A stretch of 64,000 bases of DNA from Halostagnicola sp. A-GB9-2 (GTDB lineage: Archaea; Halobacteriota; Halobacteria; Halobacteriales; Natrialbaceae). Numbering within the stretch: position 1 is the first letter of the stretch; every line of letters starts with the position of its first letter. A program made the translations under genes and the position numbers. The stretch lies in NCBI RefSeq assembly GCF_030068615.1, contig NZ_JASJOC010000002.1, positions 124,001-188,000 on the forward strand. The letters run 5' to 3'. A model generated the notes under the pieces. It was not told the DNA's origin and ran no database searches. It saw only the letters and a program-made list of their open reading frames with translations. This document shows, piece after piece, positions 1 through 64,000 of the stretch.

Positions 1-1
1 C

Positions 2-115
2 GAGATGTGGACGCACAAGATCGACGGCCTTCACAAGACCGACTTCGTGATGGCCGCGCGGATGGATCGGATCCACGAGGAGTACGCGCCGACCGACGAC
101 TCCGACGACGAGTAA
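2..115 (+). CDS. C-terminal end of an unidentified protein (truncated by window)
   Basis: The first bases read in one open frame to a TAA at 113-115. They encode 37 residues ending in an acidic tail (PTDDSDDE), as is usual for haloarchaeal proteins. The codon bias (G/C third positions) fits real coding sequence. The visible part, [20 protein letters not shown] followed by [10 protein letters not shown], does not let me name a family. The start and the rest of the gene lie to the left of the window. Confidence 0.7.
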
Positions 116-502
116 TTTCGCAGCTGCGTTCCGTTCGATTCAGTCGCCCAATTCTTCTGTTTGTATTTTGGAACTGAGAGGGACCACGTAGAAATCATTG
201 CACCGTTCGAACAAACAACATGCAGTGGCGCGCGCCGTATCGCGGTGAGCTATGCGAGCGGGAGCGAAGCGATCCGTGAGCCGCTGGCGACCGCGATTCA
301 ACATTGTGCGAGGTCTTCGGTCACCTCGTGACCGACTGGCTTGGAAGTCGCGAAGCGTCTTCCAGTGGATGGGGGAAGGAACGAAGCGACTGAACGAATC
401 GGTCGGGGAGGGTGTGGAAATCCGTGTTGCCGGCGAGACGTGGTATACTTCTCGAGACCCCGACGATTCGGTACATCGGTCGAGGATTGTACTGGTAGAA
501 CG
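116..502. other. Gene-free interval with a small hairpin
   Basis: I see no convincing gene here. Open frames in this stretch have poor composition and no start signals. It holds a perfect 8-bp stem with a 3-nt loop at 317-335 (TCGGTCAC-CTC-GTGACCGA). It also has iterated short words such as GAGCGAAGCGATCCGTGAGC near 262-281, a degenerate pattern seen again after tRNA-Val near 54.5 kb. It separates two genes whose 3' ends converge, so it may simply carry terminators. Confidence 0.5.
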
Positions 503-1219
503 TCACGCAGTACTAGTCGGCTCGAGCGAAACGAACTCGAGTCCGTGTTCGGCGAGCAACCCCTCGGCTCGATCGGTCACCGACGGAGCGACCAGAACCC
601 CCCGGATCGAGGCGTCGGCATGTAAATCACGCTCGAGCGCGTCGACGTAGCGTCGCAACTGGCTCACGGCGTCGGGGCCGACCCTGCGTCGTTTGAGTTC
701 CACGACGACCGCGCGCCCGACCGAGTCCTCGCCGTAGATGTCGATCGCACCCGCGGGGGTGTCGCGCTCGGTCGCCAGCGGTCGAAAGCCGGGCTCGAGC
801 AGGCCCGGATCCTCGAGGATTCGCTCTCGGAGGTCCTCCTCGGTGCCGACGAGCGTGAGTTCGCTCGAGTCGGAGACGAGGAATACCGACACCTGAAGCA
901 CGCTCTCGAACGCGACCAGAAGCCGCTCTTCGGGCGTCGATCGGTAACTCTCGAGCCGTAGCTCCTCGCTCTCGCAGAACACCTCGTGCGTACAGCCCGG
1001 CGGCTGCCAGTTGACCGGCTGCTGGCCTTCGTCGGTGTGGACCAGCATCGTTCCGTCGGGTTTGCACATGACGTGTCGATCCCCGGCGTCGAGTCGGCTC
1101 GAGGCTCGGCCGTCGTACTCGACGGTACACCGACCGAAGATAGTCACGAGAGCGTCTCGAGCGACCCCGTCCGAGATCGTCTCGCACGCGGTTTCGAAAG
1201 CGGGCTGCTCGAGCGTCAT
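503..1219 (-). CDS. nucS: Endonuclease NucS
   Basis: This 238-aa protein matches NucS, the archaeal/actinobacterial endonuclease that acts on branched and mismatched DNA and partners with the PCNA clamp. The RecB-like nuclease core is plain: GAID at 157-160, VVELKRRR at 172-179 and QLRRYV after it. This puts the catalytic residues at D160, E174 and K176, the same numbers as reported for Pyrococcus abyssi NucS. That agreement also supports the ATG at 1219 (MTLEQP) over a longer GTG-type start at 1288. The N-terminal half is the DNA-binding/dimerisation domain. It stands alone on the minus strand, back to back with a lipoprotein gene. The identification is firm; the exact substrate is inferred from the family. 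Confidence 0.93.
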   Translation of the reverse strand: MTLEQPAFETACETISDGVARDALVTIFGRCTVEYDGRASSRLDAGDRHVMCKPDGTMLVHTDEGQQPVNWQPPGCTHEVFCESEELRLESYRSTPEERLLVAFESVLQVSVFLVSDSSELTLVGTEEDLRERILEDPGLLEPGFRPLATERDTPAGAIDIYGEDSVGRAVVVELKRRRVGPDAVSQLRRYVDALERDLHADASIRGVLVAPSVTDRAEGLLAEHGLEFVSLEPTSTA

Positions 1220-1380
1220 CGGGACTGTGTGATCGGAGGCGGTCACTGTACTCAGATAGCGTCCAATCGGACAAAAACAACTCGACACGAGTGTGGCTCG
1301 AACGAGAGTGCGGATCAGGCCGATATGTGTTTCGTCGATGGAGAACGCTTATACGGATTTGGACCCGCGAGCTAGTACTT

Positions 1381-1947
1381 ATGCCAGCCGATCAGAACCG
1401 TCGTCGGTTTCTCCAACTCACTGGAACGGGTCTTACGGCGTCCACCGCCGGTTGTTCTGGCGCGTTTTCGATCGGAAGCGACGAGGAGGGCGACGGATAC
1501 GTTACGGCGATCGTCCAGCCGTCTCAAGAGGAGTTCGAGGCCGCGATAGACGAAGAGATGAGCCAGGAAGAGCTCATCCAGCAAGAACGCGAACTCTTCG
1601 AAGAAGCCGTCGAAGGGTTCGAATCTCGAGTCGACGACTCCACGATAACCGTCGAAGAGTCATCAGAAGATATCGGTCTCTTTCTGATCGACGGCGCGCC
1701 CGAAGCGATTCTCGACGGCCTCGTGAACGGGAACGTCTTTACGTTGTACGACGGCGGTGCGTACGAGATCCTCTTAGCACAGAATCAGGGCGGGCAACAG
1801 GAGCCGCCGACCGAGGAAGATCTCGAGGGCGGTGAAGACGACGATGGAGACGAGGACAGTGAAGACGACGGGGATGGCGAATCGGACGGAGACGATGAAG
1901 ACAGCGGGGACGACGAACCTGAGGACGGCGACGAAAGCGACGAGTGA
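1381..1947 (+). CDS. Tat-exported lipoprotein with acidic tail, unknown function
   Basis: 188 aa. The start MPADQN is chosen because it places a twin-arginine signal (RRRFLQ at about 8-13) and a lipobox (TAGC, Cys near 26) at the N-terminus. The protein is therefore probably exported folded and anchored by lipid on the outer face of the membrane. Residues ~45-135 form a small mixed domain that I do not recognise. It contains LFEEAVEGFESRVDD and a hydrophobic GLFLIDGAPEAILDGLVNG segment. The last ~50 residues are almost pure Asp/Glu/Gly/Ser, a flexible acidic linker typical of haloarchaeal surface proteins. The gene is preceded by an AT-rich stretch around 1345-1380. No partner gene is evident. 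Confidence 0.8.
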   Translation: MPADQNRRRFLQLTGTGLTASTAGCSGAFSIGSDEEGDGYVTAIVQPSQEEFEAAIDEEMSQEELIQQERELFEEAVEGFESRVDDSTITVEESSEDIGLFLIDGAPEAILDGLVNGNVFTLYDGGAYEILLAQNQGGQQEPPTEEDLEGGEDDDGDEDSEDDGDGESDGDDEDSGDDEPEDGDESDE

Positions 1948-2100
1948 CGGATTCACCCACACGACTACAGTCGTGGGATTTCTCCTGTACTTCGTGTAAA
2001 GGCGGTCGTTCGAACGACTCCCCTCGAGTCGACTGTGACTACTCCCCAGCACGAGGACGGCCTCCCGTCTCAGTTCCTGACGACCATCACGATTCTTCTC

Positions 2101-2589
2101 TCACGCGGAGTCGACGGCGAACGGACTGTCGCGTTCGGTCCACTCCCAGCCCGGAATTCGTTCCTGAAACCCCGCAGTTAGCGCCGCCTCGAGATCGTCG
2201 ACGCCCGCGTTTTCGTCGCTCGAGCCGTGGACGTGGACGTCTGCGTAGTGAAACGTGGCTTCGCCGAGCGTGCGGAGGGGCTGGGTGCCCGAAATCGTCG
2301 CCGCCAGTTCGCGCCCGAGCAGTTCATCGACGACGAAGCCAGGGTAATCGCCCTCCACGTCGAGGTCGCGTAGGATGGCGACCAGCGCGGCGACGTTTAC
2401 GGCGAGATCGCCGTCGGCGAAAACCGCGTCAACTTCCGTTTGATACTGTGTCTCGGTGACGTGATCGACCTCGGTCTCGAAGAGTTCCCCGAGATCGTCT
2501 CGAACGTCGTTAATTGTCGGCACGACAGTCTCTGCCTGTCCTGCTACCCAGTCTCTTTCGTCGGCGACGCGGTTCGGTGTGAGTCGCAT
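2101..2589 (-). CDS. Hypothetical haloarchaeal protein (162 aa)
   Basis: Soluble acidic protein with no signal peptide or membrane segment. It starts MRLTPNRVADERDW and ends PGWEWTERDSPFAVDSA. The middle is helical and leucine-rich, and the C-terminal part has a short HYADVHVHGSS segment. A good TATA box (GTATAAAAGCC on the minus strand, about 2627-2637) lies ~40 bp upstream of the start, which supports expression from this ATG. I recognise it only as a haloarchaeal conserved protein without assigned function. It is convergent with the lipoprotein gene. Confidence 0.75.
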   Translation of the reverse strand: MRLTPNRVADERDWVAGQAETVVPTINDVRDDLGELFETEVDHVTETQYQTEVDAVFADGDLAVNVAALVAILRDLDVEGDYPGFVVDELLGRELAATISGTQPLRTLGEATFHYADVHVHGSSDENAGVDDLEAALTAGFQERIPGWEWTERDSPFAVDSA

Positions 2590-2911
2590 ACCGTCGATTC
2601 GTGGCGAATCGCCCTCATCTTTGCGAAGGCTTTTATACTGCGCACGGAATAGCCTCGGGTAAGCGGGTTCTCCCTGGAATCTTCCCGCACGGACCAGGAT
2701 AACCGATCTGGGAGCGTACTCCAGTACGAAGACGGACGCTGTACCCGAGATATCTATCGACTTCGTGAGATGCTACGGATAACAGCCCCCGTTTGGGGCG
2801 GTACTTCGATATCATCGACGGATTCGGTACGAACGCGACGTTCTCGGGTTCGCACACCGCCCTGGCTCCCCGCTTTCCGTCGGCCGTTCACGCAATCCAC
2901 ATTCGGCGATT
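2590..2911. other. Intergenic region between divergent genes
   Basis: 322 bp between the start of the minus-strand hypothetical gene and fttA. It carries the minus-strand TATA box near 2627-2637. I could not pick a clear TATA box or Shine-Dalgarno for fttA. Possible short reading frames here have no convincing start context. Confidence 0.45.
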
Positions 2912-4846
2912 ATGAGCACTGTAGAGCAGCAACTCGACGATTTGGAAGAACAGATCACGAGCGAGTTACCGGCAGATATCTCGGTCTCCTCGGTGAAATA
3001 CGAAGGCCCCGAACTGGTAGTCTATACGCGCGACCCGAAGAAGTTCGCTCAGAAAGGCGACCTCATTCGACAACTCGCGAGTAAACTTCGAAAACGCATC
3101 ACCGTTCGGCCCGATCCGAGCGTCCTCTCGAGACCCGAAGAGGCTCGCGAGGAGATCATGAGCGTCATCCCCGAAGAAGCGGGGGTTACCGACCTCGATT
3201 TCCACGCGGACACGGGCGAGGTCGTTATCGAAGCCCAGAAACCCGGCATGGTGATCGGTCGCCATGGCTCGACGCTTCGTGACATCACGAAAAACGTCGG
3301 CTGGACCCCGGAGGTCGTGCGCACGCCGCCGATCGAGTCCTCGACGGTCTCGAACGTTCGGAACTTCCTCAAGCAAGAACGCGACGAGCGCCGGGACGTT
3401 CTCGAACGCGTCGGCAGACAGATCCACCGCGAGGAGATGTCCGACGACGAGTATGTCCGGATCACTACGCTCGGATGCTGTCGCGAGGTCGGACGAGCGT
3501 CCTTCATCCTCTCGACGCCCGAGACGCGCATCCTGATCGACTGCGGTGACAAACCCGGTGCCGAAGGCGAAGTGCCGTACCTCCACGCGCCCGAAGCCCT
3601 CGGAGCCGGCCCGCAGACGATCGATGCGGTCGTGCTGACCCACGCCCACCTCGACCACTCCGCGCTGATCCCACTCCTGTTCAAGTACGGCTACGACGGC
3701 CCGATTTACTGTACCGAGCCAACCCGTGACCTGATGGGACTGCTCACGCTCGACTATCTCGACGTCGCCGCGAAGGAAGGCCGGACGCCGCCGTACGAAT
3801 CCGAGATGGTTCGCGAGGCGATCAAACACTGCATTCCGCTCGAGTATGGCGATGTCACCGACATCGCGCCGGACGTCAAACTCACGTTCCACAACGCGGG
3901 CCACATTCTCGGTTCGGCCGTTTCCCATTTCCACATCGGCGACGGCCTCTACAATGTCGCGTTTTCGGGCGACATTCACTACGACGACACGCGCCTGTTC
4001 AACGGCGCGACCAACGACTTCCCGCGGGTCGAGACGCTAGTTCTCGAGTCGACCTATGGGGGTCGGAACGATTACCAGACCGACCAGCGCGACTCCGAGG
4101 AGAGACTCAAGGAAGTCATCAACGAGGCGGTGGATCGCGACGGGAAGATCCTTATCCCGGCGTTCGCTGTCGGTCGTTCTCAAGAGATCATGCTCGTTCT
4201 GGAAAAGGCGATGCGCGAGGGGGATATCCCGCGCATGCCGGTTCACCTTGACGGGATGATCTGGGAGGCGACGGCGATCCACACGACCTATCCCGAATAC
4301 CTCCGCGACGATCTCCGAGACCGGATCTTCCACGACGACGAGAATCCGTTCCTCGCCGAGGAGTTCAACCACATCGACGGCGGCGAAGAGGAACGTCAGG
4401 ACGTCGCGGACGGCGACCCCTGTATTATCCTCTCGACGTCCGGGATGGTCACCGGCGGCCCGATCATGTCCTGGCTGAGCCACCTCGGCCCGGATCCAGA
4501 TTCGTCGCTCGTCTTCGTCGGCTACCAGGCGCAGGGTACGCTCGGTCGACGCATCCAGAACGGCTGGGACGAGATTCCAACCAGCGAAGTCGGTGCGATG
4601 GGCGACGGAAACAGTCGCGGCACGCTCTCGCTCAACATGGAAGTCGAAACCGTCGACGGCTTCTCCGGTCACGCCGACCGCGAAGGCCTGATGAACTTCG
4701 TCGATACGATGAACCCGCGCCCGGAGAAGGTCCTTTGTGTCCACGGTGACGAACGCTCGACGCAGGATCTGTCCTCCGCGCTCTATCACGATTACAATAT
4801 GCGCACGTTCGCGCCGAAGAACCTCGAGACGTTCCGCTTCCTCTAG
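2912..4846 (+). CDS. fttA: aCPSF1 / FttA, beta-CASP ribonuclease and transcription terminator
   Basis: 644 aa, the normal length for archaeal CPSF1. Established role: binds U-rich RNA 3' ends, cleaves nascent transcripts and releases RNA polymerase. Residues 1-~180 hold two KH-type RNA-binding domains, with the GxxG loop GMVIGRHGS at 112-120. The metallo-beta-lactamase domain follows, with the zinc signature HAHLDH at 244-249 and later LGSAVSHFHIG and the GHAD motif (FSGHADREGL). The beta-CASP insert lies between about 395 and 550 (STSGMVTGGP). The C-terminus has the LCVHGDE block. All catalytic His/Asp residues are present. It is a single gene on the plus strand and is presumably essential. 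Confidence 0.96.
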   Translation: MSTVEQQLDDLEEQITSELPADISVSSVKYEGPELVVYTRDPKKFAQKGDLIRQLASKLRKRITVRPDPSVLSRPEEAREEIMSVIPEEAGVTDLDFHADTGEVVIEAQKPGMVIGRHGSTLRDITKNVGWTPEVVRTPPIESSTVSNVRNFLKQERDERRDVLERVGRQIHREEMSDDEYVRITTLGCCREVGRASFILSTPETRILIDCGDKPGAEGEVPYLHAPEALGAGPQTIDAVVLTHAHLDHSALIPLLFKYGYDGPIYCTEPTRDLMGLLTLDYLDVAAKEGRTPPYESEMVREAIKHCIPLEYGDVTDIAPDVKLTFHNAGHILGSAVSHFHIGDGLYNVAFSGDIHYDDTRLFNGATNDFPRVETLVLESTYGGRNDYQTDQRDSEERLKEVINEAVDRDGKILIPAFAVGRSQEIMLVLEKAMREGDIPRMPVHLDGMIWEATAIHTTYPEYLRDDLRDRIFHDDENPFLAEEFNHIDGGEEERQDVADGDPCIILSTSGMVTGGPIMSWLSHLGPDPDSSLVFVGYQAQGTLGRRIQNGWDEIPTSEVGAMGDGNSRGTLSLNMEVETVDGFSGHADREGLMNFVDTMNPRPEKVLCVHGDERSTQDLSSALYHDYNMRTFAPKNLETFRFL

Positions 4847-5024
4847 GTATAGAGTCACAGTTTCGGCGCTGCCTGCAGTTGTTTTCGACCCGGTTCAGAT
4901 TCATGCCGCAACCGACTCCACTCACCTCCGAGTCGTAACCCCGAATTGAATCCAAGCGAGTTTTCCGCATCGAGGTAATATCATATCCGTGATCTATTGT
5001 GAATGGCCGGAGGCTGTTTGCTGA

Positions 5025-5987
5025 GTGATACCGATCTGGTTCGTCTACGCGCTATTGACTGCGGTCGTCTACGCCGGGATCGCGCTGCTGGCAAAAGTCG
5101 TTAGCGGAACAGAGATCGACGACCCGATCACGTTGACGATCTACTCCTGTGTCCCGTTCTACGCCGTCTACGTCGTCGCCGGGTTGGCACTCGAGCCGAC
5201 GACGATTTCGGGTATCGCTGTGACCGACCCGACGCCGGTTTCTGCGGTGCTCACGGCGCTCGCGTTCGGCGTCGTCTCGACGGTCGGATACGGGATCTAC
5301 TACTTGGGGCTCGTCAGCGGCGACGTCTCGCGGTTCGTTCCGGCATTAGCTATCGAAACGATCTTCGTGCTCGCACTCGGCTTCTTGCTCCTCGAGGAGT
5401 CGTTTCCGGCGGGCGTCTACGGGGGCGTCCTGCTCGTGGTTTTCGGCGCGTTGTTTATTTCCTACGAGCACGGCGGCGGATCACTTCGGGGAACCGTGGG
5501 CCCGTCGACAATCGGCGTCGCGGTGGCCGCCGCGGCCGCCTTCGCCGTCCTCAACACGGGAATAAAAGTCCTCACGACCGAGTTCGGGACGCTCGAGATC
5601 CTCTTCTGGATCAGCGTCGGCGGCCTGGCGTCGGTCACCGCGATTGCGCCGTTTCGCGAGGGAGCGCGGTTTCGGCCTGCCGTGGACTCGAGCGACGTGC
5701 TATCCTGGCGGCTCTCGAGGGGGACCACCCTGCTGGTCGTCGGCGGCCTGCTCAACGCCGTTGCGCTGTTGACATTCGTTCGGGCGCTCGAGACCGGACC
5801 GGTCTCGCTCGCGACGGCGATCACCAAACTCGATGTGATGCTCGTCTTCATCGGATCGCTATCGCTGAGCAAGCTGACGCCACAGTTGCTCACCGAGCAG
5901 TTCGACCCGTTTACGCTGTTCCAGAAAGGGACGGCGTCAGTGGTGATACTCGTGGGTTGTGTGTTGATTCAGTTCGGGTCCGGATAG
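5025..5987 (+). CDS. EamA/DMT-family membrane transporter
   Basis: 320 aa with about ten hydrophobic segments in two halves, each a five-helix EamA repeat. The first half starts MIPIWFVYALLTAVVYAGIA and the second around residue 160. The gene begins with GTG at 5025, directly before the first hydrophobic helix. Family members export amino acids, nucleobases or other small metabolites, but the substrate cannot be read from sequence. The residues before the second half (~145-155: SYEHGGGSLRG) form the inter-domain loop. It is downstream of fttA by ~180 bp with an AT-rich gap, so it is probably transcribed separately. Confidence 0.85.
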   Translation: MIPIWFVYALLTAVVYAGIALLAKVVSGTEIDDPITLTIYSCVPFYAVYVVAGLALEPTTISGIAVTDPTPVSAVLTALAFGVVSTVGYGIYYLGLVSGDVSRFVPALAIETIFVLALGFLLLEESFPAGVYGGVLLVVFGALFISYEHGGGSLRGTVGPSTIGVAVAAAAAFAVLNTGIKVLTTEFGTLEILFWISVGGLASVTAIAPFREGARFRPAVDSSDVLSWRLSRGTTLLVVGGLLNAVALLTFVRALETGPVSLATAITKLDVMLVFIGSLSLSKLTPQLLTEQFDPFTLFQKGTASVVILVGCVLIQFGSG

Positions 5988-6247
5988 CTCCCGTCACCGA
6001 CGGGTGGTGCCAGTTTGATTGACGACTGCTCCCGATTCCGGCCTCCGTTGGTAATTCTTCTACGGATACCTCGACTGTTACTATCGTTATATAGACTGTT
6101 ACTGTCAGTAAAATTGACTGTAGCCGACATTACCATTGGCCGTTGCTGTCGCTACCGTCGCCTTTTTTATGATCTCTCCCAGCGACGAGGTTCCTTTTGT
6201 TCTAGGACGGTGTACGCTTGAGCGGTTCGAACGAACGTGACGCACAA
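5988..6247. other. AT-richer intergenic region before the ZIP transporter
   Basis: About 260 bp. The part from 6050 to 6200 is pyrimidine-rich with repeated CTGTTACTGT/CTGTCAGT-like words and a T6 run (CCTTTTTTATG near 6161-6170). The T tract could end EamA transcription, and the ATAT-containing stretch (GTTATATAG, ~6084) is a promoter candidate for the gene downstream. I see no gene in it. Confidence 0.4.
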
Positions 6248-7054
6248 ATGATTGGTGCTGAACTCGGTTTCGTGCTCGCCGCTGGGGTTTTCACGGCGAT
6301 CGTTTGCGGCGTCGGAGCCGTTCCGGTCTTTTTTGTCGACGAAATCGGCGATCGGCTCACGGTCGTCCTGTGGGGGTTCGCCGGTGGAGTCATGCTGTTC
6401 GCATCAGTGTTCGGCTTCGTGTTTGAGGGGCTCGTGGTAGGGACGGCCATTCAGGTCGGCGTCGGTCTTCTCGTCGGCGTCGCGATCGTGATCGCGGCTG
6501 ATCGAGCGATAAGCGGGTACGAATTCGCACCGAGAGAGATGGCGGCCGCCGATTTCAAGAAGCTCGTATTCATCGTCGGCATTCTCACCGTTCACAGCTT
6601 CCCGGAGGGCGTCGCACTCGGCGTGGCGTTCGCCGACCTCGGAATCGAGGGCGATCTCGTCGTCGTCGGTCTCGTTGTTCCGTCCCTGGCGATCTTTATC
6701 ACCGTCGCGATATCCGTACAGAACCTGCCTGAAGGGCTGGCCATCGCAATCCCGCTAAAGACCTTCGGTGTCCCGAACGCTCGAATCTTCGGGTGGGCCG
6801 TCTTCTCGAGCATCCCCCAACCCATCGGGGCCGCCATCGCCTACGCGTTCGTCACTTCCGCCCGCGAGTTTCTCCCCTACGGGTTCGGGTTCGCCGCCGG
6901 TGCGATGATCTATCTGGTCCTACATGACATCTTTCCCGACGCCCTCGAGCAAGGTCGCGATGCCGGCCTCACCCGTGGTGGGCGACTCGAGCTGACCGTT
7001 GGAATCGTGACGGGTATCGTACTCATGCTTCCAATCATGTTGTTAACCGAATAG
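6248..7054 (+). CDS. ZIP-family divalent metal transporter
   Basis: 268 aa from the ATG at 6248; an in-frame TTG at 6218 would add ten residues with no benefit. About eight membrane helices are predictable. The family's metal-binding motifs are both visible: HSFPEG in helix 4 and QNLPEG in helix 5. These are the two half-sites that ZIP proteins use to bind Zn, Fe or Mn during uptake. The hydrophilic loop before helix 4 is short (AISGYEFAPREMAAADFKK) and lacks the His-rich tract found in many ZIPs. A late HDIFPDALEQG motif also fits ZIP proteins of the GufA type. The metal specificity is not deducible. Confidence 0.92.
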   Translation: MIGAELGFVLAAGVFTAIVCGVGAVPVFFVDEIGDRLTVVLWGFAGGVMLFASVFGFVFEGLVVGTAIQVGVGLLVGVAIVIAADRAISGYEFAPREMAAADFKKLVFIVGILTVHSFPEGVALGVAFADLGIEGDLVVVGLVVPSLAIFITVAISVQNLPEGLAIAIPLKTFGVPNARIFGWAVFSSIPQPIGAAIAYAFVTSAREFLPYGFGFAAGAMIYLVLHDIFPDALEQGRDAGLTRGGRLELTVGIVTGIVLMLPIMLLTE

Positions 7055-7123
7055 TGCGGCGGCCGAAAATTTCGACCGACCGTTCGAGACGGCTGTCGGC
7101 CGGTCAGGACGGCTGTCGATCGA

Positions 7124-7927
7124 TCAAGACAGCTGTTTCGACAGCCACTCGAGGTTCGTCGCGATAACGGCGACGACGATGGCCCCGACCGAGATCAGGA
7201 TCAGGAACGTCGAGACGACGCTCACCATCGGATCCAGCGCCTGCCGGATTTCAGTCCAGGCCAACACCGGGATCGTCTCGGTGTTCGGCGTCGAGAGGAA
7301 CAGCGCCATCACGAACTCCTGGAGGCTGATGATAAAGGCGAGCAGTGCGCCCACGAAGATTCCATGTTTCACGTTCGGCAGGACGACCTGGACGAACGAC
7401 CGGATCGGACCGGCTCCCAGGTCGTGTGCCGCGTCTAACTGCTGCCAGTCGAATCGACTGAACACCGATCGCATGACGAAGTAGACGAGCGGCGTCGCCC
7501 ACAGGGTGTGAGCGAGGACGATGCTCGCGTAGGATCCGCGAAGACCGACCTCGTTGAAGTACATCAACAGGGTGATCCCGAGGATGACCGGCGGGATCAA
7601 AAGCGGGATGAGAACGAGCGGTGCTAGGAGCTTACCGAAGGATCCGTCCTCTATCTCCTGTCCGAACGCGCCCATCACGCCGAGCACCGTCGCGGCCAGT
7701 GCGGTCCCGAAGCCGACGATGAGACTGTTCGTGAACGCGTTGAGCCAGCGGATGCTCTCGAAGAACTCCCCGTACCACACGAGCGAGAAACTATCCGGCG
7801 GGAAGGCGATCCGACCCGATCCGGAGAACGAGGTCACGATGACCACGAGCAAGGGGAGTAGCATGAATACCAGCAACGCCAGGTATCCGGCGCGGAACGC
7901 CACGTCTTCGAACGTTTCTCTATGCAA
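7124..7927 (-). CDS. potC: Pot-type ABC transporter permease (PotC-like)
   Basis: 267 aa inner-membrane permease with six helices. It carries the cytoplasmic EAA-type loop (QLDAAHDLGAGPIRSFVQVVLPN) that docks on the ATPase. It belongs to the spermidine/putrescine-iron importer family (PotC/YdcV). I place the start at the TTG at 7927, not at the TTG at 7963. A strong Shine-Dalgarno, GGAGGTGA, lies 8 nt upstream of 7927, and the coding overlap with potB shrinks to 8 bp (TTGCATAG). It is the last gene of the potD-A-B-C operon on the minus strand. The substrate is inferred only from family resemblance. Confidence 0.88.
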   Translation of the reverse strand: MHRETFEDVAFRAGYLALLVFMLLPLLVVIVTSFSGSGRIAFPPDSFSLVWYGEFFESIRWLNAFTNSLIVGFGTALAATVLGVMGAFGQEIEDGSFGKLLAPLVLIPLLIPPVILGITLLMYFNEVGLRGSYASIVLAHTLWATPLVYFVMRSVFSRFDWQQLDAAHDLGAGPIRSFVQVVLPNVKHGIFVGALLAFIISLQEFVMALFLSTPNTETIPVLAWTEIRQALDPMVSVVSTFLILISVGAIVVAVIATNLEWLSKQLS

Positions 7928-8837
7928 GTTCGAAGTCACCTCCGAAGCGGTTGAGGACGGCAAATAACACGCCGATACAGACGAGCATCAACACGAGCAT
8001 CACGACCGAGAACGCGGCCGCGAGCGGATACCGGAGCCCCGAGAGCATCAGGTCCTCGACTTGCATCGCAAAGGAGATGCTGTTCGAGAGCAGATCCGGT
8101 GCGGCGTAGGCGCCGACGCTCCAGGCGAAGGAGATGACCGACGCGACGATTATACCGGGCATCACCTGTGGCACGACGACCTCAAGCACGGATCGCGGTC
8201 GGCTCGCGCCGAGATCGCGCGCGGCTTCGACGACGTGCCAGTCCATCGTCGCCATCACGCTATAAATCGCGAGCACGGCGTAGGGGAGAACGATGTAGGT
8301 CTGGCCGATGACGACGCCGACGGTGCTCGGAACGATCTGAATCGAGCTATTGATGATGCCGAGCGAGAGCAGTATCTCGTTGACGGTTCCCGTCGGCGAA
8401 AGCAACGGCTGGAACGCGTACGTTCTGATGACCAGCGTCGTTAGCAGTGGGAGAACCACCGAGAACAACAACAGTGACTTGATGAGTCCGTCCGATCGCC
8501 AGATGGCGTACGCATAGAAGATGGCGATCACGACGGTGACAAGCGTCACTGCGATTCCGAGCATGAACGAGTACCCAACGATACTCCGTAACAGCCCGGA
8601 CGTGAAGACGTCTACGTACGCCTGAAGCGTCCACGTTCCCTCGGCGTAGACCAGATCGGATGATTCCTCCGCGAAGCTGATCCGCAACAGGATGAAAAAC
8701 GGAACGACGAAGACCAGCAACTCGAAGACGATCAGCGGAGCCATCAACAACAGCGCCCGGTTCGATCTGGACTGGTCGGCAATCGGTTCCCAGGCCGACG
8801 CGAGCGAACTCGGGAGTACGGAATTCCTCTCGGACAT
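7920..8837 (-). CDS. potB: Pot-type ABC transporter permease (PotB-like)
   Basis: 305 aa with six membrane helices and the EAA-type loop (VVEAARDLGASRPRSVLEVV, ~200-219). Partner permease of the downstream potC; the two form the heterodimeric channel of a polyamine-like importer. The start MSERNSVLPSS lies 1 bp downstream of the potA stop codon, so translation is coupled. The N-terminal ~35 residues are hydrophilic before the first helix (LLLMAPLIVFELLVFVVPF). All hallmarks of MetI-like permeases are present. Confidence 0.9.
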   Translation of the reverse strand: MSERNSVLPSSLASAWEPIADQSRSNRALLLMAPLIVFELLVFVVPFFILLRISFAEESSDLVYAEGTWTLQAYVDVFTSGLLRSIVGYSFMLGIAVTLVTVVIAIFYAYAIWRSDGLIKSLLLFSVVLPLLTTLVIRTYAFQPLLSPTGTVNEILLSLGIINSSIQIVPSTVGVVIGQTYIVLPYAVLAIYSVMATMDWHVVEAARDLGASRPRSVLEVVVPQVMPGIIVASVISFAWSVGAYAAPDLLSNSISFAMQVEDLMLSGLRYPLAAAFSVVMLVLMLVCIGVLFAVLNRFGGDFELA

Positions 8838-8838
8838 G

Positions 8839-9972
8839 TTACAGTGAGACCCTCGTTCCGTCCGCGCGGAACGCCAGGACGTCCGCGCCGTTCCAATCGA
8901 TGCGGATATCGTCTCCGGCGGTTAGCGCGTCGGTACTCGCTCCCGTTCGTTCGACGAACATCGTCGTGCCGTTGCTCGAGACGGAGTATCGAACCGTCGA
9001 GCCGCGATAGAGGACGTTCTCGACGGTTCCGATCACCGCATTTGTCGTGCTTCCGTCCGCGAGCACCGTCTGACCGCCGTCGGATTGGGCGCTCACCGGC
9101 TGATCGATCGAGAGGATTTCCGGCCGCAGCGAGAGCGTTAGCTCGGCCCCCTCGTCGATGTCGGGCTCTTCGTCCGTCGGAAGAACGATCTCCCGTCCGA
9201 GTTCGGTCTCCACGTGGACGGTTTCGGCGGTCACTCTATCGACTTCGCCGTCGATGAAGTTCGTGTCACCGAGGAACCCCTCGATGAATCGGTTCTTCGG
9301 GTTCTCGTAGACTTCGTTCGGACTGCCGACCTGAACCAGATTCCCGTCGGCCATGATCCCGATTCGGTCGGCCAGCGTGAAGGCCTCGTCCTGATCGTGC
9401 GTGACGTGGACGAACGTCTCCTCTAAGTCCTCGTGAATCTCTCGAAGCTCGATCTGCATGTCCTCACGGAGCCGTTTGTCGAGGTTCGACAGCGGCTCGT
9501 CAAGCAACAGAACGTCCGGATTGACTGCGAGCGAACGCGCGAGCGCGACTCGCTGTTTCTGCCCGCCGCTCAAGTTCGTCGGGTCCTCGTCGTCGTAGCT
9601 TCCCATCTGGACGCGTTCGAGCATCGCTCGAGCGCGTTCCTCGCGCTCTTCGGCTGGAACGTCTCGCATCTTCAGGCCGAAGGCGACGTTCTCGAGGACC
9701 GACTTGTGCGGAAAGAGCGCCCAATCCTGGAACACAGTAGAGGTGTTGCGCTCGTAGGCCGGCCGATCGGTGACGTCGTCTTCGCCGATGGAAATCTCCC
9801 CATCGGTCGGCGTCTCGAGGCCGGCGATCATTCGAAGCGTGGTCGATTTGCCGCTGCCGCTCGGTCCGAGCAAACACAGCAGCTCGCCGTCGTTAATTTC
9901 GACCGAAACGTCTTCCACGGCGGTTGTCTCCCCGTACTGTTTCTCGAGTTCGCTCAGCGTAATTTCTGACAT
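8839..9972 (-). CDS. potA: Pot-type ABC transporter ATP-binding protein (PotA-like)
   Basis: 377 aa, the usual PotA length. Start ATG at 9972 (MSEITLSELEKQYG). Motifs in order: Walker A GPSGSGKST (~36-44), Q-loop VFQDWALFPH, signature NLSGGQKQRVALARSL, Walker B VLLLDEPLSNLD and the switch His in THDQDEAF. After residue ~240 comes a C-terminal TOBE/OB regulatory domain (LSLRPEILSI ... VENVLYRGSTVRYSV). It energises the potB/potC channel. It lies between potD and potB, with 26 bp to potD. Confidence 0.93.
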   Translation of the reverse strand: MSEITLSELEKQYGETTAVEDVSVEINDGELLCLLGPSGSGKSTTLRMIAGLETPTDGEISIGEDDVTDRPAYERNTSTVFQDWALFPHKSVLENVAFGLKMRDVPAEEREERARAMLERVQMGSYDDEDPTNLSGGQKQRVALARSLAVNPDVLLLDEPLSNLDKRLREDMQIELREIHEDLEETFVHVTHDQDEAFTLADRIGIMADGNLVQVGSPNEVYENPKNRFIEGFLGDTNFIDGEVDRVTAETVHVETELGREIVLPTDEEPDIDEGAELTLSLRPEILSIDQPVSAQSDGGQTVLADGSTTNAVIGTVENVLYRGSTVRYSVSSNGTTMFVERTGASTDALTAGDDIRIDWNGADVLAFRADGTRVSL

Positions 9973-9998
9973 TGGTTGCTGGTATCGGTTGTCGGCGT

Positions 9999-11141
9999 CT
10001 AGGAGCTCTGCTGGATGCTCGAGATTTCGTCGGAGAGATCGTCGTCGTGCTCGGCGAGGTACTCCCAATCGGGGAACGCGATGTTCTCCGCCTCTTCGGT
10101 CGTGGTCGGGAGGTCTTCCTCCATTCCGTCGGCGTAGTCGACGTCCGAGTTGCTGAACGCCAGCGGCGCTTCTTCGGACCACTCCGACTGTACCTCAGCA
10201 TCCATGAGGAAGTTGATGAACTGTTCTGCCTCGTCTCGTCTGTCGGTGCCGTTGACGACACACCAGTTGTTGAACCAGCCGGTGGTCTGTTCGGGCATCG
10301 TGTGGGTCAGCCCGTCGTAGTCGTCGATGACGTTCTCGGTCTGATCGTAGTACCACTGGGCGACGTCGATCGTTTCGTTCTCGAACGCCTGCCAGATGTC
10401 TTCGCCGGAGCTGGCCCAGCTATCGACCTCCCAGTCCTCGACCTCCTCGAGGACATCGTCGTGGTACTCCTCGTTGTGCATTTCTTCGGCACCGTCTTCT
10501 TCGTCCATGCCGAGTGCGGCGGCGTAGAGCGGGTACCACCAGAAGCCGGTATCAACCCCGATACCCTCGCCGTTTTGGACGGCGTCAGAAGAGAGGTCGC
10601 CCCAGCTATCGGGGTCGATATCCATATCTTCGCGGTGGATGATAGTACACGGCGCGCCGTCGATCGGCATGCCGTACTCCGGATCTCGAATCTCCGTATA
10701 GAAGTCGATGAGTCCGTCGGCGTTGGGAACGTTTTCCTCACGAATCGGCTCGAAGAGATCGCCCTGCTGACCGTAGTAGTAGAAGTTCCCTTCCGCGACG
10801 GTCACGTCGAACGGCGGTTCGTCGTCCGGTGCCGACTGGATGTCGGTGAGGATCTCGTCCCAACCGCGTTGAACGTCGAGTGCGACATCGTATTCGTCCT
10901 CGTATAACGGAACCACGCTTTCTTCGAAGTGATCAGCGTAGTTTCCACTCCAGACCATGACGCGCAGTTGGTCCGTGCTGCCGAGGAGCTCCGCACACCC
11001 TGCGAGAGCCGTTGCCGAACCCGCTGCCGTAGCCGACAGCAGACGGCGTCGAGACGTCGTTTTCCCCCCAGATTCAGTTGATGACTCTAACTTCGACTCG
11101 GATCCATTGGTTGCGACATCCCGTTGTCGGTCTGCACCCAT
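9999..11141 (-). CDS. potD: Pot-type ABC transporter substrate-binding lipoprotein (PotD-like)
   Basis: 380 aa. The N-terminus has a twin-arginine motif (SRRRLLSATAAG, ~30-41) and a lipobox ALAGC with Cys near 49, so it is a Tat-exported lipid-anchored receptor. The mature part is a PotD/family-1 binding protein (LRVMVWSGNYADHFEESVVP; later DMDIDPDSWGDLSS, and GMDEEDGAEEMHNEEY in the hinge area). It captures the ligand outside and hands it to potB/potC. It is the first gene of the operon. A TATA element (TTAAATGTAT, minus strand, 11164-11173) ~27 bp before the ATG implies a leaderless message. The ligand may be a polyamine or another small cation; the sequence does not decide. Confidence 0.92.
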   Translation of the reverse strand: MGADRQRDVATNGSESKLESSTESGGKTTSRRRLLSATAAGSATALAGCAELLGSTDQLRVMVWSGNYADHFEESVVPLYEDEYDVALDVQRGWDEILTDIQSAPDDEPPFDVTVAEGNFYYYGQQGDLFEPIREENVPNADGLIDFYTEIRDPEYGMPIDGAPCTIIHREDMDIDPDSWGDLSSDAVQNGEGIGVDTGFWWYPLYAAALGMDEEDGAEEMHNEEYHDDVLEEVEDWEVDSWASSGEDIWQAFENETIDVAQWYYDQTENVIDDYDGLTHTMPEQTTGWFNNWCVVNGTDRRDEAEQFINFLMDAEVQSEWSEEAPLAFSNSDVDYADGMEEDLPTTTEEAENIAFPDWEYLAEHDDDLSDEISSIQQSS

Positions 11142-11163
11142 GGTAGGAAGCCTTACCCGGACT

Positions 11164-11173
11164 CATACATTTA
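11164..11173 (-). promoter_or_regulatory. TATA box of the potDABC operon
   Basis: TTAAATGTAT on the minus strand lies 23-32 bp before the potD ATG at 11141, the spacing expected for a leaderless haloarchaeal transcript. No other comparable AT-rich element is nearby. Confidence 0.6.
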
Positions 11174-11321
11174 ACCGTTGTGAAGTCTGAAGAGCATGCA
11201 GACGAACGAATTGGGTCCTGTGAACGGTCGAAAACACATACACTCGGATCGGCAGATCAAAACACCTGTATTAGGCTCGTTACGGGCCATACCGCTCGTC
11301 ATCTGCCGATGCGGGACGTTC

Positions 11322-11360
11322 ACAAGTGATTCCCCCTCATGCTCGAGTGTTATCACTTGT
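11322..11360. terminator. Hairpin just after bluB (9-bp perfect arms)
   Basis: ACAAGTGAT at 11322-11330 pairs with ATCACTTGT at 11352-11360. The right arm touches the bluB stop codon. A second short inverted repeat (TCGGCAGAT near 11250 and ATCTGCCGA near 11300) lies further on. The position immediately downstream of bluB suggests transcription termination or 3'-end protection, but there is no clean T-run after it, so an operator for the divergent potD promoter region is also possible. Confidence 0.4.
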
Positions 11361-12046
11361 TACCGTTCCGCACTATCGGCAGCGTTTTTCGGTTCCGTTT
11401 TCGCTTCCCACCGCTCGTCGTGGACGATCGTTTCGCGCTCGAGTCGCTCGCGCCACCCCTCGGTCTCGAGTACCGGCTCCTCGGGAAAGCCGGCTTCGGG
11501 ATACCCCAGGCAGAGATATGCGACCGGTTTGACGTGGGGCGGTATCTCGAGCAATTCCTGTAGTTCGGAGGGATAGAGGACGCTGACCCAGCCCACGCCG
11601 ACGCCTTCCGCTCGAGCCGCGAGCCAGAGGTTCTGGACGGCCAGACACGTCGAGTACACGTCCGTGCGCTTCATCGAGCTTCGACCCAGTACGTGGGGCG
11701 CGCCCCGCGTCGGGTCGCACGTGACACAGATGTTGAGGGGTGACTCGAGAATACCCTCGAGTTTGAGCGCGGCGTACTCGGACTTGCGCGGTTCCTTGTA
11801 GCCCGCTTCGGCGGCCGCGATTGCCCGATCCGCGATCGATTTAACCGCCCGTTTCGTCTCCTCGTCGCTGATCACGATCAGGTCCCACGGCTGAGAGAAG
11901 CCGACGCTCGGCGCGTGGTGGGCGGCGTCGACGAGTCGCTCGAGAATCCGTTCGGGAATCGGGTCATCTCGAAACCGGCGGATGTCCCGCCGCGCGTAGA
12001 TCGCTTTGTAAACGGCCTCGCGGTCGGCGTCCGTGAATTCAACCAT
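11360..12046 (-). CDS. bluB: BluB, 5,6-dimethylbenzimidazole synthase
   Basis: 228 aa, nitroreductase-fold flavoprotein of the BluB branch. BluB converts reduced FMN to 5,6-dimethylbenzimidazole, the lower ligand of cobalamin. The N-terminus MVEFTDADREAVYKAIYARR, the RDIRRFRDDPIPE block, HHAPSVGFSQPWDL and GVGVGWVSVLYPSEL are characteristic of BluB rather than of general nitroreductases. The start at 12046 is preferred because the upstream extension is low-quality sequence that overlaps an inverted-repeat region. It is a single gene. The window also encodes a cobalamin-dependent ribonucleotide reductase (46-49 kb), which gives a use for the product. Confidence 0.9.
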   Translation of the reverse strand: MVEFTDADREAVYKAIYARRDIRRFRDDPIPERILERLVDAAHHAPSVGFSQPWDLIVISDEETKRAVKSIADRAIAAAEAGYKEPRKSEYAALKLEGILESPLNICVTCDPTRGAPHVLGRSSMKRTDVYSTCLAVQNLWLAARAEGVGVGWVSVLYPSELQELLEIPPHVKPVAYLCLGYPEAGFPEEPVLETEGWRERLERETIVHDERWEAKTEPKNAADSAER

Positions 12047-12140
12047 GCCTTCAGTAGAACAATTTCGGTGGGTGAGAAAGTCGTATCGAAGTGGAATCGC
12101 GCTGTGGGGAGTGTCGCGCCTCGCGGATGCTCGTCGGGTT

Positions 12141-12220
12141 ATACGGTCGGTTGTCAGCCATTTCCGGAGCAACCACGAGTCGTCCTTCGGTTGCTCCGGT
12201 AAATCGTTAACCGACCGTAT
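12141..12220. repeat. Nested inverted repeat upstream of bluB
   Basis: Outer arms ATACGGTCGGTT (12141-12152) and AACCGACCGTAT (12209-12220) are perfect complements. Inside them CCGGAGCAACC (12164-12174) and GGTTGCTCCGG (12189-12199) are also perfect. The element starts ~95 bp upstream of the bluB start, in what would be its promoter or leader. The same two-level architecture recurs at 36998-37077. Confidence 0.8.
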
Positions 12221-12239
12221 CAAACCGAGTGCATCCAGT

Positions 12240-12334
12240 CTCACTTACGGAATACAGCATCCGAACTCACGGAATTGCACTCACGGAATACAGCTTCCGC
12301 GCTCACGAAAGCACGGCACCTGCGCTCACGGAAG
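12240..12334. repeat. Degenerate CTCACGGAA repeats at the rhodanese 3' end
   Basis: Five copies of a CTCAC(tta)GGAA-like word begin at 12240, 12266, 12280, 12302 and 12325. Spacings are 26, 14, 22 and 23 bp. Parts of the flanks also repeat (GGAATACAGC twice). The last copy covers the stop codon of the rhodanese gene. They look like a decayed tandem array. They are too irregular and too few to be CRISPR. Confidence 0.6.
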
Positions 12335-12697
12335 CACTGAACCCAGTACCGAACGCACCCGGTAGCCGAACGAATCGCTTTCGTAGCCCTTCCAACGGCG
12401 GATTCCGCCGGCCAGCGTCTCTGACTCGTAGCCCTCGTCCTCGAGAATTCGGGTCGCTTTTCGGGCGACGATCCCAGCCTTACAGACCGTGACGACGCGC
12501 CGATCCGAATCGAGGTCCTCGAGGTGTTCGCGAAACCCCTGACTCTCACCGTTTCGAAGCTCTCCGTAGACCGGAACGTTTCGACTGCCTTCGATATGGT
12601 CGTCCCGAAAGTCGGCGGCCGGTCGAATGTCGAGAACCACTGGGGCGTTGTCGCTCGCGAGTTGCTCGTCCAGCGCCGACGGCGAGATTTTACTCAT
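12326..12697 (-). CDS. Rhodanese-like sulfurtransferase domain protein
   Basis: 123 aa single rhodanese domain. VVLDIRPAADFRDDHIEGSRNVP (residues ~20-42) is the CH2A motif, and VVTVCKAGIVARKATRIL contains the active-site loop with the catalytic Cys (CKAGIVA). GGIRRWKG is the usual C-terminal motif. Members move sulfane sulfur or act as redox relays; the partner is unknown. The start MSKISPS at 12697 gives the normal domain length. It lies 68 bp downstream of nth on the same strand, so the two may be cotranscribed. Confidence 0.88.
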   Translation of the reverse strand: MSKISPSALDEQLASDNAPVVLDIRPAADFRDDHIEGSRNVPVYGELRNGESQGFREHLEDLDSDRRVVTVCKAGIVARKATRILEDEGYESETLAGGIRRWKGYESDSFGYRVRSVLGSVLP

Positions 12698-12765
12698 TGC
12701 TCGAGGTGGACGAGCGAGCGTCAAAAGCCTTGAGGATCGTTTCTGGCAGACCGTTTCGTCGGTCG

Positions 12766-13602
12766 TCACTCCGCGGCTTCGGACGGATCGACGACCTCCT
12801 CGGTCGCCGGGTAGACGCCGACCTGATCGCACAGTCCGGCCATCGGACACGCGTCCGGATCCTCGAGACACGCCGGCTTTCGCGCGGTACAGTACTCCCG
12901 CCCGAACTGGATCGTCGCGGTGTGGCCGAAGCCGCACTTCGCGGCAGGGATCTCGCGTTCGACGACCTCGCGAACCTCCTCGTGGTCCGCGTCGGGCGGT
13001 GCGATTCCGAGCCGTCGGAAGATGCGGTGGACGTGGGTATCGACGGGGAAAACGCCGCCTCGTCCACCGGCGAAGAGCAACACGCAATCGGCGGTTTTCG
13101 GTCCGACGCCGCGAACGGAGAGCAAGGTCTCGCGAACCGTCTCCGGCGGCTCGTCCTTGACGAACGCGTCGAACGCCGTCGCGGAGCCGAACTCCGATTC
13201 GACCCACTCGGCGGTGTCGATGATTGTCTCTGACTTCTGGTTGTACAACCCCGCAGAACTGATCGTCTCGGCGAGTTCGCTCTGCTCTGCGTTCGCGAGC
13301 GCGGTGGCGAGATCCGACACGGTAGCTGGATCGTCGTCAATGCCGTCGGCGTCGTACCGCTCGAGGAGCGCGTCGTGGGCCGGCTGGCTCGCCTTATCGC
13401 TCGTGTTCTGGCTCAAAATCGTGCGGACGAGACAGATAAAGGCGTCCTGACCGCCGTAGGTCTTCTGCCAGTACAGTTCGCCGAGTTCGTCGACGACGGC
13501 TTCCGCCCGCGTGTCCGCGGTCGCTGGATCGAATTCTGCCGCGATACCGCCACCTTCGAGGCCGCCGCTGATGTTCCGGGACGGTTCCGGATCGTTGGTC
13601 AT
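12766..13602 (-). CDS. nth: Endonuclease III (DNA glycosylase/AP lyase)
   Basis: 278 aa. Removes oxidised pyrimidines and cleaves the abasic site. The helix-hairpin-helix RGVGPKTADCVLL carries the catalytic Lys, and FPVDTHVHRIFRRLG carries the catalytic Asp. The C-terminal cluster cysteines are C-x6-C-x6-C-x5-C (starting at EYCTARKPAC). In bacterial Nth the middle gap is two residues, so the loop is longer here. The N-terminal ~35 residues are a disordered haloarchaeal extension. Start ATG at 13602 (MTNDPEPS); a longer frame upstream lacks a start context. It is in a minus-strand series with DUF371 and the phosphodiesterase upstream and rhodanese downstream. Confidence 0.93.
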   Translation of the reverse strand: MTNDPEPSRNISGGLEGGGIAAEFDPATADTRAEAVVDELGELYWQKTYGGQDAFICLVRTILSQNTSDKASQPAHDALLERYDADGIDDDPATVSDLATALANAEQSELAETISSAGLYNQKSETIIDTAEWVESEFGSATAFDAFVKDEPPETVRETLLSVRGVGPKTADCVLLFAGGRGGVFPVDTHVHRIFRRLGIAPPDADHEEVREVVEREIPAAKCGFGHTATIQFGREYCTARKPACLEDPDACPMAGLCDQVGVYPATEEVVDPSEAAE

Positions 13603-13682
13603 GCACTCGCGTACGCGTCGAGCGCGCAAAACGCCGGTGTATTCGCTCGAGTATGTCGCACACAACGTCACCACGAGACCAG

Positions 13683-14186
13683 TTACTCCGAACCGCCTCG
13701 GGAAACGGTGATCGTTACGATCACGTCTGCGCCGTCCGCGAGCGCAGCAACAAGCTCTCGATCGAATCCCTCCGCCGCGTGCTCCGCCCCGAGCATAATT
13801 GTCCGTTCGTCTACGTACTCGCTCGTTCGACCCACCGCACTCCGGTCGCTCGAGAACTCGAGGTCCGGATCGCCCCGTCCCTGTACGACATCACGGTGGC
13901 CGTCGGTCTCGAGGGCGACCGTGATCGTCGCCTCGGAGTTTCGGCAGGCCTCGACGAATTCCGGGTCGAAGTCAGCCGGCGCGCGGTCGGCTTCGATCGC
14001 GAGGATACAGTCGCCGGCCGGCGTCAGAAAGTCGTCGGTCGAAATTTCGAACGTGCTCGCGTGCTCGGCGCTGACGTGTTCGTGGCCCCGGGCGTGGATA
14101 ACTTCCTCGAGGGGTGTCGACGTCGCGTTCTCGTCGTCAGTCCGTTTGCCGCCGTCGCTCCGGTCACCGTCGACTGAGTCGTTCAT
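13683..14186 (-). CDS. DUF371-family protein
   Basis: 167 aa. After an acidic 25-residue lead, the DUF371 core is clear: EVIHARGHEHVSAEHASTFE, then DFLTPAGDCILAIEADRAP. Archaeal DUF371 proteins are small, probably beta-rich, and have no established function. The final ~20 residues (DGADVIVTITVSRGGSE) form a strand-rich end. It sits between a phosphodiesterase-like gene (72 bp upstream) and nth (80 bp downstream) on the same strand. Cotranscription is plausible, but no functional link is known. Confidence 0.82.
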   Translation of the reverse strand: MNDSVDGDRSDGGKRTDDENATSTPLEEVIHARGHEHVSAEHASTFEISTDDFLTPAGDCILAIEADRAPADFDPEFVEACRNSEATITVALETDGHRDVVQGRGDPDLEFSSDRSAVGRTSEYVDERTIMLGAEHAAEGFDRELVAALADGADVIVTITVSRGGSE

Positions 14187-14258
14187 ATCGAACGTACCAG
14201 CTTAACTCGGAAAATGGGATCGATCGCGAAGTCGTGCCCGCTTGCGGTATCTTCTCGC

Positions 14259-15602
14259 TTAGACGAGACTCGCGCCGTCGAACTCGCCGCGACTGTACTC
14301 GATCTCCATCAGGTCGAGGATCGTCGGCGCGATGTCGTAAAGGTCGGCGTCGTCGATCGTCACGTTCGGATCGTCGACGTACAGCGAGGTGTCGTCGAAG
14401 CTGTGCATGCCGTTTCGGGGGCCGGTCGTGAACACATCCGAGTCGGCCTTGAACCCGGACTTGAGGTCGAAGCCGTTCGACGGGATCGCGACCAGATCAG
14501 GCGCGATTTCGTCGTGGTCGCCGCGGAAGGCGGCTTCCTTTTCGACGACGCGGTCGACCACTTTTCGGCCATCCGGTCCCTCGAGAGCCTCGAGTTCGGC
14601 CTTGAGTTCGTCGCGAACCTCGTCGTACTCCTCCTCGGGGACCGAACCGCGGGGCTCTCGGCCCTCGAGGTTGATGTAGAACCGCCCCGGGATGAACGAG
14701 TAGGCCTTGGTGTCGTCGGTGATGTCGCCGAGTTCCTCGGGTTCATCGGTTCGAAACGAGAGCCAGTCGTTCTCTCGAAGCCACTCGTTGAAGTGGACCT
14801 CGTGGTCGAGACTCGTAAAGCCGTGGTCGGAGGCGACGATCATCGTGACGTCCTCCGGGAGTGCCTCGCGAAGTTTCCCGATGTAGTCGTCGATTTTCTC
14901 GTAGAACTCGAGGAACTCCTCGCGGAACTCGCCGTCTCGCTCGTAGTCTTTGAACAGGAAGTGGTTGACCCGATCGGTCGTCATGAAGACGCCGAAAAAG
15001 AGGTCCCAGTCGTCCTGCTCGATGTAGTGTTTGAACGATTCGAAGCGCGCGTCGACCGTCGCGTGTGCGTCCTCGATGAACTCGGCTTTGTCCTCCTGGT
15101 GGCCGAGTTTTGGGTTGACGTCGATGCGGTACTCGAAGTCTTCGAGCGTGTCGCGGACGTCGTCCGGATAGGCGGCCTTGTCGAGACCGGGCGAGAGGAA
15201 TCCGGAGACCATCCGCTGGACGTTGCGCTGTGGGGGGAAGGTGACGGGGACGTTCATGACCGTCGCGTTTCGCCCTTCTTCATGGACGCGGTCCCAGACG
15301 CGGTCGGCCTGTACTTCGTTGCCCATCGGAACGTAGGTATCGTAGGTGCCTACTTCACGGTCCTGAAAACCGTAGACACCCGTCTCTCCGGGATTCATTC
15401 CCGTCGTCAACGAGGGCCAGCAGGCGCTGGATTCGGGCGGTACGATACTCGAAATCTCGTTTGCGGTCCCGTCGTCTGCCAACGCCGCAAAGTTCGGGAA
15501 CCGCTCTTCGTTATCCGTGAGAAGACTGTACGGAACACCATCAACTCCGATAAACGCGACTCGAGGGCTTCCATCGCCCCGTAACCGGTCAAACAGACCC
15601 AT
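14259..15602 (-). CDS. Type I phosphodiesterase / alkaline-phosphatase-superfamily protein
   Basis: 447 aa. The metal-site framework of the alkaline phosphatase superfamily is visible. VAFIGVDGVPYSLL gives the first Asp. SSACWPSLTTGMNPGETGVYG gives the nucleophile Ser/Thr region. MIVASDHGFTSLDHEVHFNEWL gives the DHG metal ligands, and GMHSFDD near residue 405 gives the last His. Members hydrolyse nucleotide pyrophosphates, phosphodiesters or phosphonates. The substrate is unknown, and similar haloarchaeal enzymes are annotated only generically. Start at 15602 (MGLFDRLRGDG); an in-frame upstream extension is Arg-rich and unlikely. No signal peptide, so it is cytoplasmic. Confidence 0.85.
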   Translation of the reverse strand: MGLFDRLRGDGSPRVAFIGVDGVPYSLLTDNEERFPNFAALADDGTANEISSIVPPESSACWPSLTTGMNPGETGVYGFQDREVGTYDTYVPMGNEVQADRVWDRVHEEGRNATVMNVPVTFPPQRNVQRMVSGFLSPGLDKAAYPDDVRDTLEDFEYRIDVNPKLGHQEDKAEFIEDAHATVDARFESFKHYIEQDDWDLFFGVFMTTDRVNHFLFKDYERDGEFREEFLEFYEKIDDYIGKLREALPEDVTMIVASDHGFTSLDHEVHFNEWLRENDWLSFRTDEPEELGDITDDTKAYSFIPGRFYINLEGREPRGSVPEEEYDEVRDELKAELEALEGPDGRKVVDRVVEKEAAFRGDHDEIAPDLVAIPSNGFDLKSGFKADSDVFTTGPRNGMHSFDDTSLYVDDPNVTIDDADLYDIAPTILDLMEIEYSRGEFDGASLV

Positions 15603-15827
15603 GCGGGGTCGTAGTCCGAGCGCATACAAGAAGGTTCGTTTCCACACACTGTTTTCGAGAACGGCCACGCGGGCTTTGACGCTCGAGAGCAACGGCGAAC
15701 CGCAGTTACACGCGAGAACGCTACTCCGGCAACTGTTCCGTTCTCGAGGAGGGATAGACCGGATCGAACGTCGACGTCTCGAAAACGTCTCGAAGCAGCA
15801 CCCGCGACGTAGCGAACGACTTCAGCG

Positions 15828-15950
15828 TTACTCGGAAACGTCCGGATCGAAGTTCGTCGGAACGATGGTTGGATGCGCCATGCCGACGCCGGCGTCGGTT
15901 TCCGCGAGGTCTGAACGCTGGTATCCAACGGGGAACTCTTTGGCTGCCAT
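15828..15950 (-). CDS. Small conserved-looking protein, 40 aa, unknown function
   Basis: ATG at 15950 to TAA at 15828-15830 encodes MAAKEFPVGYQRSDLAETDA followed by GVGMAHPTIVPTNFDPDVSE. Reasons to believe it: a TATA-like TTTTATTG on the minus strand ~30-37 bp before the ATG (about 15979-15986); G/C-rich third positions; acidic, Pro-containing, protein-like composition. It also fills an otherwise empty gap. There is no membrane segment and no cysteine. I cannot assign a function. Confidence 0.6.
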   Translation of the reverse strand: MAAKEFPVGYQRSDLAETDAGVGMAHPTIVPTNFDPDVSE

Positions 15951-16188
15951 AACGAGTAGACCAACGGCCCGGCAGTCAATAAAATTACCCATGCTCATAA
16001 TGCATGAGTGCTCGAGCGTTGATTACTACCGTGAATCAGCGGTTTCTTCCGGGGAGAGCTGGCTCGCCGGTGTGCTCGATTCGGGGTGCATCGTGATAAC
16101 TGTCTGGAGAAGGACGCCCGTTGAAAAATACGAGGTCGGTTGTGGTCGTCAGAACGACCGCAGTATGGGCGGTCACGACCGCGTCCGA

Positions 16189-16722
16189 TTAGGCGAAGTT
16201 CTCTTCGTAGAGGTCCTGTGCGTGTTCGATCGCGTCGTAGGCCGCCTGTCGGTCCTCCCAGCCCAGGGTTTCGACTTCCTTGCCCTCCTCTAAGTTCTTG
16301 TACGTCGCGAAGAACTCGTCGATTTCGTCGAGTTGTTGTTGTGGAATGTCCTCGAGGTCCTCGATGTGGTCGTAGCGTGGGTCCTCGGACGGAACGGCGA
16401 TCACCTTATCGTCCTGCTCGCCGTCGTCGTCCATCTTCATCAGCGCGACGGGACGTGCCTCGATGACGCAGCCGGGGAACGTCTGGTCTTCAACGAGGAC
16501 GAGCACGTCGAAGGGATCCTCGTCGTCGTAGTACGACTGTGGGATGAAGCCGTAGTCGGAGGGATAGTGGACGTTTGAGTGGAGTACGCGGTCGAGGACG
16601 ACGCCCGGGACGTCCTTGTCGTACTCGTACTTGTTCCGTTCGCCCTTCAGACATTCGACGACGGCGTAGATCTCTTCGGGCGCGTTCGGTCCGGTTTCTA
16701 AGTCTTCCCAGAGGTTTACCAT
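16189..16722 (-). CDS. ppa: Inorganic pyrophosphatase (family I)
   Basis: 177 aa, the standard length of soluble family I PPase. It hydrolyses PPi to two phosphates, which drives nucleic-acid, tRNA-charging and lipid synthesis. Signature elements: NKYEYDKD (substrate Lys/Tyr/Glu), YPSDYGFIPQS, the DEDPFDVLVLVEDQTFPG block with the three metal-binding Asp residues of family I, and DDKVIAVPSEDPRY. All are intact. It is a single gene, divergent from padR. Confidence 0.96.
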   Translation of the reverse strand: MVNLWEDLETGPNAPEEIYAVVECLKGERNKYEYDKDVPGVVLDRVLHSNVHYPSDYGFIPQSYYDDEDPFDVLVLVEDQTFPGCVIEARPVALMKMDDDGEQDDKVIAVPSEDPRYDHIEDLEDIPQQQLDEIDEFFATYKNLEEGKEVETLGWEDRQAAYDAIEHAQDLYEENFA

Positions 16723-16840
16723 ACCGGAACGATTCAGGGTCGATCAAAAAGTACTTTCGTAATCGAACTGGAACCTATACTTGATGGCCACCAGACGAAT
16801 CGACGAGGTGAGCCGACGAAACCGTCCGAAAGACGTTGAT

Positions 16841-16858
16841 ACTGCCGTCGACGGCAGT
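16841..16858. promoter_or_regulatory. Perfect 18-bp palindrome upstream of padR
   Basis: ACTGCCGTCGACGGCAGT is its own reverse complement. It lies ~35 bp upstream of the padR TATA box (CTTAAATA at 16893-16900) and ~120 bp from the divergent ppa start. It is a good candidate operator, possibly autoregulatory because PadR proteins bind palindromes as dimers. The half-site ACTGCC...GGCAGT also occurs in the 36998-37077 element. Confidence 0.55.
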
Positions 16859-16922
16859 ATATCTGTGCTATCTGGGCGAATAGTTGGCAAGTCTTAAATA
16901 GTCTGGTGACATTTACAAATCT

Positions 16923-17282
16923 ATGTCAGAGGCACAAGCAGTTACGGGCGAACAGAGCATTGCACGCGAATTGACCGCGTTCCAGAACAACATTCTCGTT
17001 ATCCTCGCCAAAGAGCCGATGTACGGGCTGGCGATCAAACGAGAGCTCGAGGACTACTACGGGACCGAAGTGAACCACGGTCGACTTTACCCAAACCTCG
17101 ACGAACTCGTCGAACTCGGTCTGGTCGAAAAGAGTGAACTCGACAAGCGAACGAACGAGTACTCGCTGACCGACGACGGCTATGACGCCGTCCTCGACGG
17201 TATCAACTGGACGCTCTCGAAGGTCGTCACGGGCGACGACCGAGCGGACGAGATCGCCGACATCGTCGAAGACAGCTACTGA
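16923..17282 (+). CDS. PadR-family transcriptional regulator
   Basis: 119 aa winged-helix protein. The PadR core runs from about residue 20: NNILVILAKEPMYGLAIKREL, then GRLYPNLDELVELGLVEK (recognition helix and wing) and NEYSLTDDGYDAV. A short C-terminal helix (DRADEIADIVEDSY) would dimerise. PadR proteins usually repress their own gene or a neighbour in response to a ligand or stress. The TATA box at 16893-16900 is ~26 bp before the ATG, so the mRNA is probably leaderless. A perfect palindrome lies just upstream. Confidence 0.9.
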   Translation: MSEAQAVTGEQSIARELTAFQNNILVILAKEPMYGLAIKRELEDYYGTEVNHGRLYPNLDELVELGLVEKSELDKRTNEYSLTDDGYDAVLDGINWTLSKVVTGDDRADEIADIVEDSY

Positions 17283-17348
17283 AAACGACCTCGTCGAAGA
17301 CAACGATAACACCGATTTCCAACGGGACGAGACGCGACGTACCGACGA

Positions 17349-18017
17349 CTATCGGGACCGATACTCGGGCACCGGTTCCCCGGCCGTTTCGTAGACGAGT
17401 TCGATCGAGCGATCGAGCGCTTCCTGTTGGGCTTCGGACGGCCACGCATTTCTAACGACGTACTCGGTACGGAACTCCGAAAGCTCCGCGGCCGTCGCAG
17501 ATTCGATCGGTTTCGCGTAGTGGTTACCCATAAAATCCGCGAGCATCGCCGCGTTGTCTCCGTGGACGTCGCCGTGGTCGGCACGAATGTCGTCGACGAG
17601 TGTACGGTTTTCCGCGTCGACGGCCTCCCAGTCGTCGGGATCGGCGGCCCCCTCGAGCGGAATTTCGACGGCGCGTCCGAGGTCCTCTATCCGGTCCGTT
17701 CTGATGACGCCCGCCTCTTCGTCATGCCACTCCTCGGGGTGAAGAACGAGGACATCGTTGTCCTCCGTTCTGACGCGTGCAGTGTACTCGAGATCCTCGA
17801 GGAGCGTTTCTCGCTCGGCTTCGTACGCGGCGGCTTCCTCCTCGTCGGCGGCGCTTCGCTTGAGTCTGGTGAGCCGTTCCGCGTCATCGATCACCGACCT
17901 CGGGAGCGGCGGTTCGGTTTCGTCGACCGCGGTGGATTCGTCCGGTTCGGTCTCTGTCCGGCCGTCGTGATCAGTGCGGTTCGATCCGATAGGAACCTCT
18001 TCGTTCGAGTCACTCAT
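17349..18017 (-). CDS. Conserved haloarchaeal protein next to rnhA (222 aa)
   Basis: Acidic, soluble protein with a disordered first ~35 residues. Then comes a helical stretch (PRSVIDDAERLTRLKRSAAD ... EAERETLLEDLEY), a small beta part (TARVRTEDNDVLVLHPEEWH) and a C-terminal helical region (HGDVHGDNAAMLADFMGNHY). It lies 105 bp downstream of the RNase HI gene on the same strand. In haloarchaea a gene of this kind is often labelled 'rnhA operon protein'. That label describes position only. Function unknown; there are no catalytic motifs that I recognise. Confidence 0.78.
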   Translation of the reverse strand: MSDSNEEVPIGSNRTDHDGRTETEPDESTAVDETEPPLPRSVIDDAERLTRLKRSAADEEEAAAYEAERETLLEDLEYTARVRTEDNDVLVLHPEEWHDEEAGVIRTDRIEDLGRAVEIPLEGAADPDDWEAVDAENRTLVDDIRADHGDVHGDNAAMLADFMGNHYAKPIESATAAELSEFRTEYVVRNAWPSEAQQEALDRSIELVYETAGEPVPEYRSR

Positions 18018-18122
18018 GCGGCTTACTCGAGAAGTAGGGCGGCCGGCTTTTCAGTTACACGTTGTCGGTGAGAACGAGTGGGTCGCCGTCGCAACAGATC
18101 GGTAGAAAAACGATGAGTCAAA

Positions 18123-18716
18123 TCAGGCCTGATCGAGCGCTTCGTTTGCGAGTTCGTCAGCCCTGTTGTTTGCCTCTCGAGGGATGTGTTCTAACGTCCA
18201 CTCGTCGAATCCCGAGAGTAACTCGAGCGCGGTCACGCGTCGCTCGCGGAGTTCGGGATTGTTTGTATCGTACTCGCCTCGAACTTGTTTGACGATCAGT
18301 TCGGAGTCCCCGCGGACGTGTACCTCATCGTAGTCGTAATCGCGTGCAGCCTTCAGGGCGGCGATGAGCGCCTCGTATTCGGCCTGGTTGTTCGTGGCGC
18401 GACCGATCGTATTGTTCCCTTCGGCAACGATTCCATCGCTCGTGACGATCACCCAGCCGATTCCTGCGGGACCGGGATTACCTCGTGCACCGCCGTCGAA
18501 GTAGACGTGCGCGCGACCGCCGCCCTCGCGGAACAGCGACTCGAGATCCTGTGGGTTCGATCCCTGGATGACGACTTTGTCGTCGTAGGCGATACCCGTC
18601 GCATCGCCGCGGCTCGCCCGCCAACGCTCGTGATCCGTGTTTCCGGATTCGACGCTGACGTCAGCTTCCTCGAGCCGTTCGCGCGCCTGCTCGACGTCGC
18701 ATTCGATGACCGGCAT
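18123..18716 (-). CDS. rnhA: Ribonuclease HI
   Basis: 197 aa. Cleaves RNA in RNA-DNA hybrids. The N-terminal ~60 residues (MPVIECDVEQARERLEEADV...) are the extension typical of haloarchaeal RNase HI. The catalytic core follows, with the DEDD residues in YFDGGARGNPGPAGIGW, NNQAEYEALIAAL, VRGDSELIVKQV and NNRADELANEAL. I chose the ATG at 18716 over longer frames to 18824 because a TATA element (TTTATTCG, about 18739-18746) lies ~25-30 bp before it. The extra upstream residues also do not belong to the family. Confidence 0.93.
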   Translation of the reverse strand: MPVIECDVEQARERLEEADVSVESGNTDHERWRASRGDATGIAYDDKVVIQGSNPQDLESLFREGGGRAHVYFDGGARGNPGPAGIGWVIVTSDGIVAEGNNTIGRATNNQAEYEALIAALKAARDYDYDEVHVRGDSELIVKQVRGEYDTNNPELRERRVTALELLSGFDEWTLEHIPREANNRADELANEALDQA

Positions 18717-18841
18717 TCGTGAGAACTCGGCCAGATCCGAATAAAGTCTTTCTGGTTTCGAATCGCAAACTTCGTCTATGAGTCCCTCTACCAGGGAATC
18801 TCGGTGTTTTGGAGCCATAGTCAAAAAACCCCAACCAAGGA

Positions 18842-18849
18842 TTTATATA
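18842..18849 (+). promoter_or_regulatory. TATA box of the TFB gene
   Basis: TTTATATA lies 28-35 bp before the ATG at 18877. A second TATA-like CTATAAAAG (18864-18872) sits almost at the start codon and cannot serve this gene. It suggests a leaderless message or a 5-8 nt leader. Confidence 0.65.
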
Positions 18850-18876
18850 TGCCTGTGATACTACTATAAAAGTGCG

Positions 18877-19839
18877 ATGACACGGTCCACCCGCCAGCGG
18901 GAGCGAACACGTGAGACGGACGAGACCGAGGAACAGGAAGGGGTACGTGCCTGCCCCGAGTGTGAATCGGATAATCTCGTAAAAGACTCCGACCGGGGTG
19001 AGCTCATCTGTCAAGACTGTGGGCTCGTCGTGGAAGAAGAGAAAATCGATCCCGGTCCTGAGTGGCGGGCGTTCAACCACCAGGAACGGCAACAGAAGTC
19101 CCGCGTCGGCGCGCCGACGACCCAGACGATGCACGACAAGGGACTGACGACGACGATCGACTGGAAGGACAAAGACGCCTACGGACGTTCTATCTCCTCG
19201 AAAAAGCGCAGTCAGATGCACCGACTACGCAAGTGGCAAGAACGCATCCGTACCAAAGACGCCGGCGAACGGAATCTCCAGTTCGCACTCAGCGAAATCG
19301 ACCGAATGGCCTCCGCACTGGGCGTGCCGCGTTCGGTGCGCGAGGTTGCTTCGGTCATCTACCGACGTGCGCTCAAAGAAGACCTCATCCGCGGCCGCTC
19401 GATCGAGGGCGTCGCGACGTCTGCGCTGTATGCCGCCTGTCGAAAGGAAGGCATCCCGCGCAGTCTCGAGGAAATTTCAGAAGTCTCACGTGTCGAACGC
19501 AAAGAAATCGGGCGAACGTATCGATACATCTCGCAGGAACTCGGCCTCGAGATGCGACCCGTCGACCCGAAAAAGTACGTCCCCCGTTTCTGTTCCGAAC
19601 TCGAACTCTCCGAAGAAGTCCAGACCAAAGCCAACGAGATCATCGAGAAGACGGCCGAGGAAGGACTCCTCTCGGGGAAGTCACCGACCGGATACGCCGC
19701 AGCGGCGATCTACGCGGCTTCACTGCTCTGTAACGAGAAAAAGACCCAGCGAGAGGTCGCAGACGTCGCACAGGTCACCGAAGTGACGATCCGGAACCGC
19801 TATCAGGAACAGATCGAAGCGATGGGGATCCACGGCTAA
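18877..19839 (+). CDS. tfb: Transcription initiation factor B (TFB)
   Basis: 320 aa, full length. The zinc ribbon CPECES...CQDC (residues ~26-48) recruits RNA polymerase. The B-finger/reader follows ([18 protein letters not shown]), then two cyclin-fold repeats (first ~125-215, second ~220-315) that bind TBP and the BRE. The C-terminal helix-turn-helix ([18 protein letters not shown]) contacts the BRE. Haloarchaea carry several TFBs with different target sets; which paralogue this is cannot be told here. It is flanked by divergent rnhA and by a T6 terminator. Confidence 0.96.
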
Positions 19840-19855
19840 CGAACCGTACTCCCGA

Positions 19856-19861
19856 TTTTTT
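19856..19861 (+). terminator. T6 run after tfb
   Basis: Six consecutive T at 19856-19861, 17 bp after the tfb stop codon. Oligo-T tracts are the usual archaeal termination signal and the site type that FttA acts on. Confidence 0.5.
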
Positions 19862-19912
19862 AGCGCTGGTGCGATGGGTACCCAAGAGCGGTATCTATAC
19901 TATCGGAGAGCT

Positions 19913-19951
19913 ACATTGACGGCTGAATACGGTGACATTGACGGCTGAATA
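19913..19951. repeat. 17-bp direct repeat after tfb
   Basis: ACATTGACGGCTGAATA occurs at 19913-19929 and again at 19935-19951 (period 22 bp, 5-bp spacer CGGTG). It is located between the convergent ends of tfb and gfcR. Function unknown; it may be slippage duplication. Confidence 0.8.
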
Positions 19952-20055
19952 GGATAGCGCATCGCGCGCGACGCCGAGGCAATTCGCGGCGTACCGGATC
20001 CCCCAGCGTCCCGATGAATCCGTGTGGTGTCGAGAATCTTCGAGAAATCGAGGGT

Positions 20056-20706
20056 TTAGTCGTCCTTCCCGACGCTGATGACCTGCAACAGCGAGTAGAC
20101 GGGAACGCCGTCGATCTCCTCGACGCCCTGTTTGTCCGCAAGCACGACGCAAGCGAGCGGATTGCCGCCGTCGGCACGGATGGCCTCGATGGTCTCTCGC
20201 ATCGTCGTCCCGCTCGTGATGGTGTCGTCGACGATGTAACAATCACGGTTGCGAATCGTCGCGAAGTTGCGGGAGAACATGCCGCCGAGTTCGTCGATGT
20301 CGCCTTCCTCCCACTGGTGTTTCGCCGGCGTGTACGTCCCGAGGTCCGTCTCGAGCTCTCGAGCGACCAGCGTCGCGATCGGACCGCCCGCTTTCTCGAT
20401 CCCGATCGTGAGATCGACGTCTTCACCGTGTTTGGCGAGGAGGTCGGCCATCGCCGACGCGATCGACTCCATTCGGCCGCTGTCGCGGCCGATGGCGGAC
20501 CAGTCGACGTGGATGTCCTGCGGACCGCTTCGGGCCGCGCCGTTGGACTGGCCGGAGTCGGACGGCTGCGGTTCCGTATCGCTCCGCTCGACGAGCCAGC
20601 TCGCGGTCTCGCGGGAGACGTTCAGTTCGTCTGCGATTTCGCCTTTCGAGAGGCCGCGCGTCGCGAGTTCCGACGCGCTTTCGATGAGGTCGTCGACGTT
20701 TTTCAT
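20056..20706 (-). CDS. gfcR: GfcR-type regulator: HTH plus phosphoribosyltransferase-like domain
   Basis: 216 aa. Residues 1-~40 are a helix-turn-helix (GLSKGEIADELNVSRETASWL). From ~70 on comes an orotate-PRTase-like fold with the PRPP loop YIVDDTITSGTTM intact. In Haloferax, GfcR is a global activator of sugar catabolism in which the PRTase domain senses a phosphorylated sugar. This gene has the same fusion. Older annotation often calls it PyrE-like, which I consider wrong because of the HTH. A TATA box (CCTATAAAAA, minus strand, 20726-20735) lies 20-29 bp before the ATG, suggesting leaderless expression. Confidence 0.9.
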   Translation of the reverse strand: MKNVDDLIESASELATRGLSKGEIADELNVSRETASWLVERSDTEPQPSDSGQSNGAARSGPQDIHVDWSAIGRDSGRMESIASAMADLLAKHGEDVDLTIGIEKAGGPIATLVARELETDLGTYTPAKHQWEEGDIDELGGMFSRNFATIRNRDCYIVDDTITSGTTMRETIEAIRADGGNPLACVVLADKQGVEEIDGVPVYSLLQVISVGKDD

Positions 20707-21045
20707 ACGCGGAGTTTTGGGCCCCGTTTTTATAGGCGTATCGTCATTCGCGAATGCGGCCGTTACCTTGAGACCTCGCGTACAGAAGTTCCGTTCGTTG
20801 ACCGTCGCCGAAGGGGGCGACTTCTCCCGGCGTGTTTATTACGCTCCGCTCTTGTAGCGGATTCGCTTCTCGAGCGTCGATAATCGATATCCTTCCGTAC
20901 GAGCACCGCGAGCGAGACGTATCTGTTCTTCCGCTGATCGGTTTTTCGAGTAACTCGAGGAATTCTGACTGCAGAAAGTCCATTTCGAACGCAAAAACCG
21001 ACACCGGGCGCAAGCTATATCCCCGCCCGGAATGGTCCGTGAACC
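20707..21045. other. Divergent promoter region gfcR / phoU
   Basis: 339 bp. It contains the gfcR TATA box (20726-20735) and, near 21013-21020, AGCTATAT, which sits ~26-33 bp before the phoU ATG. Apart from these I find no structured element and no credible gene. Confidence 0.5.
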
Positions 21046-21717
21046 ATGGCCAGAAAATCTTATCAAGAGAAGCTCACGGAACTCCGTGAGGACGTCTGTT
21101 ACATGGGTGAGGTCGTCATGGAGCGGCTGCGAATGGGCCTCGACGCCCTAGAGCAGAAAGACCACGATCTCGCGGAGGAGTTGATCAAAGGCGACGGCGA
21201 GATCAACCGAATGTATCTCGATCTCGAGCAGGACTGTATCGATCTCCTCGCGCTTCAACAACCCGTCGCGAGCGATCTCCGCTTTATCGCCGCCTCGTTC
21301 AAGATCATCACCGACTTAGAGCGCATCGCCGATCTAGCGGTCAACCTCGGGGAGTACAGCATGGAGGCAGAACGCGACCTCTTTCCCGACGTCGACGTGC
21401 AGGCGATGGGCGAGCTCACCCTCGAGATGGTCGACGACGCTATCGTCGCCTACGACGAGGAGGACGTCGAGGCGTGTTACGACCTGTCGACCCGCGACGA
21501 CGAACTCGACCACTTCGCCGAGCGGGCGAGCGAAATCGTCGTTCGCGATCTGATCGAGCGCGAACTCGAGTCGCCCGACGAAGTTGAAACGATCCTGCAG
21601 GACGTTTCGCGTCTCCTCCTGACGATTCGCGATCTCGAGCGCGTCGGCGATCACTCGGTCAACATCGCCGCCCGGACGGTCTACATGGTCGAAAACGACG
21701 ACGAGCTCATCTACTGA
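21046..21717 (+). CDS. phoU: PhoU-family phosphate signalling protein
   Basis: 223 aa, all-helical, two PhoU repeats (~15-105 and ~120-210). Each has the metal-binding E/D-x-x-x-D pattern (DLERIADLAVNLGEY in the first, DLERVGDHSVNIAARTVYM in the second). PhoU proteins damp phosphate uptake when Pi is plentiful, usually together with PstSCAB. No pst genes are in this window, so this is either a stand-alone copy or its partners are elsewhere. Start MARKSYQEKL with a TATA-like AGCTATAT ~30 bp upstream. Confidence 0.92.
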   Translation: MARKSYQEKLTELREDVCYMGEVVMERLRMGLDALEQKDHDLAEELIKGDGEINRMYLDLEQDCIDLLALQQPVASDLRFIAASFKIITDLERIADLAVNLGEYSMEAERDLFPDVDVQAMGELTLEMVDDAIVAYDEEDVEACYDLSTRDDELDHFAERASEIVVRDLIERELESPDEVETILQDVSRLLLTIRDLERVGDHSVNIAARTVYMVENDDELIY

Positions 21718-21879
21718 GGGCGACAACCGAATTGAACGGATTTCTGTTCACAAGCTTGGCCGAGGAATCTCCACTCACCTGACGATGGTTCGAATCGTGC
21801 GTTCGATTCGCACATACGACCTAATTCCAACACGTTCACCCCCACACAGCTATCAATTCGGTGCTCGAATAGGTAACGC

Positions 21880-22110
21880 ATGAGCGATCGAAACGTGATC
21901 GAAGAACTCGAGGCACGACTCGAGTTCGTTCCTCGAGAGCGACTGATACTCGGTATTGTGCTCTTGATTCCGCCCCTCACGGTACTGGGAGTCGCCCTGC
22001 TCGGTTACGAAATTATGCGGGCGGGCGAACCCCTTCGCGAGGCCGAGGGCGAACGGCTCATCGGTCCCGACCCCGGCTCCGAGGGCGTCTCGAGCGAATA
22101 CGAGCAGTAA
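21880..22110 (+). CDS. Small single-span membrane protein (76 aa)
   Basis: One hydrophobic helix at about residues 21-44 (RLILGIVLLIPPLTVLGVAL). It is flanked by a charged N-terminus containing EELEARLEFVPRE and an acidic cytoplasmic or external tail. It resembles the many uncharacterised small haloarchaeal membrane proteins. ATG at 21880; a TATA-like TTCGGTGCTCGAATAG precedes it only weakly. No function can be assigned. Confidence 0.7.
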   Translation: MSDRNVIEELEARLEFVPRERLILGIVLLIPPLTVLGVALLGYEIMRAGEPLREAEGERLIGPDPGSEGVSSEYEQ

Positions 22111-22138
22111 CGAGGACTCGTCTCATCCCCTCGTCGGT

Positions 22139-22513
22139 TCACCGCTTCGTCGCGGCCGTTCGACTCGGCACCCGCGTCAACAACTGCGCCGTATCGAACA
22201 CGTTTTGTGTCTCGAGGAGCACCTCCGCGGCCCCTCGAACGGTAAAGTCGGCCTCGAGTTCGACGCCGTGACAGCGCGCGTAACACTCGAGCCACGCGTT
22301 CATCGCCCGGCGAAGCGCCTTTAGTTCCGATTCGGAGAACGGGACCAGCCGACCGCCGGTTCGCGCCTCCACGTAGAGCCAGATCACTTGGCCGGCACCC
22401 TCGCGAAGATAGGTCTCTCCGTCGACCGGCGTCGCCGTCTCGGGATCGAACGTCCGGCGGTCGCGTTCGGCGCGCCGCGCGAGGGCTGCGATTTGCGGAC
22501 CGTATCGGCTCAT
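22139..22513 (-). CDS. Conserved haloarchaeal protein near fixC (124 aa)
   Basis: Soluble helical protein starting MSRYGPQIAALARRAERDRR. It contains a stretch GQVIWLYVEARTGGRLVPFS and a helix with two Cys (WLECYARCHGVELEA). I do not recognise a characterised family. The start at 22513 is chosen because the upstream part of the frame is Arg/Pro-rich junk. It is 44 bp downstream of fixC on the same strand and may share its transcript. Confidence 0.72.
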   Translation of the reverse strand: MSRYGPQIAALARRAERDRRTFDPETATPVDGETYLREGAGQVIWLYVEARTGGRLVPFSESELKALRRAMNAWLECYARCHGVELEADFTVRGAAEVLLETQNVFDTAQLLTRVPSRTAATKR

Positions 22514-22556
22514 TGTCGTGACGGGTCGCTCATTTCGGTGCTCATCTCGAGATCGT

Positions 22557-24254
22557 TCATCCCTCTCGATACTCGACGCCCTTTCCGCCGCGGGGGTGTT
22601 CCCACTCGGTGTCGGCGACGATGGCGCAGGTGCCACACTCCACGCAGGGCTGGGTGTCGAGACTCACGAGCGTCTCCTCGCTTCCATTCGTCTTTACGGT
22701 TTCCGATCGATAACAGCCGCCGCCGAAGTCCTCGGCGCTGACCGGACAGGCGTAGACGGCGTCACCGCTCGCCTCGAAGGATTCGTCCTGGAGGCGAATG
22801 TGTGGATTTCCGACGTCCGTATCATAGGTCAGGTCGCCGATCCGTTCCTCGAGCGTCGGCGGTTCGACCTCGTTCTCCCAGTGGATCGTTCGGCCGTGTT
22901 CCTCGCCGATGATCGACGGGAGCGTCACGTAGCCCGTGCTGGTGTCGGGCAACATCGAAACGAGGAACGGGGAGTTGTACGCCCGTTTCATGGCTCGCTT
23001 CGAGAGTGGGTTTCCGACGGCGACGCTTCCAATCGGTGACTCGAGAACGCGATCGACGGCGTTGGCGACGATATCGCGCTCGCCGACGGTTCGGGCCACG
23101 TCGTACCGCCGGGGCCGGAGTTTGTCCATCGTCCCGGATCGCTCGAGCATCTTGGCGTAGCGCCGGCCGGCGCTTTCTGGGTCCGAGTTGCCGCGGGAGA
23201 CGACGAAGGCGTCCGCCGCGAGCGCCCCTGCGCTGACCGCGTGGTTCATCCCCTTGATGATCGGGCCCTGGGCCTGCATCTGGCCCGCCGCGTCGCCGAC
23301 GAGGACGAGCCGATCGCGGTAGGGCTCTTTGTGCGCGACCTTTTTCGAGTCGGGGACCAACTTTGCGGCGTACTCGCGCTCGCGATACTCGCCTCTGAAC
23401 CACTGAGCGAGAAGCGGATGGGTGAGCAACGAGTCGAGCAGTTGGTGTGGCTCAGCCTGCTCCGCGACGAGACTGTCCAGGTGAAAAACGGTCCCGATCG
23501 AGAGCGAGTCCTCGTTCGTATAGAGAAAGCCCCCGCCCCGAACGTCGTCGAACAGGTCGCCCGAAAAGAGGTGTGCGACGCCTTCCTCGTCGTCGATTTC
23601 GAACCGATCGGCTATCGTCTCGCCGTCCATCTCCACGGTCGCTTTCACGCCCTGGAACCACTCGTCGGGCTCGTCCCAGTCCATCAGTCTCGCGTCTCGA
23701 GCGAGTTCCGAGTTCACGCCGTCGGCCGCGACGATGACATCCGCCGTGATCGGATCGAGTTCGTCGCAGGTAACCCCGACGATCTCGCCGTTTTCGCGCA
23801 GAAGGCCGTTGACTCGAACGTCCGTCAGGACCCCGCCGCCCGTCTCGCTCGTCTTCTCGTGAACTCGTTGCTCGAGCCAGGAGTCCATCGGTCGCCGAAG
23901 CACGGCGTCGCACCAGTCGGTATCGTGCTCGTGGAGGTCGGTCAGGTCGTAGGTCTTGACCTTGTTCCCGGCGATGTTGTGGATCTTGTAGTCTGTGACC
24001 GGCCGTTCGCTTGCTTCCTCGCGGAAGTTCTCGAAGAGGTCGTCGATCGTGTACGGTGCCGAGTCCTCGGCGTAGATCAGCCCGCCGGAGACGTTCTTCG
24101 AACCGGCTTCGGTGCCGCGCTCGAGGACGAGCGTCTCGACTCCGTGATCTGCGAATCTCGCCGCGGCGGCGGCTCCACCGGGTCCACAGCCGACGACGAC
24201 GGCCTCGTAGTGTTCGTACTCTTGACCGGCCTGGTCGGATTCACTGGCCGCCAT
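22557..24254 (-). CDS. fixC: ETF:quinone oxidoreductase FixC with a C-terminal FixX-like ferredoxin domain
   Basis: 565 aa. The N-terminus is an FAD-binding Rossmann motif (VVVGCGPGGAAAAARFADHG, 20-39), followed by the FixC/ETF-QO family body (ADVIVAADGVNSELARDA; LVLVGDAAGQM). Residues ~485-565 form a FixX-like ferredoxin module: YACPVSAEDFGGGCYR, then CVECGTCAIV and WEHPRGGKGVEYREG. FixX is usually a separate gene. The enzyme takes electrons from ETF (FixAB) and delivers them to the quinone pool at the membrane. Its start codon overlaps the fixB stop, so translation is coupled. It is the last gene of fixABC. Confidence 0.92.
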   Translation of the reverse strand: MAASESDQAGQEYEHYEAVVVGCGPGGAAAAARFADHGVETLVLERGTEAGSKNVSGGLIYAEDSAPYTIDDLFENFREEASERPVTDYKIHNIAGNKVKTYDLTDLHEHDTDWCDAVLRRPMDSWLEQRVHEKTSETGGGVLTDVRVNGLLRENGEIVGVTCDELDPITADVIVAADGVNSELARDARLMDWDEPDEWFQGVKATVEMDGETIADRFEIDDEEGVAHLFSGDLFDDVRGGGFLYTNEDSLSIGTVFHLDSLVAEQAEPHQLLDSLLTHPLLAQWFRGEYREREYAAKLVPDSKKVAHKEPYRDRLVLVGDAAGQMQAQGPIIKGMNHAVSAGALAADAFVVSRGNSDPESAGRRYAKMLERSGTMDKLRPRRYDVARTVGERDIVANAVDRVLESPIGSVAVGNPLSKRAMKRAYNSPFLVSMLPDTSTGYVTLPSIIGEEHGRTIHWENEVEPPTLEERIGDLTYDTDVGNPHIRLQDESFEASGDAVYACPVSAEDFGGGCYRSETVKTNGSEETLVSLDTQPCVECGTCAIVADTEWEHPRGGKGVEYREG

Positions 24255-25891
24255 CAGTCGTCACCTCCGTTCGCGTCGGTCGCTTCGTTCTCCGCGTTCG
24301 AACCGCGGTCGTCGCCGCCAGCACCATCTCCAGCGTTGATACCGTCGCCGCCGTCCGCGACTGCCTCGAGTTCGAAATCGCCCGATTCGACCGCCGCCGT
24401 GAGTTGCGGGAGTACCTCGAAAAGGTCTCCCTCGATGAAGTAATCACTGAAGTCCCTGATTCTCGCGTCCGTGTCCGTGTTTATCGTCACGATCGTATCC
24501 GACTCGTCCATCCCGACCTTGTGCTGGACGGCACCCGAGACGCCCGCCGCGATGTAGAGGTCGGGTGCAACGACCTGGCCCGTCTCGCCGATCTGTCGCT
24601 CCTCCTTGGAGTAACGCTCGACGTGGCCCTCGAACTGGTAGGAGGAGGTGACGATCCCGCGCGTAATTCCGAGCACGGCGTCCTCGAACGCGTCGACCAG
24701 CTCGAGGCCGAGTTCCATCCCCCCGGTGGGGTCGTCGCCGATCCCTCGACCCAGACAGACGATCACGTCGTGGCCGGTCAGATCGATCCCTTCCTCGAGT
24801 TGGTCGTATTCGGTAATCTCGACCGAGAACCAGTCCTCGTCGAGGTCCATGTCGTGTTCGACGACGAGCCCCTCTCTGTCGGCGTCGGGCTCCATCGGCT
24901 CGAAGCTCCCCGGGATGATCGACGCGCCTTGCGGGTGAAAATCCCGGCCGGGGTTGTCCAGACAGAGGATTGTCGAGTACTCGAAGCCCGAGAAGTCCGG
25001 CCGCTTCATGTGGAGGACCTTCTCGAAAGTCTTCTTGACGCCGGGTTCGCCTGTCTTCACCGGGTTCGAGACCTCCTCTTCTTCGATGAAGAGGTCCGAA
25101 CAGTCCGACGCGAGCCCGGAGTCGAGTTCGGCTTGCACCTTCGCCGAGAGGTCCCGGCCGTTGTTCGTCGCCGGGAACAGGACGTACCGCGGTTCGTCGT
25201 ACTCGCGCCAGTCCGTGCTCTCGACCGTGCCCTCCCCGCGAGCCATGTGCGCCGAGACTTCGGTGTAGGGCTTGTGCAGGAATCGCTCGAGTCGCTCGTC
25301 GTCATGGTAGATGGCGACGTCCGCGCCGTAGGCGATACACTCCTCGGCGAGTCCCTCGCAGTCCTCGCCCATGAGAAACGCGACGACGCGTTCGTCGTCC
25401 CCATACTCGTCCTCGAACTCGTCCATCAGCGTGCGAGCCTTGCCGAGCATCTCCTTCGAGACCTCGAGCAACTCGCCTTGCTGGGTTTCACAGAAGACCC
25501 ACATGTCCTCGTAGTCGCCGCCGTCGAGTGCGCGCACGTGACGTTTGTCTCGAGTCGGGTGTGAGAGAGCGTCGTCTTCTTCAGGTGATTCTTCGTCGGC
25601 GTCTTCGCTTTCAGCTTCCTCTGATTCCTCGAGTTCCTCGCCTTCGGCTTCCTCGCCGACGTCTTCTTTCGTCTCCTCGTACTCCCCTTCGGTTTCGTCG
25701 TCCGTTTCGACGCCTGATTCCAACTGTTCGTCGAGATCCTCGAGTCGTTTGTGAACGGCTTCGCGTGCGGTCTTTCGATCTTGTCCAGCTCGTTCGGCCT
25801 CGAGCACCGCGTTCAGTTCTTCGGTATCATCGATCGTCTCGAGTTCCTCCGTCAGATCGTCGATCGTGTGTTCTTCCGGATCGATTCCCAT
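24254..25891 (-). CDS. fixB: Electron transfer flavoprotein alpha subunit FixB, with acidic N-terminal extension
   Basis: 545 aa, much longer than a ~320-aa ETF alpha. Residues 1-~60 form a small helical module (DDLTEELETIDDTEELNAVL, then ERAGQDRKTAREAVHKRLE). Residues ~60-110 are an acidic low-complexity linker. The ETF-alpha body starts near 120 (YEDMWVFCETQQGELLEVSK). Its C-terminal FAD domain shows VVAPDLYIAAGVSGAVQHKVG, TIVTINTDTDARI and FEVLPQL. With FixA it carries electrons from acyl-CoA and other dehydrogenases to FixC. The start is 2 bp downstream of the fixA stop. Confidence 0.92.
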   Translation of the reverse strand: MGIDPEEHTIDDLTEELETIDDTEELNAVLEAERAGQDRKTAREAVHKRLEDLDEQLESGVETDDETEGEYEETKEDVGEEAEGEELEESEEAESEDADEESPEEDDALSHPTRDKRHVRALDGGDYEDMWVFCETQQGELLEVSKEMLGKARTLMDEFEDEYGDDERVVAFLMGEDCEGLAEECIAYGADVAIYHDDERLERFLHKPYTEVSAHMARGEGTVESTDWREYDEPRYVLFPATNNGRDLSAKVQAELDSGLASDCSDLFIEEEEVSNPVKTGEPGVKKTFEKVLHMKRPDFSGFEYSTILCLDNPGRDFHPQGASIIPGSFEPMEPDADREGLVVEHDMDLDEDWFSVEITEYDQLEEGIDLTGHDVIVCLGRGIGDDPTGGMELGLELVDAFEDAVLGITRGIVTSSYQFEGHVERYSKEERQIGETGQVVAPDLYIAAGVSGAVQHKVGMDESDTIVTINTDTDARIRDFSDYFIEGDLFEVLPQLTAAVESGDFELEAVADGGDGINAGDGAGGDDRGSNAENEATDANGGDD

Positions 25892-25893
25892 TC

Positions 25894-26757
25894 TCAGTCA
25901 CCCCCGGCGTACGGTTGGAGTTCCTCGAGTACCCGTTCCATCCCTTCGCCATCATCTGGTTCAATCATCGTCGCTTCGCGTTCGGAGGGCGCCTTCGGAA
26001 TCGGATCGACCGACGAGACGATGGTCGGCGAGCCGTCGAGGCCGATGTAATCCGGATCGAGATTTAGATCTTCGTGGTTCCACGTCGTGAGGTGGGCCTC
26101 GTGATCGGCGGCTCGTTCCTCGGTCTCTCCGCGGAGCCGTTTGTGAGTCAGCCGATGGGAGGCTTTGCGGTAGGTCGGCGAAAATTCCGGATCGGCGATG
26201 ACCATACACGGTAACGGCGCTTCGACAGTCTCGATCTCGTCTACGTCGCCCTCGACGAGGCGCTTCGCCCGAAGCACACGCTCGTCGGGGTCGATATCCA
26301 GCGCGAGCACGTGCGTCACGATCGGCCGCTCGAGCGCCCAGGCGGTTTGCGGACCGGTTTGGCCAGTCTCCCCGTCAGCCGTCTTGAAACCGGCGAAGAT
26401 CAGATCGATCTCTGCGACCGTCTCCTGGTACTTCTCGAGTGCCGAACAGAGCGTTATCGCCGTCGCCCAGGTGTCCGACGCCGCGAGTTCCCGATCTGAT
26501 AGCAGGTAGCTGTCGTCGGCGTACACCGACTCCATCGCCTCCTCGAGAACGCTCGCGTACCCTGGCGGGCCCATGCTCATCCCGCTCACGTGGCCGCCGT
26601 GGCGAACCTTCGTCTGCAGGGCGGCCTCCAGGGCCACCTCGTCGTTGGGGTTCATCACCGTCGGCGTCTTCCCGCGCTCTAAGTGCCCCTCCTCGTTGAA
26701 GGAAACGGCACCCTCCGAGAAGTCGGGGACGCCTTTCGTCAGCACGACGGATCGCAT
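25894..26757 (-). CDS. fixA: Electron transfer flavoprotein beta subunit FixA
   Basis: 287 aa. ETF-beta fold with the AMP-binding region (SDRELAASDTWATAITLCSALEK) and the family block VAEIDLIFAGFKTADGETGQTGPQTAWALE. I set the start at the ATG at 26757 (MRSVVLTKGVPDF). A GGAGG Shine-Dalgarno lies 5-6 nt before it, and homologues start with this strand. A GTG 45 bp further up would add 15 poorly conserved residues. A TATA element (CTTAATAG, minus strand, ~26825-26832) lies well upstream, giving a short leader. First gene of fixABC. Confidence 0.92.
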   Translation of the reverse strand: MRSVVLTKGVPDFSEGAVSFNEEGHLERGKTPTVMNPNDEVALEAALQTKVRHGGHVSGMSMGPPGYASVLEEAMESVYADDSYLLSDRELAASDTWATAITLCSALEKYQETVAEIDLIFAGFKTADGETGQTGPQTAWALERPIVTHVLALDIDPDERVLRAKRLVEGDVDEIETVEAPLPCMVIADPEFSPTYRKASHRLTHKRLRGETEERAADHEAHLTTWNHEDLNLDPDYIGLDGSPTIVSSVDPIPKAPSEREATMIEPDDGEGMERVLEELQPYAGGD

Positions 26758-26802
26758 GCGTCCCTCCATGTCTGTGGTATGTGTATCCGTGACATAACTC
26801 AC

Positions 26803-27092
26803 CTTACTCTATCGTAACTAGTACTATTAAGAATGTGGGTGAGAATCACCACCGGAAAGACATCGAGACGCCGATTTTGCGGATCGGCGTGAGAAGCCGG
26901 TCGAACGCTCCGTCGAGATCGGCTCGTGACCGTTCGGTGTAACCGGCTCGCCGTGAACGGCCCGACGGAGTGTCGTTGCCCGAACCGTCTCGCTTCTCCG
27001 AGAGGGGCCGACGCGCTTTTGCCGGTCTTTCCGCTCGAGTTCGCTCGGGCACTCGCCCGCGTTCGGATCGATCGCTCGAGCGAAAAATTCGT
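26803..27092. other. Intergenic region between fixA and the bactofilin-like gene
   Basis: 290 bp holding the fixA promoter (minus-strand TATA near 26825). A minus-strand reading through it ends in a protein-like stretch (DLDGAFDRLLTPIRKIG at ~26850-26905), but it has no start signal and its upstream part is Arg/Ser-rich, so I do not call a gene. Confidence 0.4.
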
Positions 27093-27947
27093 CTACTCTG
27101 GGTCCCGTTCGGTCGTCCCCATCGAAATTTCGCCGTCCGCACGAATCGTCCCGTCGACCTCCGCTCGAGGTGCGATATCGAGCGTGTCACACGAGACGTC
27201 GCCGAGTACGCGAACGTTTTTCTCGAGGATGACATCGCCATCTCGCGTCGTCAGATCGCCGTGAATTCGAGTGCCGCTCCCGACGGTGACATCTCCTCGA
27301 GCGCGGAGGCTCCCGAAGACGTTGCAGTCTTCATCGACGTCGATCGTCTCGGCTCGCACGTTTCCGTGGAGTCGACAGTTCGACCCGATTCGTGCGGGCG
27401 TTGAAACGCGCCAGGCGTCGTCGTTGACCGTAGCGTTGCGCGGGATAACCAGCGGATCTGCTTCGACCTCCTCCTCTTCGTCGACCATCTCGGAAATGAG
27501 CTTCTGAGCAGCGTCGTCCTCGCCAATTAACAGGAGGTGCTTGAGGTAGACGAACAGAAACACGATGGTCGGCATCGGATTCCGGATTACGATCCAGCCG
27601 TTGGCCTCGAAGCCCTCCTCGATGTCGACGTCGTCGCCGATATCTAAGTCACCGGCGACTTTCAGTTCCCCGTTGATATGAACGCGTTCGCCGAGATAGG
27701 CGTCCTGCCCGACGAGCACGTCGTCGTCGATGTCACACCACATGTCGAGCCGACAGTCGCCTTCGGCTTCGATTGCGCCGTCAACCTCGACGTTCTCGCC
27801 CAGCAGTACGTTCCTGCCACGGACGCCGAACTCGATGGTCGAGCGACCGCCGACGAGAACGTCCCCGTCGGTCACGAGGTCGACTTCTTTGGCTTCCGTC
27901 CCGTCGGGAACGACGAGTTCATCGAGCGGATCCCTACTGAAGGCCAC
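27093..27947 (-). CDS. Bactofilin-like polymer-forming protein with central hydrophobic insert
   Basis: 284 aa starting with GTG at 27947. Residues ~20-115 and ~175-275 are two runs of short beta repeats (GDVLVGGRSTIEFG, GENVEVDGAIEAEGDCRL; later GNVRAETIDVDEDCNVFGSL). These are typical of the right-handed beta-helix of bactofilins and of the haloarchaeal 'halofilin' HalA. Between them lies a hydrophobic stretch (NPMPTIVFLFVYLKHLLLIG, ~124-143) and an acidic loop. Bactofilins polymerise without nucleotide and shape cells. A TATA box (GTTTAATACC, minus strand, 27971-27980) lies ~25-30 bp upstream, so the mRNA is leaderless. Single gene, divergent from the DUF5800 gene. Confidence 0.82.
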   Translation of the reverse strand: MAFSRDPLDELVVPDGTEAKEVDLVTDGDVLVGGRSTIEFGVRGRNVLLGENVEVDGAIEAEGDCRLDMWCDIDDDVLVGQDAYLGERVHINGELKVAGDLDIGDDVDIEEGFEANGWIVIRNPMPTIVFLFVYLKHLLLIGEDDAAQKLISEMVDEEEEVEADPLVIPRNATVNDDAWRVSTPARIGSNCRLHGNVRAETIDVDEDCNVFGSLRARGDVTVGSGTRIHGDLTTRDGDVILEKNVRVLGDVSCDTLDIAPRAEVDGTIRADGEISMGTTERDPE

Positions 27948-28210
27948 ACTCGCAACGAATGTGGCCCCCCGGTATTAAACCTCTCGCGCCGTCCGCCGTT
28001 CGTCAGACGAAGCTGTCAATTTGTTACCTTCTTGTCGCCGATTGCCGCCGATCGCGATTCCACAGTTCGGTGTCAAAACCTGGCCGGCGAGAATTCCCGA
28101 CTAGCCGCCCGATCAGCGAGGTCCCGGACTACCGACTCGAGTGATCGACGAGCCGACGCCACGAAAGCGCAGTCGCCCTGCTTTTAATCCACCGCCGCAT
28201 ACAGTCAGCT

Positions 28211-28408
28211 ATGACAACGCTTGCGTTCGACGACACCGGCGTCGATGTCGTCTACGAAGGAACGGAGTTTCGCCTCGAGCAGGAACTCATCGAAGAGGCG
28301 ACCGAAAAGTCCTACTACGACGTCACCGACCACGAAGTGTTACAGATCGTCGCCGAACAGCCGGACCTGCAGGGCGAGCCGCGACGAATCGGAGACATTA
28401 TCGACTGA
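28211..28408 (+). CDS. DUF5800-like small haloarchaeal protein (65 aa)
   Basis: Small acidic soluble protein, MTTLAFDDTGVDVVYEGTEF, with a central EATEKSYYDVTDHEVLQIV segment. To my memory this matches a haloarchaeal family of unknown function (DUF5800). The TATA element TTTTAATC (28182-28189) 22-29 bp before the ATG supports a leaderless transcript and a real gene. It is convergent with the cupredoxin gene. Confidence 0.8.
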   Translation: MTTLAFDDTGVDVVYEGTEFRLEQELIEEATEKSYYDVTDHEVLQIVAEQPDLQGEPRRIGDIID

Positions 28409-28432
28409 GCGAGCAGGCGGGGCAGCGCCATC

Positions 28433-29029
28433 TCATTCGGCGGATTCGATTTCGATATCGCCGCGTTTTCCCCAGTCGACGTGGACCTCGCAGGTGTACT
28501 CGGCCATCTCCTCGGCGGCCACGATCTCGAGCGACTGGGTTTCGTTCTCCTCGGCCATCAACTCGGTGCTGTAGTCACCGACGACTTCCTCGTCGTCGTC
28601 CCAGATCTCGAGATTGTGGGACTGTCCGTCGGCGTTCTCCCAGGTGATAACGTACTCGTTTCCCGCAGTGAGGACGAGCGTGGGGTTCTCTACCCCCTCG
28701 ATTGGGTCGGGCTCGAGGCCTTCCCAACTCGAGGTCGTGGCGCTCAACACGATCTCGTCGACGCCCTCCCAGGCTTCGGGATCGGTGTTCGAATGTGGTT
28801 TTTCGTTACTCTCACCGTTCGCCGAATCGGATTCGTCCCCGCCGTTCGATCCGTCGTCATCGCCTCCTCCGTTGGTGGTTTCGTTGCCGCCGCTCGACGT
28901 TTCGTTCCCGCTGTTCGAGCCATCATCGCTGTCATCCCCGCTGAGACAGCCGGCGACGAGCGCCGTACCAGTCACGCTTCCCGCAAGTTTCAGTGTCTGT
29001 CGCCGAGCCACCGAATCAGGTCGTTCCAT
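28433..29029 (-). CDS. Tat lipoprotein with cupredoxin (plastocyanin-like) domain
   Basis: 198 aa. Twin-arginine signal and lipobox: ARRQTLKLAG ... ALVAGC, Cys at ~28. A Ser/Asn/Gly/Asp-rich linker of ~55 residues spaces the domain from the membrane. Cupredoxin core: NEYVITWENADGQSHNLEIW gives the first copper His, and EYTCEVHVDWGKRG gives Cys and the second His. The axial Met normally seen after that His is not visible (GKRGDIEIES), so the site may be type-1 with a different axial ligand or weakly copper-binding. Likely role: periplasmic-side electron carrier (halocyanin-like) or copper binding. Single gene. Confidence 0.85.
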   Translation of the reverse strand: MERPDSVARRQTLKLAGSVTGTALVAGCLSGDDSDDGSNSGNETSSGGNETTNGGGDDDGSNGGDESDSANGESNEKPHSNTDPEAWEGVDEIVLSATTSSWEGLEPDPIEGVENPTLVLTAGNEYVITWENADGQSHNLEIWDDDEEVVGDYSTELMAEENETQSLEIVAAEEMAEYTCEVHVDWGKRGDIEIESAE

Positions 29030-29258
29030 CGGGTCGACTATCCAGTTTCCTCACTATTGGTACGCTGTCCATACTGTCAGTAACTCGTGATTGTCGGATT
29101 CATTCGTTTCGGTGAACCGTTTCACCGACAGCAAGCGCCGCGCTCCTAAGTCCGCAACTCGAGCACGTTGTCACCCCAAACCCCCACCAGTCAGCGGGTT
29201 GTGTCCGACTCGGAAACACCAACGAAAACTTATGAGTAGCCGGATACGACCTCATGTC

Positions 29259-29888
29259 ATGATCGTTAATGCGCTGAAATACCCGCTCGAGGATGACGAC
29301 TATCCCAAGACGCTGCTCATCGGATCGCTATTGGTCGTTACTTCTTTCCTAATCGTTCCCGCATTTATCCTGACGGGATATGTCACTAGAGCGGTACAAA
29401 ACGCTTCTAAGGGCCTTGAGCCGCCGCAGTTCGAGGACTACGTCGGGTTGCTCGTAGACGGGCTGAAACTGACCGGCGTCTTCCTCATCTATTTCGTCGC
29501 CTTCATGCTCGCGGCGGTAGCGATGCTTCTCGTTCAGGAACTCAACAGGACGGCAGGGCTGGCGCTGTTCTGGGTGTTGCTCGTTCCGTCCTACTTCGGG
29601 CTTATCTACGGTACGACCGCTATCACGTACCACTTCAGTCGAGAACGGCGAATAAGCGACGCGTTGAAGGTTGGGGCTGTAGCGCGGACTGCCCTCTCTC
29701 TCCGGTACCTCGCCGTCTTCTTGCTCGTCATACTTATCGGCCCGATCCTCTTCTTGATTTTCCAGGTCGCGCTGGCGTTCACGATCATCGGACTGCTGTT
29801 GGTCCCCGCAACGCTGATCTACGAATTTATCGTCTACTCGAAACTGATGGGTGAGGTCGACGGGCCGGCTCGTCGCTCGAGCGCGTAG
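29259..29888 (+). CDS. DUF4013-family membrane protein
   Basis: 209 aa. The N-terminal signature of DUF4013 (MIVNALKYPLEDDDYPKTLL IG) is followed by about five membrane helices. The middle helices hold a conserved YFGLIYGTTAITYHFSRE loop. The family is common in archaea and has no assigned function. I take the ATG at 29259 because the signature begins there. The AT-rich AAAACTTATGA at 29225-29235 is then at TATA distance. An in-frame ATG at 29232 would add nine residues. Confidence 0.82.
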   Translation: MIVNALKYPLEDDDYPKTLLIGSLLVVTSFLIVPAFILTGYVTRAVQNASKGLEPPQFEDYVGLLVDGLKLTGVFLIYFVAFMLAAVAMLLVQELNRTAGLALFWVLLVPSYFGLIYGTTAITYHFSRERRISDALKVGAVARTALSLRYLAVFLLVILIGPILFLIFQVALAFTIIGLLLVPATLIYEFIVYSKLMGEVDGPARRSSA

Positions 29889-29954
29889 TATTCGCTTTGG
29901 AGGAAGCAAGCAATTCGGAGGAGCAAGTGACTCCAGACGCCGCTTTCGTTTCGC

Positions 29955-30536
29955 TCACTCCGTCCCGTACCGATCCGCCGCCGACTCGAATCCTGTCTCC
30001 TCGAGTTCGCGCCCCCGTCGTTCCTCAAGCGCAGCGACGGCTTCCGGATCGGGTGCGACGTCGTCGGTGATCCGCGCCCACGAGTTGTGGACCTTGGCGT
30101 GACACCACCGACAGAGGTAGATCGTGATTTCGTGGGTAAGCTCCGGGTCGGCGTCCTCAGTTTCGTTCTCGGGATCATCGGTACTGTCGCTCCCCGTGGC
30201 CTCGAGGGTATCTCTGTACGAGAGGTGGTGTTCCTCCAGGAGCGGTCGCTCGTCGGTCAGTTCGTTTCGCTTCTCCTCGAGTCCGCAGCGAACGCATTCC
30301 CTGTCCTGATTCCGGGATCGGAAATGCGGGCAATCTGCCCACGTCTCCTCAGTCTCGGGATTTGCGACCGGGCACGTATAGTCGTCCTCGGCGCGCTCTC
30401 GAGCGAACTCCGGGTCGTGTTCGTAGTGGTCGAAGGCGTACCGGCACTGGCCCTCGCCGGTTAGGTAATCACAGAGGCCCGCGAACTCGTAGGGATCGTC
30501 GACCCCGACCGACGTCCCTCGCGGCGTTTTCTCCAT
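29955..30536 (-). CDS. Cys-rich, HNH-like zinc protein of unknown function
   Basis: 193 aa. It has several probable zinc ligands: LCDYLTGEGQCRYAFDHYEH, then YTCPVANPETEETWADCPHF and ECVRCGLEEKRNEL. It ends with an HNH-like arrangement, LEEHHLSYRDTL ... IYLCRWCHAKVHNSWARI. In HNH endonucleases the HH, CxxC and CH..H pattern forms the beta-beta-alpha metal site, so a nuclease-like or nucleic-acid-binding role is possible. The acidic insert (DPENETEDADPE) between the halves is typical for halophiles. Start at 30536 (MEKTPRGTSVGVDD). Seen widely in haloarchaea as a hypothetical protein. Confidence 0.75.
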   Translation of the reverse strand: MEKTPRGTSVGVDDPYEFAGLCDYLTGEGQCRYAFDHYEHDPEFARERAEDDYTCPVANPETEETWADCPHFRSRNQDRECVRCGLEEKRNELTDERPLLEEHHLSYRDTLEATGSDSTDDPENETEDADPELTHEITIYLCRWCHAKVHNSWARITDDVAPDPEAVAALEERRGRELEETGFESAADRYGTE

Positions 30537-30607
30537 GTTGAGAAATGGTTGGACTCGAGGCGGTTTGAATCCACTGGGCTCGAAAGAACACGGACTCCAC
30601 ATTGGCG

Positions 30608-31171
30608 TCAGTACACGCCGTGGAGAAGCAGATAGACGACGATCCCGAGCGAAAACGAAATCAGCCAGAGACTCGCGGCGATCCGGCCGAATCGTGCGTG
30701 ACTGGTCTGAGGAAGCTCCTCGAGCGGGTACGCGATCGCCTGCAAGAGCGCGTAGTAGAGGAACGGGATGCACGCGACCGCGAGAAGGATGTGAACGGCG
30801 AGGATCGGCAGGTAAATGAACTGGTAGACAGTTTCGGGACCAGGAAACGCCTGCGGTCCGCCGGTCGCAACTAACCGGTAGAGGTAGAGAACCAGAAACG
30901 ACGCGAACAAGCCGAACGAGGTCAGCATCGCGGCTCTGTGTTTCGAGATCTCGCCGCGTCGAATCGATCGCCAGCCCAGCGTTATCGTTCCGATCGCGGT
31001 CAGGCTGATGAGCACGTTGACGTGCGGAATTGCGTCGAGTAGCCACTCCGGTGCGGTCGGAACGACCGACGGGGGAATCTGTCCACCCGCCGCCGCAAAG
31101 ACCACCGCAAGCGAAACGACGCTCAGTATTCCGGTGAGAGGGCCGACGCGCTCTCGAGAGACGTATTCCAT
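30608..31171 (-). CDS. DUF420-family membrane protein
   Basis: 187 aa with about five helices. The family's conserved His residues are present: HVNVLISLTAIGTITLGW, ISKHRAAMLTSFGLF and VHILLAVACIPFLYYAL. DUF420 proteins resemble a small heme/copper-oxidase assembly or cytochrome-b-like membrane protein, and genes of this kind often lie near terminal oxidase clusters. No oxidase gene is visible here. Start MEYVSRERVGPLTG at 31171. Confidence 0.85.
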   Translation of the reverse strand: MEYVSRERVGPLTGILSVVSLAVVFAAAGGQIPPSVVPTAPEWLLDAIPHVNVLISLTAIGTITLGWRSIRRGEISKHRAAMLTSFGLFASFLVLYLYRLVATGGPQAFPGPETVYQFIYLPILAVHILLAVACIPFLYYALLQAIAYPLEELPQTSHARFGRIAASLWLISFSLGIVVYLLLHGVY

Positions 31172-31412
31172 ACGTATTCGTTAGCCTGTCGGGGGAAATC
31201 GGTTACTGTCCTCGAGTAGGGACTCGAGGGATAGCGACCGAACGAAACCGCTGGCGAGCGCTCTCGCTTGCGGTTGTTGGCTCCAGTAGAATTGTGCGTG
31301 GGTGATGTCCTCGGAGGAGATCACCTGCATCGTTCGTTCGGCGGTTACACCGCCTCACGTGTCGCGGCGCGTAGCGCCGCGCTTCCATGGTGGACTTCGT
31401 CCACCCATGCGA
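31172..31412. other. Region between DUF420 gene and tRNA-Leu with GC hairpins
   Basis: About 240 bp without a gene. It holds two neat stems: GCGGCGC-GTA-GCGCCGC near 31366-31382, and GGTGGAC-TTC-GTCCACC near 31389-31405. Both sit immediately after the 3' end of the minus-strand tRNA-Leu gene and may mark the end of its precursor. No copies of the tRNA-Leu 3' end (att-like) are seen. Confidence 0.45.
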
Positions 31413-31497
<85 letters not shown>

Positions 31498-31632
31498 TCG
31501 CGTTCTCTTTCTGCATTCAATCGTATCCAGTGTGACTATTAAAGCCCTTTCCTTTAGTCCGACGCCTGCGTCGATATCACATGGATCCGTCACAAACGGA
31601 GCGTTCAAATGCGCGAAATGCCAAATGGTATC

Positions 31633-32154
31633 ATGGCAAAGTACTCGACTGGATCGTCCTCCGGCAGCGGCGGGACGTCCTGTGAACTCTGTGGCGCGGA
31701 GAGCGACTCGCTTACTCGAGCGAACGTCGCAGGCGCGGAGCTCGAGGTCTGTCCGAGCTGTGCTCCCCACGATGACGCCCAGCGAACGAGCGGTTCCAGC
31801 GGGGGCAATCGGGCGCAGAGCGACCGAGGCGGAGACGGGCCGAGCCGGAAGCAGAAAGCGGCTCAGAACGTCGCCAAAGCAAATCCGATCTGGGACGGCG
31901 ACTCCGAGCACTGGGAGAAAGAGGGGACCAACTATGACGACGACCCGCTTCCGTACCTGGTTTCGGGCTACGGCGATATCCTGATCGAGGCTCGACAGGA
32001 AGCCGGATTACAACGTGGCGAACTCGCAGAGGAACTGGGTGTCCCGGAAAGCGACCTGCTCGCCGTCGAACAGGGACGAGCGACCCAGGCCGGAATCGGC
32101 GGTGGGCTGATCGCCGCACTCGAGGAGCGACTGGATATCGAACTCGAGGAGTAA
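31633..32154 (+). CDS. Multiprotein bridging factor 1 homologue (MBF1)
   Basis: 173 aa. The N-terminus is a zinc ribbon (SCELCGAES ... VCPSCAPH, two CxxC pairs). A Ser/Gly-rich linker follows, then the signature YGDILIEARQEAGLQRGELAEELGVPESDLLAVEQG, which is the Xre-like helix-turn-helix. In eukaryotes MBF1 bridges activators and TBP; in archaea it is linked to translation and the ribosome. The start MAKYSTGSS at 31633 gives the expected N-terminus. It is divergent from tRNA-Leu. Confidence 0.92.
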   Translation: MAKYSTGSSSGSGGTSCELCGAESDSLTRANVAGAELEVCPSCAPHDDAQRTSGSSGGNRAQSDRGGDGPSRKQKAAQNVAKANPIWDGDSEHWEKEGTNYDDDPLPYLVSGYGDILIEARQEAGLQRGELAEELGVPESDLLAVEQGRATQAGIGGGLIAALEERLDIELEE

Positions 32155-32246
32155 CCGTCTCTGGACTCGGTTCTCGAACGGAGGAATCGACGGCAAGCCA
32201 CGGGTCGGCGAGCAGACTTTTATTGCGGGCAAACGGAGATCAACCG

Positions 32247-33482
32247 ATGAGCGGGCAACAAGCGGCCGCAGAGCCGTATACGACGCGATTCGAGACCGAG
32301 GTGGTGGCTGTCGACGGCCGACGGGTATGGCTCGAGACGAGTTATTTCTACGCCGAGAGCGGCGGACAGCCAGCCGACAGGGGGACGATCGGTGACGTCG
32401 ACGTCGAAGACGTCCAGCTCACCGACGGCGAACAGGTTCACGTACTGGCCGAGGAGCCGTCGTTCGACGCCGGCCGCCGCGTGCTCTGTCGGATCGACTG
32501 GTCGTTTCGCATGTACTGCATGCGCGCACACACCGCGAGCCACGCGCTCTACGGAGCGGGCAGAGAGCTCCTCTCCGATCTTGGATACGGGGGGTTCGAC
32601 ATCGGCGAGGAGAAGGTCCGCGTCGACCTCGAGAGTTCGACTGAAATCGACGACGAGATGCTGGTGGAGTTGAACGAGCAACTCAATCGAGTCGTCTGGG
32701 AGTCCCGCTCCGTTTCCTGGGAGGACGTTCCGGTCACGGATGCGCGCGAGCGTGAAGACATCGCCTTCAACGAGGCGACTGAAGAAGGCGCGTTCGAGAA
32801 AGGGCGCGTTCGACTCGTAACGATCGGAGAGAAAGACGAGAACGGCACCAGCGGTGTCGTTCCGCAGGATCCGTGGGACGTCGCGGCGTGTGGCGGCACG
32901 CACGTTCGGAACACGCGCGAAATCGGCCCGGTAACCGTTCTCGGCCGATCCAATCCGGGAGAGGGAATGACTCGAGTCGAGTTCGCCGTCGGCCCGAACG
33001 CCATCGATCGGCGGGCCAGGGAGAAGGAAACTGCGTTCGCGGCGAAGACGAAACTGGGTGTCGGCCTTGAGGACGTGACCGACGAACTCGAGCGTCGTGA
33101 CACAAAGCGCGAGGAGCTCGCAGAGGAACTACGAGCCCGCGAACGCGAACTCGTTCGGGAACGCCTCGAGAACGGCCGAACGCTCGAAGATGACGAGGGC
33201 GAGGGCGGACGATGGGTACTCACAGACGTCGGCGAGATTTCGGCGGGAGTCGTCAGTGACGTTCTCGAGGACCGCCGAAGTGAGTTCGGAGATATCATCG
33301 TCGCAACCGGCGAAACCGATTCCGTCTTCGCCGTCGTCGGCACCGACGAATCGACAGCCGCGACGGCGGTACTCGAGGAGATTACAGCCGAGTTCGGCGG
33401 CGGAGGCGGCGGTTCGGATCGGCTCGCCCAGGGCGGCGGGTTCGACGCGACGCCAGCGGAGATTATCTCGGCACTCGAGTGA
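32247..33482 (+). CDS. alaX: Alanyl-tRNA editing protein AlaX (long form)
   Basis: 411 aa. Hydrolyses Ser or Gly mischarged on tRNA-Ala. The N-terminal domain matches the AlaRS second additional domain (YFYAESGGQPADRGTI). The zinc-binding editing centre is HTASH (~93-97) and CGGTH (~210-214), both intact. From ~255 a coiled coil follows (ELERRDTKREELAEELRARE), and then the DHHA1-type C-terminal domain ending GGGGGGSDRLAQGGGFDATP. This is the AlaX-L architecture: AlaRS without its catalytic core. ATG at 32247. It is ~90 bp downstream of MBF1, probably under its own TATA (CTTTTATTG, 32216-32224), which suggests a leaderless mRNA. Confidence 0.92.
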   Translation: MSGQQAAAEPYTTRFETEVVAVDGRRVWLETSYFYAESGGQPADRGTIGDVDVEDVQLTDGEQVHVLAEEPSFDAGRRVLCRIDWSFRMYCMRAHTASHALYGAGRELLSDLGYGGFDIGEEKVRVDLESSTEIDDEMLVELNEQLNRVVWESRSVSWEDVPVTDAREREDIAFNEATEEGAFEKGRVRLVTIGEKDENGTSGVVPQDPWDVAACGGTHVRNTREIGPVTVLGRSNPGEGMTRVEFAVGPNAIDRRAREKETAFAAKTKLGVGLEDVTDELERRDTKREELAEELRARERELVRERLENGRTLEDDEGEGGRWVLTDVGEISAGVVSDVLEDRRSEFGDIIVATGETDSVFAVVGTDESTAATAVLEEITAEFGGGGGGSDRLAQGGGFDATPAEIISALE

Positions 33483-33514
33483 ATAGGTCCGTTTCCGACT
33501 ATTTTCCTTCCCGA

Positions 33515-33808
33515 CTACGTTCGCGTCCTCGTCGTGGACTTGATCTCGTCGCCCTCGCGCCACTGGTAGTAATGGTACTCGGTTCCGGCGATCTCCGTGA
33601 CCGAAACGGTCGCCCGCTCGGGGACGCCCTCGGGTAACTCCACATTGGATCGATTAACATCTCTCGATTCCTCCCACGCCGCGCGCTCCTCGAGATATGT
33701 TGCGACCGCCCGGAGCGTCGACGGTTCCTCCGCCTCGAATACGGCGAGAGAGGCGAGAACGTCCTCGTCGAGGCCTTCGGGAGGAAGCGGTCGGTCGGCA
33801 TCGTTCAT
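33515..33808 (-). CDS. Hypothetical haloarchaeal protein (97 aa)
   Basis: Small soluble protein. The helical first half (LPPEGLDEDVLASLAVFEAE, then LRAVATYLEERAAWEE) looks like a short winged-helix or coiled part. The second half is a beta hairpin (ATVSVTEIAGTEYHYYQWRE). The start at 33808 (MNDADRPLPP) is the better of two in-frame ATGs. It lies 32 bp downstream of the Bax1-like gene on the same strand, so it may be part of the bax1-xpb unit. No function assigned. Confidence 0.72.
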   Translation of the reverse strand: MNDADRPLPPEGLDEDVLASLAVFEAEEPSTLRAVATYLEERAAWEESRDVNRSNVELPEGVPERATVSVTEIAGTEYHYYQWREGDEIKSTTRTRT

Positions 33809-33840
33809 CGGATTAGCATCACCCACGAAGCGTCAAAACG

Positions 33841-35406
33841 TCACCGCTCGCGAACGGTGCCGCCGGATAACCCCTCCCAGTCGACTCCGTATCCGAGACG
33901 GGAGAGCAGTGCGCTCGAGTCAGAGACACCGTACGACTCGAATACGGCTTCCGCGTCGGCGAGATCCATTCCGTCTTCGATCTTCGCCTCGAGTTCCTCG
34001 AGGACTGCCGGACGGACGAGCGTCCGACCGACGAGTTCGTGGTCGGGATAGGACGGTTCTGCGAGGGCGTCCTCGCTGACGCCGTACGTCTCGGCTAGCG
34101 AAGACAGTGTCACCGCGTCGTCGTCCGGTTCGATCGTTTCTGGAAGGGACGCCACACTTTCGGCTACGAGATCGGACTCGAACTCTCTGAGTACGCTCGC
34201 GACGTCTTTGAGGCGAACGGATTTCGAATAGGGGATTGCCCGATGATCTCGAGCCGCGATCTCTTCGCCGACGCCGAGCGATTCGTCGACCGCGACCATC
34301 ATGTCGACGTCCTCGAGATTCTCGAGTTCCTCGAGTTTCTTCTCGACGTACTCGGGCGTCCAAAAGCCCATGATCTCGAGATACACGCGGAAGTCGGCGT
34401 GTTGGTACTCGAAGGCGAAATCGGGGATCATCACGCGGGTCCCGCTCTCTAAGGCCTCGGGTTCCCGGACGAGGTCCCACTCGAGGTCGACCGCTCCGAC
34501 GCGAGCGGCGAACTCCGATTCGACGCCGCTGTCGAAAGAAACGTCTACGACCGGTTCCGCGTCGGGGACGGATACCGGATCCTCGCTCGAGAGCGTCATC
34601 GTCCGCTCCGTTCCGCGGTCGTCGACCGTCGCCTCGAGTCGCCACTCCTCGGTCTTCGCGACGGTTCGCAAGAGTCTCGCAAATCGCGTCCCGTACCGTC
34701 TCGTGGCCCGAAAGAGGTGCGTTGGTCCGGTGACGACGACCTCGCGTCCGTCGGTCGTCTTCTCGATTTCGTACATCAGCCGCAGGCGTTTGATCGCCGA
34801 AATCAACGCCTTCGGATCGCTCGAGCGGACGTGGATCTCCGTGGCGTCAAACAGCGCCGTCTGGGCCAGTGAAAGGTTGTACTGGGCCAGCAGTTCGTCT
34901 GGACTCCACCGCGTGTCGACCTCCTCTATGATCTGTCGGTCCTCGAGATCGGCGTACAACGACGCCGCGATGTCGTCCGCGGAGATCTCGAGGGTTTCGC
35001 CGGCCCCGACCAGCGCCATCGCGCGTTCCTCCTCGGAGGCGACCCCGCCGACGGCTTCCGCGGCCTCGAACGCCGCGCGTCTCGCGCGGACAGGCTCGAG
35101 CGGCGCTTCGGTCTGGACTGTCGTCTCGCGATCCAGAAGCGCACCGAATCCCCGAATCAGTTTGAATTCGTCGACGGGACGCTGGTTGCCACCGTCCGTA
35201 GAGCCGGTATTCGAGGAGTCTCCCACTCCGCCGATCCCCCGTTCGAGTTCCTCCAGCGACGACTCGAGCGATCCGCGCGGCTCGCCGACGTGGCCCTGAT
35301 AGATCCCGATCACTCGGGCCGCGAGCGGCCGGTGTTCGCGTCCGGCGAAGCGCGGCTGATACCCCCCTCCTGCGCGCGACACGCGCAACAGGTCCTTCGT
35401 CAACAT
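33841..35406 (-). CDS. Bax1-like nuclease (DUF790), partner of XPB
   Basis: 521 aa. DUF790 proteins are XPF/RecB-type nucleases. In Archaeoglobus and Sulfolobus, Bax1 binds XPB and cuts DNA bubbles. The N-terminus LLRVSRAGGGYQPRFAGREH is typical. The nuclease core near residues 330-390 shows RVMIPDFAFEYQHADFRVYLEIMGFWTPEYVEKKLEEL, with an Asp and Glu in a PD-(D/E)xK-like arrangement and a downstream Lys. A glycine/serine stretch at ~55-70 is a haloarchaeal insert. The gene starts 65 bp after xpb, same strand, which matches the conserved gene pair. Confidence 0.9.
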   Translation of the reverse strand: MLTKDLLRVSRAGGGYQPRFAGREHRPLAARVIGIYQGHVGEPRGSLESSLEELERGIGGVGDSSNTGSTDGGNQRPVDEFKLIRGFGALLDRETTVQTEAPLEPVRARRAAFEAAEAVGGVASEEERAMALVGAGETLEISADDIAASLYADLEDRQIIEEVDTRWSPDELLAQYNLSLAQTALFDATEIHVRSSDPKALISAIKRLRLMYEIEKTTDGREVVVTGPTHLFRATRRYGTRFARLLRTVAKTEEWRLEATVDDRGTERTMTLSSEDPVSVPDAEPVVDVSFDSGVESEFAARVGAVDLEWDLVREPEALESGTRVMIPDFAFEYQHADFRVYLEIMGFWTPEYVEKKLEELENLEDVDMMVAVDESLGVGEEIAARDHRAIPYSKSVRLKDVASVLREFESDLVAESVASLPETIEPDDDAVTLSSLAETYGVSEDALAEPSYPDHELVGRTLVRPAVLEELEAKIEDGMDLADAEAVFESYGVSDSSALLSRLGYGVDWEGLSGGTVRER

Positions 35407-35471
35407 CTACCGACCTATCAGTCGAGGGAGGGTAAAAGTCACCCGGAATGCGGGGTCTCGCTTGTCTCGAT

Positions 35472-36926
35472 CTATCGTCGACGGTCGGCGACGCGTTCCT
35501 CGCTCGTCTCCTGGCTCACGACTTCGTACAACAGCGCCCGCCCGCCGTCGGCTTTCGGTCGGAGAATCCGACCGAGACGCTGGGTGAACTCCCGTTCGCT
35601 TCCGCTCCCCGAGAGGACGACAGCGACCGAGGCGTCGGGAACGTCGACGCCCTCGTCGAGAACGTTCGACGTGACCACGCGCGAGTACGTTCCCTCGCGA
35701 AAGCGCTCCAAAATCTCTCGGCGTTCGTCCGTTCCCGTCCGGTGGGTGATCGTGGGGATCAAGAATCGTTCGCTCATCTCGTAGGCAAGGTCGTTCGAGG
35801 CGGTGAAAACGATGATCCGCTCGTCCCGGTGGTCGTCGAGGATCGTCTCGAGGGTCTGTCTCTTGGCGTCGCTTCCGCGAGTGATCTCGCGTGCACGCTG
35901 GCGGGCGAGCAGGGCCTCACGGGCCTCGGCGTCGTTACCCGACCGCTTGACCAACTGCTGGTAGTCCGAGCCGCTGGTCATTCGGATGTTCGAACTGGCG
36001 AGGTAGTCCGTGAAGATGTCCTGGTTCTTCTCGTACTCCTCGCGTTCCTCGTCAGTGAGAGAGACCTCGAGGCGTTTGACGTCGTAGGGCGCGAGGTGGT
36101 CACCGGCGAGTTCGTCGACGGCGATGCGGTTGACGAGCGGACCGACGAGGTCGGCGACCACTTTGTGGGCGTCGTCCGGCCGCTCGAACGTCGCCGTGAG
36201 TCCGAGTCGCGCGGGTGCCGCCAGCAGTCGAGCAATGTCGCGATACCCTTCCCCGCCGAGGTGGTGGACTTCGTCGAAAACGACGAGTCCGAACCGGTCG
36301 CCGACCGAATCCGCCTTCAGGTACGCCGAGTCGTACGTCGAGACGGTGATCGCCTCGCGCCGTTGTTCGCCGCCGCCGAATCGCCCGATCGGCACGTCGA
36401 ACTCCCGCTCGAGTTCTCGTTGCCACTGCTCGAGCAGGTCGATCGTCGGGACCACGATCAGCGTCGGTCTCGAGAGCCGCTCGATCGCTTTCAGCCCGAT
36501 AACGGTCTTTCCGCTCCCCGTGGGGAGTTCGAGAACGCCTCTCGGAGCGGGTGCCAAATCACCGGCGTTCGCGGTCGAATCGGTCTCGAGCCAATCCTCG
36601 AGCGCCGTGTTCTGGTAGTCACGAAGCGTGTAGGCCGACTCGAGCCGAGAGAGTTCCTCGAGCGACAGTACTCGATCGTCGACGGCGGTCCCCCGAAGAT
36701 TCTGACCGCCGTCTTCACCGATGCTTCGGAGGGCCTCGAGAAGGTCCGCGTATCGAACAGCCGGAACGCGATACGTCTCGGATCGCGAGTCCGACTCGAA
36801 CTCGAGGGAGGTCGAGTCGAGAAGCTGCGAGCGAACGCGTTCGGGGAGGGCTCCGTCGAGACGGACCGTCCCGTCTTCGTACCGAAGCGTGAGGTCACCC
36901 CTCTCGTCCGATTCCGGAGACGTCAT
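35472..36926 (-). CDS. xpb: XPB-like DNA helicase
   Basis: 484 aa, superfamily 2. N-terminal damage-recognition-like domain (1-~95), then motif I LPTGSGKTVIGLKAI, motif II VVFDEVHHLGGEG (DEVH box), motif III GLTATFERPDD, motif V TSNVLDEGVDVPDASVAVVL and motif VI EFTQRLGRILRPK. The RED-like position and thumb insert lie near 215-300. Pairs with Bax1 to open and cut damaged DNA, an archaeal form of nucleotide excision repair. It is upstream of bax1 in the same unit. The region just before the start holds a nested inverted repeat. Confidence 0.93.
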   Translation of the reverse strand: MTSPESDERGDLTLRYEDGTVRLDGALPERVRSQLLDSTSLEFESDSRSETYRVPAVRYADLLEALRSIGEDGGQNLRGTAVDDRVLSLEELSRLESAYTLRDYQNTALEDWLETDSTANAGDLAPAPRGVLELPTGSGKTVIGLKAIERLSRPTLIVVPTIDLLEQWQRELEREFDVPIGRFGGGEQRREAITVSTYDSAYLKADSVGDRFGLVVFDEVHHLGGEGYRDIARLLAAPARLGLTATFERPDDAHKVVADLVGPLVNRIAVDELAGDHLAPYDVKRLEVSLTDEEREEYEKNQDIFTDYLASSNIRMTSGSDYQQLVKRSGNDAEAREALLARQRAREITRGSDAKRQTLETILDDHRDERIIVFTASNDLAYEMSERFLIPTITHRTGTDERREILERFREGTYSRVVTSNVLDEGVDVPDASVAVVLSGSGSEREFTQRLGRILRPKADGGRALLYEVVSQETSEERVADRRR

Positions 36927-36997
36927 AGCCCCAAGTCACGCCGGACGCACATATATCGATTGGCTGAGCACGTGTGGAGGTGTGAGCGCTCGAGTTC

Positions 36998-37077
36998 ATA
37001 CTGCCGGCTGTACGTCGTTCACAATTCTCGCCGCCCCGGGGGTGCGAGAATCTTCATATAGTCACAGCCGGCAGTAT
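36998..37077. repeat. Nested inverted repeat between xpb and grpE
   Basis: Outer arms ATACTGCCGGCTGT (36998-37011) and ACAGCCGGCAGTAT (37064-37077) are perfect 14-bp complements. Inner arms ATTCTCGC (37024-37031) and GCGAGAAT (37044-37051) are perfect as well, with a CCCCGGGGG core between them. It lies in the divergent promoter region, ~70 bp upstream of xpb and ~100 bp upstream of grpE. The same layout occurs at 12141-12220. Confidence 0.85.
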
Positions 37078-37145
37078 CAGTCGTATACATCGTTTTCACG
37101 ATCGCTATCGGGAGGGTTGACACGTCCGGGAGCGGACCTCAATCC

Positions 37146-37153
37146 TTTTATTA
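37146..37153 (+). promoter_or_regulatory. TATA box of grpE
   Basis: TTTTATTA 22-29 bp before the grpE ATG at 37175, consistent with a leaderless transcript. Confidence 0.6.
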
Positions 37154-37174
37154 CCGCTGTTCTTTGACTGGGAT

Positions 37175-38101
37175 ATGAGCGAAGACGAGGGCACGAACGC
37201 AGACGCCCAGGCCGTTCCGTCCGAGGAGCAATCCGACGACGTTGCCGAAGGGGATGAGCATTCGGCAAGTCAAACCGATCACACTGGTGTCGCCGAGGAG
37301 ACCGAAGATTCGGCCGCTTCGGAGTCCGACACCGAAGCAGTCGCCGACGACTCGACCGAGGGCGAGATCCATCTCGACCCCTCCCTCTCGCCCGCGCTAT
37401 CGGAATCCGTCGCGGATATTTCCGAGGCGGAAACGTCCGAGGAGGTCGACCGACTGCTCGAGGACGCGATCGATCGCGAGGAGGACCTCGCCGGTCGTAT
37501 CGAGGAGCAAGCCGAGACAATCGGGGAGTTGCAAGCGGCACTCGAGGAACGAGACGGACGACTCGAGGAGGCAGAAGCCGAGATAGAAGACCTCCAGAGC
37601 CGGCTCAAACGCAAGCAGGCGGACTTTCAGAACTATAAGAAACGAGCCAAAAAGCGCCAGGAGCAGATGAAAGAGCGCGCGACCGAGGACTTGGTCGAAC
37701 GGCTGGTCGGCGTTCGGGACAACCTCAAACGCGCGCTCGAGGAGGAAAGCGGGGACGTCGAAAGCCTCCGAGACGGCGTCGATATGACGCTTCGGGAGTT
37801 CGACCGAATCCTCGAGGACGAGAACGTCACGGAGATCGATCCGGAACCAGGGGCCGAGGTCGATCCCCAACGGCACGAGGTCATGATGAACGTCGACAGC
37901 AACCAGCCCGAAGGGACCGTCGCAGACGTGTTCACACCCGGCTACGAGATGGGCGAGAAGGTCATCCAGAACGCACAGATAACCGTCTCGAACGGGGAGT
38001 TCGCCGACGAAAGCGACGAAAACGGGGCGGAGGCGAGCGGCGCGACCGACGACGAAACGCCGAGCGGATCCGGAGACGACGAAGCGGACGCCGAGAACTG
38101 A
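37175..38101 (+). CDS. grpE: GrpE, nucleotide exchange factor of DnaK
   Basis: 308 aa, longer than the ~200-aa bacterial protein. Residues 1-~85 are an acidic disordered lead, the long coiled coil covers ~90-180 (ERDGRLEEAEAEIEDLQSRL, KRKQADFQNYKKRAKKRQEQ), and the beta-wing domain follows (NVTEIDPEPGAEVDPQRHEV, GTVADVFTPGYEMGEKVIQNA). An acidic tail of ~35 residues ends it. GrpE releases ADP from DnaK in the chaperone cycle. dnaK and dnaJ lie 3 kb downstream on the same strand, separated by a hydrolase, decayed sequence and a regulator. Confidence 0.94.
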   Translation: MSEDEGTNADAQAVPSEEQSDDVAEGDEHSASQTDHTGVAEETEDSAASESDTEAVADDSTEGEIHLDPSLSPALSESVADISEAETSEEVDRLLEDAIDREEDLAGRIEEQAETIGELQAALEERDGRLEEAEAEIEDLQSRLKRKQADFQNYKKRAKKRQEQMKERATEDLVERLVGVRDNLKRALEEESGDVESLRDGVDMTLREFDRILEDENVTEIDPEPGAEVDPQRHEVMMNVDSNQPEGTVADVFTPGYEMGEKVIQNAQITVSNGEFADESDENGAEASGATDDETPSGSGDDEADAEN

Positions 38102-38169
38102 CGCAGTTAGAAACCTGTCGTGTGATTAGTGGAACAGCCGCCTGTTTCCACATCGTCCCTTGCACCCCT

Positions 38170-38979
38170 TCATTTTCCGTCGATCGTCGAATCCGGTGCT
38201 TCTATTGCCTCGAGAAACCGCCGAACTTCACTCTCGATCCGCTCCGGCGCTTCGACCGGTCCGAGGTGACTGACGCCCTCGAACTCCACGAAACGACTGT
38301 TCGGGAGCGCGTCGTGAACTGCGCGAACGCTATCTCGAAGGTGTGACGGTCCCTCGCTCCCGCTGAGCAAGAGCGTCGGTGCATCAACGTCCAGTGCGTC
38401 GGGAGTCGGGTGTTTCTCGAGTGCGCGATCCATCCGGAGCGTGTTCTCGACGTGTTCGACGCAGTCGGGCCAGGCCGGCCACTCCTCGAGCCAGCGATCG
38501 AGGTCGTCGATCTCGCCGCCGTGGATTACTTCCTCGAGATGCAGTTTCATCGCCTCGCGGCGGTTTCCGTCCTCGAGCTTCGCTTGCATTCGGGACGCGA
38601 GGTCCGCTCGCTCCCGGTACTCGCCGACGAGGTACGCCGGCTCGTAAGCGACGACCGCCTCGACCGACCGCTCGCGGGCGGCCTCGATCGCCTGGAGGCC
38701 GCCAAAGGAGTGGCCGAACAGGATCGGATCGCCGGTGATCGAGTCGATCACTGCTCGAGCGTCTTCGAGTTCTCGTTCGATTCCGTACTCCTTGGCGTCG
38801 CCGCTGTCGCCGCGTCCGCGCCGGTCTGGACGGACGACGGTAAAGTCGTCGGCTAGTCGGGGAACGAGCGGTTTCCAGTAGTGACGCGTTCCGCCGCCGT
38901 GGAGGAGGACCAGCGGCGGTCCGTCGCCGTCTGTTTCGTACGCGATACTGGTGCCGTCTGCTGACGTGGTCGTCTGCAT
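38170..38979 (-). CDS. Alpha/beta hydrolase
   Basis: 269 aa. Canonical fold: oxyanion region LVLLHGGGTRHYW, nucleophile elbow ILFGHSFGGLQAIEA (Ser in GHSFG), acid Asp probably in LLLSGSEGPSH/DALD, and catalytic His in FEGVSHLGPVEAPE near the C-terminus. Substrate unknown; such proteins are often esterases or lactonases of minor metabolites. An upstream TATA-like TTTATACG lies near 39036-39043. A partial, disabled second copy of the gene's 5' end and promoter lies ~1.1 kb away at 39876-40145. Confidence 0.88.
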   Translation of the reverse strand: MQTTTSADGTSIAYETDGDGPPLVLLHGGGTRHYWKPLVPRLADDFTVVRPDRRGRGDSGDAKEYGIERELEDARAVIDSITGDPILFGHSFGGLQAIEAARERSVEAVVAYEPAYLVGEYRERADLASRMQAKLEDGNRREAMKLHLEEVIHGGEIDDLDRWLEEWPAWPDCVEHVENTLRMDRALEKHPTPDALDVDAPTLLLSGSEGPSHLRDSVRAVHDALPNSRFVEFEGVSHLGPVEAPERIESEVRRFLEAIEAPDSTIDGK

Positions 38980-39446
38980 GTGGAAGAACAGGTAGGATGC
39001 CAGTCAGCCTAAGCCCGTCTCGAAATAGTTCGGCAGTTTATACGAAGTCGGCGGGGCGTCGACGTCCCATAACTTGTGGACTTCTCGACAGAATCTGTTC
39101 TGTGCTTCTATCCGAAGCGTCGCTTTTCCTGGCCCTGCCTCCAGTCAAGCGAGGTCCATCCATCATCGTCGAGAACGTCAGTCACTTCAGATATACTGCT
39201 CAAATTCTCGAAGGTGACGTTGATGGGATTTTCTTTTCGTAGGCCCATCCGCTCAGCGTCGCACTCCGTGAGTATGTCCAGACTGGGTATGGCCAGTAAT
39301 GTTCTTCGGGATCCTCATCGAGTATATCTTCTTGTATGGTTATTTAACATACAAACCAAAATGGTAAATGCAAAAATCATGACTGTTCCGACATCTATTT
39401 GACGTGATCGGTAAATACAAGATGGTATAATTAAAATGACATCTTA
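38980..39446. other. AT-richer interval with a decayed minus-strand reading frame
   Basis: 467 bp with base composition clearly more AT-rich than the neighbours, especially 39330-39446. On the minus strand a frame ending at TAG 39108-39110 reads TECDAERMGLRKENPINVTF, then SSISEVTDVLDDDGW and TSLDWRQGQEKRRFG. Just upstream another frame reads DEDPEEHYWPYPVWTYS and then drifts. Together they look like one protein broken by a frameshift at about 39265-39275. I cannot name the protein. Confidence 0.4.
39108..39330 (-). pseudogene. Possible frameshifted gene remnant
   Basis: The two minus-strand frames described for this interval have protein-like composition (Asp/Glu, aromatic, few Arg). They abut without a start codon of their own, and no intact frame spans both. 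Alternatively one of them is a shadow. I give it low confidence. Confidence 0.3.
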
Positions 39447-39791
39447 ATGGAGTCGAAATCATGGAGTCAAAATATTGGCATATTGTATTCTGCCCTTCGA
39501 CCATCACGACCTGTTCTCGGGGTATTCGGCCTTCTCGTCTTCCTCGTATTCCAACATTTCCTCCGACGACCACTCGCTGGATACACAACAACATGGTTCG
39601 AAACCGGACTTCCCTTCAAGATTCTCGATCAGTTGATGGGCCTCGTCCTCGTCCCAGTACACTCGGTTCTAACCGCTCTGTACGATCCGTGGGCACCGGA
39701 CTGGGCATTTTTTCTGCTCACAGTAGTGTACTTCTACGCACTGTCGTTCGTGATCGGGACTGGCTATGAGCGTCTCACTCACCGGGTGTGA
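39447..39791 (+). CDS. Hypothetical membrane protein (114 aa)
   Basis: Three hydrophobic segments: LGVFGLLVFLVFQHFL (~23-38), ILDQLMGLVLVPVHSVLTAL (~59-78) and WAFFLLTVVYFYALSFVIG (~87-105). Short charged ends flank them. It has the pattern of small haloarchaeal membrane proteins encoded in variable regions. A start ATG at 39447 is preceded by AT-rich DNA (GTATAATTAAAATGAC, 39424-39439) that could hold the promoter. An ATG in another frame at 39461 gives no membrane protein. Codon use is less GC-biased than in core genes, hinting at acquisition. Function unknown. Confidence 0.6.
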   Translation: MESKSWSQNIGILYSALRPSRPVLGVFGLLVFLVFQHFLRRPLAGYTTTWFETGLPFKILDQLMGLVLVPVHSVLTALYDPWAPDWAFFLLTVVYFYALSFVIGTGYERLTHRV

Positions 39792-39875
39792 CGAGGAAAT
39801 CACAGGAGCTGAATCAGACAGTGTGCAGTGGCTCGTTGGAAACGAAGCCGGTAGGATCGATAGCAGTCTTGCTAG

Positions 39876-40145
39876 GTATTCCTCGGCGTCTCCGCTGTCG
39901 CTGCGGTCGCGTCGATCCGGACGGACGACCGTGAAGTCCTCCGTCAGGTGGGGAACTAGTAGGTTCCAGTAGTAACGGCGCGTCCCCCCGCCGTGGAGCT
40001 AGACCAGCGGTGGGCCGTCTCCGTGTTCATCGTACGCGATACTGGTGCCGTCTGTTGACGTGGTCGTCTGCATGTGGACTCTCCGATTCGCCGCCAGCTG
40101 GGCTAAGCGTGTCTCGAAATCGTTCGACAATTTATATGCGGTCGT
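39876..40145 (-). pseudogene. Truncated, disabled copy of the alpha/beta hydrolase 5' end
   Basis: The minus strand from ATG 40073 reads MQTTTSTDGTSIAYDEHGDG PPLV then a TAG stop (codon 25). It continues in frame LHGGGTRRYYWNLLVPHLTE, DFTVVRPDRRDRSDSGDAEEY. This is plainly the N-terminal ~65 residues of the intact hydrolase at 38170-38979. Similarity extends upstream through the promoter (TCTCGAAATCGTTCGACAAT here, TCTCGAAATAGTTCGGCAGT there) to about 40145. The rest of the gene is missing. It is a decayed tandem duplicate. Confidence 0.85.
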
Positions 40146-40175
40146 ACGACAAGCGACCGTACCGGACGCGGCGAG

Positions 40176-40859
40176 TTATTCCGGCAACGGCGGCCAGGTC
40201 GAAGCGACGGTGGTTTCGATCAGGTGCGTCTGCGCGCGACGGAGCCGTTCGGAGAGCGACGACGGCGAGATTTCGAGTTCGTCTGCGACCGCCTCGAGCG
40301 AGGCACCACGGGGGATCTCGTAGTATCCCATCTCGTAGGCGATCCGGAGCGCCTCGCGCTGGGGATCGGTCAGTCCGTTGCCCGGCTCCTCGGGTTCGCC
40401 GACGCGGCCGAGTCGTCGAAGCGAAAATCCCGCGTTCTCCTGCCAGAATCGGCGGAACTCGTGGAACGCGCCGCGGTTGGCGAACCAGCCGGTCTGGATC
40501 CATCCGTTCGGCGTGGCTCTGATCCGCTCGATGGCCGACTCGGTGGTCGCCAGGGCACGGAGCCCCGAGAGGTCGACCTGACCGCCGAGCTGACCCGCTA
40601 ACCCGACGGCTGGGACCACCTGATAGCGACGGGTCTCGCCCGCCTCTCCGATCACCGTATACGCCGCGACAAAGGACGACGACTCGAGCGCGCGCTCGAC
40701 CGCGTCGTGTGAACCGTGGATTACGTGGACAATAAACGGGGGGCGATCACCGTGGTTGAACTGGATCTGAACCTCGATGGTCGCCGCCGGGACGGCGTCG
40801 GCCACTTCGACTAACGGGAGCGCTTCGCAGTGTATTTCGAACTCGGCGACCAGTCCCAT
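40176..40859 (-). CDS. Bacterio-opsin-activator-type HTH regulator
   Basis: 227 aa. The C-terminal HTH_10 domain is clear: LTDPQREALRIAYEMGYYEIPR then SLEAVADELEISPSSLSERLRRAQ. The N-terminal ~150 residues form the sensor-like domain that precedes this HTH in many haloarchaeal regulators (GFAC/Bat type), but without a PAS/GAF motif I can name. It is divergent from dnaK, and its 3' end faces the hydrolase pseudogene. It may regulate a neighbour; the dnaK link is positional only. Confidence 0.87.
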   Translation of the reverse strand: MGLVAEFEIHCEALPLVEVADAVPAATIEVQIQFNHGDRPPFIVHVIHGSHDAVERALESSSFVAAYTVIGEAGETRRYQVVPAVGLAGQLGGQVDLSGLRALATTESAIERIRATPNGWIQTGWFANRGAFHEFRRFWQENAGFSLRRLGRVGEPEEPGNGLTDPQREALRIAYEMGYYEIPRGASLEAVADELEISPSSLSERLRRAQTHLIETTVASTWPPLPE

Positions 40860-41031
40860 GCTGAGACGGTTTCGGTCGATGACTATCCGTGTGTTGATAC
40901 GATCGAACCCGTCGGTTCGCGGACCGGAAGACTCGAGCGCACCGGAATTTTACTCGCGACCAAACTAACGAGAAACGACGGTAAACGCGCTCACGTTGCA
41001 TTTTATTCGAACGACGACCCCAGCTAGTAAG

Positions 41032-41039
41032 CTTTAAAA
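41032..41039 (+). promoter_or_regulatory. TATA box of the dnaK-dnaJ unit
   Basis: CTTTAAAA 26-33 bp before the dnaK ATG at 41065. The ~170 bp upstream also contains a T-rich TTTTATTCGAACGA at ~41001-41014. A heat-responsive promoter is expected for this gene but is not proven by these motifs. Confidence 0.6.
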
Positions 41040-41064
41040 CAAAGTGCGCGTTATACCCGGCCAG

Positions 41065-43041
41065 ATGACGAGCAACAAGATTCTCGGGATCGACCTCGGG
41101 ACGACGAACAGTGCCTTCGCAGTGATGGAAGGCGGTGACCCGGAGATCATCGTCAACTCGGAGGGAGACCGAACGACGCCGTCGATGGTCGCGTTTACCG
41201 ACGACGACGAACGGCTCGTCGGCAAACCGGCGAAGAATCAGGCGATTCAGAACCCGGAGAAAACCATCTCCTCGATCAAACGCCACATGGGCGAGGAGGA
41301 CTACACCGTAGCGGTCGAGGACGAGGAGTACACGCCCGAAGAGATATCGGCGATGATCCTCCAGAAGATCAAACACGACGCCGAGGAGTACCTCGGTGAC
41401 GACCTCGAGAAGGCCGTTATTACGGTGCCGGCGTACTTCTCGGATCGACAGCGCCAGGCGACCAAGAACGCCGGCGAAATCGCCGGCTTCGACGTCGAGC
41501 GGATCATCAACGAGCCGACAGCGGCGTCGATGGCTTACGGCTTAGAGGATGACTCCAATCAGACTGTTCTCGTCTACGACCTCGGCGGCGGGACGTTCGA
41601 CGTTTCCATCCTCGATCTGGGCGGCGGCGTCTACGAGGTCGTCGCGACAAACGGTGACAACGACCTCGGTGGCGACGACTGGGACCACGCCATCATCGAC
41701 TGGCTGGCCGAACAGTTCGAGAACGACCACGGCGTCGATCTCCGCGACGATCGGCAGGCCCTTCAGCGTCTCAAAGACGCCGCGGAGGAGGCCAAGATCG
41801 AACTCAGTAGCCGAAAAGAGACCGAGATCAACCTGCCCTTTATCACGGCGACCGACGACGGCCCGATCCACTTAGAAGAGAGCATGACTCGAGCCAAGTT
41901 CGAGTCGCTCACGTCGGATCTCATCGAGCGCACGGTCGAACCGACCGAGCAGGCGCTCGAGGACGCGGGCTACGGGAAAGGCGAGATCGACGAAGTGTTG
42001 CTCGTCGGCGGCTCGACCCGGATGCCACAGGTATCGGACAAGGTCGAGGAACTCATCGGCGAGGAGCCACAGAAGAACGTCAATCCCGACGAAGCCGTCG
42101 CGCTCGGCGCGGCGATTCAGGGCGGCGTCCTCGGCGGCGAGGTCGACGACGTCGTTCTGCTCGACGTGACGCCGCTCTCGCTCGGTATCGAGGTCAAGGG
42201 CGGCCTCTTCGAGCGACTCATCGAGAAGAACACGACGATTCCGACCGAGGAGTCGAAGGTCTTTACGACCGCCGCGGACAACCAGACGTCGGTCCAGGTT
42301 CGGGTCTTCCAGGGCGAGCGCGAACTCGCCGAAAAGAACGAACTGCTCGGGGAGTTCCACCTGACTGGCATCCCGCCGGCACCGGCCGGAACGCCCCAAA
42401 TCGAGGTCGGCTTCTCGATCGACGAGAACGGGATCGTCAACGTCTCCGCGGAGGACAAGGGAACCGGCACCACCGAGGAGATTACGATCGAAGGCGGCGC
42501 CGGTCTCTCTGACGACGAGATCGACCGACTGCAGGAAGAAGCCGAGGAACACGCCGAAGAGGATCAACAACGCCGCGAGCGGATCGAAGCTCGGAACTCC
42601 GCCGAAGCCGCGATCCAGCGCGCCGAGACGCTCCTCGAGGAGAACGAAGATGTCGACGACGAACTTCGCGAAAACGTCGAAGACGCCGTCGAGGATCTCG
42701 AGGAGACGATCGACGACGAGGACGCCGAAGCCGACGACATCGAGGAGGCAACCGAGACCCTGAGCAAGGAGCTCCAGGAAATCGGCAAACAGGTCTATCA
42801 GAACGCCGACGCAGGGGCAGCGGGCGGTGCAGGCCCCGGCGCTGGGGCGGGCGGAGCCGCCGGAGCCGGTGCCGGACCGGGCGCAGGTGCAGGACCAGGC
42901 GCCGCGGCCGGTGCAGGCATGGGTGGCGGCCCCAACCCGGGAGCCGGCGGCCCGGACGCGGGTGACGACGAGTACGTCGACGCCGACTTCGAAGACGTCG
43001 AGGACGAGAGCGACGAAGACGCCGACAGCGACGACTCCTAG
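41065..43041 (+). CDS. dnaK: DnaK (Hsp70) chaperone
   Basis: 658 aa. ATPase domain: [38 protein letters not shown] and [13 protein letters not shown]. Substrate domain from ~370 with the linker [16 protein letters not shown] helical lid follows (~490-590). Then a Gly/Ala/Pro-rich stretch ([20 protein letters not shown]) and an acidic tail (DADSDDS), a haloarchaeal variation of the usual EEVD-free C-terminus. It works with GrpE and DnaJ. Start at the ATG at 41065 (MTSNKILG). Confidence 0.97.
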
Positions 43042-43130
43042 CGACCCCGAGCGCTCGTCCTCGTAGTTCGTCTACGAGGTAGCACAAACGTTCGTTTCAA
43101 GTGGCTCAATCGATTACCGGGGAGTAACGA

Positions 43131-44297
43131 ATGAGTGAGGATTTCTACGATGTTCTCGGCGTGGGCCCGGACGCCTCTCCCGAGGAGATCAAGCAGGCTT
43201 ACCGGTCGAAGGCGACGGAGTATCATCCAGACGTCAGCGACGACCCCAACGCCGAAGAGAAGTTCAAGAAGATTCAGAAGGCAAAGCAGGTCCTGACGGA
43301 CGAAGAGAAACGAAGCGCCTACGACCGGATGGGCCACGATCAGTACGAACAGGCCGAAAAACACGGCTACGACGCGGGTGGGGGCGGTGCTGGCGGCATG
43401 GGTGGCGGCCCCTTCGGCGGTATGGGCGGCGGTGGCGGTATGGGCGGCGGTGGCGGCCTCGGCGATATCTTCGAGCAAGTCTTTGGCGGAGGCGGCGGCC
43501 GCGGACGGCGCGGCCCGCGGAAGGGTAGAAACATGCGGACCAACCTCGAGATCGATCTCGAGGAGGCCTACGACGGGGCCCAAAAGCAGTTCACGATTGC
43601 CCGCCCCGAGGAGTGTGACACCTGCCACGGAGAGGGCCACCCGCCGGAAGCGGACGCGGAAACCTGTCCGGAGTGTCAGGGCCGCGGACAGGTCACACAG
43701 GTCCAGCAGACGCCACTCGGGAGAGTCCAACAGACGACAGCGTGTCCGCGCTGTGAGGGGGAGGGAACGCTCTATTCGGAGACCTGTAGCGACTGTCGCG
43801 GCGAAGGATACGTTCGCGAGGAAGTCACCCTCACTGTCGACGTTCCGGCGGGTATCCAGGACGGCCAGACGCTCAGGATGGAAGGCGAAGGAAGTCCGAG
43901 TCCGGAGGGCGGCCCGAGCGGCGACCTGCTGATCGACGTCTCGATCCGCGAGCACGAGGAGTTCGAACGCGACGGAAACGACCTCCGGTACAGACTCCCG
44001 ATTTCGTTCCCGCAGGCGACTTTCGGCGACACGGTCGAAGTGCCGACGCTCGACGGTGCGGCCGAGTTCGAGATTCCGGACGGCACCCAGAGCGGCGAAA
44101 CGTTCCGCCTCGAGGGTAAGGGCATGCCGCGACTCCAGCGACGCGGCAGCGGCGACCTCTTCGTGCAGGTCCAGATCGTCACGCCCGACAGCTTGAACGC
44201 CGAACAGCGGGAAGCGCTCGAGGCGTTCGCGGAAGCCGGCGGCGACGAGATCGAGGTCAACGAAGGCTTCTTCGAGAAGATCAAGCGGGCGTTCTAG
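43131..44297 (+). CDS. dnaJ: DnaJ (Hsp40) co-chaperone
   Basis: 388 aa. J domain 1-~70 with the HPD motif (YHPDVSDDP). A Gly-rich stretch follows (GGGGAGGMGGGPFGGM...). The zinc-finger domain has four CxxCxGxG repeats: CDTCHGEG, CPECQGRG, CPRCEGEG and CSDCRGEG. The C-terminal peptide-binding domains end the protein (DVPAGIQDGQTLRMEGEG). Stimulates DnaK ATPase and delivers clients. It lies 89 bp after dnaK on the same strand and is probably cotranscribed. Confidence 0.97.
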   Translation: MSEDFYDVLGVGPDASPEEIKQAYRSKATEYHPDVSDDPNAEEKFKKIQKAKQVLTDEEKRSAYDRMGHDQYEQAEKHGYDAGGGGAGGMGGGPFGGMGGGGGMGGGGGLGDIFEQVFGGGGGRGRRGPRKGRNMRTNLEIDLEEAYDGAQKQFTIARPEECDTCHGEGHPPEADAETCPECQGRGQVTQVQQTPLGRVQQTTACPRCEGEGTLYSETCSDCRGEGYVREEVTLTVDVPAGIQDGQTLRMEGEGSPSPEGGPSGDLLIDVSIREHEEFERDGNDLRYRLPISFPQATFGDTVEVPTLDGAAEFEIPDGTQSGETFRLEGKGMPRLQRRGSGDLFVQVQIVTPDSLNAEQREALEAFAEAGGDEIEVNEGFFEKIKRAF

Positions 44298-44430
44298 GCG
44301 GCTAACCCGTCTCCAATTTTCGTTGTAGCCGATCCAGTTCGCGAACAGCCGGATTTCCTGTTAGTCTCGATACTGCGAAACGAGGCTTATTTCGATTGCC
44401 GTGGGAGCGGCCAGTGGGTGAACACGACCC

Positions 44431-45024
44431 ATGCCAGCACAACAGATCCTGCTACTCGCCGGCGATTTCGTCGAAGACTACGAGGTGATGGTTCCGTTTC
44501 AGGCCCTCGAGATGGTCGGACACGAGGTCCACGCGGTCTGTCCGGAAAAAGAGGCCGGAGACGTCTGTCCCACCGCGATTCACGACTTCGAAGGCGACCA
44601 GACCTACACCGAAAAGCCGGGGCACAACTTCGAGCTGAATCACGACTTCGACGCCGTGGATCCGAGCGAATACGACGCGCTCGTCGTCCCGGGTGGCCGC
44701 GCGCCGGAGTATCTCCGAACGCACGAGGAGGTCCTCGAGATCGTCCGTCACTTCTTCGAGGCCGAGAAACCCGTCGCGTCGCTGTGTCACGGGGCACAGA
44801 TTCTCGCCGCCGCGGATGTCCTCGAGGGACGAACCTGTACGGCCTATCCCGCGCTCGAGGCGGACGTGAAAGGCGCGGGTGGCACGTGGGAAGACGGCGT
44901 CGTTCGAGACGACAACCTCGTCACGGGACAGGCCTGGCCGGACCATCCCGAGTGGCTCGCCGAGTTCCTCGAGGTTATCGGAACCGAGATCGAGCACGCC
45001 GAACCGGCTCCGGCGGACGACTGA
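44431..45024 (+). CDS. DJ-1/PfpI-family protein
   Basis: 197 aa. The family's nucleophilic elbow is intact: [15 protein letters not shown], with the Cys (about residue 114) and the following His. The N-terminal strand and [16 protein letters not shown], and [13 protein letters not shown], fit PfpI-type glyoxalase/protease-like or deglycase proteins. The exact activity differs within the family and is disputed for deglycases. It follows dnaJ by 133 bp on the same strand and may be part of a stress-response neighbourhood. A palindrome plus T6 terminator follows it. Confidence 0.88.
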
Positions 45025-45056
45025 CGGCGGACGATTGACGATTCGTCCCCATTGTG

Positions 45057-45080
45057 CCGACTCGAGTCGGCGTCTTTTTT
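45057..45080 (+). terminator. Palindrome plus T6 terminator after the PfpI-family gene
   Basis: CCGACTCGAGTCGG (45057-45070) is a perfect palindrome. It is followed by CGTC and six T (45075-45080), 33 bp after the stop codon of the PfpI gene and before the next gene's start at 45104. Confidence 0.55.
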
Positions 45081-45103
45081 CCGCTCCGAACGAATCTTCA
45101 CGT

Positions 45104-45910
45104 ATGACCGCAGCAACGGTCGGTGAGCTGTTCACTCGAGACCGACGATCGGACCGGCCCTCGCTCGAGGACGCGACCGGCCGAACCTACGACACCCACT
45201 GGCTCTGTACGAGCACCTGGAAGGCCGGGAATTTCCTCCGCCACAGCGGAGTGCGGGAGGGCGTCCGCGTCGGCGTCGTCGGATCGGGACCGATGGCGCT
45301 CCTCTCGTTTTTCGGCACCGCGTTGCTCGAGGGAACGACCAGGTTCGATCCGCCGAAGAATCTCACGTCCGAGGCCGCGAGAGAGCCGACCGCAGATGAC
45401 GGACCGTACCGAGCAGTCGTCGCCCCGACCTCGAGGGTCGGCGATTTCGAGTTACCAGACGGTGCCCAGCGGATCGGCTACGGAGCGAGTTCGGACGAGC
45501 CGGCCGTTCACCACTTCGATAAAGGGCTCTGGAGTGAGAACCCCTCGTTTCCACCGATTGATCTCGGTTCGGGAACCCCTCTGCTGACCGACGGCGAGCG
45601 AATGGTCACGCACGGCGAAGCACTCGAGTGCGCGCGGGAGATCATCGAAACTGAGGAGATCGAGGCGGGAGACCGAGTCGTCCTCCGGGCTCCGCTAGCT
45701 GATCCGCGCACGGTCGCCGCTGGCGTGATCGCGCCGCTGCTCGCCGACGGCGTCTTCGTTCTCACGGAAGAGATGAGCGGGTTCGAGGAACGGGATCCCG
45801 ACAAACGAGGCGCGTACGCGGACAATCGTGGCGCATACGCGGTTACGACACGCGAGCGTGAATCGGTTCCCGAACCTCGACGTCTCGACCTCGAGGGCGT
45901 CTCGCTGTAG
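45104..45910 (+). CDS. Lone ANL-superfamily-like N-terminal domain protein (268 aa)
   Basis: The sequence resembles the substrate-side half of AMP-forming acyl-CoA/aryl ligases. The stretch TYDTHWLCTSTWKAGNFLRH, GVREGVRVGVVGSGPMALLS matches their N-terminal subdomain. VTHGEALECAREIIETEEIE, AGDRVVLRAPLADPRTVAAG, VIAPLLADGVFVL matches the next one. The AMP-binding P-loop (TSGTTGxPKG) and the C-terminal lid are absent, so it should not be catalytically competent as a ligase. It could be a decayed paralogue, a ligand-binding protein, or a partner of another subunit. The C-terminal DKRGAYADNRGAYAV is a small internal repeat. Start ATG at 45104. Confidence 0.68.
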   Translation: MTAATVGELFTRDRRSDRPSLEDATGRTYDTHWLCTSTWKAGNFLRHSGVREGVRVGVVGSGPMALLSFFGTALLEGTTRFDPPKNLTSEAAREPTADDGPYRAVVAPTSRVGDFELPDGAQRIGYGASSDEPAVHHFDKGLWSENPSFPPIDLGSGTPLLTDGERMVTHGEALECAREIIETEEIEAGDRVVLRAPLADPRTVAAGVIAPLLADGVFVLTEEMSGFEERDPDKRGAYADNRGAYAVTTRERESVPEPRRLDLEGVSL

Positions 45911-45913
45911 TAC

Positions 45914-46093
45914 TCAGAGAAACGGATCACTACAGTCGATGATGACCCCGTGTTGCGGACAGACGTACTTGCAGTGGCGTTTGTACATTGGCGTCTCACA
46001 GAACGGACACGGTGGTCCGGTTCCGGCCTCGAGGTCGCGTTCGTCTCCGGAGTCGCTTTCTTTCCTGGAATCTGTCTCGTTACGGTAGCTCAT
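45914..46093 (-). CDS. Small zinc-ribbon protein (59 aa)
   Basis: After a charged N-terminus (MSYRNETDSRKESDSGDERD) it holds PPCPFCETPMYKRHCKYVCP, QHGVIIDCSDPF. The CPxC pair, the CxxxC pair and a later His/Cys could bind one or two zinc ions. Such short haloarchaeal zinc-finger proteins (less than 70 aa) are numerous, and some affect biofilm and motility. The stop is 3 bp from the convergent ANL-like gene. Start ATG at 46093. Confidence 0.8.
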   Translation of the reverse strand: MSYRNETDSRKESDSGDERDLEAGTGPPCPFCETPMYKRHCKYVCPQHGVIIDCSDPFL

Positions 46094-46252
46094 CGGTAAT
46101 CCTTCGTTCGCGCTTTGGACGACTTCTCGTATCACGTCCGAAGACCGGCGACACTATCAACGTGACGACCGCTCGAGGCAGAAGAATCCGAAAATCGAAT
46201 CGGCGAACGGAGTTCGAACCGTCGGAATCAGTTACTGGTCGGTACGACTACG

Positions 46253-49200
46253 TTAACACTCGCTCCAGCCACAGGACTCGCAGGTCTTGCAGCCTTCGGA
46301 GAAGTAAAGCGAGAGCGATCCACAGGAGGGACACTCCGGCGATTCGCCGGCGTCGATGAGGTCCTGGGTCGCGTCGTGGTCCTCCTCGACCGGCGACTGG
46401 GCCTTGGCTCCACCGTCTGTCTCGTGGGCATCGGTCGGTTCGACGGCCACGTCGGCGTCGGCCGACTCCTCGAGAGTCGCCTGTTTCGGGTACGGTTTGT
46501 CGATCTCGTTGTCGAGGTATCGACGCATCGCGGTGCCGATGGCGTCCGGAATCGACTGAATCTGCTCGCCTTTGTCCCAGGCGACTTTCGGGCTGCGCGT
46601 GCCACAGAGTTCGTCGACGATCTCCTCCGGATCGACGCCCGAGCGAAGCGAGGTCGAGATGACTTTCGCCAGGGCTTCGGTAAAGGAGTTCGTGAAGCCA
46701 CCGGAGTGGCCGATGTTCGCGAACAGTTCGAACGGCTGGCCGGTCTCGGGATCTTCGTTGATCGTCACGTAGATTTTCCCGTAGCCGGTGTCGATGCGCT
46801 GGCTGACGCCCTGCAGGGCGTCCGGTCGCTCACGTTTCTCGGTGAAGTCGACGTGTACCGGTTCGCTCTCGACATCGGTCAGCAGCGATTCAACGTCCTC
46901 TTCGAGGATGTCCTGTACGTTCTCGCTCTCGAGGAACGCCTCGAGTCCGCCGAAGATTTCCTCAATCTGGTCGACGAGCGCCTCGGCCGCCTCGGTCTCG
47001 TCGGCGAAGTCGGCGTTATCCGCGCGGGTCGTCAGCACCTGCTTCGAGCGGGTGCCGTCGCGGTAGTAGGTAACGCCCTTTCCGCCGTTGTCGTAGACCC
47101 ACTCGAAGACCTCTTTGGCGTCCTCGAGCGTGGAGTCGTTCGGCGCGTTGACCGTCTTCGAAATCGCCGAGTCGACGCCGTTCTGGCAGGCACACTGGAC
47201 CGCGGCGTGTTGTTTCGCCGAGAGGTCGCTGGTGATGACGAACAGTTCGCCGATGGCGTCCGGAACCGTCTCGAGGCCCTCGACGCCGTCGAACTGGTTG
47301 GTCGCCATCTGCTCTTGAGCTTCCGCTTTCACGGCGTCGACGTCGATGTCGTTGTCCTCTAAGGTGCGTAGGAAGTAGTCGTCGAACTCGACCAACATCT
47401 CGTCGCCCTGCACGTCGTCGGTGACGTTCTTGTAGTAGGCGACGTTGTAGATCGGCTCGCAGCCGCCGGTCGTGTTGCCGACCATCGAGGTCGTGCCCGT
47501 CGGTGCGATGGTGGTGACGTTGTGGTTGCGGATCGGGAAGCCGTCTGCCCAATCGTCGGCGTCCTCGTTGGTCTGGTGTTCGAACCACTCGCGGTACTCG
47601 GTGGGGTTCGCGTACTTGGATTCGTCCCAGTCGGCAAAGGAACCGCGCTCGAGTGCGAGTTCGTGGCTTTTGGCCTTCGCGCCGTGGTTGATGTGGGTCA
47701 ACAACTGGCTGGCGATTTCGTTTCCTTCATCGCTACCGTACTTCACGCCGAGCTGGACGTACAATTGCGCGAGACCCATAACGCCGAGACCGATCTTGCG
47801 CATGTCGCTGACGGTCTGCTCGATCTCCTCGACGGGGAAGTCCGACATCGTGACGACGTTCTCGAGGAATCGGGTACCGTACTCGATGCGTTCGTCAAAC
47901 TCCTCGAAGTCGATTGCCTCCTCGAGGAAGGCTTCGATGGCGGCTTCGTGGGAGTCGTACTCATCAGTGTGTTCCTCGGACCAGACGCGCCAGTCGGGTG
48001 CGTCGAGGTCGGCCAACGTCGAGAGGTTGATGTGGCCGAGGTTGCAGGCCTCGTTCTCCTCGAGGGGCTGTTCGCCACACGGGTTCGTCGCGAGAATCTG
48101 GTGATCCGGCTCTTCCTCGACGTCGAAGGAGTGTTGCTTGTTCACTCGCTCGAGGTAGATGACGCCGGGTTCGCCGTTTTCGTGAGCACCTTCGACAATG
48201 CGCTCGAAGATGAGTTCGGCGGGAATCGAGAGCGGTTCGCCGACCTCGACGTGCTCGGCGAGGTCGTAGCGACCGTACATCTCCTTGGTCTCCTCGGTGG
48301 CGATGTGGGGTTCCTCCGTGCGCGGATTGGTGAAGGTGTACTCCTCGTCGTTCTGGACGGCTTCCATGAAGTCGTCCGTGACGCCGACGGAGATGTTGAA
48401 GTTCGACAGGTGGCCTTCGACGGCGTTACGAAGGTGTTTGGGAACGCGCCCGTCCTCGTCGATGAGGTCTCGAGACTCTTCGAGTGCCTCGCTGAAGGAG
48501 GTGTAGGTGTAGTCGTCGGGGTCGTTGAGACGGAGCGTATGCGCCAGTGAGACGTCCTTGTTCTTCGCGTGGATGAACTCGATAACGTCGGGGTGGGAGA
48601 CGCGCATAATTCCCATCTGGGCACCGCGTCGGGTCCCGCCCTGAGCGATCGTCTCGCAGAGCTGGTCGTAGGTCCGCATGAAAGTGATCGGTCCGGAGGC
48701 GATGCCGCCGGTCGAACCGACGGAGTCGCCGAATGGACGGAGCTTCCAGAAGCCGTAGCCGACGCCGCCGCCGGACTGGAAGACCTCGGCCGCCTTCTTT
48801 GCGGTTTCGTGAATATCCGAGAGGTCGTCGTCCGGAGACATGACGAAACAGGCCGAGAGCTGCTGGAGCTCATCGCCGGCGTTCATCAGCGTCGGCGAGT
48901 TCGGCATGAACGAAAGCGATTCCATTCCCTCGGTGAACGTCTCGGTGACGTCTTCGACGTGTTCGCGGACCTCCGCGGGGAGTTCCGGAACGACGGTCTC
49001 GTAGGCGAACTTGTTGACGTTCGATTCCGTGAGCGTCGTTTCAACGTCGTCGGTTGCCGTGACTCCCTCACCGAACACCTCCTCGGCGAGTTCGTCCCGC
49101 CGCGGGTGGTCCGGCTTGAGCTGGTCGGGCGTAACGGTAATCTCGAGATCGCGTTGTTCGGCTTCATACGGTGCTTCCGCGAGCGCAATATTCCGTCCGA

Positions 49201-49378
49201 CGCGCTCGAAGAGATCCTCCTGACTCTCAATCAGGTCGCCGTTTGCGTCCTTGCGAAGGTAGCGAGCCGGCAGAATATTCTGATAGGCGTTGTCGGTCAT
49301 GCGCGCTTCGAGGGTGTCCCCGTCGGTGCGCTTGATCGGCAATGTTAGATCGTCCGCAGAGAGGTCTGTCTTACTCAT
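46253..49378 (-). CDS. nrdJ: Adenosylcobalamin-dependent ribonucleotide reductase (class II)
   Basis: 1041 aa. Makes deoxyribonucleotides using coenzyme B12 as radical source. N-terminal region MSKTDLSADDLTLPIKRTDG, ten-stranded barrel with FQSGGGVGYGFWKLRPFGDS and the active-site loop NPCGEQPLEENEACNLGHIN (Asn/Cys/Glu). PTGTTSMVGNTTGGCEPIYN is the second part of the site. The C-terminal zinc ribbon is CPSCGSLSLYFSEGCKTCES then CGWSEC, and it carries the reducing cysteines. The length fits the family without an intein. Start ATG at 49378. The lower ligand of its cofactor could come from BluB in this window. Confidence 0.96.
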   Translation of the reverse strand: MSKTDLSADDLTLPIKRTDGDTLEARMTDNAYQNILPARYLRKDANGDLIESQEDLFERVGRNIALAEAPYEAEQRDLEITVTPDQLKPDHPRRDELAEEVFGEGVTATDDVETTLTESNVNKFAYETVVPELPAEVREHVEDVTETFTEGMESLSFMPNSPTLMNAGDELQQLSACFVMSPDDDLSDIHETAKKAAEVFQSGGGVGYGFWKLRPFGDSVGSTGGIASGPITFMRTYDQLCETIAQGGTRRGAQMGIMRVSHPDVIEFIHAKNKDVSLAHTLRLNDPDDYTYTSFSEALEESRDLIDEDGRVPKHLRNAVEGHLSNFNISVGVTDDFMEAVQNDEEYTFTNPRTEEPHIATEETKEMYGRYDLAEHVEVGEPLSIPAELIFERIVEGAHENGEPGVIYLERVNKQHSFDVEEEPDHQILATNPCGEQPLEENEACNLGHINLSTLADLDAPDWRVWSEEHTDEYDSHEAAIEAFLEEAIDFEEFDERIEYGTRFLENVVTMSDFPVEEIEQTVSDMRKIGLGVMGLAQLYVQLGVKYGSDEGNEIASQLLTHINHGAKAKSHELALERGSFADWDESKYANPTEYREWFEHQTNEDADDWADGFPIRNHNVTTIAPTGTTSMVGNTTGGCEPIYNVAYYKNVTDDVQGDEMLVEFDDYFLRTLEDNDIDVDAVKAEAQEQMATNQFDGVEGLETVPDAIGELFVITSDLSAKQHAAVQCACQNGVDSAISKTVNAPNDSTLEDAKEVFEWVYDNGGKGVTYYRDGTRSKQVLTTRADNADFADETEAAEALVDQIEEIFGGLEAFLESENVQDILEEDVESLLTDVESEPVHVDFTEKRERPDALQGVSQRIDTGYGKIYVTINEDPETGQPFELFANIGHSGGFTNSFTEALAKVISTSLRSGVDPEEIVDELCGTRSPKVAWDKGEQIQSIPDAIGTAMRRYLDNEIDKPYPKQATLEESADADVAVEPTDAHETDGGAKAQSPVEEDHDATQDLIDAGESPECPSCGSLSLYFSEGCKTCESCGWSEC

Positions 49379-49795
49379 GCGCGAGACACCTCGAGGCAAA
49401 CGCGTCGCCGCCTGCCATTTCCGTACTGAAATTGGTCCTTGTTCGAATCATTCGTGACGAAAGTCTGGTATTCATCCATTCCTCATAAAACGTGGTGATG
49501 TAGTCCTACGTTTCTTGTATTAGCACAATTTCACTTGTACAGAAGCCTCTGTCAAGTGTTGTGCGGTGGTCTGTATTGCGACAGCCGAGACGGCCGTCTG
49601 CGTGGGTAACAGCTAGTACGGAGTGGACGGTCTTAATGATTTTCAGACCGATCTGAAAGTAGAATCGTTAGTTGAACCATTCGTCCAGATCGACCTATTG
49701 AGGGCCTACAGAACAGTCTCGCGTCGGTTACGTTCACCCCAACTCATTTTTCATAGTACCAGAAAGGTTACGTCCTTCCGTTCAACATATCCAAT
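49379..49795. other. 417-bp leader/promoter region of nrdJ
   Basis: AT-richer than the flanking genes. On the minus strand TTTTATGA near 49482-49490 is a TATA candidate and would give nrdJ an ~80-nt untranslated leader, unusual in this genome. The motif GACGGCCGTC (49588-49597) is a 10-bp palindrome. I find no cobalamin riboswitch and no gene. Confidence 0.4.
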
Positions 49796-49972
49796 ATGAT
49801 CGGCGTACTCACAGGATCAACGATGTTTCTCGTCATGGCAGCACTCGCCGCCCTCCTGGTCGCTGTCATCGCTATCCGTATCGCAATCAAACTCGCTATC
49901 CGAGTTGGCGTACTGGCCGCGGTCGTCCTCGGTGCCTACTATACCGCCGGCTACCTGGGATACGTCGGGTAA
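49796..49972 (+). CDS. Small hydrophobic membrane peptide (58 aa)
   Basis: ATG at 49796 to TAA at 49970-49972 encodes MIGVLTGSTMFLVMAALAAL, LVAVIAIRIAIKLAIRVGVL, AAVVLGAYYTAGYLGYVG. Apart from a few Arg/Lys it is almost entirely hydrophobic and would form one or two membrane helices. Reasons to call it: complete frame, GC-rich third positions, and an AT-rich start region. It could equally be a fortuitous frame. Convergent with the trp operon end, no partner. Confidence 0.55.
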   Translation: MIGVLTGSTMFLVMAALAALLVAVIAIRIAIKLAIRVGVLAAVVLGAYYTAGYLGYVG

Positions 49973-50089
49973 TCGATACCAGTTAACCGCAGTATCGCTT
50001 CCAACTCCGATCACGCGACGGCTCTCTTTGCGTTCGGTTCGAAGTAATCAGACCTGTCGAGTAGATTTGGCGACAAGTCGTGACCCCTT

Positions 50090-50701
50090 TTAAACGGTCT
50101 CGAGGAAGTTCTCGATCAGGTCGTGTCCGACTGCGGTCAGCACGCTCTCGGGGTGGAACTGCACGCATTCGATCGGGTACTCGCGGTGACGCACGCCCAT
50201 CACGAGCGTTTCCGAACCGTGTTCGGCCGTCGCCGACACGTCGAAACAGTCGGGAATCTCCGTCGCGACCAGCGAGTGGTACCGGCCTGCGCGGAACCCG
50301 TCCTCGAGTCCGTCGAAGACGGTCGTTCCGTCGTGATCGATCGAAGACGCCTTTCCGTGAATTGGGTCCGGGGCCCGACCGACCGATCCTCCGTACTCGT
50401 AGACGGCGGCCTCGAGCCCGAGACAGACGCCGAGCGTCGGAACGTCGGTACTCACCTCGCGAAGCACGTCCATGGAGACGCCGACGTCGCGGTCGTGTTT
50501 CGGGTGGCCAGGACCGGGGCTGATGATGATCGCGTCCGGATCGACGGCCCGCACCTCGGCGAGCGAGGTGGTGTTTTTCAGGACTGCCGTATCGGCGTGC
50601 TGGCTCACGTACTCGACGAGGTTGTACGTGAACGAGTCGAAGTTATCGATGAACAGTACGGTCGGGCGGCCGGCATCGTTCGAGGACGCGGTCGCGCTCA
50701 T
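50090..50701 (-). CDS. trpG: Anthranilate synthase component II (glutamine amidotransferase)
   Basis: 203 aa. Class I glutamine amidotransferase: VLFIDNFDSFTYNLVEYV at the N-terminus, IISPGPGHP, the nucleophile LGVCLGLEAAV (Cys), and the C-terminal His-Glu pair in VQFHPESVL. Supplies ammonia to TrpE. Its ATG overlaps the trpE stop codon (ATGA), so the two are translationally coupled. It is the last gene of trpD-F-E-G. Confidence 0.95.
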   Translation of the reverse strand: MSATASSNDAGRPTVLFIDNFDSFTYNLVEYVSQHADTAVLKNTTSLAEVRAVDPDAIIISPGPGHPKHDRDVGVSMDVLREVSTDVPTLGVCLGLEAAVYEYGGSVGRAPDPIHGKASSIDHDGTTVFDGLEDGFRAGRYHSLVATEIPDCFDVSATAEHGSETLVMGVRHREYPIECVQFHPESVLTAVGHDLIENFLETV

Positions 50702-52404
50702 CGGGGCACCTCCGCGGGTGGTGTTTCGGCGGGTGGCTTCTCCTCGATACGCTCGAGTGCGGCGAGGACGCCGCCCATCTTCTTCTCGGTCTCCTCGTAC
50801 TCCGCGGCCGGATCGCTGTCGGCGACGAGTCCCGCACCCGCGCGAACGGTTATTCGTTGGGGACTCGAGGTTCCATCCGGCGTCTCGTCTTCCACCGTCG
50901 CCGTCCGGATCACGATTGCGAAGTCCGCGTCGCCCGTCCACGAGTAGTAGCCGACGCCCCCGCCGTACAGTCCGCGCGGTTCGGTCTCCAGATCGTCGAT
51001 GATCTCCATTGCCCGAACTTTCGGCGCGCCCGAGAGCGTTCCGGCGGGGAACGACGCTCGAGTCGCGTCGAACGCGTCGGCGTCCGCGGCTAACTGGCCG
51101 GTAACGGTCGATTCGATGTGCTGGACGTGGCTGTACTTGAGGACGTTCATGAACTCCTCGACGCGGACCGAGCCGGGTTCCCCGACGCGCCGGACGTCGT
51201 TTCGCGCGAGGTCGACTAGCATCGTGTGCTCGGCTCGTTCCTTGTCGTCGGCGAGCATCTCGCCCGCCAATCGCCGATCCTCGACGGGGCTCGAGCCCCG
51301 GTCGCAGGTTCCGGCGATCGGATTCGACATAACCTCTCGTCCGCGAACCGAAAGCAGCGTTTCGGGACTCGCGCCGACGACGGTGAGGTCACCGTGATCG
51401 AGGAGGTACATGTACGGCGACGGGTTCACGTCGCGCATCGCCTCGTAGAAGCCGAGCGGGTCGACGTCGCCGTAAAGCTCTCGGGTCCGCGAAATCACGC
51501 CCTGGTAGATGTCACCGTCGAGGACGTGTTCTTTCGCCCGTCGGACGCTCTCCTCGTACTCGTCTTTCGAGCCCGCGACCTCGTCTTCGCGAACGAATCC
51601 GCCCGTGTCGGGCTCTTCGGCGGCTTCGAGGATCGAACCCACCCGTTCAGCTTCCTCGCGGATATTCTCGTACACGGCGGCTGGATCGTCGTCGGGTTCG
51701 AGAACCGGCGTAAACACGAGCGAGAGCGTTCCGTCGCGCTCGTCAAACGCGAGCGTCTTCGTCGTGAGGACAAACTGGGCGTCCGGGAACCGCGAGTCCG
51801 GGCGCTCGAGTCCGACTTCCTCGAGCCAGAGATCGTAGACGGCGTCGTAGGCCAGGAAGCCGACGAGCCCTCCCTCGAGATGCTGTCGATCGTGGTCCGG
51901 GACGTTCGCGAGTCGGACGTCCGGTAACGCGCCGCGGAGGGAATCGACGGTGTCGCCGCCCTCGTTCGGTTCGATTAGATCAATCGGTGCGCTGTCGGAA
52001 AGCGCCTCGACGGTCGTCCCGTCGGGACCGACCGTTACGACCGCCTCGGGATCGTAGCCGACGTACGAAAATCGGGCGTGGCGCTCGGCCTCCGCAGAAC
52101 TCGGTCGAAACGCGCCGTCGGGATCGCTCGAGGGTGTCTTCTGTGCGCTCTCGAGGAGGAAGGCGTACGGGTTTTCATCGGCGTCCGTCGTCTGTGCTGG
52201 TTTCGACTTCGAGGATCGTCCGGTGAGTGCCGCGTATGCGGCAAGCGGCGTCGTCTCAAGGTCGTACGTCGCGACGAGACGAACCACAGCCGGTCGGTCC
52301 TCCGAAGCGCCGGCGTGTTCGCAGAACTCGGCACGGTCGAGGTCGAACGCGGGCGTCTCGCTCGTTTGGTCCGCGTGTTCGGAATCTGTGGTGTGTTCAG
52401 TCAT
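50698..52404 (-). CDS. trpE: Anthranilate synthase component I
   Basis: 568 aa. Converts chorismate to anthranilate. Chorismate-enzyme core from ~250: AKEHVLDGDIYQGVISRTRE, NPSPYMYLLDHGDLTVVGAS, PIAGTCDRGSSPVEDRRLA, TMLVDLARNDVRRVGEPGSV, SFPAGTLSGAPKVRAMEIID and YGGGVGYYSWTGDADFAIVI. The N-terminal ~40 residues are acidic and disordered. The feedback LLES tryptophan-binding motif is visible as AFLLESAQ near residue 83, so it is probably inhibited by tryptophan. It overlaps trpG by 4 bp. Confidence 0.96.
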   Translation of the reverse strand: MTEHTTDSEHADQTSETPAFDLDRAEFCEHAGASEDRPAVVRLVATYDLETTPLAAYAALTGRSSKSKPAQTTDADENPYAFLLESAQKTPSSDPDGAFRPSSAEAERHARFSYVGYDPEAVVTVGPDGTTVEALSDSAPIDLIEPNEGGDTVDSLRGALPDVRLANVPDHDRQHLEGGLVGFLAYDAVYDLWLEEVGLERPDSRFPDAQFVLTTKTLAFDERDGTLSLVFTPVLEPDDDPAAVYENIREEAERVGSILEAAEEPDTGGFVREDEVAGSKDEYEESVRRAKEHVLDGDIYQGVISRTRELYGDVDPLGFYEAMRDVNPSPYMYLLDHGDLTVVGASPETLLSVRGREVMSNPIAGTCDRGSSPVEDRRLAGEMLADDKERAEHTMLVDLARNDVRRVGEPGSVRVEEFMNVLKYSHVQHIESTVTGQLAADADAFDATRASFPAGTLSGAPKVRAMEIIDDLETEPRGLYGGGVGYYSWTGDADFAIVIRTATVEDETPDGTSSPQRITVRAGAGLVADSDPAAEYEETEKKMGGVLAALERIEEKPPAETPPAEVPR

Positions 52405-52430
52405 GAATCGAATACGTTGGATATGAGGGG

Positions 52431-53087
52431 TCAGGGGCCCGGTTCGACCGTCTGTGCGTCGTCGGTCGCGCGTTCGACGAACGAAGCAACTGCGTCCGGA
52501 TCTTTGACACCACCGCTGGCTTCGACGCCGCTCGCGACGTCGACGGCGAACGGATCTGCCGTGCGGACGGCTTCGCTGACGTTATCGGGAGTCAGTCCGC
52601 CGGCGAGAATAACGGGCGAGTCGAGGTCGGTCGTTTCGGCTCTCGTTCGTTCCCAGTCGTGGGTCCTGCCGGTTCCGCCGCCGCCGTCTTCGCCCGTCGA
52701 GTCGACGACGAAGCCGTCGACCATATCGTCGTACGCTTTTGCGGACGAGACGTCTCCGGCGTCGACCGCCAGCAAGATCTGGGTTTCGAGTTTTGCGCGC
52801 AGATAGGCGAGGTCTCCGGGTCGGATATCGCCGTGCAGCTGGATCGCGTCCGGTTCGATTTCGGTCACCAACTCGATCGCCCGCGCGTAGTTCGACGGCA
52901 TCGTTACGAGGACAGTCGTAACGAACGGCGGGGCCGCCGCAACGAGTTTCGCCGCGCGTTCCGGGGATACTTTTCGCGGAGTATCGACGGAAACATCGGA
53001 AATGATCCCAACGGCGTCCGCGCCCGCATCGACTGCCGTCTCTAGGTCTTCGACCCGAGTGACGCCACAAATTTTGACTCGCGTCAT
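52431..53087 (-). CDS. trpF: Phosphoribosylanthranilate isomerase
   Basis: 218 aa TIM barrel. MTRVKICGVTRVEDLETAVD carries the catalytic Cys (KICG). DAIQLHGDIRPGDLAYL and ILAGGLTPDNVSEAVR are the family motifs, and FAVDVASGVEASGGVKDPD binds the phosphate. It lies between trpD (4-bp overlap of the trpD stop with its ATG) and trpE (26-bp gap), so it is clearly part of the operon. Confidence 0.95.
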   Translation of the reverse strand: MTRVKICGVTRVEDLETAVDAGADAVGIISDVSVDTPRKVSPERAAKLVAAAPPFVTTVLVTMPSNYARAIELVTEIEPDAIQLHGDIRPGDLAYLRAKLETQILLAVDAGDVSSAKAYDDMVDGFVVDSTGEDGGGGTGRTHDWERTRAETTDLDSPVILAGGLTPDNVSEAVRTADPFAVDVASGVEASGGVKDPDAVASFVERATDDAQTVEPGP

Positions 53088-54094
53088 CGTACCTCCGGGG
53101 AGACCGACCGAAGCCGATCGAGTTTCGCCGCCGCGTCGCCGCTGTCTATCGCCTCGGCGGCGATCGATGCGCCCTCCTTGAGCGAATCCGCTTCGTCGGC
53201 GATGTAGATCGCGGCCCCCGCGTTCGCGAGGATTACGTCTCGTTTCGCGCCCGTAACGTCCCCCTCGACGATCCCGCGGAGATCGGATGCGTTCGCTTCT
53301 GGTGAGCCACCCGCGATATCGGAGATGTCGTGGGAGTCCAGACCGATGTCGGCCGGCTCGAGCGTCGTCGTCTCGACGTCGGTGCCGTCGACCTCCGCGG
53401 CGACGGTTTCGCCGTGGACCGCGATTTCGTCGGTTCCGGCCCCGTGGACGACGAGTGCGCGTTCGACGTCCATGCGCGAGAGCGCCTCTGCAAGAACGGG
53501 GACGAGTTCCGGATCGTAGACGCCGACGATCTGGCCGTCCGCGCCGGCGGGGTTGGTCAGCGGACCGAGCACGTTGAATATCGTCCGCATCCCGAGTTCC
53601 TTTCGCGGGCCGATGACGGCTTTCATCGCGGGGTGAAAGACCGGCGCGAGCATGAATCCGATCCCGTCCTCTTCGATCGCTTCCTCGACGGCGGGCGGTT
53701 CGGCCTCCACGTTGACGCCGACCTCCTCGAGGACATCCGCGCTGCCCGAGGACGAGGACACCGAGTAGTTGCCGTGTTTGGCGATCGGCACGCCGCTACC
53801 GGCGGCGACGATGGAACTCGTCGTCGAGACGTTGATCGTGTCGTAGTCGTCTCCGCCCGTGCCGACGATGTCGACCAGTGGCTCCCGGTCGGGCGAAATC
53901 GTTCGGGCCGCGGCGCGCATTCCTTCGGCGAAGCCGGCGATTTCGGTTTCCGTTTCTCCTTTCGCGCGCAATGCCGCGAGCAGTGCACCGATCTGTGCCT
54001 CCGTCGCGTCCTCGAAGACGGCCACCGAGGCCGCTCGAGCGTCTTTCTGTGTGAGATCTTTGCCGTCAGTCACTCGTTCGACGTACTCCTGCAT
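53084..54094 (-). CDS. trpD: Anthranilate phosphoribosyltransferase
   Basis: 336 aa. PRPP-binding motif DIVGTGGDDYDTINVSTTSS, the KHGNYSVSSSSGSADVLEEV loop and the GPLTNPAGAD block are all present. Transfers ribose-5-phosphate to anthranilate. The start at 54094 (MQEYVERVTDG) is preferred because a minus-strand TATA (ACATTATAAG, plus coordinates 54120-54129) lies 25-35 bp before it, so the operon message is probably leaderless. First gene of trpD-F-E-G. Confidence 0.95.
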   Translation of the reverse strand: MQEYVERVTDGKDLTQKDARAASVAVFEDATEAQIGALLAALRAKGETETEIAGFAEGMRAAARTISPDREPLVDIVGTGGDDYDTINVSTTSSIVAAGSGVPIAKHGNYSVSSSSGSADVLEEVGVNVEAEPPAVEEAIEEDGIGFMLAPVFHPAMKAVIGPRKELGMRTIFNVLGPLTNPAGADGQIVGVYDPELVPVLAEALSRMDVERALVVHGAGTDEIAVHGETVAAEVDGTDVETTTLEPADIGLDSHDISDIAGGSPEANASDLRGIVEGDVTGAKRDVILANAGAAIYIADEADSLKEGASIAAEAIDSGDAAAKLDRLRSVSPEVR

Positions 54095-54119
54095 AGTGAA
54101 CACCAATGTACGTAGTTGT

Positions 54120-54129
54120 CTTATAATGT
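54120..54129 (-). promoter_or_regulatory. TATA box of the trpDFEG operon
   Basis: ACATTATAAG on the minus strand is the only strong AT element before trpD. Between it and the ATG lies TGTACGTAGTTG, with a short inverted repeat (TGTACGTA). Whether tryptophan controls this promoter cannot be seen. Confidence 0.6.
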
Positions 54130-54268
54130 TCAAATGAGTACATCGGCTTAAACGTATCGGACCACCCGTGGGGATGGCTCGCGTACGCCGACCGATTCGA
54201 AACCTTCAATTACGGTGGTCGGCAACGATTAGTTGCACGAGGCGCGACGGGCGCCGAGAAAACCGGAC

Positions 54269-54343
54269 GGGTTGGTGGTCTAGTCTGGTTATGACACCTC
54301 CTTGACATGGAGGAGGCCGGCAGTTCAAATCTGCCCCAACCCA
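54269..54343 (+). tRNA. tRNA-Val (anticodon GAC)
   Basis: 75 nt. Acceptor GGGTTGG pairs with CCAACCC, discriminator A. Anticodon stem CCTCC/GGAGG with loop TTGACAT gives anticodon GAC (reads GUC/GUU). The T-arm GGCAG-TTCAAAT-CTGCC is intact. CCA is not encoded. Its 3' end is copied twice in the next 250 bp. Confidence 0.95.
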
Positions 54344-54344
54344 T

Positions 54345-54394
54345 TTCTCAGCGACATTATGCGACGAGCGGAGTGAGGCGCTCGTCGCTGAGAA
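54345..54394. repeat. Overlapping hairpin pair directly after tRNA-Val
   Basis: TTCTCAGCGAC (54345-54355) pairs with GTCGCTGAGAA (54384-54394), 11 bp. GCGACGAGCG (54361-54370) pairs with CGCTCGTCGC (54379-54388), 10 bp. The right arms overlap, so only one stem can form at a time. Confidence 0.75.
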
Positions 54395-54456
54395 TTTGTC
54401 ACGGGTAGATTTGAACTAGACGAGTCGCGCGCAGCGTAGCGAGCACGTCTCGGCGT

Positions 54457-54478
54457 AGTTCAAATCTGCCCCAACCCA
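54457..54478 (+). repeat. Second copy of the tRNA-Val 3' end (att-like)
   Basis: 22 bp from AGTTCAAATCTGCCCC through AACCCA are identical to tRNA-Val positions 54322-54343. Such copies are what integrase-mediated insertion at a tRNA leaves behind. A 10-bp inverted partial copy (AGATTTGAAC) is at 54407-54416. Confidence 0.8.
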
Positions 54479-54566
54479 CTAGTTCTGTCGCGAGCAAATC
54501 CGTGAGCGACGGTATCGTGATGGTGAGCAATTTGAATCAGGAGTAAAGCGAAGCGGAACGACCGTG

Positions 54567-54586
54567 GTTCAAATCTGCCCCATCCC
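54567..54586 (+). repeat. Third, slightly diverged copy of the tRNA-Val 3' end
   Basis: GGTTCAAATCTGCCCCATCC C matches the tRNA 3' end with a T for A near the end. Spacings between the three copies are ~135 and ~110 bp. The 54344-54705 interval otherwise contains no gene. Confidence 0.75.
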
Positions 54587-54705
54587 GCTTTTGAAGACTC
54601 AATTTCTCCTCAAGAATCGGTCTCCCCTCGAAACGGCCCAACCGCCGGAAGACCCAATCTCGAGAAAACAGCAATTCTGAAAACCGCTACCCGACAGAAT
54701 CCCGG

Positions 54706-55575
54706 CTACCTCGAGAACAGTCCTTTGAGACGATCGAACAGCCCGCTGGGGCCCTCGTCAGTTTCGGAATCTTTCGTCTCATCGGATTCGCCAGTTTCGG
54801 GATCAGCCGCAGACGGTCCGATCGATCCAGAGAGCGGCCCGTCAGTCGACGACCTGCCGCGAGTGGCCCTTGAGGAGGAACCGGAACCGGTCGTCGACTC
54901 GAGGTCGTCCATCGAAAGCTCGATATCGCCGATATCGGTCGTCTCCTCGCGGCCTTCGCCGGCCTCGGCCGCGCGGACATCGGAGCCGGTGACTTCCCCG
55001 CGTTCGATACGCGAAGAAAGGTCAGGTTCGGCGTCCTCGAGCGAATTTTCGGTTTCCGTTGTTGGTCCGGTCTCCATTGTGGGTCCGGATTCCGTCGTGG
55101 GTTCCGATCCCGGTGTGAGAGCTGGCTCTGTAGTGGATTTGGACTCCGTTTCGGGTTCCGGCTCTGCGGGTGGCGCTTCGCCGGAAACGATGTCGTCATC
55201 GGGACCGTTACCAGGAACTCGATTCGCACTTGCGCCGTCGTCGATCGAGTCGGCGGCGAGCACGGCGGATGGATCAGCTGGTGGGCCGGTTTCGATGGTC
55301 GTCGTGTTGGGCTTCGGGTCGCCGACAGCGTCGGGTTCGGGGTCGGCTTCGGTATCGCCGTCGCGCTCGCTCGAGTCCCCCTCCCGGTTCGTCTTCCCGT
55401 TTCGGTTTGTCTCTTCGGTTTGCTCGCTTTTTTCGGACCGGTCGTCGCGATCAGGTTCAGGAGACGAGCTGATCGAGTCGAGAATGTCGTCGACGCTCGT
55501 CTCCGATACGACGCGGTTCGGACCGCCACCGGGCGTCGGCCCGTCCACAGAATCCGTCTCCGAATCGTCAGTCAT
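54706..55575 (-). CDS. Disordered acidic protein with C-terminal amphipathic helix (289 aa)
   Basis: Composed mainly of Asp, Glu, Ser, Thr, Pro and Gly, so most of it must be unstructured. Three short ordered-looking blocks stand out. NRVVSETSVDDILDSISSSP lies near the N-terminus (~18-37). VTGSDVRAAEAGEGREETTD, IGDIELSMDDLES lies near 195-227. The very C-terminus is GPSGLFDRLKGLFSR, an amphipathic helix that could bind membrane or a partner. The middle has degenerate ETGPTTETE repeats. It may be a scaffold or adaptor. It is downstream of the BrkB gene on the same strand. I do not recognise a family. Confidence 0.7.
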   Translation of the reverse strand: MTDDSETDSVDGPTPGGGPNRVVSETSVDDILDSISSSPEPDRDDRSEKSEQTEETNRNGKTNREGDSSERDGDTEADPEPDAVGDPKPNTTTIETGPPADPSAVLAADSIDDGASANRVPGNGPDDDIVSGEAPPAEPEPETESKSTTEPALTPGSEPTTESGPTMETGPTTETENSLEDAEPDLSSRIERGEVTGSDVRAAEAGEGREETTDIGDIELSMDDLESTTGSGSSSRATRGRSSTDGPLSGSIGPSAADPETGESDETKDSETDEGPSGLFDRLKGLFSR

Positions 55576-55661
55576 CGGTTCGGTCTCCCGGCGCTGACGG
55601 CATAACCTTTCTCCACGAACTCGAGTCGGTTCCTCCGGAGCTCGGATCGAACTGACGACAG

Positions 55662-56444
55662 TCACTCCGCGAGTTCGGGTCTCGAGAGAACGACGTTGAG
55701 GACGGCACCGAACAGGATCAACACGCCCGCGAAGTAGAGCCAGGTGACGAACAACAAGACCGCACCGACGGCCCCGTAGGCCTCATACTGCGCCGCGTTG
55801 GCCGCGTAGAGCTGGAATCCCGCCTGAAGAACTGCCCACCCGATAGCGGCGAACACAGCACCGGGGAGTACTTCCCGTATCTCGACGTCGATGGGCGGAA
55901 GGACGTAGTACATCGGCAGGAAGACGAGGAGGAGCCCGAGTATCAACAGCGGCCAACTTAGCAGTCCCACGAACGGCACCGTGCCGGCGAGCAGTCCCAG
56001 CACCGCGGCCATCGCGACCATCAATCCGATTCCGCCTGCACCCGCGAGGATGACGACCAACCCGTCGGTAATCTGTTCGATCATCGAGTCCTCGGCGGCG
56101 GTATCGTACACTCGATCGAACGCGAGGCTGAGGCCCCTGAACACCTTCAAGCCACCCCAAGCGGCGACCAGCAGTGCGACGACGGTCGCTTCCGCACGAC
56201 CGGATTCAGTCGTTAGCGCGTCCGTGACGAGTTCCTCGCCGGCTTCGGGGAGGAAGTCACCGGCGACCAAAATCAACTGTTCGGCCGCCTCCTCACCGCC
56301 GAGGAGCGAGCCGACGACGATCGCGAGCAGTATCAGCGGAATCACCGAGACGAACGCGTAGTAGGCGAATCCCGCGGCGAGATACGTGACGTCTCGTTCG
56401 CTGGCCGTGTTGTAGATCTCGAGAACGGTTTCTTTCGGGTTCAT
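55662..56444 (-). CDS. YihY/virulence factor BrkB-family membrane protein
   Basis: 260 aa with six helices. The family core is visible: NTASERDVTYLAAGFAYYAF near the N-terminus, AAWGGLKVFRGLSLAFDRVY, and LLFVTWLYFAGVLILFGAVLN near the C-terminus. The family was once called RNase BN by mistake and is now regarded as an integral membrane transporter-like family without a settled function. The start at 56444 (MNPKETVLEI) gives the usual N-terminus; a longer frame adds an atypical basic stretch. It is 86 bp upstream of the disordered protein gene. Confidence 0.88.
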   Translation of the reverse strand: MNPKETVLEIYNTASERDVTYLAAGFAYYAFVSVIPLILLAIVVGSLLGGEEAAEQLILVAGDFLPEAGEELVTDALTTESGRAEATVVALLVAAWGGLKVFRGLSLAFDRVYDTAAEDSMIEQITDGLVVILAGAGGIGLMVAMAAVLGLLAGTVPFVGLLSWPLLILGLLLVFLPMYYVLPPIDVEIREVLPGAVFAAIGWAVLQAGFQLYAANAAQYEAYGAVGAVLLFVTWLYFAGVLILFGAVLNVVLSRPELAE

Positions 56445-56560
56445 AGCAGGTACTCGTTCAGACTTGTCGTTCGATCTCGCCAGCTGAGACTGTAAGAACC
56501 AGCGGCCAAGATCGTGGAACCGAGACGATAGACGGTCATCGGAGCGTGTCCACGCACTCG

Positions 56561-57316
56561 TTACCACTCCGTACAGAAATTGTGGGTGGCGTAGACCTCA
56601 CCGCCTTCGGAGAGGTAGACGCCGACACCGCCGCGATCCCACTCTTGAGTCTCGCCGTCCTCGAGGATCGCATCGCGGTGGTCCGGTGAGTTCATCCACT
56701 GTTCGACCAGCCCCTCGGCGATCCCCTCCGCGGTCTGGTACTCCACCGTCGTGCTCTCGTTCGGCGCCTCGACGGATCGCTCAAGCCAGTTCATCGCCAG
56801 ATTCTCGCCGTAACTTCGACAGTACCCCGCGACGTCGTCGAACCGATCGTAGGGATCCTCTCCATCGGGGTTCGTGTGCGCGAAATACTCTCGTTCGTGC
56901 ATGTCAGCACTGTGAGCTCGAGAGACGGAGGCGACCGTTCCGTCCCACTCGAGGGCCTCAAGGTCGTGTTCTGCACGACGGTCGTTAACCTCCGCGTGGA
57001 CGAAGTCCTCGACGTCCTCGGAGGTTACTGTCTCGACGTCGGTTTCGTACGTCGTTCCGTCCGGGTCATCGGGGTCGGCGACCTCCGGATCGCGTTCGCC
57101 GGCTGGTGGTGGGTCCTCGCTCGGTGCAGGCAGATCGTCGATTTCGTCGACAACCGACGGAGCGATCGCCATTGCTCCGATAACGAGTCCGCAGAGTAGT
57201 CCAAGCGTTAACAATAGTCGAAGTGCCGCTCCCACCTTCGACCCGCCGGAAGCAGACTGGTCGTCGAGTGAGGCGATTTCGGAGGCGTCGGTTTCGATCG
57301 GGGGACCACGGCCCAT
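56561..57316 (-). CDS. CAP-domain (SCP/PR1-like) membrane-anchored protein
   Basis: 251 aa. An N-terminal cytoplasmic part is followed by one membrane helix (AALRLLLTLGLLCGLVIGAM, ~30-49) and an acidic Pro-rich linker. The CAP domain starts near 105. Its motifs are HAEVNDRRAEHDLEALEWDG, SRAHSADMHEREYFAHTNPD, YGENLAMNW and VEQWMNSPDHRDAILED. The metal/lipid-binding His and Glu residues of CAP proteins are present. Such proteins bind sterols or lipids in eukaryotes; in archaea the role is unknown. The domain is outside the cell by the inside-positive rule. Start at 57316 (MGRGPPIETD). Confidence 0.87.
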   Translation of the reverse strand: MGRGPPIETDASEIASLDDQSASGGSKVGAALRLLLTLGLLCGLVIGAMAIAPSVVDEIDDLPAPSEDPPPAGERDPEVADPDDPDGTTYETDVETVTSEDVEDFVHAEVNDRRAEHDLEALEWDGTVASVSRAHSADMHEREYFAHTNPDGEDPYDRFDDVAGYCRSYGENLAMNWLERSVEAPNESTTVEYQTAEGIAEGLVEQWMNSPDHRDAILEDGETQEWDRGGVGVYLSEGGEVYATHNFCTEW

Positions 57317-57427
57317 TCGTTCGCATTCAAGCGACCGAGTAATAAGACGTTCATGGTTAGTCGCAGTACGTGACACGTGCCACACATGCCTTCTCGAGAG
57401 TACAGTTACGCGCCCGAACAGCTACGG

Positions 57428-57751
57428 TCACGCGCTCGATCCCTCGGCGTCGCACGATCCGAAAATCGTCTCGTGAAAGGCGATGACCAGTCCGGGAACG
57501 ACGGCCATGAAGAGGTGTTCCTCCAGGGGGATACCGGCGACATCGATCCCCGTTCGGAGCTTGATATCGAAGACGCCGACCGCGAGCGTGTACCGATCCC
57601 AGAGGTAAGCGATCGGATACAGCGCGAGAATCGTCACGCCGGCTTTTCGGAGGGCACCCGCTCGTCGAAGCATCAATACTGCGATCGCTCCCCAGAACAG
57701 TTCCGTCGCGAGGTAGGTGTATCGACCGAAGACGCTGATATCGGGGACCAT
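57428..57751 (-). CDS. Single lycopene-cyclase-type domain membrane protein (107 aa)
   Basis: One copy of the carotenoid lycopene beta-cyclase domain found in CrtYc/d and CarR-type enzymes. The conserved block is WDRYTLAVGVFDIKLRTGID, then GIPLEEHLFMAVVPGLVIAF. Three hydrophobic helices fit. Full enzymes have two such domains, so this one needs a partner or has a different job. Bacterioruberin-producing haloarchaea usually carry a larger homologue elsewhere. The gene is single and adjacent to the CAP and CBS genes without an obvious pathway link. Confidence 0.82.
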   Translation of the reverse strand: MVPDISVFGRYTYLATELFWGAIAVLMLRRAGALRKAGVTILALYPIAYLWDRYTLAVGVFDIKLRTGIDVAGIPLEEHLFMAVVPGLVIAFHETIFGSCDAEGSSA

Positions 57752-57853
57752 GCCCCCTGATGCACTTCCAGCGGCAAAAAAGCGTGTCCCCCGGAAGCGT
57801 GCGTGGTAGGCGTTATCTTAAATACCCCAGCGCGAGTAGTCCCTCCCGTAACG

Positions 57854-59011
57854 ATGGATATCGCTGATATCGCCACCAAAGACTACATCGAAGTAGACGT
57901 CGGAACGCGCATGGGGAAAGTCCGTTCGACCTTCGAGAACGGGAACCCCAAAGGAATTATCGTCACCGACGACGGGGAGTATGAGGGCGTCATCAGCGAG
58001 CGGGAAGTCCTTCAATCCCACGTCGAGGACGACGCGAAAGTCTCGGCCCTGATCAAACCGAGTCGGAACTCACCGGCGCCGAAACTCGACCGGTACGAGA
58101 ACGTTCGCGAGACCGCCCGACTGCTCATCGAGAGCAACTCGAAGGTCGCACCCGTATTTGAAAATGACAGCCTCTGGGGCGTCGTAAGCGGCGATGCGAT
58201 TCTCGAGGCCGTCCTCGAGAATCTCGACACGCTCACCGTCGGAGACATTTACTCCGACGATCCGATTACGGTCAACGAGGACGACGGGGTCGGAAAGGCG
58301 ATCAACTACCTCCGGGAGAACGGGATCTCTCGGTTGCCAGTGCTGAACGAAAACGGCTACCTGACGGGCGTCGTCACGACCCACGACATCGCGGACTTCG
58401 TCATCCGCCAAAACGAACGGATGACGACCGGGGATCGAACCGGCGACAACAACCGAATGCTCGACGTTCCGGTCTACGACATCATGAACAGCCCCGTCGA
58501 AACGACGACCCTCGACGCGACGGCCCAGGAAGCCGTCGAGGAGATGCTCGACGACGATTACGCCGGACTGATGGTCACGCCCGAAGACGACGACCGAATC
58601 GTCAACGGCATCGTGACGAAAACGGACGTCCTCCGGGCGCTTACCTACACGGAAGAAGAGCACATGGACGTTCAGATTACGAACGTTTCGCTGCTCGATA
58701 CGATTACTCGAGAATCGATCACCCAGAGCATCCAAGAAGTCGCCGATAAGTACCAGGAGATGCAGGTGATGCACGCCCACGTGCGCCTGCACGAACACAA
58801 CGAAAAGCTCCGAGGGACGCCCCTGGTGCAGGTCCAGATTCGGCTCCGAACGAACAAAGGACAGGCCGCAGGCACTGGCGAAGGCTACGGCGCGGAGAAC
58901 GCCTTCCGCGTTGCGCTCGATAAACTCGAGCGCAACGTCCTCGAGATGAAAGGGATCGCCAGCGATGAAGAGTACCGCGGACAGTTGCTTCGAAAACTCA
59001 ACGAGATCTAA
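57854..59011 (+). CDS. Four-CBS-domain protein with C-terminal HPF-like domain
   Basis: 385 aa. Four CBS motifs run in two Bateman pairs: from ~3 (DIATKDYIEVDVGTRMGKVR), ~65, ~130 (VGDIYSDDPITVNEDDGVGK) and ~215 (VYDIMNSPVETTTLDATAQE). CBS pairs bind AMP, ATP or SAM and act as energy sensors. Residues ~290-380 (ESITQSIQEVADKYQEMQVM, HAHVRLHEHNEKLRGTPLVQ, AENAFRVALDKLERNVLEMK) have the beta-alpha-beta-beta-beta-alpha pattern of HPF/RaiA ribosome-hibernation factors. The fusion suggests nucleotide-controlled ribosome storage. ATG at 57854; TATA-like GTTATCTTAAATA (57811-57823) ~35 bp upstream. A hairpin terminator follows. Confidence 0.8.
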   Translation: MDIADIATKDYIEVDVGTRMGKVRSTFENGNPKGIIVTDDGEYEGVISEREVLQSHVEDDAKVSALIKPSRNSPAPKLDRYENVRETARLLIESNSKVAPVFENDSLWGVVSGDAILEAVLENLDTLTVGDIYSDDPITVNEDDGVGKAINYLRENGISRLPVLNENGYLTGVVTTHDIADFVIRQNERMTTGDRTGDNNRMLDVPVYDIMNSPVETTTLDATAQEAVEEMLDDDYAGLMVTPEDDDRIVNGIVTKTDVLRALTYTEEEHMDVQITNVSLLDTITRESITQSIQEVADKYQEMQVMHAHVRLHEHNEKLRGTPLVQVQIRLRTNKGQAAGTGEGYGAENAFRVALDKLERNVLEMKGIASDEEYRGQLLRKLNEI

Positions 59012-59039
59012 CTGCCCGAGACGGGCAGTCCGACTTTTT
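59012..59039 (+). terminator. Hairpin plus T5 terminator after the CBS/HPF gene
   Basis: CTGCCCG (59012-59018), loop AGA, CGGGCAG (59022-59028), then TCCGAC and five T (59035-59039), directly after the stop codon. It has the form of an intrinsic terminator. Confidence 0.65.
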
Positions 59040-59100
59040 GCGCTTGGTGGTCGACAAATACGGTAAACCGGCTATGGAGACCGATCACGGTCTCTCCCGA

Positions 59101-59820
59101 TCAGAATCCAGACCCGTCTGCACTCCCCTCGAGACCGGAATCCGTGATCGTAAACTGCGCGGATTCGCCGGCCGCCTTGGACCGATGCTTTTCTAGCGTC
59201 GCCCGCCGATTGCCGCCGCGGAATCGCTCGATTCGGACGACGACACCCGTCCAGTGTTCGAGGGTGTTCCCGCCGAGCGCCCGCGTTCGGTCCGAGTCCG
59301 GGTCCGCGAACACCTGGTTCGTGAGCACGACCGCGAGGTCGTACTTGCGCGCGAGCGAGAGGAGATGAGTCACCTGTCGAGTGACGCTTCGTAGTGCCTC
59401 GCCGCTGTCGCTGTCGCCGGTTCGCTCGAGTCGGTAGAAGCCGGTTGCACTGTCGAGAACGATCAGATCCGCGCGCTCTGCGAACTCCTCGGCATCGCGA
59501 ACGGCTTCTTCTTGCTCCTCGAAGTCGAGCGCGTCCTCTATGACGATGCGGGAGGCGACGTCCTCGACCGTCTGATCGGATTCGCTGGACCCCACGCGGG
59601 CGGACAGTAGTTGTTGAAACCGATCGACGGAGACGCCTTCGGTGTCGATATAGACCGCCGTCCCGCCGTTCGCGCCCGTTTCGACAGCGCTCGAGAGCGC
59701 GAGGTTCGTCTTGCCCGCGGCGGGCGGGCCGTACAGTTGTGTCACGGTGCCGCGCTCGAAGCCACCGCCGAGCAACTCGTCGACCGGCGGACAGCCGGTT
59801 AGAATCGCCTCGTCGTTCAC
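59101..59820 (-). CDS. radB: RadB, DNA repair and recombination protein
   Basis: 239 aa recombinase core without the N-terminal HhH domain of RadA, as expected for RadB. Walker A GPPAAGKTN (31-39), Walker B LIVLDSATGFYRLE, and the family stretch HLLSLARKYDLAVVLTNQVF then RALGGNTLEHWTGVVVRIER. RadB is a RadA paralogue that helps load or regulate RadA in recombination. Start MNDEAILTGC at 59820. It is divergent from the RuvC-like gene, with ~240 bp between them. Confidence 0.94.
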   Translation of the reverse strand: MNDEAILTGCPPVDELLGGGFERGTVTQLYGPPAAGKTNLALSSAVETGANGGTAVYIDTEGVSVDRFQQLLSARVGSSESDQTVEDVASRIVIEDALDFEEQEEAVRDAEEFAERADLIVLDSATGFYRLERTGDSDSGEALRSVTRQVTHLLSLARKYDLAVVLTNQVFADPDSDRTRALGGNTLEHWTGVVVRIERFRGGNRRATLEKHRSKAAGESAQFTITDSGLEGSADGSGF

Positions 59821-60063
59821 GGTCGAACGTAGACGGCTGCCAGCAAAAACCCCCCGGAACCGCTCTCGAGCGGATCAGGCGCGCGCTCGCGCGATGTCGT
59901 GACTGAATTCGTAGATCTGGAACGTCTCCGGACGATGATTATTCGACGCGCAGAACAGACCATCGATTCGAACGATCCGAACGAATCGTCCCCGGCCGTG
60001 GACGCCGATCCGAAAATCACGAGAACAGGATAGTTTATTCCGGATCGCGGCGAACGGTTCGGT

Positions 60064-60834
60064 GTGATTGTCGTCGCAACCACCGACTTCGAAGTCTACC
60101 ACGGTGCCGTCAACGAGCTCCGCGACCGCGGAGCGACGTTTACGACGATCGAAGCCGACGAGGACCTCCCCGAACAGACCGCCGTCGTCATTACGGACGA
60201 AGACAACGCAAATTCCTTCGCAGACGTGACAACGATCGTCGCGGCTCCCGAAGAATCGCGTCGTGCGGTCGAGCAGGCCCTCACCGCGCTTCGCGGCGAC
60301 GGCGGGCGAACGATCATCGGCGTCGACCCCGGCAGAAAACCGGGTATCGCCGTCCTCGCCGGGGAGATGATCGTCGCGACATTTCAGGTTCCGATCGCCG
60401 ACGCCGTCGAGGTGATCCGTCGCGAGGCGGCCGAAGCCGTCGATCCGCTGGTCCGGATCGGCGACGGCTCCCGTCTCCAGAGTGCGAAACTCGTCAACCA
60501 ACTCGAGGGGGTTCGCGTCGAACTCGTCGACGAAACAGGGACGACACCGTACCTCGGCGTCGGCGCTCGAGGAGCGGGCGACGTTCTCGCTGCCGCAAAT
60601 ATCGCGAGACTCGAGGGCGAGCCCGTCGAAAGTCGGGAGATCGAACCCACGGCTGGAGAGTTGCAGGTGATCAAAGATCGGTCCCGCGAGCAAAGCAAAA
60701 CCAATCGTGCCATCGACGACTCGCTCGCGGAACGCGTCGCGGCGGGCGAGTTGAGTATCGATGAAGCGCTCGCCGAACATCGGAGCGACGGCGACTCGGG
60801 GACGACGTCCCAAAACGAAACTGACGAAGCGTGA
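60064..60834 (+). CDS. RuvC-like RNase H-fold protein, uncharacterised
   Basis: 256 aa, GTG start at 60064. Residues 1-~75 form an unassigned alpha/beta domain. Residues ~80-190 look like a RuvC/YqgF nuclease core. The first Asp strand is GRTIIGVDPGRKPGIAVLAG, the middle strand is VDPLVRIGDGSRLQSAKLVN, and the final helix has an Asp in GARGAGDVLAAANIARLEG. The C-terminal ~60 residues are helical and charged. A TATA-like TAGTTTATTC (60032-60041) lies ~25-30 bp upstream. It is next to radB, a recombination gene. A Holliday-junction or RNA nuclease role is possible but not shown. Confidence 0.72.
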   Translation: MIVVATTDFEVYHGAVNELRDRGATFTTIEADEDLPEQTAVVITDEDNANSFADVTTIVAAPEESRRAVEQALTALRGDGGRTIIGVDPGRKPGIAVLAGEMIVATFQVPIADAVEVIRREAAEAVDPLVRIGDGSRLQSAKLVNQLEGVRVELVDETGTTPYLGVGARGAGDVLAAANIARLEGEPVESREIEPTAGELQVIKDRSREQSKTNRAIDDSLAERVAAGELSIDEALAEHRSDGDSGTTSQNETDEA

Positions 60835-60943
60835 TCGGCGAATCGGTCAGCAAAGCTGTCGCTACGCGGTTGGTTGTTCGTATTGGGACGCGAAAAATCG
60901 GAAAGGTATTGTTGTACCGTTCTCGAGACCGCCTCGAGATTCG

Positions 60944-62467
60944 TTAGGCTGGGATCGCTGACGGAGCGACTGCGGAGCCGAACTGAACGTTTTCGTTCGA
61001 CTGCATGCTCACTTGCGAGGAGGTCGCTTCGCCCCCATCATCGGCAACCGCGAACGCAGCCTGTTGGTTGTTCAGGTTCTCCTGGAAGAGTGACTGGTAC
61101 TGATCGATTTCTGCGTCAGGCTGGTAGGCTGCATCTTGCTTTTGCTCGCCACCAGCGTCCTCGTCGATCGTCAGAATCGGGTTGTCCGATTCGTTGTCAC
61201 CGTCGAGGGAGACGGTCGTTTCTTCGGTGTAGATAACGCCCGGACTCGATCCAGCATCACCTGCTGGCAGTGCCTGTGAGATGCCAACCTGCGCGTTGTG
61301 GTTCTCCTGGTAGGAGAGCTGGATCGCAGTCGCTTCGCTTCCGTTGAGTGCAACTGCGACCGCCGCACTTTGCTGGTTGAGGTTGAGCTGGCTCACGTCC
61401 TGGTACTGGGTGACGCTAGCCTCGGTGTCGTCTTTGTCTTTCTTGTCGTCGTGGGTCTTCTGTTTGTCACTGGCGGTTTCGACGATGTCCGATCCGCCGT
61501 TCGTGTTGGCCGATGCGATGTTCATACCGTCAGTCGAGTCGAGAACGGAGGCCGAGTAGGCGCTTCCGACCTGTTCGTTGATGTTCGACTGATCGGTCGT
61601 CTGGATCGACGTCGCGGTGGATTCGTTGCCGATCGCGATCGCGACCGCGAATCCTTGCTCGTTGACGTTAGCCTGCATGCTCTGCTGGGATTGTTCGAGT
61701 TCCGAACCGGCTACTTGGCTCCCACCGTCAGCATGACTCGGGTTAACGTTCACAGCGTTGGCGACCGCTCCCTGGTAGTTCGAGTTCTGCTGGGAGCTGT
61801 CCTGTATCGCGAGCGCATCACTGCCGTTCTCGGCGATCGAGAAGGCGACGCTTTGTTCGTTGACGTTCGCCTGGTCAACGTTCTGCGCCTGCGTGACCGA
61901 TGCCTGCGAGTACTGGATCTCTTTGTCGTGCTTCTCATCGTGGTCGTTTTTCTCGCCTGCAACCGCCCAGCCGTCGAAGCGCTGGTGATCTTCCTCGCCG
62001 AAGAGGAAGTAGACGTCACCGACGTCTTCGAACTCGACGTTTTGCTCTTCTAGGTACTGGTTCTCGGAGATCGCTTCACCGTCCTGCGTGTTTTCGTTAA
62101 CCTGGCTCGACTCTTGGATGGCGGTCGCCTCGCCACCGTCGATCGAAATCGAAGCCGCGCCTTGCTGGACGTCAACATTCGCCTGGTTCACGTCCTGATA
62201 CTGGACGATTTCGCTAGTCGGATTCACACCTTCGGATTCGGCGTTATCGTCGTCCGAGAGGTGTGCGTCTACGTACTCTTCGAGCGACTGGTCACCGATA
62301 TCCGCACCGAAGACGAAGTAGAGATCTTCTCCGTCCTCGAGCGTGTGTATTGTTCTATCGTCTTCGCCGGGGTCCTCGACTGCGGTCGCCGGGAGTGCGG
62401 CACCCGTCATCGAGAGCGCTAGCATCGCGGCGACGAGAACTGTCGTAAGTTGTGATCGTGATATCAT
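60944..62467 (-). CDS. Secreted Asn/Gln-ladder repeat protein, curlin-like (507 aa)
   Basis: Sec-type signal peptide at 1-~29 (TTVLVAAMLALSMTGAALPA, cut after ATA-V). Five repeats of 40-41 residues lie at 89-128, 193-232, 259-299, 354-393 and 456-495. Each has two copies of Q-x3-Q-x-N-x-[ND]-x-Q-like motifs separated by an alternating A/V/I strand and a G-x-E-A-T turn, e.g. QYQDVNQANVDVQQGAASIS. This is the Asn/Gln ladder style of curlin (CsgA) and other beta-solenoid amyloids, although the spacing differs. Two copies of YF[VL]FG occur at 50-54 and 153-157. The linkers are acidic and His/Lys-containing. No TM anchor or lipobox, so it is released or assembled outside. Function inferred only. 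Confidence 0.82.
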   Translation of the reverse strand: MISRSQLTTVLVAAMLALSMTGAALPATAVEDPGEDDRTIHTLEDGEDLYFVFGADIGDQSLEEYVDAHLSDDDNAESEGVNPTSEIVQYQDVNQANVDVQQGAASISIDGGEATAIQESSQVNENTQDGEAISENQYLEEQNVEFEDVGDVYFLFGEEDHQRFDGWAVAGEKNDHDEKHDKEIQYSQASVTQAQNVDQANVNEQSVAFSIAENGSDALAIQDSSQQNSNYQGAVANAVNVNPSHADGGSQVAGSELEQSQQSMQANVNEQGFAVAIAIGNESTATSIQTTDQSNINEQVGSAYSASVLDSTDGMNIASANTNGGSDIVETASDKQKTHDDKKDKDDTEASVTQYQDVSQLNLNQQSAAVAVALNGSEATAIQLSYQENHNAQVGISQALPAGDAGSSPGVIYTEETTVSLDGDNESDNPILTIDEDAGGEQKQDAAYQPDAEIDQYQSLFQENLNNQQAAFAVADDGGEATSSQVSMQSNENVQFGSAVAPSAIPA

Positions 62468-63190
62468 CGTGTAAGTCGTTTATCGTTTCAAATGCCCTGT
62501 GAGGGTCTTTTCTTACTGCATCTTCGCGGTGCGAACCATCATTTTCCGAATAGTGTCTTTGTTATCTGTAGGTTGTAAGCAAGAACAAGGTCGTTACCGC
62601 TCCGAACGGCCCGTGGGAGTTTTCGAAGGAAGTTACTACCCGCCGAAACTCCCAGACAGGAGGCTATCGATGCGATTCGTCGAACGATTGATCACCGAAA
62701 TGACCCGCTTTCATTCAGGGACTCGAGAACGTAGGCGCCGACATCCACGGGTTGATGAATCACACCGTAGAGGGACAATCAGGGGTAGAGGACCAACATC
62801 GGTTGTAACCGATGTATAACGGATATTACACCGATAGCGAAGCGACACAAGAACGGAGTAGGAGCCTCGTACGGTCCCCAATATGTCGATAGGATGGCCG
62901 TTCCGGCGATAAATGGGCCATACGATGACTAACAACTCGCTGGATAGGTGTAACGTTGATCGAACGAAAACACAATCGGAAATATATCATTGAAACTGTA
63001 ATTCGGGTTAATACGGTCCCTGATTGTCGGGTTCAACCGGGCAACGCGCCGTGGCATCGCTCGGATCGGTCGAGAACCCGCAAGGAACCGCGCGCTCAAT
63101 GTGCTGGTAACGGACCAGACATTCGGTACGCTGGTGACGAACCGGTTTCGGCGGTCCGCGCGTGTAGGCCCGGACGATATCACGAAAACA
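62468..63190. other. 723-bp intergenic region between two divergent secreted-protein genes
   Basis: No convincing gene. It holds a palindrome at 62796-62815 (ACATCGGTT-GT-AACCGATGT) followed by a TATA-like GATGTATAACGGATATTACA. Plus-strand AT-rich AAATATATC lies at 62970-62978, ~215 bp before the 63191 start, so that gene may have a long leader. The minus-strand gene's start is preceded by only moderately AT-rich DNA (about 62480-62500). Its size and the palindrome make it a likely regulatory hub. Confidence 0.5.
62796..62815. promoter_or_regulatory. 9+9 bp palindrome, candidate operator of the fibre-like locus
   Basis: ACATCGGTT (62796-62804) and AACCGATGT (62807-62815) are perfect complements separated by GT, in the divergent promoter region. 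A further GGATATTACACCGAT just downstream may be a degenerate second site. Confidence 0.5.
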
Positions 63191-63763
63191 ATGAAACGTA
63201 CATTCACAGCGCTGATGGTATTCGCAATGATCGGCAGCCTCTTGTTCATGGGGATGGCCGGAACAGCAGCGGCACAGAACGATATTAACGACGTTGACGA
63301 CGAGATTGACAGCGACAATATCGGCGTCGGCGTCGGCGGTGACGGCGGCGACGGTGGAGACGCCACGCACGAAGGACACGATGTCGACGTGAGCACAGGT
63401 CCAGCAATCGTTGACCAGAACCAGGAGGCAACAAACACTAACACCCAGGCAGCGAGCAGTTCCAGTCCTGGTGACAACCCAGCTCACAACAAGCACGGCG
63501 GCGCTGCAGACGGCGGCGTCGACCAAGCTCAGAACGTGAACCAGCAGGTTGATCAGGAGCAGTTCGGCTACGCTGACTCCTCCGCTGAAGTCGGTGACAT
63601 TAGCGGTGACGCCAACGCCGGCGACGGTGGCGACGGCGGCGACGCTAACGTTGACCAGAGCAGTGACAACAGCGTAGATGAAGGTGACACTACTGAGGGT
63701 ATTACCGAAGGCATCATCGCCAGCCTCTCCGACCTCCTCGGTGACGTTCTCGGTTTCCTATAA
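63191..63763 (+). CDS. Secreted Gly/Asp/Gln-rich protein with degenerate Q/N motifs (190 aa)
   Basis: Signal peptide MKRTFTALMVFAMIGSLLFM GMAGTAAAQ with a clear AxA cleavage site at ~28. The mature part contains GVGVGGDGGDGGDATHEGHD, then VDQNQEATNTNTQAASSSSP, VDQAQNVNQQVDQEQFGYAD and GDANAGDGGDGGDANVDQSS. Two stretches are degenerate forms of the Q-x3-[QA]-x-N-x-N-x-Q motif of the divergent neighbour. The C-terminus is a hydrophobic helix (GITEGIIASLSDLLGDVLGFL), not a normal sorting signal. ATG at 63191 with no Shine-Dalgarno. It could be a minor subunit or nucleator of the same fibre. Acidic Gly-Asp repeats could bind Ca2+ or Na+. Confidence 0.75.
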   Translation: MKRTFTALMVFAMIGSLLFMGMAGTAAAQNDINDVDDEIDSDNIGVGVGGDGGDGGDATHEGHDVDVSTGPAIVDQNQEATNTNTQAASSSSPGDNPAHNKHGGAADGGVDQAQNVNQQVDQEQFGYADSSAEVGDISGDANAGDGGDGGDANVDQSSDNSVDEGDTTEGITEGIIASLSDLLGDVLGFL

Positions 63764-63803
63764 CCAGTTCTAAGGGAATCGGTTCGTGAACTGACTAACG
63801 TTA

Positions 63804-63809
63804 TTTTTT
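63804..63809 (+). terminator. T6 run after the secreted Gly/Asp/Gln protein gene
   Basis: Six T in TTATTTTTTATGG about 40 bp after the stop codon at 63763; a typical archaeal oligo-T termination site. Confidence 0.45.
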
Positions 63810-63936
63810 ATGGACTTACCAACCACCAAGAGCGTATAGGTGAGATAACGTTTCTATAAGATATTCAGATAATATACGAATCTAATAAAAATGTTTTCAA
63901 CGAACAACGTTGATAGACGAATCAGCTAAGAAAATT

Positions 63937-64000
63937 ATGATACGATCAACAACGAGCGTCGTACTGGTTATTTGCCTACTCCTCGTGATAACCGCTGGCG
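63937..64000 (+). CDS. N-terminus of a further secreted protein (truncated by window)
   Basis: ATG at 63937 opens a frame to the window end: MIRSTTSVVLVICLLLVITA G. It is a signal peptide with a basic N-end and long hydrophobic core, similar in style to the 60944-62467 protein (MISRSQLTTVLVAAMLALSM). AT-rich promoter DNA precedes it (TATAAGATATTCAGATAATATACG, split around 63856-63880, and AATAAAAATG near 63884). Everything after residue 21 is outside the window. Confidence 0.65.
   Translation, partial: MIRSTTSVVLVICLLLVITAG

What the first reader, a model, noticed from the sequence alone, without database searches (positions are those of the whole stretch)
12141..12220. Nested two-level inverted repeat upstream of bluB
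Perfect 12-bp outer arms and perfect 11-bp inner arms enclose an 80-bp element with arms in the order A-B-B'-A'. Chance alone makes two perfect nested arms of this length unlikely. It may be a structured leader controlling bluB, a MITE-like element, or a protein-binding site.
Basis: seen in the sequence. Interest (0 to 1): 0.5.

Follow-up and report, generated by a model that had tools for sequence, protein, structure and literature searches.

The report
Haloarchaeal mini-transposon that favours stop codons
The nested palindrome is one copy of a tiny gene-less jumping element that is scattered through salt-loving archaea and is found far more often than expected exactly at the stop codons of genes, which it duplicates on insertion and so leaves the genes intact.

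Summary
In detail: outer arms 12141-12152/12209-12220 and inner arms 12164-12174/12189-12199 are perfect; 0 of 100 shuffled windows hold such a nest. It is not a bluB leader but one copy of a dispersed non-coding element of about 80 bp. At least 43 two-ended copies lie in this genome. Its end pattern occurs in 94 of 392 genomes of the order (reversed control: 10) and in 0 of 85 phylum genomes outside it. Copies carry a 3-bp TNA duplication; two Halomicrobium plasmids give three ungapped empty sites with a single TNA. Inner hairpins differ in sequence but keep their pairing. Unexpectedly, the duplicated triplet is often the neighbouring gene's stop codon: 18 of 43 copies here, 61 of 102 order-wide against 7.6% expected, 6 of 11 by public annotation. 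Copies with close siblings show it (22 of 56), isolated copies more (24 of 35), so insertion bias and retention probably both act. No transposase partner was found. The window copy itself lies between genes (TTA/TCA) and is absent upstream of bluB in the two genus-mates that have bluB.

The parts
12142..12219 (.). body of the mobile element (between the flanking triplets), non-coding nested palindrome
   Evidence: 20 match rows at 16 distinct places in the own genome, the best long matches 81-90% identical
12139..12141 (.). left flanking triplet TTA (TNA; presumed target duplication with one substitution against the right TCA)
   Evidence: 33 of 43 own copies have identical TCA/TCA or TGA/TGA
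12220..12222 (.). right flanking triplet TCA (TNA target duplication)
12141..12152 (+). outer arm A (terminal inverted repeat, left)
   Evidence: TIR pattern 75 hits vs 1 for the reversed control in own genome
12209..12220 (-). outer arm A' (terminal inverted repeat, right)
12164..12174 (+). inner arm B (subfamily-specific hairpin CCGGAGCAACC)
   Evidence: co-varying inner helix in alignment A1
12189..12199 (-). inner arm B'
11360..12046 (-). bluB, 5,6-dimethylbenzimidazole synthase; 92 nt lie between its start codon and the left triplet (neighbour, not part of the element)
   Evidence: TIGR02476 276.9 bits, cutoff 150
12326..12697 (-). rhodanese-domain gene; 103 nt lie between its TGA stop and the right triplet, so this copy is not at a stop codon (neighbour, not part of the element)
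   Evidence: PF00581, gene call

Best explanation
The window feature is one copy of a non-autonomous transposable element (MITE class, nested-palindrome type) that is widespread in the order. Shown: short, non-coding, 14-bp terminal inverted repeats, nested inner hairpin of variable sequence but conserved pairing, many dispersed copies, a 3-bp TNA target duplication, and empty sites in relatives. Also shown: copies are strongly over-represented exactly at TGA (sometimes TAA) stop codons, where the TNA duplication recreates the stop codon so that the reading frame is unharmed. Inferred: a transposase acting in trans makes 3-bp staggered cuts at a weakly palindromic GNC-TNA-GNC target. Haloarchaeal gene ends (a GNC codon before TGA) often resemble that target. 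Insertion there is harmless, and such copies are retained longest. The copy upstream of bluB is an ordinary intergenic insertion in this lineage and needs no function.
For: Copies and TIR. TSD: 33 of 43 own copies and 82 of 102 order-wide have identical flanking triplets; they are direct (TGA..TGA or TCA..TCA), not inverted as an extended TIR would give. Ungapped empty sites with one TNA: pLC1Hm-01 12940 and 123734, pHmuk01 187704. Stop codons: 18/43 vs 26/355; 10/29 for the own copies that BLAST had fetched; 6/10 in at most eight other genomes; 61/102 vs 107/1414, or 58/97 without five doubtful pairs; 6/11 vs 105/1793 by public annotation. Against sites within 60 nt of gene ends only: own 18:10 vs 26:60, p 0.0018; order-wide 61:12 vs 107:210, p 4e-15. 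Context-weighted null still exceeded. At-stop share 39%, 61%, 69% with falling sibling identity. Pairing: 69 cells changed on both sides vs 26.4 in shuffles; 9 of 10 inner pairs show it. Not conserved at bluB.
Against: No autonomous element with these ends was found near 8 DDE_Tnp_1 matches of the own genome and 30 of the 50 listed in six other carrier genomes, so mobilisation in trans is inferred. The window copy's own triplets differ (TTA/TCA); 10 of 43 own and 20 of 102 other copies have unequal triplets. No same-species pair showed a fresh insertion. In the youngest bursts the stop share is low (G221 3/9, G344 1/6; G221 2/10, partly the same places). TAA/TTA duplications also occur away from stops. 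Two of five co-variation measures did not exceed shuffles.
Confidence: 0.93

Rival explanations
1. The stop-codon excess is pure survivorship. Insertion is random at TNA sites, copies inside genes and in promoters are lost, and copies abutting a stop codon cannot be deleted imprecisely without harming the gene, so they persist.
For: The share at stop codons rises from copies with close siblings to copies without (22/56, 31/51, 24/35); it is low in the young bursts G221 and G344.
Against: Copies with a sibling at least 90% identical are already at 39% against 7.6% expected, and 22 of 36 near gene ends against 34% expected (p 0.0007). Insertions away from called stop codons show an intrinsic GNC-TGA preference.
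Confidence: 0.35
2. The insertion machinery itself seeks stop codons, by sequence context or by coupling to translation termination or mRNA 3' ends.
For: Enrichment is at the exact codon rather than near it (61 at, 12 within 60 nt; null 107 and 210). At pLC1Hm-01 166626 and pHmuk01 4681 two different elements occupy the same annotated stop codon. TAA duplications were found at TAA stops (L110, L315 and L329, 70886).
Against: Young bursts insert mostly elsewhere. TAA/TTA duplications are also found away from stops (L302 and L303, 17149). Target context alone explains at most about a twofold rise in expectation. No mechanism is known to me.
Confidence: 0.3
3. A regulatory leader or protein-binding element for bluB.
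For: Strong hairpin, 92 nt before the bluB start.
Against: Absent in both genus-mates that have bluB; copies beside other genes; no Rfam family at gathering score.
Confidence: 0.03
4. A functional 3'-end element (terminator or mRNA stabiliser, REP-like) kept by selection at gene ends.
For: Hairpins directly after stop codons; some orthologous copies persist in two related plasmids.
Against: Patchy: 0 hits in 4 genus-mates. Sites 1-30 nt downstream, equally suitable for a hairpin, are not enriched (8 of 102 copies, 106 of 1414 in the null). One pair of orthologous copies (L218/L220) has terminal arms mismatched at 4 and 3 of 14 positions.
Confidence: 0.08

Closest known systems
Prokaryotic MITEs (review PMC10969869, passages seen)
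   Same: short, non-coding, terminal inverted repeats, target duplication, many copies, no transposase gene
   Different: nested double palindrome with conserved pairing; excess at stop codons whose duplication preserves the gene; no autonomous partner found
Small mobile repeats (SMR) and MITEs of Haloquadratum walsbyi (PMC3119063, passages seen)
   Same: SMRs are about 80-110 bp, have prominent inverted terminal repeats, up to tens of copies, and ends unlike any known transposon
   Different: SMRs are described as making no target duplication and as targeting other mobile elements; here a 3-bp TNA duplication and gene ends. The H. walsbyi sequences (supplementary table) were not compared.
IS5-family subgroups and PIF/Harbinger elements with 3-bp duplications (TNA and IS5 subgroup detail recalled; the 3-bp duplication of PIF/Harbinger seen in the abstract start of PMC2213677 in a search listing)
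   Same: 3-bp duplication
   Different: no transposase seen; the ends were not matched to any such element here
Bacterial REP elements (features recalled; PMC2817692 seen in a search listing only)
   Same: palindromic, dispersed, often after genes
   Different: no target duplication is recalled for REPs; these elements have one

Membership tests
MITE | short non-coding element with terminal inverted repeats | tested here: met
MITE | multiple dispersed copies | tested here: met
MITE | target-site duplication | tested here: met
   33/43 and 82/102 identical triplets; three ungapped empty sites
MITE | ends shared with an autonomous transposon | tested here: inconclusive
   none found near 8 + 30 DDE_Tnp_1 loci; other transposase families not scanned
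Haloquadratum SMR | no target duplication | tested here: not met
   3-bp duplication
Haloquadratum SMR | terminal repeats unrelated to known transposons | tested here: inconclusive
   no partner found; ISfinder not available
IS5-family derived (TNA target) | IS5-type transposase with the same TIR | tested here: inconclusive
Riboswitch or known structured leader | match to an Rfam family | tested here: not met
   only a tRNA elsewhere in the window at gathering threshold

The most novel reading that the evidence does not exclude
An order-wide family of archaeal mini-transposons has evolved to insert at translation stop codons. Its TNA duplication recreates TGA or TAA, so every such gene end is a harmless landing pad, reached through a GNC-TNA-GNC target that mimics gene ends or through coupling to termination. 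The nested, co-varying double hairpin is required for the process.
Probability: 0.35. Interest if true: 0.8.

Novelty: new variant of a known kind. Interest (0 to 1): 0.62.

Why it matters
Mobile elements need landing sites that do not hurt the host. A 3-bp duplication that equals a stop codon solves this at a great many sites per genome, and it makes a clear prediction (TGA and TAA but never TAG) that can be tested by transposition assay. It also explains many unannotated palindromes directly behind haloarchaeal genes, which could otherwise be mistaken for terminators or regulatory leaders, as nearly happened here.

Tried and rejected
bluB leader: rejected, because the two genus-mates with bluB lack the element and the rhodanese gene there.

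Autonomous partner: I read the end matches in 14 regions of 8 kb around own-genome hits without a near partner, around the 8 transposase matches of the own genome and around 30 of the 50 listed transposase matches of six other carrier genomes. No convincing pair. One transposase gene lies between two ends (L364), but at least one other copy of that IS (L345) shows no such ends around it, so it looks like an IS inserted into a copy of the element (by reading).

Viral collections: no match to a strict end pattern in viral contigs or to one subfamily in phages. The genome-contig scan with the strict pattern gave one hit, Salinadaptatus halalkaliphilus.

The first stop-codon test, on the last 30 codons with a threshold of 10, flagged only 4 of 43. 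True gene ends score 10.6 on average and as low as 0.7 there, so I replaced it by whole-gene calls.

Own copies against genus-mates: at L122 both relatives, and at L045 one of three, end the gene in the same TGA without the element; at L045 the other two seem to end in TAG. The other flank is not alignable, so the length of the duplication could not be read. L031 was uninformative; the fourth joined query (L057) was not aligned.

Rows dropped: 12 of 55 candidate pairs in the own genome (overlapping, too long or badly paired). In one search, 8 of 110 loci had no pair. Five of the 102 pairs there are doubtful (L214, L254, L258, L281, L285); without them 58 of 97 are at a stop codon. In one search, 3 of the 102 were left out for length. 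In the plasmids, 1 of 12 pairs (pLC1Hm-01) and 6 of 17 (pHmuk01) were judged chance pairs by eye. The 80 loci L221-L300 were my choice from the places listed, a capped list, not a random draw. The pattern contains TSA, which favours copies whose triplet is intact, stop codons included. The BLAST-fetched own copies (10 of 29) and the plasmid copies (found without a triplet requirement) do not have this bias.

Literature: searches for the two end sequences (one search gave one unrelated duckweed paper) and for MITE, haloarchaea and stop-codon terms listed no paper that I recognised as describing this family; I opened passages of two papers only. This covers open-licence PubMed Central; ISfinder was not available.

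Full report
What is there. The nested inverted repeat is real and is the only one of its quality in the window; 0 of 100 shuffles reproduce it. Both strands fold strongly. It lies in the gap between a rhodanese-domain gene and bluB, both on the minus strand, 92 nt from the bluB start and 103 nt from the rhodanese stop. No Rfam family reaches its gathering score there.

It is a repeat. A DNA search of the own genome (4.68 Mb) gave 20 match rows at 16 distinct places for the window copy. It gave 42 rows at 34 places for a second subfamily that shares the ends but not the inner hairpin (some places are shared). The end pattern GATASGRTCKGYTGT (one mismatch) gives 75 hits against 1 for the reversed control. 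From the fetched loci 43 two-ended copies were kept of 55 candidate pairs; this is not an exhaustive count. They fall into subfamilies (75-88, 99, 109 and 138 bp) with different inner hairpins. The four genus-mates have no hits with the end-plus-subterminal pattern, and 8 of 125 family genomes (this one included) have some. Order-wide the 16-base end pattern occurs in 94 of 392 genomes, up to 64 hits in one; the reversed control gives 10 hits in 10 genomes, so some single hits are chance. In the 85 genomes that lie outside the order there was none. Named carriers of one subfamily are plasmids of Haloarcula, Halomicrobium, Natribaculum and Haloplanus.

It is mobile. In 33 of 43 own copies and 82 of 102 copies from other genomes the triplets at the two ends are identical and direct: TGA..TGA or TCA..TCA. 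Some copies in G157 and one in G221 have TAA..TAA or TTA..TTA, and so has the Salinadaptatus copy. The duplication is therefore TNA. Two related Halomicrobium plasmids, pLC1Hm-01 and pHmuk01, were compared. At three sites the partner plasmid aligns across the joined flanks without a gap and has a single TNA: pLC1Hm-01 12940 (356 nt aligned), pLC1Hm-01 123734 (501 nt) and pHmuk01 187704 (500 nt). Other sites were shared, partly rearranged or without a hit.

The stop-codon excess. Among noncoding TGA/TCA triplets of the window 26 of 355 are stop codons by my gene caller; in 181 kb of the own genome, 57 of 1697. Of the 43 own copies 18 have the duplicated triplet as the stop codon of the adjacent called gene; among the 29 of them that BLAST had fetched, 10. 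Near gene ends only (60 nt) it is 18:10 against 26:60 (p 0.0018). Ten copies in at most eight other genomes gave 6, one of them TAA at a TAA stop. The larger set gave 61 of 102 against 107 of 1414 in the same loci (p about 1e-41), and 61:12 against 107:210 near gene ends (Fisher p 4e-15); without five doubtful pairs it is 58 of 97. Ten copies of G157 gave 5. Public annotation, independent of my gene caller, gives 6 of 11 on pLC1Hm-01 against 105 of 1793 noncoding TNA (p 1.4e-5). On pHmuk01 it is 6 of 11, with annotated gene ends that I took. Some of these are shared insertions of the two plasmids and so not independent. At pLC1Hm-01 166626 and pHmuk01 4681 two different elements sit at the same annotated stop codon.

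Why at stop codons. Insertions away from called stop codons still prefer GNC-TGA, a weakly palindromic target. Weighting the null by this context raises the expectation from 3.4% to 4.5-6.4%, and near gene ends from 26% to 32-40%, still below the 18 of 28 observed (p 0.007 to 0.0005). Copies with a sibling of at least 90% identity are at stop codons in 22 of 56 cases, intermediate copies in 31 of 51, isolated copies in 24 of 35. Two young bursts show little excess (G221 3 of 9, G344 1 of 6), whereas G190 (8 of 9), G151 (6 of 6) and G162 (6 of 7) show much. So some bias exists early and retention strengthens it. How much is true targeting is open.

The nested hairpin. Of 140 elements the median folding z-score is -6.0 whole and -1.9 for the inner part alone (67 of 140 below -2). 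I aligned 28 elements of my choice (several from one genome, three from the own genome) and wrote a two-helix structure after seeing the alignment. In it 89.9% of cells pair (shuffles 78.5%, slid controls 27-48%), 69 cells changed on both sides against 26.4 in shuffles, the covariation score is 0.285 against 0.119, and 9 of 10 inner pairs show double changes. Two measures do not exceed the shuffles: pairs with a double change (12 against 10.1) and further pair types (23 against 23.3). RNAalifold's own consensus on the same alignment keeps 16 pairs, 10 with double changes. The sequence of the inner hairpin is thus free but its pairing is kept, at an almost constant total length (78-82 in 68 of 102). 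Selection for a hairpin or cruciform during mobilisation is the simplest reading; it is inferred.

What it does at bluB. In G001 and G002, the genus-mates that have bluB, the gene directly follows an endonuclease III gene (recognised by reading the sequence); there is no rhodanese gene and no element. The window copy is thus most simply a lineage-specific intergenic insertion. Its left triplet TTA differs from the right TCA by one base; unequal triplets are also seen in 9 other own copies.

What is missing. No transposase with these ends was found. The partner may be rare, may share only a few end bases, or may be of a transposase family that I did not scan.

Noticed in passing
window 12243-12340: Degenerate direct repeats of CTCACGGAATACAGC, four to five copies, between the element and the rhodanese stop; seen by eye, not reported as a tandem array by TRF, which gives only a 16-bp unit at 12341-12372.
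   Followed up: partly
window 12326-12697: The rhodanese gene between nth and bluB is absent at this place in the two genus-mates with bluB, so the nth-bluB gap differs between lineages by more than the element.
   Followed up: partly
L201 1503-1664: An element inserted inside another element with a TAA duplication (inner copy re-read).
   Followed up: no
L339 4601-4681 and L338 16546-16626: Two different elements at the same annotated stop codon in two related plasmids, like the 'SwitchRepeats' described for Haloquadratum (PMC3119063, passage seen).
   Followed up: no
L212, L254, L258, L283, L285: Single terminal repeats without a good partner, placed at the stop codon of a called gene: probably decayed copies. 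Three of them (L254, L258, L285) were counted with a doubtful second end.
   Followed up: partly
L364 1007-2499: A DDE_Tnp_1 transposase gene (458-codon frame) lies between two ends of the element; other copies of that IS appear to lack these ends, so it looks like an IS inserted into the element.
   Followed up: partly

Follow-up and report, generated by a model that had tools for sequence, protein, structure and literature searches.

The systems catalogued in large surveys of curli and Fap are bacterial (PMC3521004, PMC12822426). In the solved structure of FapC, each imperfect repeat forms one layer and conserved Asn and Gln residues hold the core (PMC12392863); the repeat number is fixed, yet the protein forms a fibre (PMC12822426). 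On the archaeal side, the 2012 curli survey reported one protein whose curli-like repeats are regularly spaced, a possible member of the family described here (PMC3521004), and biofilms of Haloferax volcanii stain for amyloid, no dedicated fibre subunit having been identified there (PMC4180959). We analyzed a window of 64,000 nucleotides from the haloarchaeon Halostagnicola sp. A-GB9-2 (contig NZ_JASJOC010000002.1, positions 124,001 to 188,000), which contains the gene of a secreted five-repeat protein. Its closest analogue is FapC of Pseudomonas, to which it has no detectable homology.

The large protein and its ladder of Gln and Asn

The open reading frame at 60944-62467 on the minus strand starts with ATG and encodes a protein of 507 aa, called here the large protein, with the following features:

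60944..62467 (-): large five-repeat protein, 507 aa; open frame, homologues in 99/125 genomes, matched by no Pfam or NCBIfam model
62381..62467 (-): signal peptide (residues 1-29) lacking a twin Arg; from sequence and alignment, cleavage point putative
62258..62344 (-): N-terminal element LEDGEDLYFVFGAD...SLEEYV (strand and helix); F53 and G54 invariant in a 49-protein alignment
62066..62212 (-): repeat R1, residues 86-134
61958..62041 (-): R1-R2 linker element FEDVGDVYFLFG...FDGW; in the 49-protein alignment, G166 is invariant and conservation of W167 is at least 90%
61754..61900 (-): repeat R2, residues 190-238
61553..61702 (-): repeat R3, residues 256-305, with a family-wide one-residue insertion
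61271..61417 (-): repeat R4, residues 351-399
60965..61111 (-): repeat R5, residues 453-501

A preliminary description of this DNA, made from its letters, had counted ten motifs of the form Q-x3-Q-x-N-x-[ND]-x-Q in five repeats, and all ten are exact (residues 91/118, 195/222, 261/289, 356/383 and 458/485), compared to 0.006 on average, and never more than 1, in 20,000 shuffles of the 507-aa protein itself. The spacing within pairs is 27, 27, 28, 27 and 27, which bears out the single extra residue reported for the third repeat; the same insertion is found in 75/75 relatives extracted. The repeat length of 40-41 residues given there covers the stretch that opens with the first motif and closes with the second, but the conserved unit actually spans 49-50 residues. 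Gln and Asn make up 27% of the repeats. Net charge is -30 over the 246 residues of the repeats, which are mildly acidic, and -50 over the 226 residues of the linkers, so that the acidity usual at high salt lies mainly outside the repeats. As claimed at the outset, a hydrophobic signal peptide without twin Arg is present and a C-terminal anchor is absent. The N-terminal element LEDGEDLYFVFGAD...SLEEYV, predicted as a strand (48-53) and a helix (62-70), resembles the element between R1 and R2.

Family-wide, the repeat follows the pattern x-V-x-Q-x-Q-x-V-x-Q-x-N-x-N-x-Q-x2-A-x-A-x-A-(turn)-A-x-A-x-Q-x3-Q-x-N-x-N-x-Q-x-G-x-A-x-A, and linkers of about 10 to more than 100 residues separate the repeats. 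The eleven ladder positions average 98% conserved, compared to 46% for other repeat positions (320 repeats, 64 non-redundant proteins), and five repeats with the insertion in R3 only were found in 75/75 extracted proteins. The five-fold count and the 98% are partly a product of selection, because the extraction demanded that five repeats match and that most of the counted positions be ladder-like. An independent alignment of 49 whole proteins and per-genome profile matches agree with the five-fold count and with the conservation of the ladder. That the large protein is simply a low-complexity, Q/N-rich disordered chain with no defined structure, as the 27% of Gln and Asn in its repeats could suggest, is barely credible: this positional conservation contradicts it, as do the confidently predicted strands described below.

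The family is large and undescribed. In the haloarchaeal family of the window, 99 of 125 genomes (26 of 29 genera) encode a full-length homologue, and a class-wide sample adds three other families. Relatives named by a scan of the whole collection belong to Halostagnicola (78% identity), Natrinema, Natrialba, Haloterrigena, Natronorubrum, Natronococcus, Halopiger, Haladaptatus, Halalkalicoccus and Halogranum, and when 393 genomes sampled evenly across the phylum were searched with a single-repeat profile, nothing beyond the window's own family matched. On the bacterial side, the repeat-profile comparison covered, apart from PDB chains, CsgA/B. The initial statement that no described haloarchaeal system is known to be built on this motif agrees with our searches: no Pfam or NCBIfam model covers the repeats, a literature search found no description of the family, and plasmid records annotate the large homologues as hypothetical or PGF-CTERM proteins. 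A viral origin was considered and rejected, no phage match being found.

The small partner and the divergent control region

A gene for a small secreted Q/N-repeat protein, overlooked in the preliminary description, lies upstream of the large gene, in divergent orientation. The features of this side of the locus are:

63191..63763 (+): gene of the small secreted partner (190 aa), divergent from that of the large protein; placed by its position, as in most loci, and by BLAST, which matches it to a congener's small gene
63191..63274 (+): signal peptide MKRTFTALMVFAMIGSLLFMGMAGTAAA of the small protein; from sequence, common to small proteins of other loci
63407..63454 (+): second-type ladder motif DQNQEATNTNTQ of the small protein
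63515..63586 (+): first-type ladder motif DQAQNVNQQVDQEQ of the small protein; order permuted relative to the large protein
62557..62566 (-): GATAACAAAG element, probable promoter or activator site; present in 29/33 intergenic regions
62991..63017 (+): promoter-like element GAAAC-N-GTT..TTCGGGTT-AA of the small gene; from the alignment, function putative
63033..63177 (+): structured 5' leader RNA of the small gene, a long hairpin; fold z -3.3 here

The usual gene order is radB, a gene of unknown function, the large gene, one to several divergent small secreted genes, a larC-like gene and a cdc48-like gene, radB being named by NCBIfam and the last two from sequence. In 60 loci, 58 of 63 small Q/N secreted open reading frames are upstream of and divergent from the large gene (binomial 2e-29 against 25%), and the pairing is kept in Haladaptatus and Halegenticoccus loci although the flanking genes differ. 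Next to large homologues with a Tat signal, a small gene is mostly absent. No export pore or chaperone gene was seen travelling with the pair in the loci compared.

Small proteins measure about 95-260 aa, contain one repeat and share the signal MKRxxxxxxxxMxGSLMFMGFAGTAAA. The repeat profile picks up the small proteins of Haladaptatus, Halogranum and Haloterrigena with values of 1e-8 to 1e-14. In many Natrialbaceae, the window included, the small protein has repeat halves that are swapped in order or degenerate, and it matches the profile weakly or not at all; that of the window fails the profile and is tied to the family by its position, its signal peptide and its relatives. Blocks of the GGDGGDGGDA type flank the ladder motifs (63329-63364 and 63614-63646 in the window) and are common to several genera. 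Beside the small gene, a secreted acidic protein (L002:3941-4477, from window position 63940 past the window end) is found in only one congener among the loci compared.

The two genes are separated by about 680 bp, with a median of 678 bp over loci. About 90 bp upstream of the large gene, GATAACAAAG occurs in 29 of 33 loci, with a conserved stretch that reaches the start codon, and judging from sequence it is probably a promoter or activator site of this gene. The small gene is preceded by a promoter-like GAAACCGTT block and by the leader hairpin, which stops about 13 nt short of the ATG. The fold of this hairpin and its base (GGGC-A-ACGC/GCGUGCC) are kept in most of 22 loci, while its arms vary in length and sequence. 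The fold has a mean z of -2.9 over the 22 loci, compared to -0.5 for 42 control pieces, and the leader has no Rfam match.

Predicted fold and relation to described systems

AlphaFold2, run with 49 sequences, predicts two long strands per repeat, the blocks mostly reaching 80-95 pLDDT and the linkers being disordered. Strand pairs in the large protein span residues 185-213/217-242, 251-279/284-309, 346-374/378-400 and 448-476/480-500. The model has a pTM of 0.56 despite 177 of 507 residues below 50 pLDDT, which argues that the repeats are positioned relative to one another as one body, and the large protein is thus predicted to form a single five-layer beta body. An isolated two-repeat piece, used as a contrast only given its low confidence, was modelled worse (59.2, pTM 0.43), as expected if layers prop up each other. 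In the PDB, the best-ranked matches were two functional amyloids, CsgA (8c50) for the full model and FapC (9u4u, 9nqd), which has a Greek-key cross-beta fold, for the fragment, FapC ranking first and second at E 0.22 and 2.0 with TM about 0.1; none is significant (best E 0.22, TM below 0.2), and Q/N composition may explain part of the ranking. Foldseek against viral models yielded no meaningful match to the large-protein model. Taken together, the conservation, the AlphaFold2 model and the signal peptide support the proposal that this haloarchaeal protein is secreted, is of a predicted stacked-beta type and carries a Gln/Asn ladder under strict conservation.

The AlphaFold2 strand pattern alone is also compatible with a flat antiparallel sheet of five long hairpins exposing a Gln/Asn face, as part of the surface layer or as a binder of sugar, water or ions, and regular polar faces are known in binding sheets. 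We regard this arrangement as improbable, given that the pTM of 0.56 with a disordered third implies one body and that the ladder residues are equally fixed on both strands of every repeat. Cross-strand (antidiagonal) covariation, which would be its mark, gave no clear signal in an alignment that is shallow (effective depth 20). Covariation between layers in register is itself weak at this depth, with mean Z of 0.38-0.51 at offset 0 but 0.36 at +2.

The curlin relationship suggested at first does not hold. Curli (CsgA/CsgB of E. coli; Pontibacter 8c50) share with this locus regular Gln/Asn ladders, major and minor subunits and a long divergent intergenic region, but curlin repeats are about 22 residues long, in tandem without linkers and of the QxGxxN type, whereas those of the large protein are twice as long, at 49-50 residues, with variable linkers. 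PF07012 is not among the matches listed for 49 family members and has none on the window protein; it exceeded the cut-off in 0 of 116 Halobacteria genomes, the E. coli control being positive. The single sub-threshold PF07012 match, in another haloarchaeon, is an unrelated secreted protein. CsgG was found in 0 of 21 relatives' genomes with positive controls, QxGxxN repeats number 0 in the window's large protein versus 5 each in CsgA and CsgB, and hhalign of the family repeat against E. coli CsgA/B repeats gave a probability of 0.3%. These archaea, moreover, have no outer membrane. Despite the Q/N periodicity, the secretion, the two related subunits and the long divergent regulatory region, a divergent member of the curli system is thus very unlikely.

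The Fap-type layout of imperfect repeats of about 50 residues, conserved Asn/Gln and variable linkers is present in the large protein. Like FapC/FapB (PMC12392863, PMC12822426; 9u4u, 9nqd), the family is secreted, with a single imperfect repeat, roughly 50 residues long, in each layer (a layering that is predicted here), a highly conserved Asn/Gln network, surface residues that are not conserved, a nearly fixed repeat number and two related subunits. It differs in having five repeats (75/75) instead of three, the motif Q-x-Q-x3-Q-x-N-x-N-x-Q, single-layer small partners and an archaeal host. Its neighbours are radB, larC-like and cdc48-like genes, among which no gene of a fapA-F operon was noticed. 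The repeat profile had no Fap match to E 10 against all PDB chains. Chaplins of Streptomyces comprise short members of one domain and long members of several domains, of which some have a C-terminal sorting signal, a division reminiscent of the large and small proteins, from which they differ in sequence and length. For 49 members, 25 of 40 families were listed, and the chaplin model is not one of them; nor does it match the window protein. The amyloid-like sheath protein of Methanospirillum hungatei is an archaeal extracellular beta-arch polymer, as is proposed here, but no such repeat ladders are described for it, and it forms cell-sheath hoops with antiparallel strands within sheets (PMC10593813). 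The large-protein family would act like FapC or curli, yet on the features tested it is a member of neither; it appears to be a new archaeal family that uses their stacking principle.

Proposed assembly at the cell surface

We somewhat favor a model in which the large protein would be a secreted beta-arch solenoid and would form, with its single-layer small partners, a two-component surface fibre or functional amyloid. Each repeat of 49-50 residues would make one layer of two long strands with alternate side chains pointing inward, namely Q-Q-V-Q-N-N-Q in the first strand, an Ala zone at the turn and Q-Q-N-N-Q in the second. The five layers would stack through Gln/Asn ladders, presumably parallel and in register, while the acidic flexible linkers would loop outside the solenoid. 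The small proteins, exported by a similar signal, would contribute one layer each, and small and five-layer subunits could add to open solenoid ends at the cell surface, giving a mixed fibre or mesh; stacking of a five-layer solenoid with single-layer subunits is proposed by analogy with FapC, and fibre or amyloid formation by the large protein is plausible. Such a mesh, of the functional amyloid type, may serve aggregation or biofilm at high salt, the large protein possibly acting as nucleator, as stiff core or, in species with PGF-CTERM, as cell anchor.

The main competitor of this model is a five-layer beta-solenoid that does not polymerise. It would work at the surface as an adhesin or scaffold; its N-terminal elements would cap the stack, and the small proteins would be separate molecules that serve as ligands or caps. 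As to export, the window protein would cross the membrane through Sec as an unfolded chain, which fits its signal peptide. Homologues from other families, in contrast, have a Tat-type KRRGYLKG start, and this clade may export an already folded protein, as would suit a closed domain. The fixed repeat number also suits such a domain, caps for it could come from the conserved non-repeat elements that precede R1 and lie in the R1-R2 linker, and some relatives, unlike the window protein, carry a C-terminal PGF-CTERM anchor. A closed monomer, however, makes little sense of single-layer small partners, and FapC, whose repeat number is fixed too, is a fibre (PMC12822426). We consider this reading unlikely, although it deserves some weight.

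Within the fibre model, we put forward only tentatively, at a confidence just short of even, a fuller proposal: an archaeal two-component functional amyloid that would have evolved independently, in which a five-layer Gln/Asn solenoid and single-layer subunits would co-polymerise at the cell surface in near-saturated salt. The charge would sit in the linkers and not in the core, and the two genes would share one divergent control region that includes a structured leader RNA. The large/small family provides a concrete candidate for an amyloid fibre in Natrialbaceae and a few other haloarchaeal families. If the proposal is true, the principle of stacking imperfect repeats through Gln and Asn evolved once more, in a different domain of life, and operates under conditions in which a very acidic surface is a requirement for most soluble proteins. 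The strict alternation of the repeat pattern also offers a clean test case for the sequence rules of beta-arch stacking.

Two further observations concern individual loci. In Haladaptatus salinisoli, five small secreted repeat open reading frames are arranged in tandem (L119:6025-8011). The PGF-CTERM type anchor is present on large homologues at loci L055, L062, L080, L081, L087, L097 and L106, and in some large homologues a K/D-rich stalk precedes it.
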